NCBI RefSeq assembly: GCF_050003625.1
Contig: NC_134400.1
Coordinates: 195,251,918-195,315,917, forward strand
Direction of reading: 5' to 3'
DNA: 64,000 nt
DNA from: Haematobia irritans
Lineage: Eukaryota; Arthropoda; Insecta; Diptera; Muscidae
Shown here: in pieces, positions 1 to 64,000 of the stretch
Layout of the letters: every line of letters begins with the position of its first letter
Position numbering within the stretch: the first letter of the stretch is position 1
Notes under the pieces: model-generated
What the model was told of the DNA's origin: nothing
Seen by the model: the letters and a program-made list of their open reading frames with translations, nothing else
Databases searched by the model: none
Program-made: the position numbers and the translations under genes

Positions 1-60
1 AGAACATTTTTGGAAGTGCTGTTAAAGTTGTGCCTTTAGAAGAACTTCCAAATTTTTTTT
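1..60 (+). repeat. Right-end fragment of a CCCAGYAAAAAAA-ended element
   Basis: The segment reads agaacatttttggaagtgct, then a T-rich CTTCCAAATTT tract ending TTCTGGG. It closely matches the right end of the element at 17040-17103, which ends CTTCCAATTTTTTTACTGGG. The window begins inside the element, so the left part is missing. No coding content is visible. Confidence 0.6.
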
Positions 61-269
61 TCTGGGATAAAGCGTCGAAAGGTCAATTCAAATGTTTGTA
101 ATATGATCGTAATACGACACCAAGCAATAACATTCTAAGTGCTTCTCGAGATGTTATTTATTAGTATGAACGAAAAAATAATAAACGCAGGTTCAAATCT
201 CACCAGCGGCAATTTTTTTTATCAAAAATTGTTCTAAAAAATTATTTTTTTTTTTATGTTATGCATCGT
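61..269. other. AT-rich spacer, no gene seen
   Basis: There is no open frame of note. A B-box-like GGTTCAAATC followed by CACCAGCGG lies near 190. A related GGTTCAAATCCC/AGCGGGG sequence occurs near 2241, so both may be remnants of a tRNA-derived repeat. No A box was identified. Confidence 0.4.
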
Positions 270-545
270 TTTTATATCCTCCACCATAGAATGGGGGTAT
301 ATTAACTTTGTCATTCCGTTTGTAATACATCGAAATATTGCTCTAAGACCCCATAAAGTATATATATTCTGGGTCGTGGTGAAATTCTGAGTCGATCTGA
401 GCATGTCCGTCCGTCCGTCCGTCTGTTGAAATCACGCTAACTTCCGAACGAAACAAGCTATCGACTTGAAACTTGGCACAAGTAGTTGTTATTGATGTAG
501 GTCGGATGGTATTGCAAATGGGCCATATCGGTCCACTTTTACGCA

Positions 546-1463
546 TAGCCCCCATATAAACGGACCCCCAAATTTGGCTTGCGATTGCTCTAAGAGAAGC
601 AAATTTCATCCGATCCGGCTGAAATTTGGTACATGGTGTTAGTATATGGTCTCTAACAACCATGCAAAAATTTGTCCATATCGGTCCATAATTACATATA
701 GCCCCCATATAAACCGATCCCCCGATTTGGCTTGCGGAACCTCTAAGAGAACCATATTTCATCCGATCCGGCTGAAATTTGGTACATGGTGTTAGTATAT
801 GGTCTCTAACAATGATGCGAAAATTGGTCCACATCGGTCCATAATTATATATAGCCCCCATATAAACCGATCCCCCGATTTGGCTTGCCGAAACTCTAAG
901 AGAAGCAAATTTCATCGATCCGGCTGAATTTTTGTACATGGTGTTGGTATATGTTCTCTAATGACCATGCAAAAATTGGTCCACATCGACCCATAATTAT
1001 ATCTAGCCCCCATATAAACCGATCCCCCGATTTGGCTTGCGGAGTCTCTAAGAGAAGCAAATTTCATCCGATCCGGCTGAAATTTGGTACATGGTGTTGG
1101 TATATGTTATCTAATGACCATGCAAAAATTGGTCCACATCGGCCCATAATTATATCTAGCCCCCATATAAATCGATCCCCAGATTTGTCCTCCGGAGCCT
1201 CTTGGAGGAGCAAAATTCATCCGATCTAGTTTGGAATTTGGAACATGGTGTTAGAATGTGGTCTCTAAGAAACACGCAAGAATTGGTCCATATCGGTCCA
1301 TAATTATATATAGCCCCCATATAAACCGTTCCCCAGATTTGATCTCCGGAGCCTCTTGGAGGAGCAAAATTCATCCGATCCGGTTGAAATTTGCAATGTG
1401 GTGTTAGTATAAGGCCGCTAATAACCATGCCAAAATTGGTCCGTATCGGTCTATAGTTATATA
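546..1463 (-). repeat. 153-bp minisatellite, about six units
   Basis: The marker tagcccccatataaa recurs at 546, 699, 852, 1004, 1157 and 1311, giving periods of 152-154 bp. Units share ATTTCATCCGATCCGGCTG and GGTACATGGTGTTAG. Since 153 equals 51 codons, any reading frame that is open in one unit is open in all. This explains the 60-200 codon frames on both strands, whose translations repeat about every 51 residues (QIGGSVYMGAI, FQPDRMK). These are not considered genes. Confidence 0.85.
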
Positions 1464-1510
1464 TAGCCGATCCACAACACACACAAAATTGGTCCATATC
1501 GGTTCATAAT

Positions 1511-1890
1511 CATGGTTGCCACTCGAGCCAAAAATAATCTACTAAAATTTTATTTTTATAGAAAACATTGTCAAAATGTTATTTCTATAGAAAATTTTGT
1601 CAAAATTTTATTTCTATAGAAAACATTGTCAAAATGTTATTTCTATAGAAAATTTTGTCAAAATTTTATTTCTATAGAAAATTTTGTCAAAATTTTATTT
1701 CTATAGAAAATTTTGTCAAAATTTTATTTCTATAGAAAATTTTGTCAAAATTGTATTTCTATAGAAAATGTTGTCAAAATTTTATTTCTATAGAAATTTT
1801 TTTCCAAATTTTATTTCTATAGAAAATTTTTTCCAAATTTTACTTCTATAGAAAATGTTGTCAAAATTTTAGTTTGTCAAAATTTTAATC
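1511..1890 (-). repeat. 29-bp repeat array with GGTTGCCAC end
   Basis: The boundary CATGGTTGCCACTCGAGCC / AAAAATAATCTAC (1511-1540) is followed by about 12 monomers reading TTTCTATAGAAAA..TTTGTCAAAATTTTA. It is the reverse of the module ending at 51325. The far boundary near 1890 degrades, with no matching GTTGCCAC end there. Confidence 0.8.
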
Positions 1891-2101
1891 GGCCTTTTTA
1901 GTTTAATATATACCACGTATGGACTATGTTGTATATATTACGGTATTAGGAAGTTTTAAGATACCTTGCCATCAGCAAGTGTTACCGCAACTCAAGTAAT
2001 TCGTTTGTGGATGACAGTCTTCAGTAGAAGTTTCTACGCAATCCATGGTGGAGGGTACATAAGCTTCGGCCTGGCCGAACTTACGGCCGTATATACTTGT
2101 T

Positions 2102-2864
2102 ATTTTTTATTTTCGGCATATATTTTCGTATAAATATATTTTTTCCATTAAAAATCAAAAAAAAAAAAATAATATTAAAAATTCTCTCAAAACCTTCTCA
2201 AAAGAACTTCCATGGAAGCAACAAAGTCAAACGGCACAGGTTCAAATCCCAGCGGGGATGAAATAATTTTTTTTACTTTTTTATAATTTTCTATTTTTTT
2301 TATTAGTTTTCTATTTTTTTTTTTGTAAAATTTAATAGTCCAAAATTTGCACGTAAAATAGCCTGATTGCGTTCTTTCTAATACTTGTCCACAAGGACTG
2401 CATCGGAAGTAGAAAAAAATCATTGGGGGATCCCAAGATGCGCTTTAGAAGAAATGTTTGTGCACTTGTCCAAAAGGACTGCATTGGAAGTGGAAAAAAA
2501 TCTTTGGGGGATTCTGGGATGGGATTTAAAAGAAATGCCTGTGGAACAACTTCCAATTTTTTTTTGCTGGGGTACCCTGTTCCACAGTGTGGCGCAGGGT
2601 ATAATTGGAATAAAATTTAAATTCATATTTTAAATTTATTGTTTATTGTTTATGTATCGCAAAGAGAGAGAGAGAGAGTGAGTGAATATTCGATAAATAA
2701 ACTGAGACAATTATTTTTAATCAAATTAACACATGACGTAAGTTGGGATTAAAATCTTACTTAAGCAACATTACTTTACTTGGCTTAATTAAGCCAATTG
2801 TATCAATTAAAAAATTAATTAAAAATTTCAATTAAAAAATTAATTAGTGTAGTATTAGTAAAAA
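2102..2864. repeat. AT-rich region with two ~80-bp direct repeats
   Basis: Two copies of a block starting ACTTGTCC(A)(C/A)AAGGACTGCAT lie at about 2383-2463 and 2464-2543. A right end follows, CTTCCAATTTTTTTTTGCTGGG (~2551-2573), like the CCCAGYAAAAAAA-ended element at 16167-17103. Immediately after comes CACAGTGTGGCGCAGGGTATA (~2582), the same tail as at 20414-20430. An (AG)n tract occurs near 2661. Short open frames here overlap on both strands and show no family signature. Confidence 0.5.
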
Positions 2865-3065
2865 TAATTAATTTAATTTTAATAAAATTAATTAATTTAA
2901 TTTTAATAAAATTAATTAATTCAATTTTAATAAAATTAATTAATTTAATTTTGATAAAATTAATTAGTTTAATTTTAATAAAATTAATTAAATCAATTTT
3001 AATAAAATTAATTAATTTAATTTTAATAAAATTAATTAATTTAATTTTAATAAAATTAATTAAAT
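2865..3065. repeat. 24-bp AT-only tandem repeat, about eight units
   Basis: The unit alternates AATTAATTAATTTAATTTTA and ATAA, 24 bp, i.e. eight codons. The minus-strand reading frame therefore encodes repeating LINFIKIK. This is low-complexity sequence and not a gene. Confidence 0.85.
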
Positions 3066-4435
3066 TCAAAAGAAAATTATTTTTGGTAATTGTCATTTGT
3101 TTTTCTTGCTCTCTAAAAAGTCCTTCATTAAGATTTTGACCAAAATAAAAATTAATTATTGGCCATTGAACTTCGCTTTGCCGCAAATGAAGCAAAAATT
3201 AAAATGTACAGAATTTTCATAAAATATATGCGAATATACGTATGCATGCATGTCTTTGTCTTAAGACATGAAAAAAAAAACAATTTGTCCACTATAAAAT
3301 GCAGCCTATAATGGCCCATGCTATCATAGAAGACAAGCCAAACAAACAATGATTGGCTTTCCACCATAGAATGTCTGACTTTAGATAGACGCAGACCATT
3401 GACGCTTACAACAAATGACAAGTGCAGGTATTTATGAAGACAAGAAAAGAATGAAAGACAGACGGACGGACGGACGGACATTTGAATTGTTGGTCGAATT
3501 GTTGGGGATAGACACAGAGATATGTTGCATATTGCCAGTCTGTTTGAGTTGATCATCATCATGACACTGATTGCCCGTCGATCACAGTCGGGCATAGTCA
3601 ATGCAACGTTGTCAACATCGAATGAAACGTTTGTGAAAATTTGTATTTTCTCTTTGTCGATCTTAACAGCTAATAATGTTCTTTGGTTCTTCAGTTGACG
3701 ATCTCCTCTCCGCCCCTTCCACTTGGCAAACTTGTGTCTCATTTTCAGCCAAATTGGCTCGTCAAGCATGAAAATTTCACTTTTTCAAAACTGTCAACAA
3801 TTCAAAAAATTTGTAACACAATTTAATTTTTGGCGTCTTTGCTTATTTTTATGTTCTTATTTTGTTTTTGTTATTTTCTATGGATGAATTATTTGTTTTT
3901 CGTTTCGTGTTTTTGTTTTTTTTTTTTTGTTTTTTACTTTATTCTAAATACCAGCAATATAGTTTGCCACATGTGTGGGAAAATTTCATATTTTTAGCAA
4001 TTTGCCATTTTTAATAGGTCTTAAGGGATCTACTATTAGTGTAGTGTTGTGAATAGAGTTTGAACATAAATTGTCGAAAATTGTAAAATGTCATGTAGCT
4101 ACATCGGATTTAGCTATATGTTAGGAAAGATATATTTAATAGAAGAAAATGCATGCACAGAGAAAAATAGCATTCAATTCAAATTTTAAATGAATAAAAA
4201 AAATATTTAATAAAATTATTAATTATTTTTAATTAAAACAAAAACTAATGACAAAAATTATTCAGGGAGATAGGAAGATACTTTCACGATTCTTTATGTT
4301 TTGATATTTGGAAGAGCGGGAGGACTTCTCCTTTGTTGAATTTTTATGACGTTTATGAAATTAAGGCTAGGTTAAAATGGTACATGAATCGCTCGATTTT
4401 CCAAAATTTGTTTATTCATAAACTGATCTTACTCA
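3066..4435. other. Non-repetitive AT-rich stretch, no gene supported
   Basis: A minus-strand frame of 205 codons (3152-3769) has no recognisable domain, has a composition like translated AT-rich DNA, and crosses a GACGG microsatellite (3452-3480). A T-homopolymer lies near 3917-3930. I see no splice-and-frame pattern that I would call an exon. Confidence 0.4.
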
Positions 4436-7400
4436 ACAAAATTTTCTATAGAAAAAAAAATTTGGACAAAATTTTCTATACAAATAAAATTTGGACAAAA
4501 TTTTCTATAGAAAAAAAATTTTACCAAAATATTCTATTGAAATGAAATCTTCTATAGAAACAAATTTTTGACAAAATTTTCTGTAGAAATAAAATTTTGA
4601 CAAAATTTTCTGTAGAAATAAAATTTTGACAAAATTTTTTATTGACATAAACTTTTGACAAAATTTTCTATAGAAATAAAATTTTGACAAAATTTTCTAT
4701 AGAAATAAAATTTTTACAAAATTTTCTTAAGAAATAAAATTTTGAGAAAATTGTCTATAGGAATAAAATTTTGACAACATTTTCTATAAAAAAATGTTGA
4801 CAAAATTTTCTATAGTAATAAAATGTTGACAAAATTTTCTATAGAAATAAACTTTGACAAAATTTTCTGTAGAAATAATATATTAATACAATTTTCTATA
4901 GAAATAAAATTTTGATACAATTTTCTATAGAAATAAAATTTTAACAAAATTTTCTATAAAAATAAAATTTTACCAAAATTGTCTTAGAAATAAAACTTTG
5001 AAAAAATTTGACAAAATTTTCTATGGAAATAAAATTACAATTTTCTACAGAAATCAAATTTTAACAAATTGTCTATAGAAATAAAATGTTGAAAAAATTT
5101 TCTCTAAAAATAAAATGTTCACAAAATTTTCCATAGAAATAAAATTTTGCCAAAATTTTCTATAGAAATAAACTTTGACAAAATTTTCTGTAGAAATTAT
5201 ATATTAATAAAATTTTCTATAGAAATAAAATTTTGATACAATTTTCTATATAAATAAAATTGTACAAAATGTTCTATAAAAACAAAACTTTACCAAAATT
5301 GTCTATACAAATAACATTTTGACAAAATTTTGTATATATATAAAATTTTGATAAAATTTTCTATAGAAATAAAATGTGGACAAAATTTTCCATAGAAATA
5401 AAATTTTGACAAAATTTCTATGGAAATAAAATTTTGACAAAATCTTCTCTAGAAATAAAATTTGATTGAAACTCCTATAGAAATAAAATTTTGACAAGAT
5501 TTCTAGAGAAACAAAATGTTGACAAATTTTCTATAGAAATTAAATTTTGACAAAATTTTCTATAGAAATAAAATTTTGACAAAATTTTCTATAGAAATAA
5601 AATTTTGACAAAATTTTATACAGAAATAAAATTTTGTCTAAATTTTCTATAGAAATAAAATTTTGATACAATTTTCTAAAGAAATTAAATTTTGACAAAA
5701 TTTTCTATAGAAATAAAATTTTGACAAAATTTTCTATAGAAATAAAATTTTGACAAAATTTTATGCAGAAATAAAATTTTGATACAATTTTCTAAAGAAA
5801 TTTAATTTTGACAAACTTTTCTATAAAAATAAAATTTTCACTTTTCTACAGAAATAAAATTTTAACAAATTGTCTATAGAAATAAAATGTTGAAAAAAAT
5901 TTCTCTAAAAATAAAATGTTCACAAAATTTTCCATAGAAATAAAATTTTGCCAAAATTTTCTATAGAAATAAACTTTGACAAAATTTTCTGTAGAAATTA
6001 TATATTAATAAAATTTTCTATAGAAATAAAATTTTGATACAATTTTCTATATAAATAAAATTGTACAAAATGTTCTATAAAAACAAAACTTTACCAAAAT
6101 TGTCTATACAAATAACATTTTGACAAAATTTTGTATATATATAAAATTTTGATAAAATTTTCTATAGAAATAAAATGTGGACAAAATTTTCCATAGAAAT
6201 AAAATTTTGACAAAATCTTCTCTAGAAATAAAATTTGATAGAAACTCCTATAGAAATAAAATTTTGACAAGATTTCTAGAGAAATGAAATGTTGACAAAT
6301 TTTCTATAGAAATTAAATTTTGACAAAATTTTCTATAGAAATAAAATTTTAACAAAATTTTCTATAGAAATAAAATTTTGACAAAATTTTATACAGAAAT
6401 AAAATTTTGTCTAAATTTTCTATAGAAATACAATGTTGATACAATTTTCTAAAGAAATTAAATTTTGACAAAATTTTCTATAGAAATAAAATTTTGACAA
6501 AATTTTCTATAGAAATAAAATTTTGACAAAATTTTCTATAGAAATAAAATTTTGACAAAATTTTATGCAGAAACAAAGTTTTGATACAATTTTCTAAAGA
6601 AATTTAATTTTGACAAACTTTTCTATAAAAATAAAATTTTGACAAAATTTTCTATAGAAATACACTTTTGACAAAATTTTCTATAGAAATAAAATTTTGA
6701 CAAAATTTTCTATAGAAATAAAATTTTGACAAAATTTTCTAAAAAAATAAAATTTTAATAAAATTTTCTATAGAAATAAAGTTTTGAAAAAATTTTTCTA
6801 TAGAAATAAAATTTTGACAAAATTTTCTATTGAAATAAACTTTTGACAAAAATTTCTATAGAAATAAAATTTAACAAAATTTTCTATAGAAATAAAATTT
6901 TGACAAAATTTTCTCTTAAAATAAAATTTTAACACTATTTTCTATAAAAATAAAATTTTAGCAAAATTTTCTATCAAAATAAAATTTTACCAAAATTTTC
7001 TATAGAAATATACTTTGACAAAATTTTCTGTAGAAATAAAATTTTGACAAAATTTTCTATAGAAATAAAATTTTGAAAAAAATTTTCTATAGAAATAAAA
7101 TTTTGAAAAAAATTTTCTATAGACATAAAATTTTGCAAAATTTTCTCTAAAATTAAAACTTTGACAAAATTTTCTCTAAAAATAAAATTTTGACAAAATT
7201 TTCTATAGAAATAAAATTTTGACAAAATTTTCTATAAAAATAAAATATTGACAAAATGTTATACAGGAATAAAATTTTGAAAAAATTTTCTATCGAAATA
7301 AAATTTTGACAACATTTTCTATAGAAATAAAATTTTGACAAAATTTTATACAGAACTAAAATGTTGTCTTAATTTCCTTTAGAAATAAAATTTTGTCTAA

Positions 7401-8490
7401 ATTTTCTATAGAAATACAATTTTGACAAAATTTTCTATAAAAATAAAATTTTGACAAAATTTTCTATGGAAATAAAATTTTGATAAAATTTTCTATAGAA
7501 ATAAAACTTAACAAAATAAAATTTTTAAAATAAAATTTTGACAAAATTTTCTCTCAAAATAAAATTTTAACACTATTTTCTATAAAAATAAAATTTTAAC
7601 AAAATTTTCTATAAAAATAAAATTTTACCAAAATTTTCTATAGAAATAAACTTTGACAAAATTTTCTGTAGAAATAAAATTTTGACAAAATTTTCTATAG
7701 AAATAAAATTTTGAAAAAAATTTTCTATAGACATAAAATTTAGCAAAATTTTCTCTAAAATTAAAACTTTGACAAAATTTTCTCTAAAAATAAAATTTTG
7801 ACAAAATTTTCTATAGAAATAAAATTTTGACAAAATTTTCTATGGAAATAAAATTTTGACAAAATTTTCTGTGGAAATAAAATCTTGACAAAATGTTATA
7901 CAGAAATAAAATTTTGAAAAAATTTTCTATCGAAATAAAATTTTGACAATATTTTCTACAGAAATAAAATTTTGACAAAATTTTATACAGAAATAAAATG
8001 TTGTCTTAATTTTCTTTAGAAATACAATTTTGACAAAATTTTCTATGGAAATAAAATTTTGATAAAATTTTCTATTGAAATAAAATTTACCAAAATTGTC
8101 TATAGAAATAAAATTTTGACAAAATTTTCTATAGAAATAAAATTTTGAAGAAAATTTTCTATAGACATAAATTGTTGACCAAATTTTCTCTAAAATTAAA
8201 ATTTTGACAAAATTTTCTCTAAAAATAAAATTTTGACAAAATTTTCTATAGAAATAAAATGTTGACAAAATTTTCTATAGAAATAAAATTTTGACAAAAT
8301 TTTCTGTCGAAATAAAATCTTGACAAAATTTTATACAGAAATAAAATTTTGTCTAAATTTTCTATAGAAATAAAATGTTGAGAAATTTTCTATAGAAATA
8401 GAAATACATTTTCTCTAAAAATAAAAATAAAATTTTAACAAAATTTTCTATAGAAATAAAGTTTTGGCAAAATATTCTTTGCAAATACAA
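4436..8490 (+). repeat. 29-bp repeat array, ~4 kb
   Basis: About 135 degenerate copies of the 29-bp monomer are in one orientation (CTATAGAAATAAAATTTTG followed by ACAAAATTTT). Each monomer holds the 12-bp palindrome TTTCTATAGAAA and two AAAATTTT self-complementary tracts, 11 bp apart across GAC. Minus-strand frames of 60-113 codons here (FYFYRKFCQNFISIENFVKI type) are array translations. The array ends at a T-rich tract followed by a GGTAGATTATTTTGGGCTC end (~8548). Confidence 0.92.
5042..6340 (+). repeat. ~800-bp higher-order duplication within the array
   Basis: A run of monomer variants beginning TTCTACAGAAAT (5044) and including CTGTAGAAATTATATATTAA, TTGTATATATATAAAATTTT and AGAAACTCCTATAGAAAT reappears in the same order from about 5843. 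The shift is close to 800 bp over about 500 bp, with few differences. The order of rare variants shows a block duplication and not independent decay. Confidence 0.8.
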
Positions 8491-8547
8491 TGTTGAAAAA
8501 AAAAAATATTTGATAGGTTTTTTTTTTGGCAACTTTTCTTTCTACCA

Positions 8548-8583
8548 ATTTTGGTAGATTATTTTGGGCTCAAGTGACAACCG
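8548..8583 (+). repeat. Array-element right end (GGTAGATTATTTTGGGCTC/GTGACAACC)
   Basis: The right-end motif GGTAGATTATTTTGGGCTCA is followed by AGTGACAACCGTG. It matches the right ends at 47193-47226 and 51291-51325 except that GTGGCAACC reads GTGACAACC. A duplicate copy lies at 9388-9424. Confidence 0.7.
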
Positions 8584-8685
8584 TGATACTAGCTCTGTAG
8601 GTACGGAATCAACTATAGCTCCTAATATCAGACATTTCTGTTCATAAAGCTCCCCTCTGTTTTTTTAATATGAAAATACGTTTTT

Positions 8686-9330
8686 CTATAGACATAAATT
8701 GTTGACCAAATTTTCTCTAAAATTAAAATTTTGACAAAATTTTCTCTAAAAATAAAATTTTGACAAAATTTTCTATAGAAATAAAATGTTGACAAAATTT
8801 TCTATAGAAATAAAATTTTGACAAAATTTTCTGTCGAAATAAAATCTTGACAAAATTTTATACAGAAATAAAATTTTGTCTAAATTTTCTATAGAAATAA
8901 AATGTTGAGAAATTTTCTATAGAAATAGAAATACATTTTCTCTAAAAATAAAATTTTAACACTATTTTCTATAGAAATAAAATTTTGACAAAATGTTCTA
9001 TTGAAATAAACTTTTGACAAAATTTTCTATTGAAATAAAATTTTGACAAAATTTTCTATAGAAATAAAATTTTGACAAAATTTACTGTCGAAATAAAATC
9101 TTGACAAAATTTTATACAGAAATAAAATTTGGACAAAATTTTCTATGGAAATAAAATTTTGATAAAAATTTCTATAGAAATAAAATTTTGACAAAATTGT
9201 CTATGGAAATAAAATTTTGACAAAACTTTCTAAAGAAATAAAATTTAAAAAAAATTTTCTATAAAAATAAAATTTTAACAAAATTTTCTATAGAAATAAA
9301 GTTTTGGCAAAATATTCTTTGCAAATACAA
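8686..9330 (+). repeat. 29-bp repeat array
   Basis: This continues the array inside the segmental duplication, with monomers in the same orientation as 4436-8490. It ends at a second copy of the right-end motif (9388-9424). Confidence 0.88.
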
Positions 9331-9574
9331 TGTTGAAAAAAAAAAAATATTTGATAGGTTTTTTTTTTGGCAACTTTTCTTTCTACCAATTTTGGTAGAT
9401 TATTTTGGGCTCAAGTGACAACCGTGATACTAGCTCTGTAGGTACGGAATCAACTATAGCTCCTAATATCAGACATTTCTGTTCATAAAGCTCCCCTCTG
9501 TTTTTTTAATATGAAAATACGTTTTTTTCTCCCAACCCTATGGCAATCATATGCAACAAATGCTTATGTTTAAT

Positions 9575-9645
9575 AATTCGGTAGGGGTGGTCTAGGATAT
9601 GCTATAGTCGGCCCCACCCGACTTTCTACTCTACTTGCATATTTT
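9575..9645 (-). repeat. Head of dispersed repeat family 2 (minus strand)
   Basis: The minus strand reads GCAAGTAGAGTAGAAAGTCG then GGTGGGGCCGACTATAGCAT. It corresponds to the head at 18562-18610 (AAAGTCGGGCGGGGCCGACT). The GTCGG/CCGAC arms form a short hairpin. The element would run leftward, so the 8.5-9.5 kb flank is probably its body. Confidence 0.55.
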
Positions 9646-9985
9646 TTAATTAATTTTCAAATAAGACTTTATTTTTTAATTTGATTAAAATGTAAGTGAT
9701 ATGAGTTAATTTTTTAATTGATTACAGTTTCATACTCAAGCCACACCTAAATTGGATATATGTGATATGTGACGATTTTTAGAGGAAAACCACCAAAGCC
9801 ACATATTTTTTAGGATATTGCGAGATGGATCTCTCTTTTTCCAACCTTTTATATATAATAATAAAAGCAATTTTTTTGAGATATTATGCGGAGGAAATGA
9901 TTACCTTTTTGGGTGGTAAAGAGTTCTCCATTTACAATAAAAACATTTGTATGGAAATATGGCGATGTATTTTTCCACATAATTT
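9646..9985. other. AT-rich spacer, no gene supported
   Basis: The plus-strand frame at 9825-10109 runs out of this spacer into the left end of an array element, so it is not regarded as coding. Nothing else is recognised. Confidence 0.4.
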
Positions 9986-9997
9986 TCTCTCGGTATT

Positions 9998-10235
9998 GGC
10001 CCTTACAACCGTTGCCACAGTTGGCAGAATTCTATCGAAAATTGTAGGTTTTTCACTATTTGGTATATTGGTAGACATACTTTTCTATAGCAAAAAAAAA
10101 CATTTTTGACAAAATATTCTATCAAAATAACATATTGATAAAATTTTCTATAGAAATAAAATTTTGTTAAAATTTTCTACAGAAATAAAATTTAGACAAA
10201 ATTTTCTTTACCAATAAATTTTGACAAAATTATCA
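9998..10235 (+). mobile_element. Array-element left end plus short 29-bp array
   Basis: The left end reads ACCGTTGCCACAGTTGGCAG then AATTCTATC..TTTTTCACTATTTGGTATATTGGTAGA. It is followed by about five decayed monomers (10083-10235). It matches the left end of the complete element at 45060. There is no right end, so it is a truncated copy. Confidence 0.7.
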
Positions 10236-10252
10236 AAAGTTTAAAAAAGAGA

Positions 10253-11125
10253 ACCGCGAGAGCAGGAATTGAACCTCCTACCCTTTGTATGCAAGGCGGG
10301 CATGCTAACAATTGCTCCACGACGGCCAACTAAAGGTATGTTTCTGTTAAATGAAGTTTATTTACATCGGCTCGTGGGCGCCGAAAACTATGCGCTATTA
10401 ATATAGGTTAGGTTAGGCTAGGTGGCAGCCCGATGTATCAGGCTCACTTAGACTATTCAGTCCATTGTGATACTACATTGGTGAACTTCTCTCTTGTCAC
10501 TGAGTGCTGCCCGATTCCATGTTAAGCTCAATGACAAGGGACCTCCTTTTTATATCCGAGTCCGAACGGCGTTCCACATTGCAGTGAAACCACTTAGAGA
10601 AGCTTTGAAACCCTAAGAAATGTCACCAGCATTACTGAGGTGGGATAATCCACCGCTGAAAAACTTTTTGGTGTTCGGTCGAAGCAGGAATCGAACCCAC
10701 GACCTTGTGTATGCAAGGCGGGCATGCTAACCATTGCACCACGGTGGCTCCCACTATTAATATAACAGCTTGACTGTTTGCGTTGCTTGTGAGTTGATAG
10801 CTATACAAACTGTATGGTCCGCGGTTCGATTGTCCGTACAGGCGAAAGGCAAAATTTAAAAAAATATATATAAAATCGAATGATATCTTCTATATAGTTT
10901 GTGTTACAGAAAAAGGTGCTAAGAACTAAAAAACCTCGAGGAAGTGAGAAAGATGTGAGGAAAGAAGCAATTAGTTGGAAAACAATTTTGTTTTTCTGTT
11001 AGTCTTTATGAAATTGTAAAAGAATTAACGTGTTTATCACAAAAAGTGAAAAGTAAATGGGAAACGATATTTGTTTGTCAAAAATTTCGTTTGGAAGGAA
11101 ATAATTATTTTTTGTGTGTAGAATC
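10253..11125 (+). mobile_element. Composite tRNA-like repeat, copy 1
   Basis: This is homologous to 56917-57460. Shared blocks are the CGGCCAACTAAAGGTATGTT type start, TCGGCTCGTGGGCGCCG, the tRNA-like middle (GGTCCGCGGTTCGATTGTCC, ~10816), AGAAAAAGGTGCTAAGAACT and the terminal AAATTTCGTTTGGAAGGAA block. The left end (10255-10330) is itself a tRNA-like head on the minus strand, with B box GGTTCAATTCC and A-box region GTGGAGCAATTG. The copy is interrupted by a SINE at 10406-10753. Pol III transcription is inferred from the boxes only. Confidence 0.65.
10406..10753 (-). mobile_element. tRNA-derived SINE, full length, minus strand
   Basis: Read on minus, it starts GGGAGCCACCGTGGTGCAAT and has an A box TGGTGCAATGG and a B box GGTTCGATTCC. 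It continues through AAAAAGGAGGTCCCTTGTCA, ATGGAATCGGGCAGCACTCA and GGGCTGCCACC, and ends in CCTAA repeats. It is flanked by an 11-bp target duplication CTATTAATATA (10395-10405 and 10754-10764), which dates it after the composite repeat it interrupts. There is no open reading frame; mobilisation would need a partner LINE. Confidence 0.93.
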
Positions 11126-12271
11126 TGAAACTAAAACTAACGCTGTGCTTGATACCACTTAGAGACGACGATATAAACGATCGCTGAAATCGATACACAG
11201 ATGACAGCCATACTTATTCTTATGCAAATCAATATTCTCACAGTCAAATCGGATGAATTGATATATTTTAGTTTTATTATTATGGGCCAAATTTTATAGA
11301 CAACACTAATTTCTAAATACGGAATCATTTGATTTTGTTTTTTTTTTTTGCTCTCTAGCCAATTAACTCTCTTATGGACCATTCAGAGCCACCGCCAATT
11401 CAATTAATTCCAATTCATTAAAAAAACTGGTAAACATATAAGTTCATTCAACTCAAAACAGTTGAATGAAATCGATAATCTTAGTTAATGTTTGATTTCT
11501 TTATCTGTTAAGATTTTATGGAAATTTCCTCTATACAAAAACCAACAAAAAAAAAAAAACAAAAAAAAAAAAAACAAAACTCCAAAAGCAAAAGACGCCC
11601 TCATTTTAGACTACACAAGCATCAATAAAAAAGATAGTAGTCTCTCTCTCTCTCTCTTTCTCCCTCTGTCTCGAGACCAATCCGTTAAGTGAATGGCGTA
11701 AATTTGTTTATGAAATCAATTAAATTAAGTTAGAGCCACCGTCAAACTTTTGCATTAAAATCTTAAGAACTCATATGCCTCTGAGGAGTTTCTACACCTT
11801 ATAAAGTATACCTATATATAACGCCTAATGGTATTAAAAGCTTTAAAAACGTATTCCTTAAGTCTCAAGTATATTCAAGCCGTAATAGATTCGTTTTCAA
11901 TTAGTATGATTTTCTCATTCTAAACATATATCTGCTCTTTTTCACTTTTGATCTCATTTACTCGCCTCTCCAATATACCTAGAGAGACAATGGTGAAATA
12001 GAAGTGATGAGTAACATACCTTTTATTTTAGTAACCTACTAAAGTATAGTTGTTTAGTATTGTAGCTGTTAATGTGTCTATGTGTGTGTGTGTCGATGTA
12101 TTTCGATTAGCCTGGGTCGAAGAACATGCTGAGACATCAACTTTTTAACTAAAACTACATTTAAAAAATTTTTATTTGATTTCTTTGATGATGGAATATA
12201 CAATACTATTTTACGTTTTTATACACGCCTTGCGTTTTATATTTCGGGATTATATGTTAGAACATAAAACA
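11126..12271. other. AT-rich non-coding stretch
   Basis: It holds poly-A runs (11548-11580), a (TC)n tract (11641-11665) and a short (TG)n near 12080. The frames here are homopolymer translations. No gene is recognised. Confidence 0.45.
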
Positions 12272-15200
12272 ACTAGATTGGTAGAATACGTGTTGTTTTG
12301 GTAGATTTTGCAAAATATACCCCTCCAACTAAGGGGTAATTAATTTACTATAGAAAAAAAGTTTGCCAAAAATTTCTATTGAAATAAAATTTTAATAAAA
12401 TTTTCTATGGAAATAAAATTTCTATAGAAATAAAATTTTGACTAAATTTTCTATCGAAATTTTTTATAGAAATAAAACTTTTACAAAATTTCCTATAGAA
12501 ATAAAATTTTGACAAAATTTTCTATAGAAATAAAATGGTGACAAAATTTTCTATAGAAATAAAATTTTGACTAAATGTTATATAGAAATAAAATTTTGAT
12601 TAAATTGTCTATAAAAAGAAAATTTTGACAATATGATCTATACAAAAAAAATGTATAGGAAAAACGGTTTTCTAAAGACATAAAAGTTTGAAGAAATTTT
12701 TCTTAAAGAAATAAAATTTTCATTCGTTTTGTTAACAATGAAATAAAATTTTGTCAAAATTTTCTATAGAAATAAAATTTTGTCAAAATTTTCTATAGAT
12801 ATAAAATGTTGTCAAAGTTTTCTATAGAAATAAAATTTTGACAAAATTGTCTATAGAAATAAAATTTTGACAAAATTTTCTGTGGAAACAATGAAATAAA
12901 ATTTTGTCAAAATTTTCTATAGAAATAAAATTTTGTCAAAATTTTCTATAGATATAAAATGTTGTCAAAGTTTTCTATAGAAATAAAATTTTGACAAAAT
13001 TGTCTATAGAAATAAAATTTTGACAAAATTTTCTGTGGAAATAAAATTTTGACAACATTTTATACAGAAATAAAATTTTGTCTAAATTTTCTATAGAAAT
13101 AAAATTTTGGCAAAATTTTCTATAGAAATAAAATTTTGACAAAAATTTCTATAGAAACAAAATTTTGACTAAATTTTCTATAGAAATAAAATTTTGACAA
13201 AATTTTCTGTAGAAATAAAATTTTGACAAAATTTTCTGTAGAAATAAAATTTTGACAACATTTTCTATAGAAATAATATTTAGACAAAATATTCTATAGA
13301 AATAAAATTTTGACAACATTTTCTATAGAAATAAAATTTTGACAACATTTTCTATAGAAATAATATTTAGACAAAATTTTCTATAGAAATAAAATTTTGA
13401 CAAAATTTTCTATAGAAATAAATATTTGACTAAATTTTATATAGAAATAAAATTTTGACATAGAACAACATTTTGACAACATTTTATACAGAAATAAAAT
13501 TTTGTCTAAATTTTCTATAGAAATAAAATTTTGGCAAATTTTCTATAGAAATAAAATTTTGACAAAAATTTCTATAGAAATAAAATTTTGACTAAATTTT
13601 CTATAGAAATAAAATTTTGACAAAATTTTCTGTAGAAATAAAATTTTGGCAAAATTTTCTATAGAAATAAAATTTTGACAAAAATTTCTATAGAAATAAA
13701 ATTTTGACTAAATTTTCTATAGAAATAAAATTTTGACAAAATTGTCTGTAGAAATAAAATTTTGACAAAATTTTCTGTAGAAATAAAATTTTGACAACAT
13801 TTTCTATAGAAATAATATTTAGACAAAATTTTCTATAGAAATAAAATTTTGACAACATTTTCTATAGAAAAAAAATTTTGACAACATTTTCTATAGAAAT
13901 AATATTTAGACAAAATTTTCTATAGAAATAAAATTTTGTCTAAATTTTCTATAGAAATAAAATTTTGTCTAAATTTTCTATAGAAATAAAATTTTGGCAA
14001 AATTTTCTATAGAAATAAAATTTTGACAAAAATTTCTATAGAAATAAAATTTTGACTAAATTTTCTATAGAAATAAAATTTCGACAAAATTTTCTGTAGA
14101 AATAAAATTTTGACAACATTTTCTATAGAAATAATATTTAGACAAAATTTTCTATAGAAATAAAATTTTGACAAAATTTTCTATAGAAATAAATATTTGA
14201 CTAAATTTTATATAGAAATATAATTTTGACATAGAACAACATTTTGACAACATTTTATACAGAAATAAAATTTTGTCTAAATTTTCTATAGAAATAAAAT
14301 TTTGGCAAAATTTTCTATAGAAATAAAATTTTGACAAAAATTTCTATAGAAATAAAATTTTGACTAAATTTTCTATAGAAATAAAATTTTGACAAAATTT
14401 TCTGTAGAAATAAAATTTTGGCAAAATTTTCTATAGAAATAAAATTTTGACAAAAATTTCTATAGAAATAAAATTTTGACTAAATTTTCTATAGAAATAA
14501 AATTTTGACAAAATTGTCTGTAGAAATAAAATTTTGACAAAATTTTCTGTAGAAATAAAATTTTGACAACATTTTCTATAGAAATAATATTTAGACAAAA
14601 CTTTCTATAGAAATAAAATTTTGACAACATTTTCTATAGAAATAAAATTTTGACAACATTTTCTATAGAAATAATATTTAGACAAAATTTTCTATAGAAA
14701 TAAAATTTTGACAAAATTTTCTATAGAAATAAATATTTGACTAAATTTTATATAGAAATAAAATTTTGACATAGAACAACATTTTGCCAACATTTTATAC
14801 AGAAATAAAATTTTGTCTAAATTTTCTATAGAAATAAAATTTTGGCAAAATTTTCTATAGAAATTAAATTTTGACAAAAATTTCTATAGAAATAAAATTC
14901 TGACTAAATTTTCTATAGAAATAAAATTTTGACAAAATTTTCTGCAGAAATAAAATTTTGACAAAATTTTCTGTGGAAATAAAATTTTGACAACATTTTC
15001 TATAGAAATAAAATTTTGACAACATTTTCTATAGAAATAATATTTAGACAAAATTTTCTATAGAAATAAAATTTTGACAACATTTTCTATAGAAATAAAA
15101 TTTTGACAACATTTTCTATAGAAATAATATTTAGACAAAATTTTCTATAGAAATAAAATTTTGACAAAATTTTCTATAGAAATAAATATTTTACTAAATT

Positions 15201-15640
15201 TTATATAGAAATAAAATTTTCTATCGAAATAAAATTTTGACAAAACTTTCTATAAAAATAAAACTTTGACAAAATGTTCTATAGAAAAAAAAATATTGTA
15301 AAAAAAGGGTTTCTAAAGACATAAAATTTTGACAAAATTTTCTATAGAAATAAAAATTTGACAAAATTTTCTATCGAAATAAAATTTTGACCAAATGTTA
15401 TACAGAAATAAAATTTTGTCTAAATGTTATATAGAAATAAATTTTTACAAAATTTTCTATAGAAATAAAATTTTGACAAAATTTTCTATAGAAATAAAAT
15501 TTTGACATAAATTTCTATAGAAATAAAATTTTGACTAAATTTTCTATAGAAATAAAATTTTGACAAAATTTTCTATAGAAATAAAATTTTGACAAAATTT
15601 TCTATCGAAATAAAATTTTGACAAAATTTTATACAGAAAT
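12272..15640 (+). repeat. 29-bp repeat array with higher-order repeats, ~3.3 kb
   Basis: About 110 monomers are preceded by a decayed left end (GGTAGAATACGTGTTGTTTT, ~12280). Higher-order blocks are obvious. A 160-bp block starting AATGAAATAAAATTTTGTC repeats at about 12728 and 12889. The variant GACATAGAACAACATTTTG occurs at 13458, 14228 and 14768. AATAATATTTAGACAAAA recurs with the same neighbours. Monomers here are more alike than in other blocks, which suggests recent amplification. Confidence 0.92.
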
Positions 15641-16166
15641 AAATATGGGAAACATTTAAACCTGAACCAATTTTGAGGCAACTTCGCAAAAGCGTATTTA
15701 TTGCACCATGGATCCACCGTGGTGTAATGCCCGCCTTGCATACACAAGGTCGTGGGTTCGATTTCTGCTTCGACCGAACACCAAAGCGGTGGATTATCCC
15801 ACCTCAGTAATGCTGATGACATTGCTGAGGGTTTCAAAGCTTTTCTAAGTGGTTTCACTGCAATGTGGAACGCCGCTCGGACTCGTCTATAAAAAGGAGG
15901 TCCCTTGACATTGAGCTTAACATGGAATCGGGTAGCACTCAGTGATAAGAGAGGAGTTCACCAATGTGGTATCACAATGGACTGAATAGTCTAAGTGAGC
16001 CTGATACATCGGGCTGCCACCTAACCTTTAGTAAAAAGTAAAACTCTGTGCCAAATTTGAGGACGATCGCTAAATCGACTCAAAATTTAATTCTAAGACG
16101 ATCGGTATACTAAACGATGGGTCTCAGACTTTTCCTTCTTGGCGTTATATACAAATGCACTAACTT
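15641..16166 (+). mobile_element. Dispersed repeat fragment (family 2-like) hosting a SINE
   Basis: The left part (ATATGGGAAACATTTAAACC, ~15645) matches 19742-19805. The right part (TCTGTGCCAAATTTGAGG, GACGATCGGTATACTAAACG, CTTCTTGGCGTTATATACAA) continues the family. After the inserted element at 16167-17103, it resumes with a TTATTATACCCTTTACCACA terminus (17104). Confidence 0.6.
15706..16033 (+). mobile_element. tRNA-derived SINE, plus strand
   Basis: Same family as 10406-10753. The A-box region has lost about 9 bp (GTGGTGTAATG joins directly to GCCCGCC), which should damage the internal promoter. The B box GGTTCGATTTC and the 3' region through GGGCTGCCACCTAACC are retained. No convincing target duplication was seen. 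A minus-strand frame across it (15544-15858) is not a gene. Confidence 0.88.
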
Positions 16167-16700
16167 CCCAGCAAAAAAAGCGTCGCCAAAATAGTAGTGA
16201 AAATGTTCTGTTTGGATCGGGAAGTGGTACAAAATTGGCGCAGAAGCGGGCTTGTCATATGACGGATGTCCACGATTTCAAATGCCGTTGCACTGAATTT
16301 GCAGCACTTTTTAAGGTGTGATCCTTCTTGGCGTTATATACAAATGCACTAACTTCCCAGCAAAAAAAGCGTCGCTAAAATAATAGTGAAAATGTTCTGT
16401 TTGGATCCGGAAGTGGTACAAAATTGGCGCAGAAGCGGGCTTGTCATATGACGGATGTCCACGATTTCAAATGCCGTTGCACTGAATTTGCAGCACTTTT
16501 TAAGGTGTGATCCTTCTTGGCGTTATATACAAATGCACTAACTTCCCAGCAAAAAAAAGCGTCGCCAAAATAGTAGTGAAAATGTTCTGTTTGGATCGGG
16601 AAGTGGTACAAAATTGGCGCAGAAGCGGGCTTGTCATATGACGGATGTCCACGATTTCAAATGCCGTTGCACTGAATTTGCAGCACTTTTTAAGGTGTGA
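16133..16700 (+). repeat. Three tandem copies of a 189-bp unit
   Basis: Units start at TCCTTCTTGGCG at 16133, 16322 and 16511 and are nearly identical; the third has one extra A in a poly-A tract. Each unit contains about 34 bp of the host repeat (GGCGTTATATACAAATGCAC) plus the first ~155 bp of the inserted element (CCCAGCAAAAAAAGCG onward). The triplication therefore spans an insertion junction. Although 189 is divisible by 3, each unit ends in an in-frame TGA. Confidence 0.93.
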
Positions 16701-17103
16701 TCCGAATTCAGTGTTTTGGATGTAAATTAAAAAATTTTGCAATAATTTGCCAAATAAATAATTTTTATAAATTTTTATGATTTTTAAAGCATTGTATCGC
16801 TTTTCTGAAGCGTTTGACATCAAATATTTTCAAAAATTGGCAATTTTTTTAAAATGGATTTTGCATTTTTTTCGAAAAAATTTTAATAACTTATACCATT
16901 TTATTAATCCTAATTCTGTTGTGAACCTATTTGAAACAGCAAAAGTTAAAATTTCCTTTTTTAAAAATATGATAAAGCGAGTTACAAAAATTGAATTAAA
17001 AGAGCTTCCTGAGTAGTTAAAATAAAGAACATCTTTGGGAGAACATTTTTGGAAGTGCTTTTAAAGTTGTGACTTTAGGAGCACTTCCAATTTTTTTACT
17101 GGG
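16167..17103 (+). mobile_element. CCCAGYAAAAAAA-ended element, non-autonomous
   Basis: The left end is CCCAGCAAAAAAAG. The right end is CTTCCAATTTTTTTACTGGG, whose complement begins CCCAGTAAAAAAATTGG, so there is a 12-13 bp imperfect terminal inverted repeat. The flanking host sequence (..GCACTAACTT / TTATTATACCC) rejoins sensibly if the insert is removed. Internal frames at 16500-16823 and 16777-17016 show no transposase motif. Right-end relatives occur at 1-60 and ~2551-2573. Confidence 0.6.
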
Positions 17104-17145
17104 TTATTATACCCTTTACCACAGTAGTGGTGAAGGGTATAAAAA
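17104..17145 (+). repeat. Hairpin terminus of a dispersed repeat
   Basis: TATACCCTTTACCAC and GTGGTGAAGGGTATA form inverted arms around AGTA. This is the terminal palindrome of the host repeat whose body is at 15641-16166. Confidence 0.7.
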
Positions 17146-18560
17146 GCTTCGTAATATTTACGAAATTTGTAATTAAAATTGAAAAAATGAATCAAGTTCA
17201 TAAATGCAATGAAACTTTTCGTCAACATCATGTTTTCCCCATAAAATAACGAAAAATGTCATGGCTGTTCGTAGACTCAAAACCTTGGACGTTCGTTTGG
17301 TTATGTAAACAATAGTATTTTGACAGTTTACGAATGGCTTAATTGGGAAATTATTATAGTTGAAAATCTCGATGTTCGGAAATTTACCCCTTCCGCACAA
17401 GTGCAGCAACTCCTTTGTCTAACTAAATTCACCTTTGCTTTGGTGAAAGTTCGTCTATCTGTCGTCATTGGCCTTGTATAGTTCAACTACATCATATTCT
17501 AGTTAAAATGTCTTCATTTTTATACATTCGACCCATCTTAATATATATATGTTGTCTGCCTTCATCTGTTAAGCAGTATCAGTGACTCTGTTGATATTAT
17601 ATTAACAGTACAATGACCTCTCATACTAACCAACCAATACACATACATTCATATCGTATAGTTAATGTTAGTCTCACTCCATCCATCACTCTATGCCATT
17701 TTAACTCTCCCCCATCGATGAAACTATGCAATATTGAGGTGATGGGTATGTTGTTGCTACATTTAATCTCATATAATTAGAACTCAATTACTGAATACTT
17801 AAAGTTGGGTGTAAGCCCCCATGAGTGTGTGTGTGTGTGTGTGTTTGTATGGGAGAACACTAATAAAACGAAGTAGTAACAGAGGTAACAATAACAACAA
17901 AAGTCAACAACATTAATTATTACTAGGCGAACAACAACAATGAATATATACAATGTATAACATGTACAACTATTACGCAGTCACTGAAATTTGCTGCTAT
18001 CGTCGTTGCTGCTACAATCAAGCCAGTCAGTCGCCCCAGCATATTTAACGTCACACACTCCCCCCCCCCCCCCCACGCCCCCCTCGCTCTAAAAAACTAC
18101 GCAAAGCAACAACAATGAATGCTTTGTTTGTTGCAAAGAATTGTGTCAAACAACCACAAATTCAAACCATCGCCACACCGGTACTCACAAGAATGACCTG
18201 GTTTTCCGAAAATTAAAATAGACATGCATTTATGTGCGTGTGTATGTGTGCCTCTGTACATATTTGTGCATGTGGATAGTTTACTTTGGCTTTATGTACA
18301 AAGTTTATATAAGTGCAGATGTAGATAGATGTATGTTTGTACGCCTCCTTTATCGCATAAAATTCTATGGTTAGTGCAAACAAGTTACTCGGTAAAGTTA
18401 ACAAGTGAATACTTGTGATTGAGAAAGTTAGTCATTGCTGCAGAAAAGTAACCGGTTTTTGTTTGCTTATGGGCGCGGATTTTTTATGTAATATACAATA
18501 TCAATTGCTTAAACTAAATTAATTAAAACTAAATTAAAATTTTAAAAATAAAAGTAACAA
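17146..18560. other. Low-repeat AT-rich stretch, no gene recognised
   Basis: It holds a (GT)n tract (17824-17846), a C15 homopolymer (18060-18074) and CAACAA-rich sequence. Minus-strand frames (17173-17409, 18213-18404) have no homology that I recognise. It may be ordinary intron or intergenic DNA. Confidence 0.4.
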
Positions 18561-18745
18561 GTAAGGAAAGTCTAAAGTCGGGCGGGGCCGACTATATTAT
18601 ACCCCGCACCACTTTGTAGATCTAAATTTTCGATACCATATCACATCCGTCAAATGTGTTGGGGATATAAATAAATGGTTTTCCCAAATACCTTCATTTA
18701 AATATCACTGGATCTGGACAGAATTTGATAGAATTTTACAAAATA

Positions 18746-19678
18746 AAGGGTGATTTGTTAAGAGCTTGATAACTTTTTTTTTTAAAAAAACGCATAAAAT
18801 TTGCAAAATCTCATCGGTTCTTTATTTGAAACGTTAGATTGGTCCATGACATTTACTTTTTGAAGATAATTTCATTTAAATGTTGACCGCGGCTGCGTCT
18901 TAGGTGGTCCATTCGGAAAGTCCAATTTTGGGCAACTTTTTCGAGCATTTCGGCCGGAATAGCCCGAATTTCTTCGGAAATGTTGTCTTCCAAAGCTGGA
19001 ATAGTTGCTGGCTTATTTCTGTAGACTTTAGACTTGACGTAGCCCCACAAAAAATAGTCTAAAGGCGTCAAATCGCATGATCTTGGTGGCCAACTTACCG
19101 GTCCATTTCTTGAGATGAATTGTTCTCCGAAGTTTTCCCTCAAAATGGCCATAGAATCGCGAGCTGTGTGGCATGTAGCGCCATCTTGTTGAAACCACAT
19201 GTCAACCAAGTTCAGTTCTTCCATTTTTGGCAACAAAAAGTTTGTTAGCATCGAACGATAGCGATCGCCATTCACCATAACGTTGCGTCCAACAGCATCT
19301 TTGAAAAAATACGGTCCAATGATTCCACCAGCGTACAAACCACACCAAACAGTGCATTTTTCGGGATGCATGGGCAGTTCTTGAACGGCTTCTGGTTGCT
19401 CTTCACTCCAAATGCGGCAATTTTGCTTATTTACGTAGCCATTCAACCAGAAATGAGCCTCATCGCTGAACAAAATTTGTCGATAAACACATTTCGAACC
19501 GAACACTGATTTTGGTAATAAAATTCAATGATTTGCAAGCGTTGCTCGTTAGTAAGTCTATTCATGATGAAATGTCAAAGCATACTGAGCATCTTTCTCT
19601 TTGACACCATGTCTGAAATCCCACGTGATCTGTCAAATACTAATGCATGAAAATCCTAACCTCAAAAGAATCACCCTT
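18746..19678 (-). mobile_element. Tc1/mariner-superfamily DD41D transposon, internally deleted
   Basis: The ends are AAGGGTGATTTGTTAAGAG (18746) and CTCAAAAGAATCACCCTT (to 19678). The terminal inverted repeat is AAGGGTGATT with weaker similarity inward. The element is flanked by TA at 18744-18745 and 19679-19680, the TA duplication typical of this superfamily. At 933 bp it is shorter than the roughly 1.2-1.3 kb expected of full-length relatives. The missing part lies in the N-terminal half of the transposase, so this copy cannot mobilise itself. It sits inside dispersed repeat family 2. Confidence 0.9.
18853..19565 (-). pseudogene. DD41D transposase pseudogene (rosa-like)
   Basis: The transposase would bind the terminal repeats and perform DDD-type cut-and-paste transposition. 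The long frame (19506-18853, 217 aa) carries the catalytic core. D15 lies in FSDEAHFWLNG, D108 in WFQQDGATCHTA, and D150 in SCDLTPLDYFLWGY, with 41 residues between the second and third Asp. That DD41D spacing is the hallmark described for the rosa lineage. The authentic start is upstream at 19565-19563, reading MNRLTNEQRLQIIEFYYQNQ in another frame (offset 2). The DNA-binding helix-turn-helix region between it and the core is missing, joined out of frame near 19495-19505. It is therefore a dead copy, although the catalytic core is uninterrupted. Confidence 0.9.
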
Positions 19679-20233
19679 TATATAGACCAAAAATTTAAGT
19701 CGGCTAATGCACTAGGGTGGAACACAATGTTAGTACAAAAATATGGGAAACATTTAAATCTGAAGCAATTTTAAGGAAACTTCGCAAAAGTTTATTTATG
19801 GTTTATCGCTCGATATATATGTATTAGAAGTTTAGGAAAATTAGAGTCATTTTTACAACTTTTCGACTAAGCAGTGGCGATTTTACAAGGAAAATGTTGG
19901 TAATTTGACCATTTTTGTCGAAATCAGAAAAACATATATATGGGAGCTATATCTAAATCTGAACCGATTTCAACCAAATTTGGCACGCATAGTTACAATG
20001 CTAATTCTACTCTCTGTGCAAAATTTCAATTAAATCGGAGTAAAAGATTGGCCACTGTGGTCATATGAGTGTAAATCGGGCGAACGATATGTATGGGTGC
20101 TATATCTAAATCTGAACCGATTTCAATAAAATTTGGCACACTTAACTACACTACTAATTGTACCCCTAGTGCAAAATTTCAACCAAATTGGGGTAAAACT
20201 CTGGCTTCTGGGACCGTATTAGTCCATATCGGG

Positions 20234-20371
<138 letters not shown>

Positions 20372-20430
20372 GAGCTATATCTAAATCTGAACCGATTTTA
20401 ACAAAATTTAGCACACACAGTGTGGCGCAG

Positions 20431-22200
20431 GGTATAGAAATGTATATTTAAATTGAAATTAAAATAAAATGTAAATTTAAATTGAAATTAAAATTTGAAT
20501 TAGAATAAAATAAAATTTAAATTAAAAAATAAAAGAAAATAAAAATTTATATTTAAATTGAAACTAAAATTGAAATTAAAATAAAATTTAAATTAAAATT
20601 TGAATAAAACTAAAATTTAAATTTAAATTAAAAAATAAAATAAAATAAAAATTTATATTTATATTGAAATTAAAATTGAAATTAAAGTTAAAATTAAAAT
20701 AAAATTTAAAAACATTAATTAATTTAAATTTTTTTTAATTAAATTTATATTTGAATTGAAATTAAAATAAAATTTAAATTTAAAAATAAAGATAAAGATA
20801 AAAATTAAATAAAATTTAAATTAAAAAATAAAAGAAAATAAAAATTTATATTTAAATTGAAACTAAAATTGAAATTAAAATAAAATTGAAATTAAAATTA
20901 GAATAAAACTAAAATTTCTTGTCTATAGGAAATTTTGTCAAAATTTTCTAGCTATAGAAAATTTTGTGAAAATTTCTTACTATAGAAAATTTTGTGAAAA
21001 TTTCTTACTATACAAAATTTTGTCAAAATTTTTTAGCTATGGAAAATTTTGTCAACATTTTTTAGCTATGGAAAATTTTGTCAAAATTTTTTAACTATGG
21101 AAAATTTTGTCAAAATTTCATGTCTATAGAAAATTTTGTCAAAATTTCATGTCTATAGGAAATTTTGTCAAAATTAAAATAAAATTTAAAAACATTAATT
21201 AAATTTTTTTAATTAAATTTATATTTGAATTGAAATTAAAATAAAATTTAAATTTAAAAATAATGATAAAGATAAAAATTAATTAAAAATTAAAATTGAA
21301 ATTAAAATTAGAATAAAACTAAAATTTCTTGTCTATAGGAAATTTTGTCAAAATTTTTTAGCTATAGAAAATTTTGTGAAAATTTCTTACTATAGAAAAT
21401 TTTGTCAAAATTTTTTAGCTATAGAAAATTTTGTCAAAATTTTTAGCTATGGAAAATTTTGTCAACATTTTTTAGCTATGGAAAATTTTGTCAAAATTTC
21501 TTGTCTATAGGAAATTTTGTCAAAATTTCATGTCTATAGGAAATTTTGTCAAAATTTCATGTCTATAGGAAATTTTGTCAAAATTTCTTGTCTATAGGAA
21601 ATTTTGTCAAAATTAAAATAAAATTTAAAAACATTAATTAATTTAAATTTTTTTTAATTAAATTTATATTTGAATTGAAATTAAAATAAAATTTAAATTT
21701 AAAAATAAAGATAAAACTTAATTAAAAATTTAAATTGAAATTACAATTAGAATAAAACTAAAATTTCTTGTCTATAGGAAATTTTGTCAAAATTTTTTAC
21801 CTATAGAAAATTTTGTGAAAATTTCTTACTATAGAAAATTTTGTCAAAATTTTTTAGCTATAGAAAATTTTGTCAAAATTTTTTAGCTATGGAAAATTTT
21901 GTCAAAATTTCTTGTCTATAGGAAATTTTGTCAAAATTTCATGTCTATAGGAAATTTTGTCAAAATTTCTTGTCTATAGGTAGTTTTGTTAAAATTTATG
22001 TCAAATGTTTTCTTTAAAGGGAGTTCTATCAAAATTTCTTGTCTATAGGAAATTTTGTCAAAATTTCTTTTCTAGGGGAAATTTTGTCAAATTTTCTTGT
22101 CTATAGGAATTTTATCAAATTTTCTTGTCTATAGAAAACGTTTGATAAAATTTCGTTTCTATAGGTAATTTAGTATATGTGTATGGGAAATTTCGTCCAT
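20431..22200 (-). repeat. Three higher-order units of AT-rich spacer plus variant 29/30-bp array
   Basis: An AT-only spacer (AACATTAATT..TTTAATTAAATTTATATTTG) is followed by monomers of the variant TTTCTTGTCTATAGGAAATT/TTGTCAAAA or TTTTTTAGCTATGGAAAATT. The spacer marker recurs at 20711, 21191 and 21630 (periods 480 and 439). The variant (GTCTATAGG, AGCTATGG) is distinctive for this block. No genes are present. Confidence 0.85.
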
Positions 22201-23815
22201 TTAAAAAAAAATAAAAACTTTTATTTAAATTTAAATTAAAATTGAAATTAAAATAAAATTTAATTAAAATTTTAAATTTAAATTAATATCAAAATTTAAA
22301 ATTAAAAAAACAAACAATTTTTGAGAGATCCAATTTATAATTTTTACTTACAAATAAATATAAGATTCTTTGCACAACATTAACCATATATTTGTTGCGA
22401 TTTATTTATAAATAATTGGCCTAATTCCATACGGTTATTTTATCTAGATCCAACGCCTTCACTCACCACTAATGAAAATATTTACATGCATTTTATGACA
22501 GGCGACAGAGAGCTGTAGTCAACAGCCGCAATTTAACAAGGCGCATTGTAAACTCAACCGCCAAAGACTTTTGAATAAAAACCACTTTGAATAACCTCAA
22601 AGTAACCAACCAACCATCCATCCATATATCCGAAACAGCACTTTGCATATAATCATAAACTCATATGCACAGAGAATGTAGGTAACCTCCACTAGAAGAT
22701 ATTAAGCCACAAATATTATGGGGTTTGGTGATATTTTACCCCCTCTGTTCTATGATTGGTTACTAGCAATTACTAAGTAGTAGCATACAAATAAGATAGC
22801 CCTACTATTAAATCCCTGTGGGTTGTCTAGGTATTTGATCTAATCATTTAAACAATTTTCTAAAAATATAAAGCTAAAATAGAAAAAGAAATCACCATCA
22901 CCCCCCAACTAAAGATAAATATCTCAATCTTAAAAAAAAGACAGCAAAGCAGACGGACTAAATTAACCAAATATTCAGGTCATTCCTCCCGTCAATACTT
23001 GGCCATACCGGTTCATAAAAGCCCCCATAGATAATGAACGAGCAACCAGCCCACCATCAACCATCATTCAAAGACAAAAACTGACATACTCTAAATGTCG
23101 AAATGAATGACTAAGTGACGGATACTTAATAATATTTGCTGCAGCAGCTAAACCCATGGCTGATGTCGTAGTTATTGCCATATTAATATTGTTGTTTGTT
23201 GCTGTCACAGAAACTATTGCAGTAGCACCAGCAACTGCTGTTGCTCTTACGATGTTGGTTCCATATGAATGCTTTAATGGTTGCCATTTTTTTTACAGTC
23301 AATGATGTTTGAACTACATATGCCTAAGCTTTAGTTATGAACCCATTGCATAAATAAACACACCAGAAAAAAAAAACGAAATAAACAAAAAAAAAAAAAC
23401 AAAAACTGAGAATACTGAATAATCTATGAGAAAACACAAAAATACACAGAGCAACACGAAACGATATGAAAGGAAACTAAAATCCATTTTGAAAGTAGGT
23501 CATTGATGAGAATTCCAGGAAATGAGACTTAATGGAATTTTCGAAGCGTAGGATATACTCAAATAATCTCCCTCAAAGGATAGGGGGCTGGCATATGGTT
23601 CGTTTTCAGTTTGCGACATCAAATCCATGCACACCGATTAAAAGCTTTGCTATTTCAGTAGCCGATATTTTGAAATTCTTTTACTATACAAAGGAATAAA
23701 TTTTCCAAATCAATTTTTTATATTTTATTTCGATAATTTTATTATTTTGCCTTGCTGGATGAACTAAGAAGAAATAGCCTTCATCGATTTCTATATGAGA
23801 AAAACTACCAAACAA
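22201..23815. other. Low-repeat stretch, no gene recognised
   Basis: This is mostly non-repetitive sequence with small poly-A runs (23360-23400). GCAGCAGC/TTGTTGTTT-type simple sequence occurs at 23140-23260. No open frame above 60 codons and no splice pattern that I would defend were seen. Confidence 0.4.
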
Positions 23816-26625
23816 TAAAATCTTATTTTGTCAACATTTTATTTCGATAGAAAATTTTGTCACAATTTTATTTCTATAGACAATTTTGTCTAAATTTTAT
23901 TTCTATAGAAAATATTGTCAAAATTTTATTTCTATAGAAAATTTTATTCCGATTTTGTCAAAATTTTTCATATTCAGAAAATTTTGCCAAATTTTATTTC
24001 GATAGAAAATTTTGTCAAAATTTTATTTCTATAGAAAATTTTGTCAAAATCTTATTTCTATAGAAAATTGTGTCAAAATTTTATTTCTATAGAAAATTTT
24101 GTAAAAAAATTTATTCCGATTTTGTCAAAATCGTATATCTATAGAAAATTTTTTCAAAAATGTATATCTATAGAATTTTTTCCAAATTTTATTTCTATTG
24201 TCTATAGACAATATTTTTTACGATATAGAATATTTTGTCAAAATTTTATTTCTATAGACAATTTTATCAACGTTTTTCATATATAGAAAATTTTGTCAAA
24301 ATTTTATTTCTATAGAAAATTTTGTCAAAATTTTATTTCTATAAATAATTTTGTCAACATATTATCAAAATTTTATTTCTATAGAAAATTTTGTCAAAAT
24401 TTTATTTCTATAGAAAATTTTGTCAAAACTTTATCTCATTTCATATATAGAAAATTTTGTCAAAATTTTATTTCTATAGGAAAATTTTGTCAACATTTTA
24501 TTTCTATAGAAAATTTTGTCAAAATTTTATTTCTATAGAAAATTTTGTCAAAATTTTATTTCTATAGAAAATTTTGTCAAAACTTTATCTCATTTCATAT
24601 ATAGAAAATTTTGTAAAAATATATATCTATAGATTTTTTTTTTCAAAATTTTATTTCTATAGGAAATTTTGTCAAAATTGTATTTCTATAGGAAATGTTG
24701 TCAAAATTTTATTTCTATAGGAAATTTTATCAAAATGTTATTTCTATAGAAAATTTTGTCAAAATTTTATTTCTATAGAAAATTTTGTCAAAATTTTATT
24801 TCTATAGAAAATTTTTTTAAAATTTTATCTCTATAGAACATTTTGTCAAAATTTTATTTCTATAGAAAATTTTGTCAAAATTTTATTTCTATAGAAAGTT
24901 TTGTAAAAAATTTTATTCAGATTTTGTAAAAATTGTATATCTATAGATTTTTTTTTCAAAATTTTATTTCTATACGAAATTTTGTCAAAATTTTATTTCT
25001 ATAGGAATTTTTGTCAAAATTTTATTTCTATAGGAAATTTTATCAAAATTTTATTTCTATACGAAATTTTGTCAAAATGTTATTTCTATAGACAATTTTA
25101 TCAAAATTTTTCATATATAGAAAATTTTATCAAAATTTTATTTCTATAGACAATATTATCAAAATTTTTCATATATAGAAAATTTTATCAAAATTTTATT
25201 TCTATAGACAATTTTATCAAAATTTAATTCCTATAGACAATTTTATCAAAATTTTTCATATATAGAAAATTTTATCAAAATTTTATTTCTATAGAAAATT
25301 TTGTCAAAATTTTATTTCTATAGAAAATTTTGTAAATATTTTATTCCGATTTTGTAAAAATTGTATATCTATAGATTTTTTTCAAAATTTTATTTCTATA
25401 CGAAATTTTTTCAAAATGTTATTTCTATAGACAATTTTATCAAAATTTTTCATATATAGACAATTTTGTCAAAATTTTATTTCTATAGAAAATTTTATCA
25501 AATTTTTTCATATATAGAAAATTTTGTCAAAGTCTTATTTCTATAGAAAATTTTGTCAAAATTTTATTTCTATAGAACATTTTGTCAAAGTTTTATTTCT
25601 ATAGAAAATTTTGTCAAAATTGTATTTCTATAGAAAATTTTGTAAAAAATTTTATTCCGATTTTGTAAAAATTGTATATCTATATATTTTTTTTCAAAAT
25701 TTTATTTCTATACGAAATTTTGTCAAAATTTTATTTCTATAGGAATTTTTGTCAAAATTTTATTTCTATAGGAAATTTTATCAAAATTTTATTTCTATAC
25801 GAAATTTTGTCAAAATGTCATTTCTATAGACAATTTTATCAAAATTTTTCATATATAGAAAATTTTGTCAAAATTTTATTTCTATAGAAAGTTTTATCAA
25901 ATTTTTTCATATATAGAAAAGTTTGTCAAAATTTTATTTCTATACGAAATTTTGTCAAAATTTTATTTCTATACGAAATTTTGTCAAAATTTTATTTCTA
26001 TAGACAATTTTATCAAAATTTTTCTATATAGACAATTTTATCAAAATTTTATTTCTATAGAAAATTTTGTCAAAATTTAATTCTATAGACAATTTTATCA
26101 AAATATTTCATATATAGAAAATTTTATCAAAATTTTATTTCTATAGAAAATTTTGTCAAAATTTTATTCCTATAGAACATTTTGTCAAAATTTTATTTCT
26201 GTAGAAATTTTTGTCAAAATTTTATTTCTAAAGAAAATTTTGTAAAAAATTTTATTCTGATTTTGTAAATATTGTATATCTATAGAATTTTTTTTTCAAA
26301 ATTTTATTTCTGTACGAAATTTTGTCACAATTTCATTTCTATAGAAAATTTTGTCAAAATTTTATTTCTATAGGAAATTTTATCAAAATTATATTTCTAA
26401 AGAAAATTTTGTCAAAATTTTATTTCTATAGAACACTTTGTTAAAATTTTATTTCTATAGAAAATTTTGTCAAAATTTTATTTCTATACGAAATTTTGTC
26501 AAAATTTTATTTCTATAGAAAATTTTGTCAAAATTTTATTTCTATAGAAAATTTTGTTAAAATTGTATTTCTATAGAAAATTTTGTCAAAATTTTATTTC
26601 TATAGACAAATTTAGAAAATTTATT
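23816..26625 (-). repeat. 29-bp repeat array, reversed, ~2.8 kb
   Basis: Monomers read TTTTATTTCTATAGAAAATT/TTGTCAAAA on +. A local variant TTTTTCATATATAGAAAATT is interspersed about every 3-5 units (for example 25105, 25250, 25450, 25845, 26105). TTATTCCGATTTTGT also recurs, which gives a higher-order pattern. Plus-strand frames are array translations. Confidence 0.92.
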
Positions 26626-27085
26626 GTATTATCACAGACGTAGTGATTCTCTCGATCTCACTAACTCAGTCTACATCACTGAGCAATGATATCTGTATAT
26701 ATGTAAATAGACTAACTAGCATGTAAATTGTAAATATTATTATTACTATTAGTTATTAAGTTGTAAATATATAATAATAAGTAGATCTAAGTACTTGAAT
26801 TAATTTTGATTTGTTTTTATTTTTTGTTTTGTTCTTTTACCTTCACTATAAATTTGCTGTTTTTTAATGTCCTAAATTGTTGCGGCGACAACCTTAATGT
26901 TAACATACCCGTATGTAAATTAATCAAGTAAATATTGTTAACCACAAATTTAATATATTTTGGAAGACCCTGAAATCTGTATGGCTGGATAACAAACCAA
27001 ACATTTTATTACTTATAGGTTATTTGTAAAGTATATAAGAAAGAAATGGAAATAAAAATAGCCTTTGTGCAAAAATCAAAATCAA
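26626..27085. other. Non-array island inside the array
   Basis: About 460 bp of unrelated AT-rich sequence (from CACAGACGTAGTGATTCTC to GCAAAAATCAAAATC) splits two arrays of the same orientation. It has stop-rich, 3'-UTR-like composition and no frame. It could be a retroelement tail inserted into the array, but I did not recognise it. Confidence 0.4.
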
Positions 27086-27770
27086 AAATTTTCATATATA
27101 GGAAATTTTGTCAAAATTTTATTTCTATAGAAAATTGTGTCAAAATTTTATTTCTATAGAAAATTTTGTCAAAATTTTATTTCTATAGAAAACTTTGTCA
27201 AATTTTATTTCTACAGAAAATTTTGTAAAAAATTGTATTCCGATGTTCTAAAATTTGTATATCTATAGAAAATTTTGTTAAAATTGTATATCTATAAAAT
27301 TTTTTTTCCAAAATTTTATTTCTATACAAAATTTTGTCAAAATTTTATTTCTATACGAAATTTTTTCAAAATTATATTTCTATACGAAATTTTATCAAAA
27401 TTTTTCATATATAGAATATTTTATCAAAATTTTTCATATATAGAATATTTTATCAAAATTTTATTTCTATAGACAATTTTATCAAAATTTTTCATATATA
27501 GAAAATTTTGACAAAATTTTTCATATATAGAAAATTTTGTCAAAATTGTATTTCTATAGAAAATTTTGTCAAAATTTTATTCCGATTTTGTAAAATTTGT
27601 ATATCTATAGAAAATGTTGTCAAAATTGTATATCTATAGAATTTTTTTTCAAAATTTTATTTCTATACGAAATTTTGTCAAAATTGTATTTCTATAGAAA
27701 ATTTTGTCAAAATTTTATTTCTATAGAAAATTTTGTCAAAATTTTATTTCTATACGAAATTTTATTATTT
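27086..27770 (-). repeat. 29-bp repeat array, reversed
   Basis: This has the same orientation and the same CATATATAG variant as 23816-26625. It was presumably contiguous with that array before the island at 26626-27085. Confidence 0.9.
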
Positions 27771-27777
27771 ATAGAGT

Positions 27778-28027
27778 TTGTAAGGCTTGAGGTCATTGAG
27801 CTTAACATGGAATCGGGCAGCACTCAGTGATAAGAGAGAAGTTCACCACTGTGGTATCACAATGGACTGAATAGTCTAAGTGAGCCTGATACATCGAGCT
27901 GCCACATAACCTAACCTAACCTAAGGCTTGAGGTCATGTTGTAATAAAACAAAATAAAATCTTATATCATAGTGTCTTATTTTTATTTTCTATCCAATAT
28001 TTCGAACAACGATGGTGTTCGAAATAT
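27778..28027 (-). mobile_element. Penelope-like 3' end fragment, minus orientation
   Basis: The order AAGGCTTGAGGTCA .. CCAATATTTCGAAC matches the 3' ends at 32686-32736 (AAGCTCGAGGTC .. CCAATATTTCGCG) and 47459-47510. An 11-bp perfect hairpin, ATATTTCGAAC / GTTCGAAATAT (27997-28007 and 28017-28027), marks its inner boundary. There the sequence switches to a plus-strand PLE 5' region containing a hammerhead ribozyme. It is interrupted by a truncated SINE. Confidence 0.6.
27796..27921 (+). mobile_element. 5'-truncated tRNA-SINE (126 bp)
   Basis: This is the 3' third of the SINE family only, from TTGAGCTTAACATGGAATCG to the CCTAACCTAACC tail. It is flanked by a 15-bp target duplication TAAGGCTTGAGGTCA (27781-27795 and 27922-27936). 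Truncation with a long duplication is the expected product of target-primed reverse transcription. It lacks the A and B boxes. Confidence 0.92.
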
Positions 28028-28200
28028 GCAAGTAGAGGATGCTGATGAGGAATGTGGTAATTCCGAAACAGCTGTACATCCAACCATCTTGCAGTCTATA
28101 GGGCTTTTCCCAAATAAATTTGACACGCATACTTTTCCTCTGTTGGTTAAGCTACACTTGTAGTTTAGTCAATGCATGGCTTTAAGCTGAGATCAAAAAC
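28028..28200 (+). mobile_element. Penelope-like 5' (pLTR) fragment
   Basis: The block from GCAAGTAGAGGATG through CATCTTGCAGTCTATAGGGC and GGTTAAGCTACACTTG to CTGAGATCAA is about 95% the same as the minus strand of 35893-36065. It begins with the hammerhead ribozyme. A 63-codon frame here is not a gene. Confidence 0.7.
28037..28081 (+). ncRNA. Type I hammerhead ribozyme, complete core
   Basis: All parts of a hammerhead are present in order. Helix I 5' strand is GGATG (28037-28041), then the core CTGATGA (28042-28048). Helix II is GGAAT/ATTCC (28049-28053 and 28060-28064, 5 bp, loop GTGGTA). The core GAAA follows (28065-28068). Helix III is CA/TG with loop GC (28069-28074), then TA completing the GUA cleavage triplet. 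Helix I 3' strand is CATCC (28077-28081). Predicted self-cleavage falls between 28076 and 28077. Hammerheads with such a tiny, self-complementary helix III (CAGCTG) are known from Penelope-like elements, where a dimeric form is thought to be more active. Activity is not demonstrated here. Confidence 0.9.
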
Positions 28201-28254
28201 AACAATAACGATTGAAGAGAAGCCAACAATAACAAACAAAAAAAAATTATTTCT

Positions 28255-30370
28255 TTAAAAAATTTTATTCCGATAGAAAATTTTGTCAAAATTCCGATAG
28301 AAAAATTTGTCAAAATTCCGCTAGAAAAATTTGTCAAAATGATATTTCTTAGAAAATTTTGTCAAAATTTTATTTCTTTAGAAAATTTTGTCAAAAATTT
28401 ATTTCTATAGAAAATGTTGTCAACATTTTATTTCTATAGAAAATTTTGTCAAAATTTTATTGCGATAGAAAATTTTGTCAAAATTTTATTTCTATAGAAC
28501 ATTTTGTCAAAATTTTATTTCTATAGAAAATTTTGTCAAAATTTTATTTCTATAGAAAATTTTGTCAAAATTTTATTTCGTTAGAAAATTTTTCCAAAAT
28601 TTTATTTCTATAGAAAATTTTGTCAAAATTTTATTTCTATAGAAAATTTTGTTAAAATTGTATTCGTATAGAAAATTTTGTAAAAATTTTATTCGTATAG
28701 AAAATTTTGTCAAAATTTTACTTCCATAGAAAATGTTGTCAAAATTTTATTTCTATAGAAAATGTTGTCAAAATTTTATTTCTATAGAAAATTTTGTCAA
28801 AATTTTATATCTATAGAAAATGTTGTCAAAATTTTATTTCTATAGAAAATTTTGTCAAAATTTTATTTCTATAGAAAATTTTGTCAAAATTGCATTTCTA
28901 TAGAAAATTTTGTCAAAATTTTATTTCTATAGAAAATTTTGTCACAATTTTATTTCTATAGAAAATTTTGTCAAAATTTTATTTCTATAGAAAATTTTTT
29001 CAAAATTTTATTTCTATAGAAAATTTTGTCAAAATTTTATTTCTATAGAAAATTTTGTCATAATTTTATTTCTATAGAAAATTTTGTCAAAATTGTATTC
29101 GTATAGAAAATTTTGTAAAAATTTTATTCGTATAGAAAATTTTGTCAAAATTTTACTTCTATAGAAAATGTCAAAATTTTATTTCTATACCAAATTTTGT
29201 CAAAATTTAATTTTTATAGAAAATTTTGTCAAAATTTTATTTCCATAGAAAATTTTGTCAAAATTTTATTTCTATAGAAAATTTTGTCAAAATTTTATTT
29301 CAATAGAAAATTTTTGTCCAAATTTTATTCCGATAAAAAAATTTGTCAAAATTTTGTTTCTTAGAAAATTTTGTCAAAATTTTATTTCTATAGAAATTTT
29401 TTTTAAAAATTTTATTTCTATAGAATTTTTTTTTAAAAATTTTATTTCTATAGAAAATTTTGCCAAAATTTTATTTCTATAGAAAATTTTACCAAAATTT
29501 TACTTCTATAGAAAATTTTGCCAAAATTTTATTTCTTTAGAAAATTTTATTCCGATCGAAAATTTTGTCTAAATTCCGATAAAAAAATTTGTCAAAATTT
29601 TGTTTCTTAGAAAATTTTGTCAAAACTTTATTTCTGTAGAAAATTTTGTCAAAATTTTATTCGTACAGAAAATTTTGTCAAAATTTTGTTTCTTAGACAA
29701 TTTTGTCAAAATTTTATTCGTACAGAAAATTTTGTCAAAATTTTATTTCTATAGAAAATTATGTCAAAATTTTATTTCTATAGAAAATTTTGTCAAAATT
29801 TTATTTCTATAGAAAATTTTGTCAAAATTTTATTTCTATAGAAAATTTTGCCAAAATTTTATTTCTATAGAAAATTTTATCAAAATTTTATTTCTATAGA
29901 AAATTTTGCCAAAATTTTATTTCTTTAGAAAATTTTATTCCGATCGAAAATTTTGTCAAAATTCCGATAAAAAAATTTGTCAAAATTTTGTTTCTTAGAA
30001 AATTTTGTCAAAATTTTATTCCTATAGAAAATGTTGTCAAAATTTTATTTCTATAGAAAATTTTGTCAAAATTTTATTTCTATAGAAAATGTTGTCAAAA
30101 TTTTATTTCTATAGAAAATTTTGTTAAAATTGTATTCGTATAGAAAATTTTGTAAAAATTTTATTCGTATAGAAAATTTTGTCAAAATTTTACTTCCATA
30201 GAAAATGTTGTGAAAATTTTATTTCTATAGAAAATGTTGTCAAAATTTTATTTCTATAGAAAATTTTGTCAAAATTTTATTTCTATACAAAATGTTGTCA
30301 AAATTTTATTTCTATAGAAAATTTTGTAAAAATTTTATTTCTATAGAAAATTTTGTCAAAATTTTATTAA
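28255..30370 (-). repeat. 29-bp repeat array, reversed, ~2.1 kb
   Basis: Monomers are in the same orientation as 23.8-27.8 kb. Local variants ATTCCGATAGAAAA and TATTCGTATAGAAAATT recur. A block with the order CGTATAG, CGTATAG, ACTTCCATAG is repeated at about 28660-28800, 29095-29170 (partly) and 30125-30240. Frames at 29255-29812 are array translations. Confidence 0.92.
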
Positions 30371-31250
30371 TATTAATACGGTTTGAAATTTAATATTTTT
30401 ACTTAGTTATTCTTGATAAATTTATTTTCCACTCTGAAAATTTTTGTGATAAAGCAAAATTGATGAATTGCATCGCAATGCATTGCTTACTTTGGTGCGG
30501 GAACATAGGATTTTGGCTTTCAATAAATTTTCCCATTTAGTCGGCCAATCGACCAGTGGGGAAATGCAAATTGCTTACTTCGCAAAACAACACAGTTGGC
30601 CCGATTAAATTAGAACAGTCTCCCGACACACATTTGAACCCCTAGGACAAAATCCTAGGGTTACGGAGTTGTGTTTTAGTTCAGATTTGTTTTTATTCCA
30701 TTGCTGTAATTTAATGGAATTGCTTTTATGCTAAATCTCTGAAGTGCTGTTAGTTTTGTTGGTTTTTCGTTTTTGCAGTTGTTGGAAATTGGAGCATAGT
30801 GATTTGTGTTCGGAAATTGGGGTTGATGTTTATTATGATGATAATCAGTAGAATGCTGTTGGTAGTGTTTGCAAATTGCCACTATGGGATCTTAGATAAA
30901 ATAAAAACAAATGTTGTAACATTTATTTGTTTTGTGTGAAAAAAATGGATGGGGATTCTTGTTGTGCAAATAGGAACAAAACTTGGGGCCTGTTCGAATT
31001 TAAGTTTGGTTTTTTTTTTCAATTGTCATATTCTAATTGGAGAATGATTTTATAGCACAATACCCTATAGAAAATCATTGCAAATGGATAATTATTGCAA
31101 GAAAGCAAATTAACTCCATAATAATTGTATCTCTATTTTCATTTATAATTTGTACAAAGTGGCATTCCTAATAATTAAAAAAAAATTGGCACCTATAAGG
31201 AAAAAATACGAATTAAATTGGTTTTATTTTTAAATTAACCGCATCAAGCA
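30371..31250. other. Low-repeat AT-rich stretch
   Basis: No gene was recognised. A 68-codon minus-strand frame (30676-30882) is Q/H/N-rich and has no domain. An almost self-complementary CCTAGGACAAAATCCTAGG occurs at about 30641-30659. Confidence 0.4.
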
Positions 31251-31251
31251 A

Positions 31252-31780
31252 AAAAATTTGTAGAAAATTTTCTATAGAAATAAAATTTACAGAAAATGTT
31301 CTATAGAAATAAAATTTAAAAAAAAATAAAATTTTGTCAAAATTTTCTATAGAAATACAATTTTGTCAAAATTTTCTTTAAAAATAAATTTTGTCAAAAT
31401 TTTCTATAGAAATAAAAATTCCAGAAGATTTTCTATAGAAACAAAAACTTTCAACAAATTTTCTATAGAAATAAAATTTTCAGAAAACTGTCTATAGAAA
31501 TAAAATTTTCAAAAAACTGTCTATAGAAATAAGATTTTCAGAAAATTTTCTATAGAAATAAAATTTTCAGAAATTTTTCTATAGAAATAAAATTGTCAGA
31601 AAATTTTCTATAGAAATTAAATTTTCAGAAACTTTGCTATAGAAATAAGATTTTCTGTAGAAATAGTATTTTCTGAAATTTTCTATAGAAATAATATTTT
31701 CTAAAAATTTTCAGAAATTTTCAAATAAAATTTTCAGAAAATTTTCTATTGAAATAGAACTTTCAGAAAATTACAAAATG
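31252..31780 (+). repeat. 29-bp-type array, TTTTCAGAAAA variant
   Basis: Monomers read CTATAGAAATAAAATTTTCAG followed by AAAATTTT, with CAG replacing GAC, about 18 units. The same CAG/CTG replacement dominates, reversed, at 39.4-43.3 kb, which suggests a subfamily. Confidence 0.88.
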
Positions 31781-32480
31781 CACTAATGCATACTGAGTCC
31801 TGCTTGAAGATGCTAAACAATAATCTCATCATTTTCTTTTATCTTTCCACCGCCTATCTTAGAGCAAACTATTCCGACATAAGTTTGTACGGGTACCACA
31901 AGCTTTGTCGCTCTATTTCAATACGACGACTTTCTCAGAAGCTGTTCCAATTTTCATTTCACCATTTTGACAGCTAATTTGATCAAAGACAAAAAAGTGT
32001 GTGGTTCTTCATTCCACTTTTCCTCTAAATTTAATTTCCATTTTCCCATTGCCAGTCTAACAACCCAAATAGATCAACCCATCACAAAAGTTTGCCTTGC
32101 AACATTTGACAGAAGGGGTAAATGCATAGATTAGGTGGGCGTGAATGGTATGTGAGTAACCACTAATTTCCCATATTGACCCATTTTAGACCAATGCAAT
32201 GCATCCATTACATATCCATGGCATGACAAAGCATATGTGGGTCAAAGAATGTGGTTAGTGATTTTGTTGTTATTTTGGAATTTGTGTCATCCATTTTTCA
32301 AGTCTTTATCTTGGCGAATGTAAATAAATGAAATGTTTATAAAAAAATTATTAGAACAGTGGTAATGCTTTGTAATCTGTGTAATATGGACAAAAAAATA
32401 GACTTCTTTCATTTATAATAAGTAACAGTGGTGGAAAAACAAACTACGTTATACTTTTGGACAAATTTCATTGGGTCAAA
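31781..32480. other. Low-repeat stretch, no gene recognised
   Basis: A 63-codon plus frame (31786-31977) has no domain. ATGCATCCATTACATATCC/CATGGCATG-type sequence occurs around 32200. Nothing else is supported. Confidence 0.4.
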
Positions 32481-32483
32481 TTT

Positions 32484-32670
32484 TAATAAAATTTTCTTTG
32501 TGGGAATGAAATAAAAATTTTGACAAATTTTTCTCTAGAAATAAAATTTTGACAAAATTTTCTATAGAAATAAAATTTTGATAAACTTTTTATGGAAACA
32601 AAATGTGGGCAAAATTTTCGATAGAAATAAAATTTTGAAAAAAATTTTTATAGAAATAAAATTTGTAAAT
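32484..32670 (+). repeat. Short 29-bp array next to the PLE 3' end
   Basis: About six monomers abut the PLE 3' terminus that starts near 32684 (GGTTCTTCAAGCTCGAGG). Confidence 0.8.
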
Positions 32671-32683
32671 TAATGGTTCTTCA

Positions 32684-33040
32684 AGCTCGAGGTCTTTTTA
32701 AAATATTTTATTTATTATTCCCAATATTTCGCGATTACGATATTGAATCGCTTCCTCAGGGGTCTACAATAGATTTATAGAAATTACATTTCATAAATAT
32801 CACAGTATTAAACATTTAATAATTTAAGTAAGTGTAAATCTTAATTACTTTTAGTTAATAATCTCAAATGGTATTATAGGATAATATAAATATACAAAAA
32901 TCGGACAGACATAGCTTAATCTCATTTTTCAAGTATCAGGCGAACAGAAAAATTAAAACAGCAACACAACCAATAATGACTTACATGTATAGTATCCACA
33001 ACACAAAATACTTAAAGCTACTGTAGATTCACTACCCTCG
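32684..33040 (-). mobile_element. Penelope-like element 3' untranslated end
   Basis: Downstream of the RT/endonuclease frame on the minus strand, this carries CCTGAGGAAGCGATT..AATCGCGAAATATTGG (32721-32760) and ends ..GACCTCGAGCTTGAAGAACC. A second, 5'-truncated copy with the same order is at 47459-47620. Confidence 0.75.
32727..32759 (-). other. Conserved 3'-end hairpin with hammerhead-like flanks
   Basis: On minus: CTGAGGA (32759-32753), A, GCGATT (32751-32746), loop CAATATCGT, AATCGC (32736-32731), GAAA (32730-32727). The paralogue at 47499-47528 has CTGAAGA, stem GCAATT/AATTGC and GAAA, with one compensated base-pair change. The NUH cleavage triplet and helix I are not evident, so this is a conserved structure and not a called ribozyme. 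Confidence 0.6.
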
Positions 33041-35414
33041 TCAGCTGTCTGTATTGCACTGAGTTGTTTTTACTATTGCACGATGATCACTACCATGTAT
33101 TTGTTGTTTCCTTTTCCGAAGCAAATGCCTGTAACAGTGAGCGATGTTTTCTGTATCAACTTTGAAGTTCATTCGTTTGCTTGCAGGTACATTGTTTATG
33201 TGAAGTGTTTCTAGTGTAAACCTTTTGCTGTAATTATTCTCTCTTTCTAATATTCTTACGTCGTCAAAGTTTGGGGTATGATTGTTTCTCGCACAGTGGT
33301 CTGCTAGTGCCGTTTTTTGTGGTATTCGAGTTGGTGCGTAATTTAATATCCGATTTATGTCCTGAAATTCTTGTTTTTAATTTGTTTTTGGATGTTCCTA
33401 CATAAACTTTTTCACATTTTTCTTTATTATTTCCACCGCACGGTATTTCATAAATCGTATTATGTTTTTCCATAGTGGGGATCTTGGTTTTCATGTTGGA
33501 AAATAATTTTTTGAGAGTATTGTTTGACTTGTGTGCTAAAGTGTATTGTCCTTTATCAAAGATTTCAGAGTTTGTAATTCGTTCTGATAATTTGTTGACA
33601 TATACTAGTGACTTGTATATTGTTTCCTCGTTTTTATTTTCGTTTTGTTTTTTCCCCTCCGGATTAAATTGTGATATTAAGTCATTAATTAAATATTTTG
33701 GAAAATTATTGTTGTGTAGAATATCTCTAATAATGGATTTGTTTTTTGAATGATATTCTTTGTCACTTATGTTTAACACCCTGCTTATAAGATTTTTTGC
33801 TGTGTTAATCACTATCCTTTTTGGGTGTTGTGAAAAATAATTCATTATTCTCCCCGATGCTGTTGGTTTTTGGTACCAATCTAAACCAAGTTTATAATTT
33901 TCCTTCCTGATAACCAGCGTGTCTAAGTATGGAATTCTGCCGTTTTTCTCTATTTCTACCGTGAATTTTATGCTATTATGGAAGCCATTTAATGTTGTCA
34001 AGATCTCATGTATTGCACCTTCCCGAACCACAGCAAATATATCGTCCACATATTTCGTCAAGATTTTTGGTTTTGTTGTCAAGTTTTCCATGCAGTTGTC
34101 CAGTAAATGTTCCATAACTATATCAGCTACAATAGGTGAAGCAGATGATCCCATCGGCAGTCCTCTCTTTTGTTTATATGTTTTGTCTTCATACGTAAAG
34201 TATCTATTCTCCACTATGCAGAATTTTAAAATTTTCATAAATATATTCTTTGTAAGTCTAGTATGGCCCTCCAATTCTTGCCATCTACTTTCGATGATTT
34301 TTAAAGCTAAGTCAACCGGTACACTTGGGAATAGGGACACAACGTCAAAAGATACTAATTTTTCATCCTCCTTGATAGTCAGGTTCTTGATCTTATTTTT
34401 AAATTGCAGGGAGTCCTTTATATTGTACTTCGAGTCCTGTGTTAAAATTTTTAAAAGGTTTCCAATGTACTTGCAGAGATTGCTCGAAGTTGAATCTATA
34501 GATGAGCAAATTGGCCGTAATGGATAACCATCTTATGCTACGTCCATTTTTAGTCGCTTTTTCTCTGCAGGCGAAATCATGTTGTTTCTGTCCAGTTCCT
34601 CCACTAATTTGTTATTTTTTCTTTGCAACGATGTCGTTGGATCCTTGTTGATTCTTTGATACATCATCATGTCACTTATAATATTCATCATTCTCTGTTG
34701 ATATTCACTTTTTTTAAAATTAATATATTTTTATTTTTCTTTAGAAATTGTCGAGTTTACTCCACTGTTCTTGTAACGAACTTCTCCCTACTGTTGTATT
34801 TCATTTTATTTAAATGAGTTTCTAAAGTTGTTGCGAACATTGTTCTCGCAGTTTCCTGTTCTTCCTTTTCTTTTTTTGTAGATTGTATTATAAGTTCCCC
34901 ATCACTTATATATTTAAAAAGTGGAAATTCGGCTTTTGATGTTTGGAGACCATGTTTTTGTCCTAGCGACAGTAACCAATAATTTTTTCTTGTGTGTTGC
35001 GGTTGACTTTTCTTTAATTTCCCTTGTAATTTTATTTTCTCTTGTCCAAAGGTAATTCTTTTCTTCTTCATTAAGTTTACTGTCTAAGTATGATTTTATT
35101 CCGTCCTTTTCTCGTTCAATATCTCGTTTTATATTATGTTGATGTTTTATAACAACATTTAGAATTTTTCTTTGAAAATTCTCAATATGCTTGTCTAGCG
35201 TCTTCTGTACTTCATATTCCTTTCGTCCATTTCCTAATATATTGTAAACATTTTTCATTGCTTGTTTTATGAATCCTGGTATAATTCCCTCGTTGCGACA
35301 TTTTATTAGGAAAGTCATTGTCGATTTTGTCCTTATAACTTTTTCATTTAAATTTTTATGTCTATTTATACTGTGTTTTATGCTGTTGTTTTTCTTTAGT
35401 CTATTGTAGATCAT
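33041..35414 (-). pseudogene. Penelope-like reverse transcriptase / GIY-YIG endonuclease pseudogene
   Basis: The product would nick target DNA and copy the element RNA. The long frame (open from 34532 to 33264) has RT motif A SFDVVSLFPSVP, motif B GLPMGSSASP (34163-34134) and catalytic KYVDD (~34056-34041). GRIPYLDT and a GIY-YIG domain follow (TIYEIPCGG .. KVYVGTSKNKLKTRISGHK). Upstream frames encode the N-terminal region (FLIKCRNEGIIPGFIKQAMK, 35414 to ~34985). Lesions are a frameshift near the A6 tract at 34983-34988, a stop TAA near 34757 with loss of frame, and a stop at 34535-34533 with loss of residues before DGYPLRPI. A further frameshift lies at the A6 tract 33313-33318. After that one, KTALADHCARNNHTPNFDD continues to TGA at 33043-33041. 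This lineage pairs RT with GIY-YIG and is related to telomerase. Confidence 0.93.
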
Positions 35415-35474
35415 TTTTGAATTATTTGGTTGTTTCGGCGGGCTCTCCGTTTAATTATTAGTTTTTGTTTTTGG

Positions 35475-35890
35475 ACAAAGTTTCTATAGAAACAAAATTT
35501 GGACAAAATTTCCTATAGAAATAAAATTACTGACAAAATTTTCTCTAGAAATAAATTTTTAACAAAATTTTCTATAGAAATAAAATTTTGACACAATTAT
35601 CAACAAAAAAAAAAATTGTGACAAAATTTTGTATAAAACTAAAATTTGTATAAAATTTTTTTATAGAAATAAAATTTTGACAAAATTTTCCATAGAAATA
35701 AAATTTGGACAAAATTTTCCATAGAAATAAAATTTTGAAAAAAAAACATTCTATAGAAATAAAATTTGGACAAAATTTCCTATAAAAATAAAATGTTGAC
35801 ACAATTATCTATAGAAAAAAAATTGTGACAAATTTTGTATAAATATAAAATTTGTATAAAATTTTTTTATAGAAATAAAATTTTGTTGTT
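35475..35890 (+). repeat. 29-bp array between PLE 5' region and ORF
   Basis: About 14 monomers separate the plus-strand mirror of the pLTR (35893-36065) from the first codon of the PLE frame (35414). Either the array inserted into this PLE or two PLE fragments flank it. The variants GTATAAATATAAAATT and CCATAGAAATAAAATT are shared with 36.3-38.0 kb. Confidence 0.85.
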
Positions 35891-35892
35891 TT

Positions 35893-36065
35893 TTTTCTTG
35901 ATCTCAGATTAAAGCCATGCATTGACTAAACCACAAGTGTAGCTTAACCAACAGAGGAAAAGTATGCTTGTCAAATTTATTTGGGCAAAGCCCTATAGAC
36001 TGCAAGATGGTTGGATGTACAGCTGTTTCGGAATTACCACATTCCTCATCAACATCCTCTACTTG
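35893..36065 (-). mobile_element. Penelope-like 5' (pLTR) fragment, minus strand
   Basis: This is the reverse-strand homologue of 28028-28200, running from TGCAAGTAGAGGATG to CTGAGATCAA. It is upstream of, and in the same orientation as, the RT pseudogene, so it is plausibly the 5' end of that element. The adjoining 36066-36245 (non-array, reading AAACCCTTTTTCGGGAGGTT on minus) may be further pLTR. Confidence 0.7.
36013..36057 (-). ncRNA. Decayed hammerhead ribozyme (C3-to-U core change)
   Basis: The sequence is identical to the 28037-28081 ribozyme except that the core reads TTGATGA (36052-36046) and not CTGATGA. C3 normally pairs with G8 in the active site, so this copy should be inactive or strongly impaired. 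Helix I GGATG/CATCC, helix II GGAAT/ATTCC, GAAA and CAGCTGTA are all retained. Confidence 0.85.
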
Positions 36066-36249
36066 CAGCAAAACTATCAACCAATTATCAGAATAAATTC
36101 GGGTAATTCACTCAACCCAAAGTGAACTACACTTGAACCTCCCGAAAAAGGGTTTGATAGTCGGCTACTGCCTAAACAAATTTGCCAGCATATCTCTTTT
36201 CCTTTGCCAAACTCAAATCATCGATTTGAATGTATTTGGCTGGGTTTGT

Positions 36250-37975
36250 TTTTGACAAAATTTTCTATAGAAATAAAATTTTGACAAAATTTTCTATAGA
36301 AATAAAATCTTCATAAAATTTTCTATACAAATAAAATTTGGACAAAATTTCCTACAGAAATAAATTTTTTGACAACATTTTCTATAGAAATAAAATTTTC
36401 ATAAAATTTTCATAAAATTTTCTATAGAAATAAAATTTTCATAAAATTTTCTATAAAAATAAAGTTTTGACAAAATTTTCTATAGAAATAAAATTTTTGA
36501 CACAATTTTCTCTAGAAATAAATTTTAACAAATTTTTCTATCGAAATAAAATTTTGACAAAATTTTCCAAGGAAATAAAATTTGGACAAAATTTTCCATA
36601 GAAATAAAATTTTGACAAATTTTTTCATAGAAATAAAATGTTGAGAACATTTTCTATAGAAAAAAAAATTTCATAAAAGTTGCTATACAAATAAAATTTG
36701 GACAAAATTTTCTATAGAAATACAATTAGGACAAAATTTTGTATAAATATAAAATTTGGACAAAATTTTCCATAGAAAAAAAATTGTACAAAATTTTCTA
36801 TAGAAATAAAGTTTTCATAAAATTTTCTATAGAAATAAAGTTGTCATAACATTTTCTATACAAATAAAATTTGGACAAAATTTCCTATAGAAATAAAATT
36901 TTGACAAAATTATCTGTAGCAAATAAAATTGTGACAAAATTTTGTATAAAAATAAAATTTTCTATACAAATAAAATTTGGACAAAATTTCCTATAGAAAT
37001 AAATTTATTGACAAAATTTTCTATAGAAATAAAATTTTCATAAAATTTTATATAGAAATAAAATGTTGAGAAAATTTTCTATAGAAATAAAATTTTGACA
37101 AAATTATCTATAGAAATAAAATTGTGACAAAATTTTGTATAAATATAAAATTTATATAAAATTTTTTTATAGAAATAAAATTTTGACAAAATTTTCTATA
37201 CAAATAAATTTTTAACAAAATTTTCTATAGAAATAAAATTTTGACACAATTTTCTATAGAAATACATTTTTGACAAAATTTTCTATAGAAATAAAATTTG
37301 GACAAAATTTTCCATAGAAAAAAAAATTGACAAAATTTTCTATAGAAATAAAATTTAGACAAAATTTTTTTTACAAAATTTTCTCTAGAAATAAATTTTT
37401 AACAAAATTTTCTACAGAAATACAATTTGGACAAAATTTTCCATAGAAATAAAATTTAGACAAATTTTTTCATAGAAATAAAATTTTGAAAAATTGTTTC
37501 ATAGAAATAAAATTTTGACAAAATTTTGTATAAATATAAAATTTCGATAAAATTTTCTATAGAAATAAAATTTTAACCACATTTTCTATAGAAATAAATT
37601 TTTGACAAAATTTTCTATAGAAATAAAATTTTGCAAAATTTTGTATAAATATAAAATTTTGATAAAATTTCCTACAGAAATAAAATTTTAACCACATTTT
37701 CTATAGAAATAAAATTTTGGCAAAATTTTCATATAAATAAAAATTTAACTAAATTTTCTATAGAAATAAAATTTTGACAAAATTTTTTATAGAAATAAAA
37801 TTTTGACAAAATTTTTTATAGTAATAAAATTTTGTAATAATTTTGTATAAATATAAAATTTTGATAAAATTGTCTATAGAAATAAAATTTTGACAAAATT
37901 TTTTTATAAATATAAAATTTTGATAAAATTTTCTACAGAAATAAAATTTTGACAAAATTTTCTATAGAAGTAAAC
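36250..37975 (+). repeat. 29-bp repeat array, ~1.7 kb
   Basis: Monomers include common TTCATAAAATT, TGGACAAAATT and GTATAAATATAAAATT variants. A minus-strand frame (37758-37955) is array translation. The array ends at GTAAACTTTTGTGTCACGAC. Confidence 0.9.
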
Positions 37976-39385
37976 TTTTGTGTCACGACAATTTCGTGTC
38001 ACCTGCACACCTCTAATTTGGTGTGCGATTATCTTTGAATTTGTTCCAATTTTAGCGTTTGTTTCAAAGCATCTTGGTTTTCTTCTCTATGTATGTACAT
38101 ACATATCCATGACCTATATACACTCATATGATGGAGTATAAACGTTTATCATGTATACATAAATATATTATTAGTATTTGTTATGTTGTATGTTTTGTAA
38201 GTAAGAGTGTTCTACGGTATTTATTGTTAGGGATTTGGTGAAATGCGAGAATTATGATTTGGGGTTAAGATTTTTCGTTTTATGATTTTTGGCATAAGAA
38301 ACCCGATATCAATAAAATTTGAGAGGCCTATAAAATTGTGTTGGTCTATTTATACGTTAACAGTTTGCAAATATATAGCAAAGCAAATTTGATATTATGT
38401 TAATTTCATTTTAAATTGTCAGAAAAAAAAATACATTTCTCTGTAAGTTCGTTTGTCTAAAATTTCGTTCCTCAGTAAAGAAAAAGTTTGTCCTAGCGTT
38501 GCAATATTTTTCTTTTATTGTCCCAACCTTTTAGTCGAAATCGTATGGCCCAATGCTGTTGGTAGCACTAGAGATAGACAACATCAACGCCATCTATTGG
38601 TTAAATACGTAAAGGATTTTTTGATTTTCGATTTCAGGCGTCTATTAGTAAATTTCTTATAATAAATTAAACTATGTAAGAATTTATATAAGTACTATGA
38701 ATGTTATAAAGTATTCATAATACTAGTAAGTAATTAAAAAATATCCAATATAAAATTCTATATTGAAATTGAAAATAGTCTCGAAAAACACTAAAAATAC
38801 TTCCAGCCAATAGTGATAATTTTCTTAAATTTCAATAAATCGTTGATCTTTTAAGACATATAGTAATCCTTTACTATTCTCCCAAATGTTCATCTAAAAA
38901 ACAAGAACTTTCAACAATTTTGTTTCTGATAACTTCCAGATTCTAAACATCACGTTTTCTCATAAATTATAATTCAAAGCAAATGTGAATAATGAGAAAT
39001 TTTCCTTCACTCAATTCAAATGCGATTTTTCTTATTTTACATAAGCAGCATTACACTGGGCCATCGAGCAGTGGACACAAAACCGGAGCAATACGAAGAA
39101 AAAAAAAACAACAAAATAACCCCACTGAAATTTGGCCCAGGGACGGAATAAATGAAAGCAAAATTTTACAATTTATACAAATCTGAATTGATAAAATATG
39201 TATTTAATAAATCCTCCGATAGTCCATTCCATCAATCATTCAATCATGATACTCATGAAGAGAGTTGCCACATACTATTGTGATTGTTCATTCACAAAAA
39301 TGAGATTAGAAAATAACAAAATCAAAGTAATTTGTTTTCAAAAAGCGGACGAAAGGCTAGATAGACCCAGAAAATTTCTATAAAA
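37976..39385. other. Low-repeat AT-rich stretch
   Basis: It contains a short TTTGTCTAAAATTTCGTTCC fragment (38452-38470) related to the inverted repeat of the element at 50586-50818. Frames at 38453-39383 are short and unrelated to known domains. Confidence 0.4.
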
Positions 39386-42300
39386 AAATTTTACTATTGT
39401 AGAAAATCTTCTAAAAATTTTATAGCTATAGAAAATTTCTGAAAATTTTAATTCTATAGAATTTTTTTCTGAAAATTTTATTTCTATAGAAATTTTGTCT
39501 GGAAATTTTATTTCTATAGATAAACTTCTGAAAATTTTCTTAAAATTGTATTTCTATAGCTAAATTTTTGAAAATTTCATTTCCATAGAACATTTTCTAA
39601 AGTTTTATTTCTATATCAAATTTTCTAAAAATTTTATTTCTATAGCAAAATTTTTGAAAATTTTATTTCCATAGAAAATTTTCTATAAATTTTATTTCTA
39701 TACATATATTTTTGAAAATTTTATTTCTATAGAAAATTTTTCGAAAATTTTATTTCTATAGAAAATTTTGTCAAAATTTTATTTCTATAGAAAATTTTGT
39801 CAAAATTTTATTTCGGTAGAAAATTTTGTTAAAAATTTATTTCTAGAGAAAATTTTGTCAAAAATTGTATTTCTATAGGGAATTTTCTCCAAATTTTATT
39901 TGTATAGAAAATTTTGTCAAAATTTTATTTCTATAAAAAAGTTTATCAACATTTTACTTCTATAGAAAATTTTGTGATTTTTTTTTTCTGTAGAAAAATT
40001 TGTCAAAATTGTATTACTGTAGAAAATTTTGACAAAATTTTATTTTATTTCTATGAAAAAATTTGTCCAAATTTTAGTTCTATAGAAAATTTTGTCAAAT
40101 TTGTATTTCTATAGAATGTTGACAAAATACATTTTATTTCTATAGAAAATTTTGTTAAAAATTTATTTCTAGAAAAAATTTTTTTAAAAAATTTTATTTC
40201 TATGAAAACGTTGTCAAAATTTTATTTTCTATACTAAATTTTCGCAAAATTATATTTCAATAGAACATTTTCTGAAAATTTTTTATTCTTATATAATATA
40301 GAAAATTTTCTGAAAATTTTAGTGCTATAGAAAATTTTCTGAAAATTTTAATTCTATAGAAAAATTTCTGAAAATTATTTAATGCTATATAACATTTTTT
40401 ATTTTTTTTAGTTTTATAGAAAACTAACTAAAATTTTTCTAATTTTTTTAGTTCTATCGAAAATTAACTAAAATTGTTTTAGTTGAAAGATTTCTGAAAA
40501 TGTAATTTCTATAGAAAATTTTCTGAAAATTTTATTTTTACAGAAAATTTTATTTCTTTGGAAATATTTCTAATAATTTTTCTATAGAACATTTTCTGCA
40601 ATTTTTTTCTATAGAAAAATTCCTGCAAATTATATTTCTTTACTAAATTTTCTTGCAAATTGTAGTTCTATAGAAAAGTTTCTGAAAATTTCATTTCTAT
40701 AGAAAATTCTCTGAAAATTTTATTGTTATAGAAAATTTTCTGAACATTTTATTACTATAGAAAACTTTCTGAAAATTTTAGTTCTATAAAAAATTTACTG
40801 AAAATTTTATTTCCAAATAAAATTTTCTAAAAAAATTATTTCCATAGAAAAGTTTCATTAAAGATTTTATTTCAATAGAAAAATTTGTTTCTATTGAAAA
40901 TTGTCTGAATTTTTTATTTCTATAGAAAAAAATTTCATTTCTATAGAAAATTTTGTTAAAAATTTGTTTCTAGAGAAAATTTTGTAAAAAATTTTATTTC
41001 TATAGAAAACGTTGTAAAAATTTTATTTTCTATATTAAATTTTCGCAAAATTATAATTCAATAGAAAATTTTAGTGCTATAGAAAATTTTCTGAAAATTT
41101 TCTTGCTATAGAAAATTTTCTGAAAATTATCTAATGCTATATAAAATTTTTTAATTTTTTTTAGTTCTATCGAAAATTAACTAAAATTGTTTTAGTTCTA
41201 TGGAAAGTTTTCTGAAAATGTTATTTCTATAGAAAATTTTCTGAAAATTTTATTTCTACAGAAAATTTTATTTCTTTGGGAATTTTTCTAATAATTTTTC
41301 TATAGAACATTTTCTGCAATTTTTTTTCTATAGAAAAATTCCTGCAATTTTTTTTTCTATAGAAAAATTTCTGCAAATTATATTTCTTTACTAAATTTTC
41401 TTGCAAATTTTAGTTCTATAGAAATTTTTCGGAAAATTTCATTTCTATAGAAAATTCTCTGAAAATTTTATTGTTATAGAAAATTTTCTGAAAATTTTAT
41501 TTCTGTAGAAAATTTTCTGAAAAATTTTTATTCTTATATAATATAGAAAATTTTCTAAAAATTTTATTGCAATAGAAAATTTTCTGAAAATTTTAATTCT
41601 ATAGAAAAATTACTGAAAATTATTTAATGCTATATAAAATTTTCCAACTTTTTTTTAGTTCTATAGAAAATTAACGAAAATTTTTCTACTTTTTTTAGTT
41701 CTATCGAAAATTAACTAAAATTGGTTTAGTTCTATGGAAAGTTTTCTGAAAATTTTATTTCTATAGAAAATTTTATTTCTACAGAAAATTTTATTTGGAA
41801 ATTTTTCTAATAATTTTTCTATAGAACATTTTCTGCAATTTTTTTCTATAGAAAAATTCCTGCAATTTTTTTTTCTATAGAAAAATTTCTGCAAATTATA
41901 TTTCTTTACTAAATTTTCTTGCAAATTTTAGTTCTATAGAAATTTTTCGGAAAATTTCATTTCTAGAGAAAATTCTCCGAAAATTTTGTTGTTATAGAAA
42001 ATTTTATTTCTATAGAAAATTTTCTGAAAAATTTAGTTCTATAAAAAATTTACTGAAAATTTTATTTCTACAGAAAATTTTCCAAAAAATGTATTTCCAT
42101 AGAAAATTTTCATTAAAGATTTCATTTCAATAGAAAATTTTGTTTCTATTGAAAATTTTCTGAATTTGTTATTTCTATAGAAAAAATTTTTATTTCTATA
42201 GAAAATTTTGTTAAAAATTTATTTTTAGAGAAAATTTTGTAAAAAATTTTATTTCTATAGAAAACGTTGTCAAAATTTTATTTTCTATACTAAATTTTCG

Positions 42301-43290
42301 CACAATTATATTTCAATAGAAAATTTTCTGAAAATTTATTATTCTTATATAATAAAGAAAATTTTATTGCTATAGAAAATTTTCTGAAAATTTTAATTCT
42401 ATAGAAAAATTTCTGAAAATTATTTAATTCTATATATTTTTTTTTATTTTTTTTTTAGTTCTATAGAAAATTAACTAAAATTTTTCTAATTTTTTTAGTT
42501 CTATCGAAAATTAACTAAAATTTTCTATTAGTTCTATGGAAAGTTTTCTGAAAAATTTATTTCTTTCGAATTTTATTTTAATTCTGCATTTTTTGCAGTT
42601 TTTTTCTATAGAAAAATGTCTGCAAATTTTTTTCTATAGACAAATTTCTGCAAATTATATTTCTGTACAAAACTTTCTTGCAAATTGTAGTTCTATAGAA
42701 AATTTTCAGAAAATTTCATTTCTATAGAAAATTCTCTGAAAATTTTATTCTTATAGAAATTTTTTTAATTCTGCATTTTCTGCAGTTTTTTTCTATAGAA
42801 AAATTCCTGCAATTTTTTTTTCTATAGACAAATTTCTGCAAATTATATTTCTGTACAAAATTTTCTTGCAAATTGTAGTTCTATAGAAAATTTTCTGAAC
42901 ATTTTATTACTATAGAAAATTTTCTGAAAATTTTAGTTCTATAAAAACTTTACTGAAAATTTTATTTCCATAGAAAATTTTCTAAACAACGTATATCCAT
43001 AGAAAATTTTCATTAAAGATTTCATTTCAATAGAAAATTTTGTTTCTATTGAAAATTTGCTGAATTTTTTATTTCTATAGAAAAATTTCTGAAAATTGTA
43101 GTTCTATAAAAAATTTACTGAAAATTTAATTTCTATAGAAAAATTTCTAAAAAAAATATTTCCACAGAAAATTTTCATTAAAGATTTTATTTCTATAGAA
43201 AATTTTCTGAAAATTTGATTTATTTAGGAATTTTTGTAAAAATTTTATTTCTTTAGAAAATTTTATTTCTATTGAATTTTTTTTTAACTT
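39386..43290 (-). repeat. 29-bp-type array, CTGAAAATTTT variant, ~3.9 kb
   Basis: Monomers read TTTCTATAGAAAATTTTCTG followed by AAAATTTTA. A higher-order unit of about 0.9-1.1 kb is visible: the ordered marker CAATTTTTTTCTATAGAAAA / ATTCCTGCAA / ATTTCTTTACTAAATTTTC recurs near 40590, 41310 and 41835, with a shorter form at 42595-42850. TTAGTTCTATCGAAAATTAAC recurs near 40450, 41160, 41695 and 42497. No genes are present. Confidence 0.9.
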
Positions 43291-44589
43291 TATAGTAGCA
43301 AGTTTGTTACCCTCTATTGCATTAACATTTTTCAAATCAGGCAACACTGTTTATGAGACAAACAAATTTTCATTCAAATGACCCCCAAAGCGCAAGGAAT
43401 CAATTCGAACGTTATTTATTCAAATGATATGCGGCTATAAGCAATAGGCGCTGCTTTATATTTTTGTTTATTTTTTTATTTTTGGTCTTATGAAGCAAAA
43501 ACTTTTTCTAGTAGTTTCAAAAGGCCTTCTAAAAAGTCCAAAAGGCTAGAAAGATTCTTTTTTGTTTTCTTAAGTCGACAACAACAACAAAAAACACAAC
43601 AGCATAACAAAATTTGAATTCAAATTTCTAAAGAAGCCTAAGTACCGTTGACAAGAAAAGGATTATATTTATGCAAAAATTCAAAACCCAATTTTACATA
43701 GATAACCATTTCCGTATATCTTTTTTTTCTTTTTTTTTGATTTGGTCTAAGGGGGGAACTTTTCATTAATTTGCATAGAAATGAATTTTTGGATTCATAG
43801 TGATGGGCGAAAAGATGTGGTCAAAATGGCAAAAGGTTAAACGTGCCTCAAAATTCTATTGCCTAAACAAATAAAAATGAAAGAAATCTCTCTCTTTCTC
43901 CTTCTCTCCCTCTCAATGTATTTCTCTCATTCACCCATTCTCTTGTAATGTAAACAAATCTATGACAAAATAATGCCTTTAGCAAAATATGTCATTTATT
44001 TATATTCTCTGTTATAAACAGAAAAAATTAAATAAAAAATAAGCAAATAAACAAAAAATTGATATGAAGAATTCTTATTGATTAAGTTGCAAGCAAAATA
44101 TGCAAATTTTGAACTGACCTACTACCACAATATGACAGATACAAATGCACAATAGCCATAGCTCAAAGTTTCACCAATAGGCCAATCTAATGAATAGAGA
44201 AAGAGAGAGAGAGAGGTTACAGGTAAACAAAGCCTTTGTTGTTGCTGTCACACAAAACCAAAAAAGTGCCAAAATTAATTGATTATTCACTGTAACAGCA
44301 TATTCAATTAAAAAGTTAATTGCTTAAATTATTATTCACTTATAATTCAATAATGGCCTATTTTATAGGGGAAATTTCAAGAAGAACTTTTGTATAAAAA
44401 AAGGTAGATAAAAAAAATTACGGTGAAGAAGTTTACGATTAACTTATTTTACGGAAAAAAGTTCATAACGATTTATTTTAAGTTCATCATGAATGGTAAT
44501 CGGAGATGTTTTAACATTTATAATCCTGCACTGTAATTATAAGATTTTAATCTTGTTGTGTAGGTACTCAATAAAATGAAATGAAAATG
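43291..44589. other. Low-repeat stretch with simple sequence
   Basis: It holds (CAA)n at 43580, poly-T runs (43720-43740), CT-rich (43890-43915) and AG-rich (44200-44216) tracts. No gene was recognised. Confidence 0.4.
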
Positions 44590-45046
44590 AAAAATCGTGC
44601 GATACATATAAATATAGGAGCTATGTCTAAATCTGAACCGATTTCGATGCAATTTTGCACATTTAAAGGATAGTGAATTCTTTGTGCCAAGTTTGACGGC
44701 AATCGGTTGGTAAAAAAGCACAATGTAAACTTGTTTGACGAAATCGGGCGATACATGTATGTGGAAGCTATATCTTAATTTGATCCGATTTTTCAACACG
44801 CATTTGTTCTTGTTACAAAAAACTCTGTACCAAATTTCATCAAAATCGGTTAATAATTGCGATCGGGCGAACAACAAATACATGGACAGACGGACGGACA
44901 AACACCAAGCACTAGATCGACTCAGGAGACGATTCTGAGTCGATCGGTATATATTTTATGGGGTCTAAAATCAATATTTGTGGTAGGCACATTTTTTGGC
45001 AGACCAAAGTTATTATACTGTGAATACTATGTGGTTTAGGGTATAA
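44590..45046 (+). mobile_element. Dispersed repeat family 2 fragment
   Basis: It has GGAGCTATGTCTAAATCTG / AACCGATTT units (44618, 44763), AGACGGACGGAC (44886-44897), CGATTCTGAGTCGATCGG and a tail GGTTTAGGGTATAAAC (45033-45048). Overlapping frames on both strands reflect the repeat and not a gene. Confidence 0.65.
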
Positions 45047-45059
45047 ACAAAATGATGAC

Positions 45060-47226
45060 CACGGTTGCCACAGTTGGTAGAATTCTACCACAAATGGTAG
45101 ATTTTTTTACTGTTTGGTACATTGGTGAACATTTTCATTTTGTCAAATTTTCTACAGAAACAAATTTTGTCAATATTTTCTATAGAAATAAGATTTTGTT
45201 AAAATATTCTATAGAAATCAAATTTTGACAAAATTTACTATAGAAATAAAATTTTGACAAACTTTTCTATAGGAATAAAATTTTGATAAAATTTCCTATA
45301 GAAATAAAATTTTGACAAAATTTTCTATAGAAATAAAATTTTGAAAAAAATTCCTATAGAAGCATAATTTTGTCAACATTTCCTATAGAAATAAAATTTT
45401 GAAAAAATTTCCTATAGAAATAAAATTTTGACAAAATTTAATTAAGAAATAAAATTTTGAAAAAAGTTTGTATAGAAATAAAATTTTGACAAAATTTTCT
45501 ATAGAAATAAAATTTTGACAAAATTTTCTATAGAAATAAAATTTTGACAAAATTTTCTATAGAAATAAAATTTTGAAAAAAATTCCTATAGAAATAAAAT
45601 TTTGACAAAATTTTCTATAGAAATAAAATTTTGAAAAAATTTCCTATAGAAGCATAATTTTGTCAAAATTTCCTATAGAAATAAAATTTTGAAAAAATTT
45701 CCTATAGAAATAAAATTTTGACAAAATTTACTAAAGAAATAAAATTTTGACAAAATTTTGTATAGAAATAAAATTTTGAAAAAATTTTGTATAGAAATAA
45801 AATTTTGACAAAATTTTCTGTAGGAATAAAGTTTTGACAAAATTTTCTATAGAAATAAAATTTTGACAAAATTTTCTATAGAAATAAAATTTTGACAAAA
45901 TTTTCTATAGAAATAAAATTTTGACAAAATTTTCAATAGAGATAAAATTTTGAAAAAAATGTTCTATAGAAATAAAATTTTGAAAAATTTCCTATAGAAA
46001 TAAAATTTTGAAAAAATTTTCTATAGCAATAAAATTTTGACAACATTTTCTATAGAAATAAAATTTTGAAAAAATTTCCTATAGAAATAAAATTTTGAAA
46101 AAATTTCCTATAGAAATAAAATTTTGACAAAATTTTCTATAGGAATAAAATTTTGATAAAATTTACTAAAGAAATAAAATTTTGACAAAATTTTGTATAG
46201 AAATAAAATTTTGACAAAATTTTGTATAGAAATAAAATTTTGACAAAATTTTCTATAGAAATACAATTTTGAAAAAATTTCCTATAGAAGCATAATTTTG
46301 TCAAAATTTCCTATAGAAATAAAATTTTGACAAAATTTCCTATAGAAATAAAATTTTGACAAAATTTCCTATAGAAATAAAATTTTGAAAGAATTTCCTA
46401 TAGAAATAAAATTTTGACAAAATTTTCAATAGAAAAAAAATTTTGACAAAATTTTCAATAGAAGTAAAATTTTGAAAAAATTTTCTATAGAAATAAAATT
46501 TTGACAAAATTTTCTATAGAAATACAATTTTGACAAAATTTTCTATAGAAATAAAATTTTGAAAAAATTTCCTATAGAAGCATAATTTTGTCAAAATTTC
46601 CTATAGAAATAAAATTTTGACAAAATTTCCTATAGAAATAAAATTTTGAAAGAATTTCCTATAGAAATAAAATTTTGACAAAATTTACTATAGAAATAAA
46701 ATTTTGACAAAATTTTCTATAGGAATAAAATTTTGATAAAATTTACTAAAGAAATAAAATTTTGACAAAATTTAGTATAGAAATAAAATTTTGACAAAAT
46801 TTTCTATAGAAATACAATTTTGACAAAATTTTCTATAGAAATACAATTTTGACAAAATTTTCTATAGAAATAAAATTTTGAAAAAAATTTCCTATAGAAG
46901 CATAATTTTGTCAAAATTTCCTATAGAAATAAAATTTTGACAAAATTTTCAATAGAAATAAAATTTTGACAAAATTTTCAATAGAAATAAAATTTTGACA
47001 AAATTTCCTATAGAAATACATTTTTTGACAAAATTTCCTATAGAAATAAAATTTTTACAAAATTTCCTATAGAAATAAAATTTTGACAAAATTTCCTATA
47101 GAAATAAAATATTGACAAAACTTTCAATAGAAATAACATTTTGTCAAAATATTCTATTGAAGATTTTTTTGGTAGGTTTTTTGTCCAAATTTTGGTAGAT
47201 TATTTTTGGCTCTAGTGGCAACGGTT
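45060..47226 (+). mobile_element. Complete array-bearing element with 8-bp target duplication
   Basis: The left end is CACGGTTGCCACAGTTGG then TAGAATTCTACC (45060-45090). The right end is GGTAGATTATTTTTGGCTCT then AGTGGCAACGGTT (47193-47226). Reverse-complemented, that right end begins AACCGTTGCCAC, so the terminal inverted repeat is about 12 bp with two mismatches. Flanks are ATGATGAC (45052-45059) and ATGACGAC (47227-47234), a 7/8 match. Between the ends there is only a 70-bp lead (GGTAGATTTTTTTACTGTTT) and about 70 29-bp monomers. An 8-bp duplication suggests a hAT-like or similar cut-and-paste partner; this is inference. Confidence 0.75.
45145..47165 (+). repeat. 29-bp array forming the element body
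   Basis: Monomers are relatively uniform. Variants AGAAGCATAATTTTGTC (45358, 45650, 46267, 46577, 46897) and TTTCCTATAGAAATAAAATT recur together, giving a higher-order period near 310 bp in the second half. Confidence 0.92.
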
Positions 47227-47234
47227 ATGACGAC

Positions 47235-47458
47235 CCATTTCATAGAGAAACTTTTTTATAATTAAAAGTTTACAATTAGTTTCTTTTGGAAAGAAAATTA
47301 TTTTAAACCTTTTGATGGGCAATTTTCACTGTGAAAAAAGTAAATGGCGAAAAAGTGCATTATGAACGTTTTTCTATAAAAAAGTTAATAATGAACTTTT
47401 GTGTTTTTTGTTGTTTTTTGCGATCTTTATTTTCCAAATAAAAGTTTTTCTGTTTTTT
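47235..47458. other. Repeat-like AT-rich flank
   Basis: TTCATAATGAACTTTT-type phrases recur here and at 47690-47740 and 44400-44480. The PLE fragment at 47459-47647 interrupts this. The family is not recognised. Confidence 0.4.
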
Positions 47459-47647
47459 CGAGCTTGAGATCTATACGTATTTTTATTTTTCTTCAATATT
47501 TCGCAATTTCCTTGAATTGCTTCTTCAGGACGTAATGATATCTGTTACAATAACTAAACACTTATTCTTATTAGGGTTAGCGAAACATCACTGCTCTCGT
47601 CTGTTTTCTGTATTGCACTTTATTGCAATAAAGAAAACAGACGAGAG
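47459..47647 (-). mobile_element. 5'-truncated Penelope-like insertion with terminal fold-back
   Basis: Minus-strand 3' end: CGTCCTGAAGAAGCAATT..AATTGCGAAATATTG..AGATCTCAAGCTCGA, colinear with 32684-33060 (including GTATTGCACT near 47610). The 5' limit is a fold-back: 47594-47617 pairs with 47624-47647 (24 bp, one mismatch) around CTTTAT. There is no coding sequence. Confidence 0.75.
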
Positions 47648-47660
47648 TTATAAACTTTTA

Positions 47661-48758
47661 CCTATACAATTTTTGTTTAAGAAATTTTACCCATAAAGTT
47701 CATAATGGAACTTTTCGTATACTAAAGTCAGTTATAAACTTTTTCCTATTAATCATTAAGAACTCTCTGACACAAAAAAAAATTGTCATGAAATTTTTGT
47801 TCTGTTTACAAAATATCTCTGTAGCTTCATATGAAATGAAACTAATTTTGATGAATGACTTTAAAATATTATAATTGTATATTGTTTTTTTTTTTTAATA
47901 TCGAATATCTAACATTTGAAATGAATAAAATATTTTATATATGTAGAAGCGACTGTAAAAAATATTATTATTTTTATTTTTGATATAATATTTTTTTTTT
48001 ATAAAAGTCTGATCATGCATCATTCACATCACAATCATTATTGGTGACAATTACGACAACAAAAACAATCATGAAAATCTTCACATATTCAGGTTGTAGA
48101 CATTCTTTGCCCTTTTTCCCTCAAATCACCAACAATTCGTTACATGAGAAAGATCTCTCACTCTCTCTTTGAGTGAGTGAAGAGATTTTGTTACTGATTC
48201 TACTGGGGCTGGTTGGTTGTTTGCTTCAGTCTAAAATATGTACTTGCCCATACAGTAGCGATCAATGACCTAATACAACAAATGTGACCACAACAACAAC
48301 AACAACAACAACAACAATAGTAATAACAACAATGTATATGCCAATGATCAGTTTTAATGAACACTCAACAGAGTGCTGATGGAATGAACTCGAACAACAG
48401 CATTTGGACAAAGACAGCAATAGCAGGGCAAACGACACTCAGCTAAAGGCTGCAACATCTGATGGAGTGGAGAATTTAAGAGAGAGCGAGACCGACATTT
48501 TGAACCACAGCATAAAAAATAAATGCAATGCAATAAATTGGTGGTAAACTGAGATGAAAAAGAAAAGAAAAAATCGGCAAAATGAAACAAATTGGTGGTG
48601 GGGGGGATCTTTCTTTGTTGAGGGACACCGGGGTGTGGTCCTTTCTTAGGAGGACGAATGCTTGAGACTGTTTGTTTGCATTGCCTTGTTTTGATGACTT
48701 TGCACAAGCAATTCAAATTCGTTCTCTCATATAGCCCATAGGGAGCCACCTCCCATAA
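47661..48758. other. Low-repeat stretch
   Basis: It contains (CAA)n at 48289-48327 and GAGTGAGTGAAGAG-type sequence. The minus frame 48354-48806 overlaps the SINE head and has no domain. No gene is supported. Confidence 0.4.
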
Positions 48759-49102
48759 GGGAGCCACCGTGGTGCAATGGTTAGCATGCCCGCCTTGCAT
48801 ACACAAGGTCGTGGGTTCGATTCCTGCTTCGACCGAACACCAAAAAGTTTTTCAACGGTGGATTATCCCACCTCAGTAATGCTGGTGACATTTCTGAGGG
48901 TTTCAAAGCTTCTCTAAGTGGTTTCACAGCAATGGGGAACGCCGTTCGGACTCGGCTATAAAAAGGAGGTCCCTTGTCATTGAGCTTAACATGGAATCGG
49001 GCAGCACTCAGTGATAAGAGAGAAGTTCACCAATGTGGTATCACAATGGACTGAATAGTCTAAGTGTGCCTGATACATCGGGCTGCCACCTAACCTTACC
49101 TT
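48759..49102 (+). mobile_element. tRNA-derived SINE, full length, plus strand
   Basis: It starts GGGAGCCACCGTGGTGCAAT with an A box TGGTGCAATGG (48770-48780) and a B box GGTTCGATTCC (48814-48824), both intact. It runs to GGGCTGCCACCTAACCTTACC. A GGGAGCCACC fragment just upstream (48741-48750) duplicates its first 10 bp. No clear target duplication was seen. This is the best-preserved promoter in the window for the family. Confidence 0.92.
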
Positions 49103-49105
49103 ATA

Positions 49106-50583
49106 TGGCCTTATAACCATCCGTTTGTCTGTTCGCTCCTCCATATATATTCAGAGTCATTCAGCAATCCATGGGTCTGACCATCAGCGTTCGTTTACTC
49201 ATACCCATACACACATCTAATATTTGCCTGCCATGGTGTCCTTCTATTTTGCCAATGGTGCCTGCTATCCACTTAGACACCACTTTGGTTTTACTATGCA
49301 CAGTGTGGTATGACGGTGAATTTTTCATAAGGAAAAAATTTAATAGAATTCACTGAATTACATTTCATTGTGTTTTTTATTATTTAATTTAAAATTAATT
49401 TACAAATAAATAAAATATATAAAAATTTATTAAAATTTAATTTGGGCATTTAGTGTTATACCATCCCACTGTAGTTGTATGCATATGCACGGATCCAAGT
49501 ACGTCGACAAGTCATTGAACATTGAATACCAAAGTAATAGCCTCCTAGCTTGCACTAGCATTGCTGCGGCAGTGACAAGCAGGCAACGCCGTCAGGCAAA
49601 ACTCAAAATATTAAGAATATCAACAGCAATCATGCGGCTAACTACTCACTTAACACTGACTGCTGTGACTGGGTGCTAGTTTCTGCAATCTATAAAAGAT
49701 GAGGGGGCCAAAGGAATAGCATTTGTGTATTTTGCAAATCCATCGAAGTACAAATGAAAAAAAAAAGAAACCAACCAAACTAAATTCTACAATGGTGAAA
49801 AGCTAATGAACTCTTGCAATTCCAACTAAGCACTTTGAGAAGGGAACAACAAAGTCCCCCAAAACGATGCAAACAGCACCCTGGGAGAAAGAAAAATCAT
49901 AGAACTACAAATGGCTGAGATAAAATATGCCAAAGAGATCGACAATTGAGCATAAGAAAAACAAATCATATTCGAGCAGAGTATGACAGTGAGTTCACCC
50001 AACACAAATCACATTGATCCCAGTTTCAAATGCTATGGGGCATTGGCAATTTTTCCAGGAAACATCATCGTCATCAAAGCTATATGAAGTCATAATGGAC
50101 TAGAGTCATGGCCAGCTGTATTATCGGGACTATGCATGTATGAGTAACCATGCAACAGTTTAATGCAACATGGACTCAATGTGTTTAGGGGTAGGGGCGA
50201 TGGGGGCAAATCATTGAAGTTGAACTCACATCATTTAGTTGCCCCTAAAAACCAAGTCACACTCGTACACACACACACACTCTCTCTCACTCTCTTTCCC
50301 TCTGTTAGAACACAATGAATGAGGATGTTGGCTTTATTGGCTCGAGTTACTTTGAAGTAATTGCCCATCATTTGCACTCCCATTGATGTTGTTGCTGACC
50401 TCATTGAAATCTATGACATTTGCATGTAAAGTTGAATAATTGTATTGGTCTATTAATAGTATTCCATGGGTTTTAGACCCTTTCATCGTAGAGAGGGAAA
50501 TGACATTTCCTTTCTAACATATTGAAATATTGATTTTCGGTCACTCCTATTATGATATATGGAAAAAACTCAACAACAAAAAA
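49106..50583. other. Low-repeat stretch, no gene recognised
   Basis: It holds an (AC)n/(TC)n tract (50270-50295). Frames at 49171-49356 and 49479-49679 lack any domain. AT-rich sequence lies at 49370-49445. Confidence 0.4.
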
Positions 50584-50585
50584 TA

Positions 50586-50818
50586 CACTGAAAGAAGAGG
50601 TTTCTTTTCGGAGGAACGAAATTTTAGACAAATCAATTTTTCTTTTGAAGACAACAAATTTTTGTTGAAAGCAAATACATAAATAAAGTAAAGGAAATTG
50701 TTGCATTGTTTGTCACAGATTCGAATTTATTTGTTCTTACAGAAACTAATTAGCAATACAAAGGAAATTTTGTTTGTCTAAAATTTCGTTGCGGAGGAAA
50801 CTATTTTTTCTTTGCGCT
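50586..50818. mobile_element. MITE-like element with ~45-bp imperfect inverted repeats
   Basis: The left arm is CACTGAAAGAAGAGG..GGAGGAACGAAATTTTAGACAAA (50586-50632). The right arm is TTTGTCTAAAATTTCGTTGCGG..AACTATTTTTTCTTTGCGCT (50772-50818). Both are flanked by TA (50584-50585 and 50819-50820). At 233 bp it is non-coding. The right arm also occurs at the 3' ends of the composite repeats (~11080-11125, 57413-57455) and partly at 38452. Overlapping 50473-50706 is a frame with no domain. Confidence 0.72.
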
Positions 50819-50937
50819 TAAAACTTAAGTATTTACAGTTAAAAAAATTGAAAATGATAACTGCATCAATTAAAACATTAACTGACTAAATTGACATTTT
50901 CAGACTTAAATTAAAAAAAAACATTTTAATTAATTAA

Positions 50938-52172
50938 AAACAAGTATATACGGCCGTAAGTTCGGCCAGGCCGAAGCTTATGTACCCTCCATCATGGATT
51001 GCGTAGAAACTTCTTCTAAACACTGCCATCCAGAATCGAATTACTTAAGTTGCGGTAACGCTTGCCGATGGCAAGGTATCTTAAAACCTCCTAACACCAT
51101 CTTCTAAATTGTATGTAAGTCCATACGTGGTATATATTAAATCATAAAAAAATAGATCGATCCAATACGTATATAATTCAGTTTGACAAAGTAGTAAATT
51201 TTGACAAAATTTTCTACAGAAATAAAATTTTAACAAAATTTTCTATAGAAATAAACTTTTGACAAAATTTTCTATAGAAATAAAATCTTGGTAGATTATT
51301 TTTGGCTCGAGTGGCAACCATGATTATGAATCGATATGGACCAATTTTTGTGTGATTGGACCAATTTTGGTATGGTTGTTAGCGGGGATCGGTTTATATG
51401 GGGGATCGGTTTATATGAGGGCTATATATAATTATGAACCGATGTGGACCAATTTTTGCATGGTTGTTAGAGACCATATATCAATATCATGTACCAAATT
51501 TCAGCCGGATCGGATGAAATATGCTTCTCTTAGAGGCTCCACAAGCCAAATCTGGGGATCGGTTTATATGGGGGCTATATATAATTAAGGACCGATATGG
51601 ACCAATTTTTGCATGGTTATTAGAGACCATATACCAACACCATGTACCAAATTTCAGCCGGATCGGATGAAATTTGCTTCTCTTTTAGGCTCCGCAAGCC
51701 AAATCTGGGGATCGGTTTATATGGGGGCTATATATAATTATGGACCGATGTGGACCAATTTTTGCGTGGTTGTTAGAGACCATATACCAACACCATATAC
51801 CAAATTTCAGCCGGATCGGATGAAATGTGCTTCTGTTAGAGGCTCCACAAGCCAAATCTGAGGGTCCCTTTATATGGGGGCTATACTTAAAAATGGACCG
51901 ATATGACCCATTTTCAATACCATCCGACCTACATCGATAACAACTACTTGTGCCAAGTTTCAAGTCGATAGCTTGTTTCGTTCGGAAGTTAGCGTGATTT
52001 CAACAGACGGACGGACGGACGGACGGACGGACATGCTTAGATCGACTCAGAATTTCACCACGACCCAGAATATATATACTTTATGGGGTCTTAGAGCAAT
52101 ATTTCGATGTGTTACAAACGGAATGACAAAGTTAATATACCCCCATCCTATGATGGAGGGTATAAAAACACA
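50938..52172 (+). mobile_element. Dispersed repeat family 1, plus-strand copy
   Basis: Head palindrome is ACGGCCGTAAGTTCGGCC then AGGCCGAAGCTTATG (50950-50982). A lead region, a short 29-bp array (51188-51290), the GGCTCGAGTGGCAACCATG junction (51304-51322), four 153-bp units, GACGG x6 (52007-52031) and a tail TGATGGAGGGTATAAAAA (52152-52169) follow. The order and junctions equal those of the inverted copy at 270-2101, about 50 kb away. Confidence 0.7.
51384..51960 (+). repeat. 153-bp minisatellite, about four units
   Basis: ATCGGTTTATATGGGGGCTA markers occur near 51405, 51558, 51711 and 51864 (periods 152-154). It is the same unit as at 546-1463 in reverse. Open frames on both strands, with repeats such as FQPDRMK..SQIWGSVYMGAIYN, arise because 153 is divisible by 3. 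Confidence 0.85.
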
Positions 52173-52835
52173 TTTCTAATCAAAATTGTCATTATTAAAT
52201 GACAATTTATTAGCTCATATCACGAAATTAATTTATTCAATAAAATTTTTAAATGAAATTTCTTCCATAATGAAAATAAAATTATCAATCACAGAATTAA
52301 GAAATAATTGACTTCTTCGGAACTTTCAATTAAGTTTTTAAATTGGATCATTTAAATATTTAATAGATTTTTGGCAAAAAAACTCATTTAATTTTTTAAA
52401 TAATCAATTAATTATTGTATTATAAATTATATTATTATATAGTGCAAACAACAACAAAAAAAATCAAATTATTTTTTCTACATTATCATTTTCTTTTTAA
52501 TGAATTAATCCAAAAAATTAATTGAAAAATTAGGTAAAGTCTAACAAAATAATTCATTGTTTCAAAAAATTATTGTATGTCTATAACTATAATTTTCGCG
52601 ATTGCAGAAATTTCAATTAAAACCATTAATTGGATCAATAAATTTAAATTAAAATAAAAATAAAATTGAAAGAGAAAACCAAATCATCTGTGTAAATAGA
52701 CCAGAATAGTTGCTTTGGTGCGATTAATGAAATCAAGAGATTTGGGCGAAAACTTATACTTATCGGTCTATATGGGGACTCTATATATAGCTCCTTAGGA
52801 GTGCATCAAAAAACAAGACGTTCGAATTATAAGTA
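52173..52835. other. AT-rich stretch dominated by AATTAATT words
   Basis: Phrases such as TTTTTAAATGAAATTTC and AACCATTAATTGGATCAAT occur. Similar word use occurs at 2700-2840, 4180-4260 and 44270-44340, so it may be an old element. No gene is present. Confidence 0.4.
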
Positions 52836-52837
52836 CG

Positions 52838-53420
52838 GTTGGTAGAATCCTACCAAGATTGGTAGAAGATTTTGGGGTTTTGGCAAATTTTTCAAAAACA
52901 AAAATACCTTTTCAACAAAGAGGTACTTCATAACTTTTCTATAAAAAATTTTTGACAAACTTTGCTATAGAAATAAAATGTTGACAAGATTGTCTACAGA
53001 AATAAAATATTGACGAAATTTTTTATAGAAATAAAATATTGACAAAATATATAGATATAGATATAAAATTTTGACAAAATTGTCTATAGAAATAAAAATT
53101 TAACAAAATTTTCTGTAGAAATAAAATTTGTACAAAATTTTCAACGGAAACAAAATTGTGTTAAAATTTTCAGAAAATTTCCATATAAATAAAATTTTGA
53201 CAAAATTTCCATATAAATAAAATTTTGACAAAATTTCCATAGAAATAAAATTTTTACAAAACATTCTAAAGGAATAAAATTTTGACAAAATTTTTAATAG
53301 AAATATGAACACGGATGGTAGAATTCTACCAAAAATGTTTGATTTTTTACTGTTTTGAATATTGGTAGAATTTTTGGTGTTTTGGCAGATTTTTCAAAAA
53401 AAAATCCTCTTCTATAAAAA
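52838..53420 (+). mobile_element. Two successive array-element left ends with short array
   Basis: The first left end is GGTTGGTAGAATCCTACCAAG (52840-52860) and is followed by about 12 monomers (52925-53300). A second left end follows, CACGGATGGTAGAATTCTAC (53310-53330) with TTTTTTACTGTTTTGAATAT and GGTGTTTTGGCAGATTTTTC. It leads into the long array. This indicates one copy inserted in or joined to another. Confidence 0.7.
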
Positions 53421-56400
53421 TTTTTTTTTTTTTGACAAAATTTTCTATGGAAATAAAATTTTGACGACATTTTCTATAGAAATAACATTTTAACAAAATT
53501 TTCTATAGAAATAAAATTTTGACAAAATTTTTAATAGAAATAAAATTTTTCCAAAACATTCTATAGAAATAAAATTTTGACAAAGTTTTCTATAGAAATA
53601 AAATTTTAACAAAGTTTTCTATAGAAATAAAATTTTGACAAAATTTTCTATAAAAATAAAATTTTGACCAAATTTTCTATAAAAACAAAAAAAAAATTGA
53701 CAAAATTTTCCATAGAAATAAAATTTTGACCAAATTTTCTATAAAAATAAAACTTTGACAAAAATTTTTTATAGAAATAAAATTTCGGCAAAATTTTCTA
53801 TAGAAAAAAAAAAAATATTGACAAAATTGTTTATAGAAATGAAATTTTGACAAATTTTTTTATAGGAATAAAATTTTGACAAAATTTTCTAAAGAAATAA
53901 AATTTTGATAAAATTTTCTATAGAAATAAAATTTTGACAAAATTTCCATAGAAATAAAATTTCGACAAAATTTTTAATACAAATAAAATTTTGCCAAAAC
54001 ATTCTATAGAAATAAAATTATTATTTATTTATTTACAGAATTAGACTTATAGTATAATACAAGAATAATATTACAATAGTAGCATTGGCTACAGAGGCCA
54101 TCAGATAAAATAAAATTATATACATACATTTTTGACCAAATTTTCTATAGAAATAAAATTTTGATAAAATTTTCAGAAAAGTTTCTATAAATTTTCAGAA
54201 AAAAAGTTCACAAAATTTTCTATAGAAATAAAATCTTGAGAAAATTTTCGTAAAATTAAAATTTCGACAAAATGTTTAAAAGAAATAATATTTTAACAAA
54301 GTTTTCTATAAAAATAAAATTTTGACCAAATTTTTTATAAAAATAAAATTTAAAAAAAATTTTCTATAAAAATAAAATTTTGACAAAGTTTTCTATAAAA
54401 AAAATTTGACAAAGTTTTCTATAAAAATAAAATTTTGACAAAGTTTTTAATAAAAATAAAATTTTGACCAAATTTTCTATAAAAATACAATTTTGAAAAA
54501 ATTTTCTATAGAAATAAAATTTTTAAAACATTTTTTATGGAAATAAAATTTTGACAAAATTTTCTATAGAAATAAAATTTTGACAAATTTTCTATAGAAA
54601 TAAAATTTTGACAAAATTTTCTATAGAAATAAAATTTTGACAAAAGTTTGAATAGAAATAAACTTTTGCCAAAAAATTCTATAGAAATAATATTTTGACA
54701 ACGTTTTCTATAAAAATAAAATGTTGAAAAAGTTTTTAATAAAAATAAAATTTTGACCAAATTTTCTATAAAAATAAAATTTAAAAAAAATTTCTATAGA
54801 AATAAAATTTTGGCAACATTTTTTATGGAAATAAAATTTTGACAAAATTTTCTATAGAAATAAAGTTTTGACAAAATTTTCTATAGAAATAAAATTTTGA
54901 CAAAATTTTCTATAGAAATAAATTTTTGACAAAATTTTCTATAGAAATAAAATTTTGCCAAAATGTTTAATAGAAATAATATTTTGACAAAGTTTTCTAT
55001 AAAAATAAAATTTTGACAAAATTTTCTATAGACATAAATTTTTGACCAAATTTTCTATAGAAATAAAATTTTCAGAAAATTTTCTATAGAAATAAAATTT
55101 TCAGAAAAAATGTTCACAAAATTTTATATAGAAATAAAATTTTGACAAAATTTCCATAGAAATAAAATTTCGACAAAGTTTTCTACAAAAATAAAATTTT
55201 GACAAAACATTCTATAGAAATAATATTTTGAGATAGTTTTCTTTAAAAATAAAATTTTGACATTTTCTATAAAAATAAAATTTTGACAAAATTTTCTACA
55301 GAAATAAAATTTTGAAAACATTTTTTATGGAAATAAAATTTTGACAAAATTTTCTATAGAAATAAAATTTTGACCAAATTTTCTATAGAAATAAAATTTT
55401 GACAATATTTTCTATAGAAATAAAATTTTGACAAAATTTTCTATAGAAATAAAATTTTGACAAAATTTTCTATAGAAATAAAATTTTGACAACATTTTCT
55501 ATAGAAATAAAATTTTGACAAAATTTTCTGTAGAAATAAATTTTTGACAAATTTTCTTATAGAAATACAATTTTGGCAAAATTTTCTATAAAAATAAAAT
55601 TTTCTATAGAAATAAAATTTTCTATAGAAATATTTTCTAAAGAAATAAAATTTTGACAAAATTTTTAATAGAAATAATATTTTGACAAAGTTTTCTTTAA
55701 AAATAAAATTTTGACAACGTTTTCTATAAAAATAAAATTTTGACAAAATTTTCTATAGAAATAAAATTTTGACTAAATTTTCTATAAAAGTAAAATTTTG
55801 ACAAAATTTTGGCATTTTTTATGAAAATAAAATTTTGACAAAAATTTCTATAGAAATAAAATTTTGAAAAATTTTCAATAGAAATAAAATTTTGACAAAA
55901 TTTTCTACAGAAATAAAATTTTGACAAAATTTTTTACAGAAATAAAATTTTGTCAACATTCTTTATGGAAATAAAATTTTGACAACATTTTCTATAGAAA
56001 TAAAATTTTGACCAAATTTTCTATAGAAATAAAATTTTGACAATATTTTCTATAGAAATAAAATTTTGACAAAATGTTTAATAGAAATAATATTTTGACA
56101 AAGTTTTCTATAAAAATAAATTTTTGACAAAATTTTCTATAGAAATAAAATTTTGACAAAATTCTCTATAGAAATATAATTTTGACAAATTTTTTTATAG
56201 AAATACAATTTTGGCAAAATTTTCTATAAAAATAAATTTTTGACAAAATTCTCTATAGAAATATAATTTTGACAAATTTTTTTATAGAAATACAATTTTG
56301 GCAAAATTTTCTATAAAAATAAAATTTTCTATAGAAATAAAATTTTCTATAGAAATATTTTCTAAAGAAATAAAATTTTGACAAAATTTTTAATAGAAAT

Positions 56401-56916
56401 AATATTTTGACAAAGTTTTCTTTAAAAATAAAATTTTGACAAAATTTTCAATAGAAATAAAATTTTGACAAAATTTTCTGTAGAAATAAATTTTTGAAAA
56501 AATTTTCTATAGAAATATAATTTTGACAATATTTTTTATAGAAATAAAATTTTGGCAAAATTTTCTATAGAAATAAAATGTTGACAAAATTTTAAATAAA
56601 AATAAAATTTTTACAAAATTTTCTATAGACATAAATGTTTGACCAATTTTCTATAGAAATAAAATTTTGATAAAATTTTCTATAGAAATAAAATTTGCAG
56701 AAAAAATGTGCACAAAATTTTATATAGAAATAAAATTTTGACAAAATTTCCATAGAAATAAAATTTCGACAAAGTTTTCTAAAAAAATAAAATTTTGACA
56801 AAATTTTCTATAAAAATAAACTTTTGACCAAATTTTTAATAAAAATAAAATTTTTACAAAATTTTAAATAAAAATAAAATTTTGACAAAATTTTCATTAG
56901 AAATAAAAATGCAAGT
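53421..56916 (+). repeat. 29-bp repeat array, ~3.5 kb
   Basis: About 115 monomers. A block (TTCTATAGAAATATTTTCTA, AATATTTTGACAAAGTTTTC) repeats at about 55600-55700 and 56325-56425, a shift near 720 bp. Minus frames of 60-101 codons are array translations. It is interrupted by a non-array island at 54013-54115. Confidence 0.92.
54013..54115. other. Non-array island
   Basis: About 100 bp (TTATTTATTTATTTACAGAA .. GGCTACAGAGGCCATCAGAT) is unrelated to the monomer. It might be a truncated retroelement tail. The family is not recognised. Confidence 0.4.
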
Positions 56917-57460
56917 CGGACGTAGCAACCACTGTTCCACGGTGCCCAACTAAATGTATTTTTCTGTTAAATAAACTTTGTTAAATCGGCTCGTGGGCGC
57001 CGTAAGCTATGCTATACAAATATAACTTATATGGGTAATTGTCTGTTTATGACAAAAACGGCTACATAGCTCAGTGGATAGTGTGTTGGCTTACAACTTG
57101 CATGGTCCACGGTTCGATTCTCCGTCCAGGCGAAAGGTAAAAAAAAATTTAATTTATAAATTAATTTCTTCTACATTGTTTGTATTACAGAAAAAGGTGC
57201 TAAGAACTAAAAATTCTCGTGGAAGTGAGAAAGGTGTGAGGGAAAATGCAATCAACCAGATAAAAAAAATGTTTTTTTTTTTTTTTTGAGTTAGTCTTTA
57301 TGAAATTGTTTTTACATCCTGGAAAAGAATAAACGTTTATCAAAAAATGTATATACTTTTCTTCCAAATACACTTCCTGTTAACGAAAAGCAAATGAGAA
57401 GCGAACTTTGTCTGTCTAAAATTTCGTTTGGGAGGAAAGAATTATTTTTTTGCGTGTATA
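56917..57460 (+). mobile_element. Composite tRNA-like repeat, copy 2
   Basis: This is an uninterrupted homologue of 10253-11125 without the nested SINE, so it shows the pre-insertion arrangement. It has a partial minus-strand tRNA-like start, TCGGCTCGTGGGCGCCGTAA (~56986), a plus-strand tRNA-like block (57061-57135), AGAAAAAGGTGCTAAGAACT (~57188) and a terminal TGTCTAAAATTTCGTTTGGG (57413-57432). A 71-codon frame across it is not a gene. Confidence 0.7.
57061..57135 (+). promoter_or_regulatory. tRNA-like block with pol III A and B boxes
   Basis: A box TAGCTCAGTGG (57067-57077) matches TRGYNNANNNG. B box GTTCGATTC (57112-57120) matches GWTCRANNC. The acceptor and T stems do not fold cleanly, so it is a tRNA-derived promoter and not a functional tRNA gene. 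Confidence 0.7.
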
Positions 57461-57732
57461 GAAATACAATTTTGACAAATTTTTTATAGAAATAAAATTT
57501 TGGCAAAATTTTCTATAGAAATAAAATTTTCTATAGAAAAAAAATATATTGACAAATTTGTCTATAGAAATAAAATTTTGACAAAACTTTCTAAAGAAAT
57601 AAAATTTTGACAAAATTTTCTATAGAAATAAAAATTTGACAAAATTTTCTATAGAAATAAAAATTTGACAAAATTTTCTATAGAAATAAAATTTATTGAA
57701 TTTTATAGAAATAAAATTTTGACAATATTGGT
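57455..57732 (+). repeat. 29-bp repeat array
   Basis: About nine monomers continue the 53.4-56.9 kb array on the other side of the composite repeat. This suggests the composite repeat inserted into the array. Confidence 0.88.
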
Positions 57733-59074
57733 ACAAAAAAATTTACCGGTCAGTATATTTCGAACAGAATAACCAATTTCCAAAGAAAATGATTTTCACT
57801 GTTAGAACAGTATGGTCATTACCGAAAATATTATAATCAGTGATTGGAGATTTTTTTATTACTTTTCCCGTAGAAAATCTCCAAATTCAAAATTCATTTA
57901 CAGATTTGAGATCACTCACATTAAATTGATGTCATCGAAAGATGCCTAAGCATACCCCCACATAGAATGAGCATAAATAATAATGCTCTATAAAATGGAA
58001 TTTATGACAAACATAAAAATAAGATTTTCCCCAGATTTGGGTATGACAACGCACACACATACAAATACACTCGTAAAAAGGTTAAACCAAAAATTTATGT
58101 CATATGATTCCATTTGATTGTCTCGAACTTATGTCATTGTACCCATTATGAATTTCTTTTCCGGGCTACCCCCACTCAGTCATACATATAAGAATAGGGA
58201 AATGTCACCGTTTTCTCTACCATTCATGTTTAAATTTGAAAAAAAAAGAAACAAAAACAAAAAAAATCAGCAACAGCAAAAATACGACATAAATAATGTC
58301 TATGATTTGAGCTGATTATAGCAAAAACAACATAGTAAGCCACCATCATCAACCTTTCCCACCTATCCAAGAGAAGAGCAAAAAACAAAAAAAAAAAAAC
58401 AGAGCTGTAGTACATAGCAAAATGTTTTACGACAAACTTACAAGATGCCTAAAAGGCATTATCGAAACAGCAACAACGACAACTCTGACCTAAAATTGAG
58501 TCAACCATTTGGAAGACAAAAGAGTTGCGGCAACACACCATTTAAAGAAGAAGGCCAACGACACCAAGAAGAGTTCTGAATTTAACACCATCACCACCAT
58601 CACAGTCATTTCCAAAATCTTTGCAAATCAAGTGTATGTAGTATTCACGGATGGGGCCAAGACACCCGTCCAATATTTCCCATTTCATAGAATTTAACAA
58701 TCAGGCCGACCTCACCGATCACCCCTGACCAAGAATATAAAAAAAAAACAAAAACACCAAAAATACTCTTACAAAGAACTCAACTTCTTTCGTAGGGCAT
58801 GAAACCGTTCTGCTCGTAGCTTAACTACTTCACCAGAACCAACGACCGGCAATAACCAAAATGGCATAGCATCATGGATAGGGATGCCATTGAATGATAA
58901 TTTAAAAAATTATAACAGATATATAAAATTAATATAAAAAAACAAAAAATCTCATAAATATTAACATTTATATTAAATTTAAATGAAAATTAAATGACTC
59001 AAACTACACTAAAATACATTAAATAAAATTTACTAATTTAGGTATAATTGAAAGTCTGACCAATTTTCATGTTT
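57733..59074. other. Low-repeat stretch
   Basis: Poly-A runs (58238-58268, 58385-58400, 58739-58750) and AACAGCAAC-type simple sequence occur. Short frames (58118-58697) show no domain. No gene was recognised. Confidence 0.4.
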
Positions 59075-59087
59075 TAAGCATCTCTCA

Positions 59088-59251
59088 CTGCAATATGGAA
59101 CGCCGTTCGGACTCGGCTATAAAAAGGAGGTTCCTTGTCATTGAGCTTAACATGGAATCGGGCAGCACTCAGTGATAAGAGAGAAGTTCACCAATGTGGT
59201 AACACAATGGACTGAATAGTCTAAGTGAGCCTGATACATCGGGCTGCCATC
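59088..59251 (+). mobile_element. 5'-truncated tRNA-SINE (164 bp)
   Basis: It starts at CTGCAATATGGAACGCCG and ends GGGCTGCCATC. A 13-bp target duplication TAAGCATCTCTCA lies at 59075-59087 and 59252-59264. Promoter boxes are absent. Confidence 0.93.
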
Positions 59252-59264
59252 TAAGCATCTCTCA

Positions 59265-60838
59265 TAACTTAAAAAAAATTTCTTTTTTAAACAATCGGCA
59301 CAGCATCAAATACCCGCTGGACTGAACATTTTAATTTTATTGTCATTATTTGGGAAAATTTATTAACCTTATATTCATATGGCATCCCTACTTAGAATCT
59401 GCATCTAAAATTAAAAGTAAAACTTAAAATTAAAATAAAAAAAAAATAAAATAAAATAAAACTCAATTAAATTTGAAATTAAAAATTAAAATTACAATAA
59501 AAATAAAAAAATTAATTAAAATAAAATTTATAATTAAAATAAAAATCAAATTAAAAAGTATAATTTTTAAGTTTTTTGTGCTTTTTCTATCAGTATTTTA
59601 CAAATGAAAGATCTATATTTATTAGATCGCAAGCTCGAAAAAACATATAACTTTCACAGACAATTGAAATTAAAAAATAGAAGAAAAAAAAATAAATTAT
59701 TATAAATTCTAAACAAATAAAAACAACTTATAAAACAAAGCTTTCTTTCTCTCATACTCTAAGCAAACTTAAAAAAATTTTCATTTTTTGAAAAAAAAAA
59801 ACCGAAAAAAATTCAAATCTTCGCTGGGTTTTTGATGTTTATTACATTGTTACTTTCTTATTGTGGTTTTGTGACATTTAATTGTTCAAAATATAAATTT
59901 TCACTTCAAACGACCAAATAGCATATTTTCTAATATTTCTATATTGGAAGTGAAAAAATTATATAGGATCTTGGGATGCGTTTGGCAAGTAACATTTATG
60001 AAACAAATTCCAGTTTTCTTTGGGGGAAGATTTATAATCCTTATCTTCATATGGCATCCCTACTTAAAATCTGTATCTAAATCAGCAAAATGAAAAACAT
60101 CAAAAATTATTTGAATTCTTTGGGGATGTATGTATCTGTGCATGTGTGTGTGTGTGAAAGAATTGTTGTTGGTTTTGTGAAATCTGAATCTGTGGCCACT
60201 CGTGTCGTTATCCATGTGATCCAAAGAGCATGTTACCACCATAAACCTTCTGTTGTTTTATTTAATTCTTTCATCGGCTTTAGTTGTGAGCTTGTTGGTG
60301 CTTGAGCTGGTGCTGGTGTTTTGTGGCACAGCTACTGCTAGTGCTGCTGCTGCTGCTGAAGCTGATACCATTGCTGCCTATGATGCTAAAGCTATGTCAA
60401 GTTATACCATAAACAAAATCGAGAAGCTGGGCCCAACCACCACCAAACCCAAACTCACAACTAGGAGCCAACGATCCGAATGGCAAAGAAACCAACAAGC
60501 CAACCAACCAACCATCCATTCATTCATTCATTCATATACTAAGTGTATTGTTGTATTTTTATTACAATATTGACCTAGTTTCATTTTTTGGTTTTTTTTT
60601 ATGTTCTCAAATACTCACTCACACACACCCTCATTTAAATTTGTGTAAGATTGTATTTGGCATTACTGACGACAGAGGTATAATGATAAAGTCACAAATT
60701 CTTAGGGATATGCAGAGACCTCAAACTAGATGAGCATTTATTATACGGCGAAATATTTTTAATTCATTTATATGAGAAAGTTTATTAGGGAATTTCAAAT
60801 GATATTAAAATTTCGGGATTAAAGAACAACAAAGTAAT
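59265..60838. other. AT-rich, low-repeat stretch
   Basis: AT-only words (AAATTAAAATAAAA) fill 59400-59560, resembling 20440-20920. A possible decayed relative of the CCCAGY element lies at 59935-60030. A (GCT)n tract is at 60336-60360. The frame at 60253-60573 has no domain and depends on this tract. Confidence 0.4.
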
Positions 60839-60839
60839 T

Positions 60840-63800
60840 AAAATTTTATTTTTATCAAAATTTTATTTATACACAAATATTATGTCAAAATTTTATTTCT
60901 ATAGAAAATGTTGTCAAATTTTTATTTTTAAAGAAAAATTTGTCAAAATTGTATTTTTTTAGATTTTTTTTTTTAAATTTTATTTCTATAGAAAATTTTG
61001 TCAACATTTTTTTCTATAGAATTTTTTTTTCAAAATTTTATTTCTATATAAAATTTTGTCAAAATTTTATTTCTATAAAAAATTTTGTCAACATTTTATT
61101 ATTTAGAAAATTCTGTCAAAATCTTATTTCTATAGAAAATTTTGTCAAAATTTTATTGCTATAGAAAATTTTGGCAAAATTTTATTTATATAGAAATATT
61201 TTTCCAAAATTTTATTTCCATAGCAAAATTTTGTCAAAATTTTATTTCTATAGAAAATTTTGTCATAATATTATTTCCACAGAAACATTTTGTCAATATT
61301 TTATTTCTATAGAAAATTTTGTCAACATTTTATTTATTTAGAAAATTTTGTCAAAATTGTATTTCCATAGAAAATTTTGTCAAAATTTTTTATATAGAAA
61401 TATTTTTCCAAAATTTTATTTCCATAGCAAAATTTTGTCAAAATTTGATTGCTATAGAAAATTTTGTCAAAATTTTATTTCTAAAGAAAATTTTGTCAAA
61501 ATTTTATTTCTATAGAAAATTTTGTCAAAATTTAATTTCTATAGAAAATTTTGTCAAAATTTTATTTCTATAGAAAACTTTGTCAAAATTGTATTTCTAT
61601 AGGAAACTTTGTCAAAATTTTATTTCCATAGAAAATGTTGTCAAAATTTAATTTCTATAGAGAATTTTGTCAAAATTTTATTTCTTTAGAAAATTTTGTC
61701 AAAATTTTATTTCTATAGAAAACTTTGTCAAAATTGTATTTCTATAGAAAATTTTGTCAAAATTTTATTTCCATAGAACCATTTTATCAAAATTTTATTT
61801 CCATAGAACATTTTGTCAAAATTTAATTTCTATAGAGAATTTTGTCAACATTTTATTTATTTAGAAAATTTTGTCAAAATTTTATTTTTATAAAAAATTT
61901 TGTCAAAATTTTTTATATAGAAATATTTTTCCAAAATTTGATTGCTATAGAAAATTTTGTCAAAATTTGATTGCTATAGAAAATTTTGTCAACATTTTAT
62001 TTCTATAGAAAATTTTGTCAAAATTTTATTTCTATAGAAAATTTTGTCAAAATTTTATTTCTATAAAAAATTTTGTCAAAATTTTATTTCTATAGAAAAC
62101 TTTGTCAAAATTGTATTTCTATAGAAAATTTTGTCAAAATTTTATTTCCGTAGAAACATTTTATCAAAATTTTATTTCCATAGAAAATTTTGTCAAAATT
62201 TAATTTCTATAGAGAATTTTGTCAACATTTTATTTCCATAGAAAATTTTGTCAAAATTTTATTTTTATAAAAAATTTTGTCAAAATTTTATTTCCATAGA
62301 AACATTTTATCAAAATTTTATTTCCATAGAAAATGTTGTCAAAATTTAATTTCTATAGAGAATTTTGTCAAAATTTTATTTCTTTAGAAAATTTTGTCAA
62401 AATTTTATTTCTATAGAAAATTTTGTCAAAATTTTATTTCTATAGAAAACTTTGTCAAAATTGTATTTCTATAGAAAATTTTGTCAAAATTTTATTTCCA
62501 TAGAAACATTTTATCAAAATTTTATTTCCATGGAAAATTTTGTCAAAATTTAATTTCTATAGAGAATTTTGTCAACATTTTATTTATTTAGAAAATTTTG
62601 TCAAAATTGTATTTCCATAGAAAATTTTGTCAAAATTTTATTTTTATAAAAAATTTTGTCAAAATTTTTTATATAGAAATATTTTTCCAAAATTTGATTG
62701 CTATAGAAAATTTTGTCAAAATTTGATTGCTATAGAAAATTTTGTCAAAATTTTATTTATATAGAAATATTTTATCAAAATTTTATTTCTATAGAAAATG
62801 TTGTCAAAATTTTATTTCTATAGAAAATTTTGTCAAATTGTATTTCTATAGAAAATTTTGTCAAAATTTTATTTTTATAGAAAATTGTGTCAAAATTTTA
62901 TTTTTATAGAAGCATTTTGTCAAAATTTTATTTCCATAGAAACATTTTATCAAAATTTTATTTCCATAGAAAATTTTGTCAAAATTTAATTTCTATAGAG
63001 AATTTTGTCAACATTTTATTTATTTAGAAAATTTTGTCAAAATTGTATTTCCATAGAAAATTTTGTCAAAATTTTATTTTTATAAAAAATTTTGTCAAAA
63101 TTTTTTATATAGAAATATTTTTCCAAAATTTGATTGCTATAGAAAATTTTGTCAAAATTTGATTGCTATAGAAAATTTTGTCAAAATTTTATTTATATAG
63201 AAATATTTTATCAAAATTTTATTTCTATAGAAAATTTTGTCAAATTGTATTTCTATAGAAAATTTTGTCAAAATTTTATTTCTATAGAAAATTGTGTCAA
63301 AATTTTATTTTTATAGAAGCATTTTGTCAAAATTTTATTTCTATAGCAATATTTTTTCAAAATTTATTTCTATAGAAAATTTTGTCAAAATTTTATTTCT
63401 TTAGAATAATTCGCCAAAATTTTATTTCTATAGAAAGTTTTATTAACATTTGATTTCTATAGAAAATTTTTTCAAAATTTAATTTCCGTGAATATATATT
63501 TTGTCTAAATTTTATTTTTATAGAAATATTTTGTCACATTTAGAAAATTGTGTCAAAATTTTATTTCTTAATTTTAAATTTAATTTTTCTAAAATTTTAT
63601 TGCTATAGAAAATTTTGTCAATATTTTATTTTTATAGAAGCATTTTGTCAACATTTTATTTCTATAGAAATATTTTTCTAAATTGATTTCTATAGAAAAT
63701 TTTGTCAAAATTTTATTTCTTTTGAGTAATTCGCCAAAATTTTATTTCTGTAGAAAGTTTTATTAACATTTTTTTTCTATAGAAAATTTTTTCAATATTT

Positions 63801-64000
63801 TAATTCCGTGAAAATAATTTGTCAAAATTTTATTTTTATAGAAATATTTTGTCAACATTTTATTTCCTATAGAAAATTGGCAAAATTTTATCTCTATAGA
63901 AAATTTTTCAACATATGATTTCTATAGAAAATTTTGTCAATATATTAATTCTACAGAAAATTTTGTCAAAATTATATTATTATAGAAAATTTTCTATGGA
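60840..64000 (-). repeat. 29-bp repeat array, reversed, runs off the window
   Basis: More than 100 monomers. Higher-order blocks occur: the ordered series TTTCCATAGAAACATTTTATC / TTAATTTCTATAGAGAATTTTG / TTTATTTAGAAAATT / TTTTTTATATAGAAATATTT / TTTGATTGCTATAG recurs near 61780-61980, 62480-62760 and 62930-63200. The last two series are about 460 bp apart. Plus-strand frames (60940-61573) are array translations. Confidence 0.92.

Follow-up and report, generated by a model that had tools for sequence, protein, structure and literature searches.

What is the hammerhead-like motif at positions 28037–28081 of this stretch, and what carries it? We analyzed the whole 64,000-nucleotide stretch of DNA (the window) and consider it likely, judging from the sequence, that the motif forms the core of a type I hammerhead of the extended kind. 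Its carrier would be a small mobile repeat, apparently non-coding and non-autonomous, in the genome of a muscid fly that is most probably Haematobia irritans. The hammerhead is probably cleavage-competent. Its 45 nucleotides on the plus strand agree letter for letter with the segments listed in an earlier note on this DNA (GGATG-CTGATGA-GGAAT-GTGGTA-ATTCC-GAAA-CAGCTG-TA-CATCC), and the reading given there holds as far as it concerns a type I hammerhead whose core is intact and whose cleavage is predicted to follow A28076. The core is CTGANGA ... GAAA, with A15.1-U16.1 and H17, and three helices are possible (5, 5, and 2 bp, the last with a tetraloop), helix I being open and continuing outward. 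Every helix had been described as perfectly paired. This is the case for helices I and II, which are perfect at 5 bp each. Helix III had to be redrawn, because reading CAGCTG as three pairs leaves a 2-nt loop; it is better read as the conserved A15.1-U16.1 pair and one C-G pair closing a palindromic AGCU tetraloop.

Two features that had not been used before are a distal helix I and a possible pairing between loops. GUGGU in loop 2 is complementary to ACCAU in loop 1, making four Watson-Crick pairs and one G-U pair possible. The stretch 28027–28093 looks like a type I hammerhead of the extended kind, in contrast to the minimal hammerheads that have been described from Penelope-like elements, and has the following parts.

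28027..28093 (+), putative full extended type I hammerhead, 67 nt, larger than first noted
28037..28081 (+), core hammerhead as first noted, found by exact letters and descriptor scan
28027–28032/28088–28093 (+), distal helix I, 6 bp (TGCAAG/CTTGCA)
28033–28036/28082–28087 (+), helix I internal loop (TAGA/AACCAT)
28037–28041/28077–28081 (+), proximal helix I, 5 bp (GGATG/CATCC)
28042–28048 (+), core CTGATGA
28049–28053/28060–28064 (+), helix II, 5 bp
28054–28059 (+), loop 2, hexaloop GTGGTA
28054..28058 (+), loop 2 strand GTGGT, able to pair with ACCAT of loop 1
28083..28087 (+), loop 1 strand ACCAT, partner of loop 2
28065–28068 (+), GAAA
28068–28075 (+), helix III with its AGCT loop
28076 (+), A at position H17
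28076..28077 (+), predicted cleavage site A28076/C28077, from hammerhead numbering

Loop pairings occur in all three hammerhead types and were judged likely in ~40% of those examined, and a weak stem III is common among hammerheads, according to the cited part of PMC3088659. By its features rather than its sequence, the horn-fly ribozyme may be likened to the extended type I hammerheads of newt satellite DNA, Schistosoma Sm-alpha, and invertebrate retrozymes: all have an open helix I with an internal loop, the exact core, a weak helix III with a small loop, and a possible loop contact. It differs in that its contact would be a pairing of 4–5 bases, its Rfam score is below threshold, and its cleavage is predicted.

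How often would such a motif arise by chance? A relaxed descriptor (up to one core mismatch, one extra base allowed, minimum lengths of 4 bp for helix II and 3–4 bp for helix I, and GC conditions) was run on both strands of all 64,000 bases and matched three places: 28037–28081, its second copy with one core change, and a minimal motif with one extra base in the 3' region of a Penelope-like element. The bare core pattern without helices is not rare, with one match in the window and a mean of 7.58 in shuffles. When helices were required (helix I at least 5, helix II at least 4, and helix III at least 2 bp), one strand of first-order Markov sequence at the composition of the window gave 1 match in 20 Mb and, in a separate set, 6 in 400 Mb, while the non-satellite composition gave 1 in 400 Mb. 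The expectation per window on both strands is ~0.002 (from the 6-in-400 rate) or 0.006 (from the 1-in-20 rate). When a distal helix (5 bp or more) and a loop pairing (4 bp or more) were required as well, no match remained on the one strand searched in either 400-Mb Markov set. The chance of a 6-bp distal helix is 0.029 in random trials, although this helix also belongs to the long stem structure of copy 2 (below) and is thus not fully independent evidence; that of the loop–loop pairing is 0.063 for four Watson-Crick pairs and 0.036 for five pairs including G-U, in random loops.

As a natural control we used the pattern CTGATGA-N5-25-GAAACAGCTGTA, which occurs at 13 viral and 61 prokaryotic loci (74 loci, 75 placements). 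Helices I and II both reached at least 5 bp in none of the 75 prokaryotic and viral placements, and one of the 75 had a helix I of at least 4 bp with a helix II of at least 3 bp. The pattern GGATGYTGATGAGGAATGTGG had no match in the viral contigs. One control match, on Oribacterium sp. contig NZ_KE384190.1, surrounds a hammerhead core with 4 bp of helix I and 6 bp of helix II, which may be a coincidence. A match like that at 28037–28081 somewhere in a large scan is unsurprising by itself, and the weight rests on the distal helix and the loop–loop pairing.

Comparison with Rfam covariance models, proposed in the earlier note as a check, came out against a hammerhead, the score being below threshold. 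At the gathering threshold, Rfam had no match in the whole window, and at E values up to 10 it placed no hammerhead on 27900–28240 and none on copy 2. A 96-base query was matched by RF03152 at 11.9 bits (E 8.5) as compared with a threshold of 56.3, which is a model-based and not a biochemical criterion and was applied with no known hammerhead as a positive control. This model, the RAGATH-1 hammerhead, was the sole Rfam hammerhead model listed, and it aligned with exactly 28037–28081 in the right register; however, the score means that the horn-fly motif is not a member by the Rfam rule. The minimum-energy fold of the ribozyme also differs from the hammerhead fold (−19.5 versus −14.2 kcal/mol), as calculated by a program that ignores the loop contact and magnesium. 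The ribozyme pieces taken alone fold better than most shuffles, which were as good in 5 of 200 and 4 of 200 cases.

The ribozyme lies in a repeat. A blastn search within the window found one further copy, at 36067–35885 (−), identical to 28027–28209 at 174 of 183 positions (95%). The two copies and the Penelope-like element of the window are as follows.

28027..28209 (+), copy 1 of the ribozyme repeat, 183 bp, reaching less far 5' than copy 2
28142..28173 (+), hairpin of 14 bp, some of them G-U, within the 3' half (z −4.09, 0 of 200 shuffles as good); the sole difference in copy 2 makes a pair G-U
35885..36249 (−), copy 2, longer (365 bp, with ~180 bp more at the 5' end), RNA predicted to be highly structured; inserted in satellite, with an AAAA stretch on either side
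36001..36067 (−), copy 2 hammerhead, differing at a single one of 67 nt (T in place of C3, at 36052)
~32665..35470 (−), Penelope-like element, a separate insertion with its frame in pieces and satellite on both sides
34532–33267 (−), reverse transcriptase (RT) piece of the Penelope-like element (PF00078)
32720..32762 (−), minimal hammerhead-like motif in the Penelope 3' region, with CTGAGGA, an extra A, a 6-bp helix II, GAAA, no real helix III, and a 3-bp helix I

The copies have nine differences, one of which falls in the ribozyme (66 of 67 positions kept). C3 pairs with G8 in the hammerhead core. U3 occurs naturally together with A8, as the cited part of PMC3088659 records, and the change C3G alone abolished a Penelope hammerhead (PMC11167929). 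Since copy 2 has U3 without an accompanying A8, and given the effect of C3G, its hammerhead would be expected to have weak or no activity. With two copies in the window and the sole ribozyme difference expected to be harmful, neither covariation nor purifying selection can be claimed. Copy 2 lies within 29-bp satellite between GTCAAAA and AAAATTTT, so that a 4-bp duplication of AAAA is possible.

The RNA of copy 2 has a strong predicted fold (−120.6 kcal/mol; shuffles −85.5, sd 5.3; z −6.66; as good in 0 of 100), and the energy is −117.3 kcal/mol when helices I and II are kept and the core is open, with the two pairs of helix III also left open. The opposite strand folds well too (−100.3 kcal/mol, z −3.1). 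In two sets of 150 simulations, one for each of two mutation loads (decay settings), none favored the ribozyme strand by as much, and 5 of 150 and 7 of 150 showed a gap of the same size and opposite sign, with the model structure taken from the ribozyme-strand fold. Over its full length, copy 1 has a fold typical of shuffles (z −0.04, as good in 97 of 200). Two of the differences, at 28108 and 28126, would disrupt pairing of the copy 2 stem in copy 1, whose partner strand is gone. The GC content is 0.393 for copy 1 and 0.386 for copy 2.

The earlier note had placed the motif in a Penelope-like fragment. It belongs instead to this different small repeat, and the recognized Penelope element is ~4.6 kb off, on the other strand, and bounded by satellite. 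Over 97% of the query, the RT of that element has 98% identity with a Haematobia irritans protein, which is the basis for naming the host; a protein search with it returned 312 proteins at E up to 0.001, and the organisms named among the best 120 of these 312 were flies and one moth. A GIY-YIG-like motif was read by eye from the alignment and was not named by Pfam. Among viral contigs, the RT piece had 15 pattern matches and no confirmed relative. The ribozyme repeat is not joined to the RT/GIY-YIG open frame, as a satellite array lies between them and copy 1 is far away on the other strand. Near the motif, the sole blastn match of the Penelope element (E up to 1e-3) is 41 bp of 80% identity in A-rich sequence at 28211–28251, just outside the repeat.

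The ribozyme is also not of the Penelope type to which it had been assigned. It has an extended helix I and a possible pairing of loop 1 with loop 2, whereas Penelope hammerheads are minimal, without helix III or tertiary loop contacts, in the cited parts of two reviews (PMC6155905, PMC7761336). The horn-fly ribozyme shares the catalytic core with these minimal hammerheads of Penelope-like elements and Terminons, and a Penelope element occurs in the window, but both a helix III and a tertiary contact are possible in the horn-fly ribozyme, which lies outside Penelope. The minimal hammerheads are better matched by 32720–32762 (−) than by 28027–28093. This motif reads CCC-CTGAGGA-A-GCGATT...AATCGC-GAAA-TA-TT-GGG and is close to the description in the same parts of those reviews, except that an additional A separates the core from helix II. 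Rfam gave no support to 32720–32762 (−), and the local fold there is unremarkable (z −1.16, equaled by 22 of 200 shuffles). The window thus has both hammerhead-like kinds, extended and minimal, in separate insertions.

Several other readings of the repeat were weighed. The motif may be a chance look-alike that never cleaves, within a structured fold-back repeat of SINE- or MITE-like kind. The sub-threshold Rfam score, the commonness of the bare core pattern, the T at core position 3 of copy 2, and the sharing of distal helix I with the long stem of copy 2 would all suit this reading, as would the many windows presumably screened, among which rare chance matches are expected somewhere. It is nevertheless improbable in our judgment, as the full descriptor was absent from one strand of 2 x 400 Mb, none of the 75 core-plus-helix-III matches elsewhere had both helices of at least 5 bp, and the loops are complementary besides. 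A piece of protein-coding sequence is hardly credible. A 67-codon open frame at 36107–35904 (−) does run through the copy 2 ribozyme; however, of the five codons that differ between the copies, four change the residue and one is a stop in copy 1, and a protein search with the 67-amino acid frame gave no candidate sharing three 5-residue words among proteins 0.55 to 1.75 times the query in length.

The remaining alternatives assign the ribozyme to known kinds of element. According to the cited part of PMC7229834, animal type I hammerheads are mostly found in tandem non-LTR retrozymes of 170–400 nt, with low GC, self-paired RNA, and mention of insect hosts. A true metazoan non-LTR retrozyme, circularizing and spreading as circRNA and represented here by degenerate monomeric copies, would be a special case of the explanation we prefer, and we regard it as unlikely. 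The likeness is considerable: the repeat is small (183–365 bp, within ~170–400 nt), has no known protein and a GC content of 0.39 (under 50%), and occurs in the same genome as Penelope elements, as in the cited parts of PMC7229834 and PMC7761336; its type I hammerhead has a possible loop contact and a weak helix III with a palindromic tetraloop; and the RNA of copy 2 is highly self-paired, although copy 1 alone is not unusually so. However, retrozymes are tandem, as dimers or more with a ribozyme per unit, and both horn-fly copies in the window are single units with one ribozyme and no unit repeat alongside, so that there is no circle cuttable at a single site. The ribozyme also lies in the middle of the element, which is longer and has an A-rich 3' end. 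Because the tandem arrangement is absent from the window, the repeat resembles a retrozyme but is not filed as one. Quite improbable, in our view, is that the ribozyme is the pseudo-LTR (pLTR) hammerhead of a Penelope-like element, with copy 1 a stray terminal-repeat fragment. Copy 2 and the first Penelope ORF piece share a strand, with copy 2 ~430 bp upstream; Penelope elements carry hammerheads, and the green anole ORF begins at hammerhead stem II (PMC11167929); and the 90 nt left of copy 1 weakly resemble the Penelope 3' end on the minus strand (CGAAATATTGG; 24 of 2000 shuffles score as high), where a Penelope scrap may adjoin the motif in opposite orientation. On the other hand, the Penelope element has its own, different, minimal hammerhead-like motif, and the ribozyme is of the extended and not the minimal type. 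Moreover, ~415 bp of 29-bp satellite lie between copy 2 and the element, and the Penelope 3' region, in which a pLTR repeat would be expected, has no blastn match to the ribozyme repeat (E up to 1e-3); on these two grounds, membership of the repeat in Penelope was rejected.

The preferred reading, a hammerhead in a small mobile repeat, would add a horn-fly case to a known kind, namely hammerheads in animal repeats. We found no report of this repeat in open-licence titles and abstract beginnings, which argues only weakly that none exists. Dipterans, the house fly included, have type III hammerheads (PMC7936874, cited part).

For cleavage, RNA processing, and mobilization of the horn-fly repeat, we infer the following course. 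In read-through transcripts of copy 1, loop 2 would dock on the helix I internal loop, and self-cleavage after A28076 would yield an upstream part ending in a 2',3'-cyclic phosphate and a product that starts CATCC and bears a 5'-OH. In full-length copies, the halves would stay joined by the rod-like stems that enclose the ribozyme, and cutting would thus nick or process the RNA of the element, yielding a defined 5' end or a substrate for religation. A dimer through helix III, proposed in the earlier note, is chemically reasonable. The eight nucleotides ACAGCUGU form a palindrome, with a duplex energy of −11.1 kcal/mol, and in the account cited from PMC7229834 dimerization improves the cleavage of amphibian hammerheads that combine a weak helix III with a palindromic tetraloop. 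Such a dimer does not apply within one transcript of this locus: the copies are single, 8 kb apart, on opposite strands, and changed in the core in one case, so one transcript would not carry two intact ribozymes.

The repeat may have been spread by the reverse transcriptase of another element, for which the Penelope-like element is a natural candidate. Penelope elements have been proposed as likely movers of small hammerhead repeats (PMC7229834 and PMC7761336, in the parts cited). The Penelope hammerhead of the green anole required protein for cleavage, its cleavage site was neither the start nor the end of any RNA read, and ribozyme mutants left insertion in vitro unaffected (PMC11167929), so a role of the ribozyme in mobilization is not to be taken for granted. 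More speculatively, and with little probability in our estimate, the repeat could be a new ribozyme-bearing retroposon with a rod-shaped RNA and one hammerhead in the middle of the rod, in which self-cutting nicks the rod rather than releasing circles and copying occurs in trans by a Penelope-type reverse transcriptase. The left join of copy 1, at which a stretch resembling the Penelope 3' end meets the 5'-shortened repeat head to head, would then be the scar of an insertion primed on both strands of a break, one on Penelope RNA and the other on ribozyme RNA. Such a scar is expected from an enzyme that cuts and extends both DNA strands, as the green anole Penelope protein did (PMC11167929).

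The locus offers a type I hammerhead that is intact, compact, and testable, from a fly that is a pest of livestock; nearby is a Penelope element that bears a minimal hammerhead-like motif of its own. Having both hammerhead kinds side by side, with the natural C3U copy as a built-in control, makes it a convenient place to test the proposal that Penelope is the mover. If the ribozyme does not cleave, it will be a useful warning about motif searches.

The insertions are surrounded by arrays of a 29-bp AT-rich satellite (consensus AAAATTTTATTTCTATAGAAAATTTTGTC) at 26000–27765, 28259–30368, 35470–35885, and 36250–37495. A perfect 12-bp inverted repeat at 27997–28027 lies directly left of copy 1, and its minus strand leads into CGAAATATTGG, like the Penelope 3' end at 32721–32731. 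A 16-nt exact match to the left-junction sequence of copy 1 occurs at 9629–9644 (−), in otherwise different surroundings. Elsewhere in the window is a 223-amino acid open frame at 18853–19524 (−), which resembles a mariner-type transposase; Pfam had no match to this frame. ARAGORN found no tRNA gene in the window, a result still compatible with a degenerate tRNA head of a SINE. A SINE-like 125-bp repeat is located at 27797–27921 and is flanked by a 16-bp direct repeat (TAAGGCTTGAGGTCAT) at 27781–27796 and 27922–27937. It has four more partial matches of 95–97% identity, at 10404–10535 (−), 15909–16027, 48976–49101, and 59137–59249.
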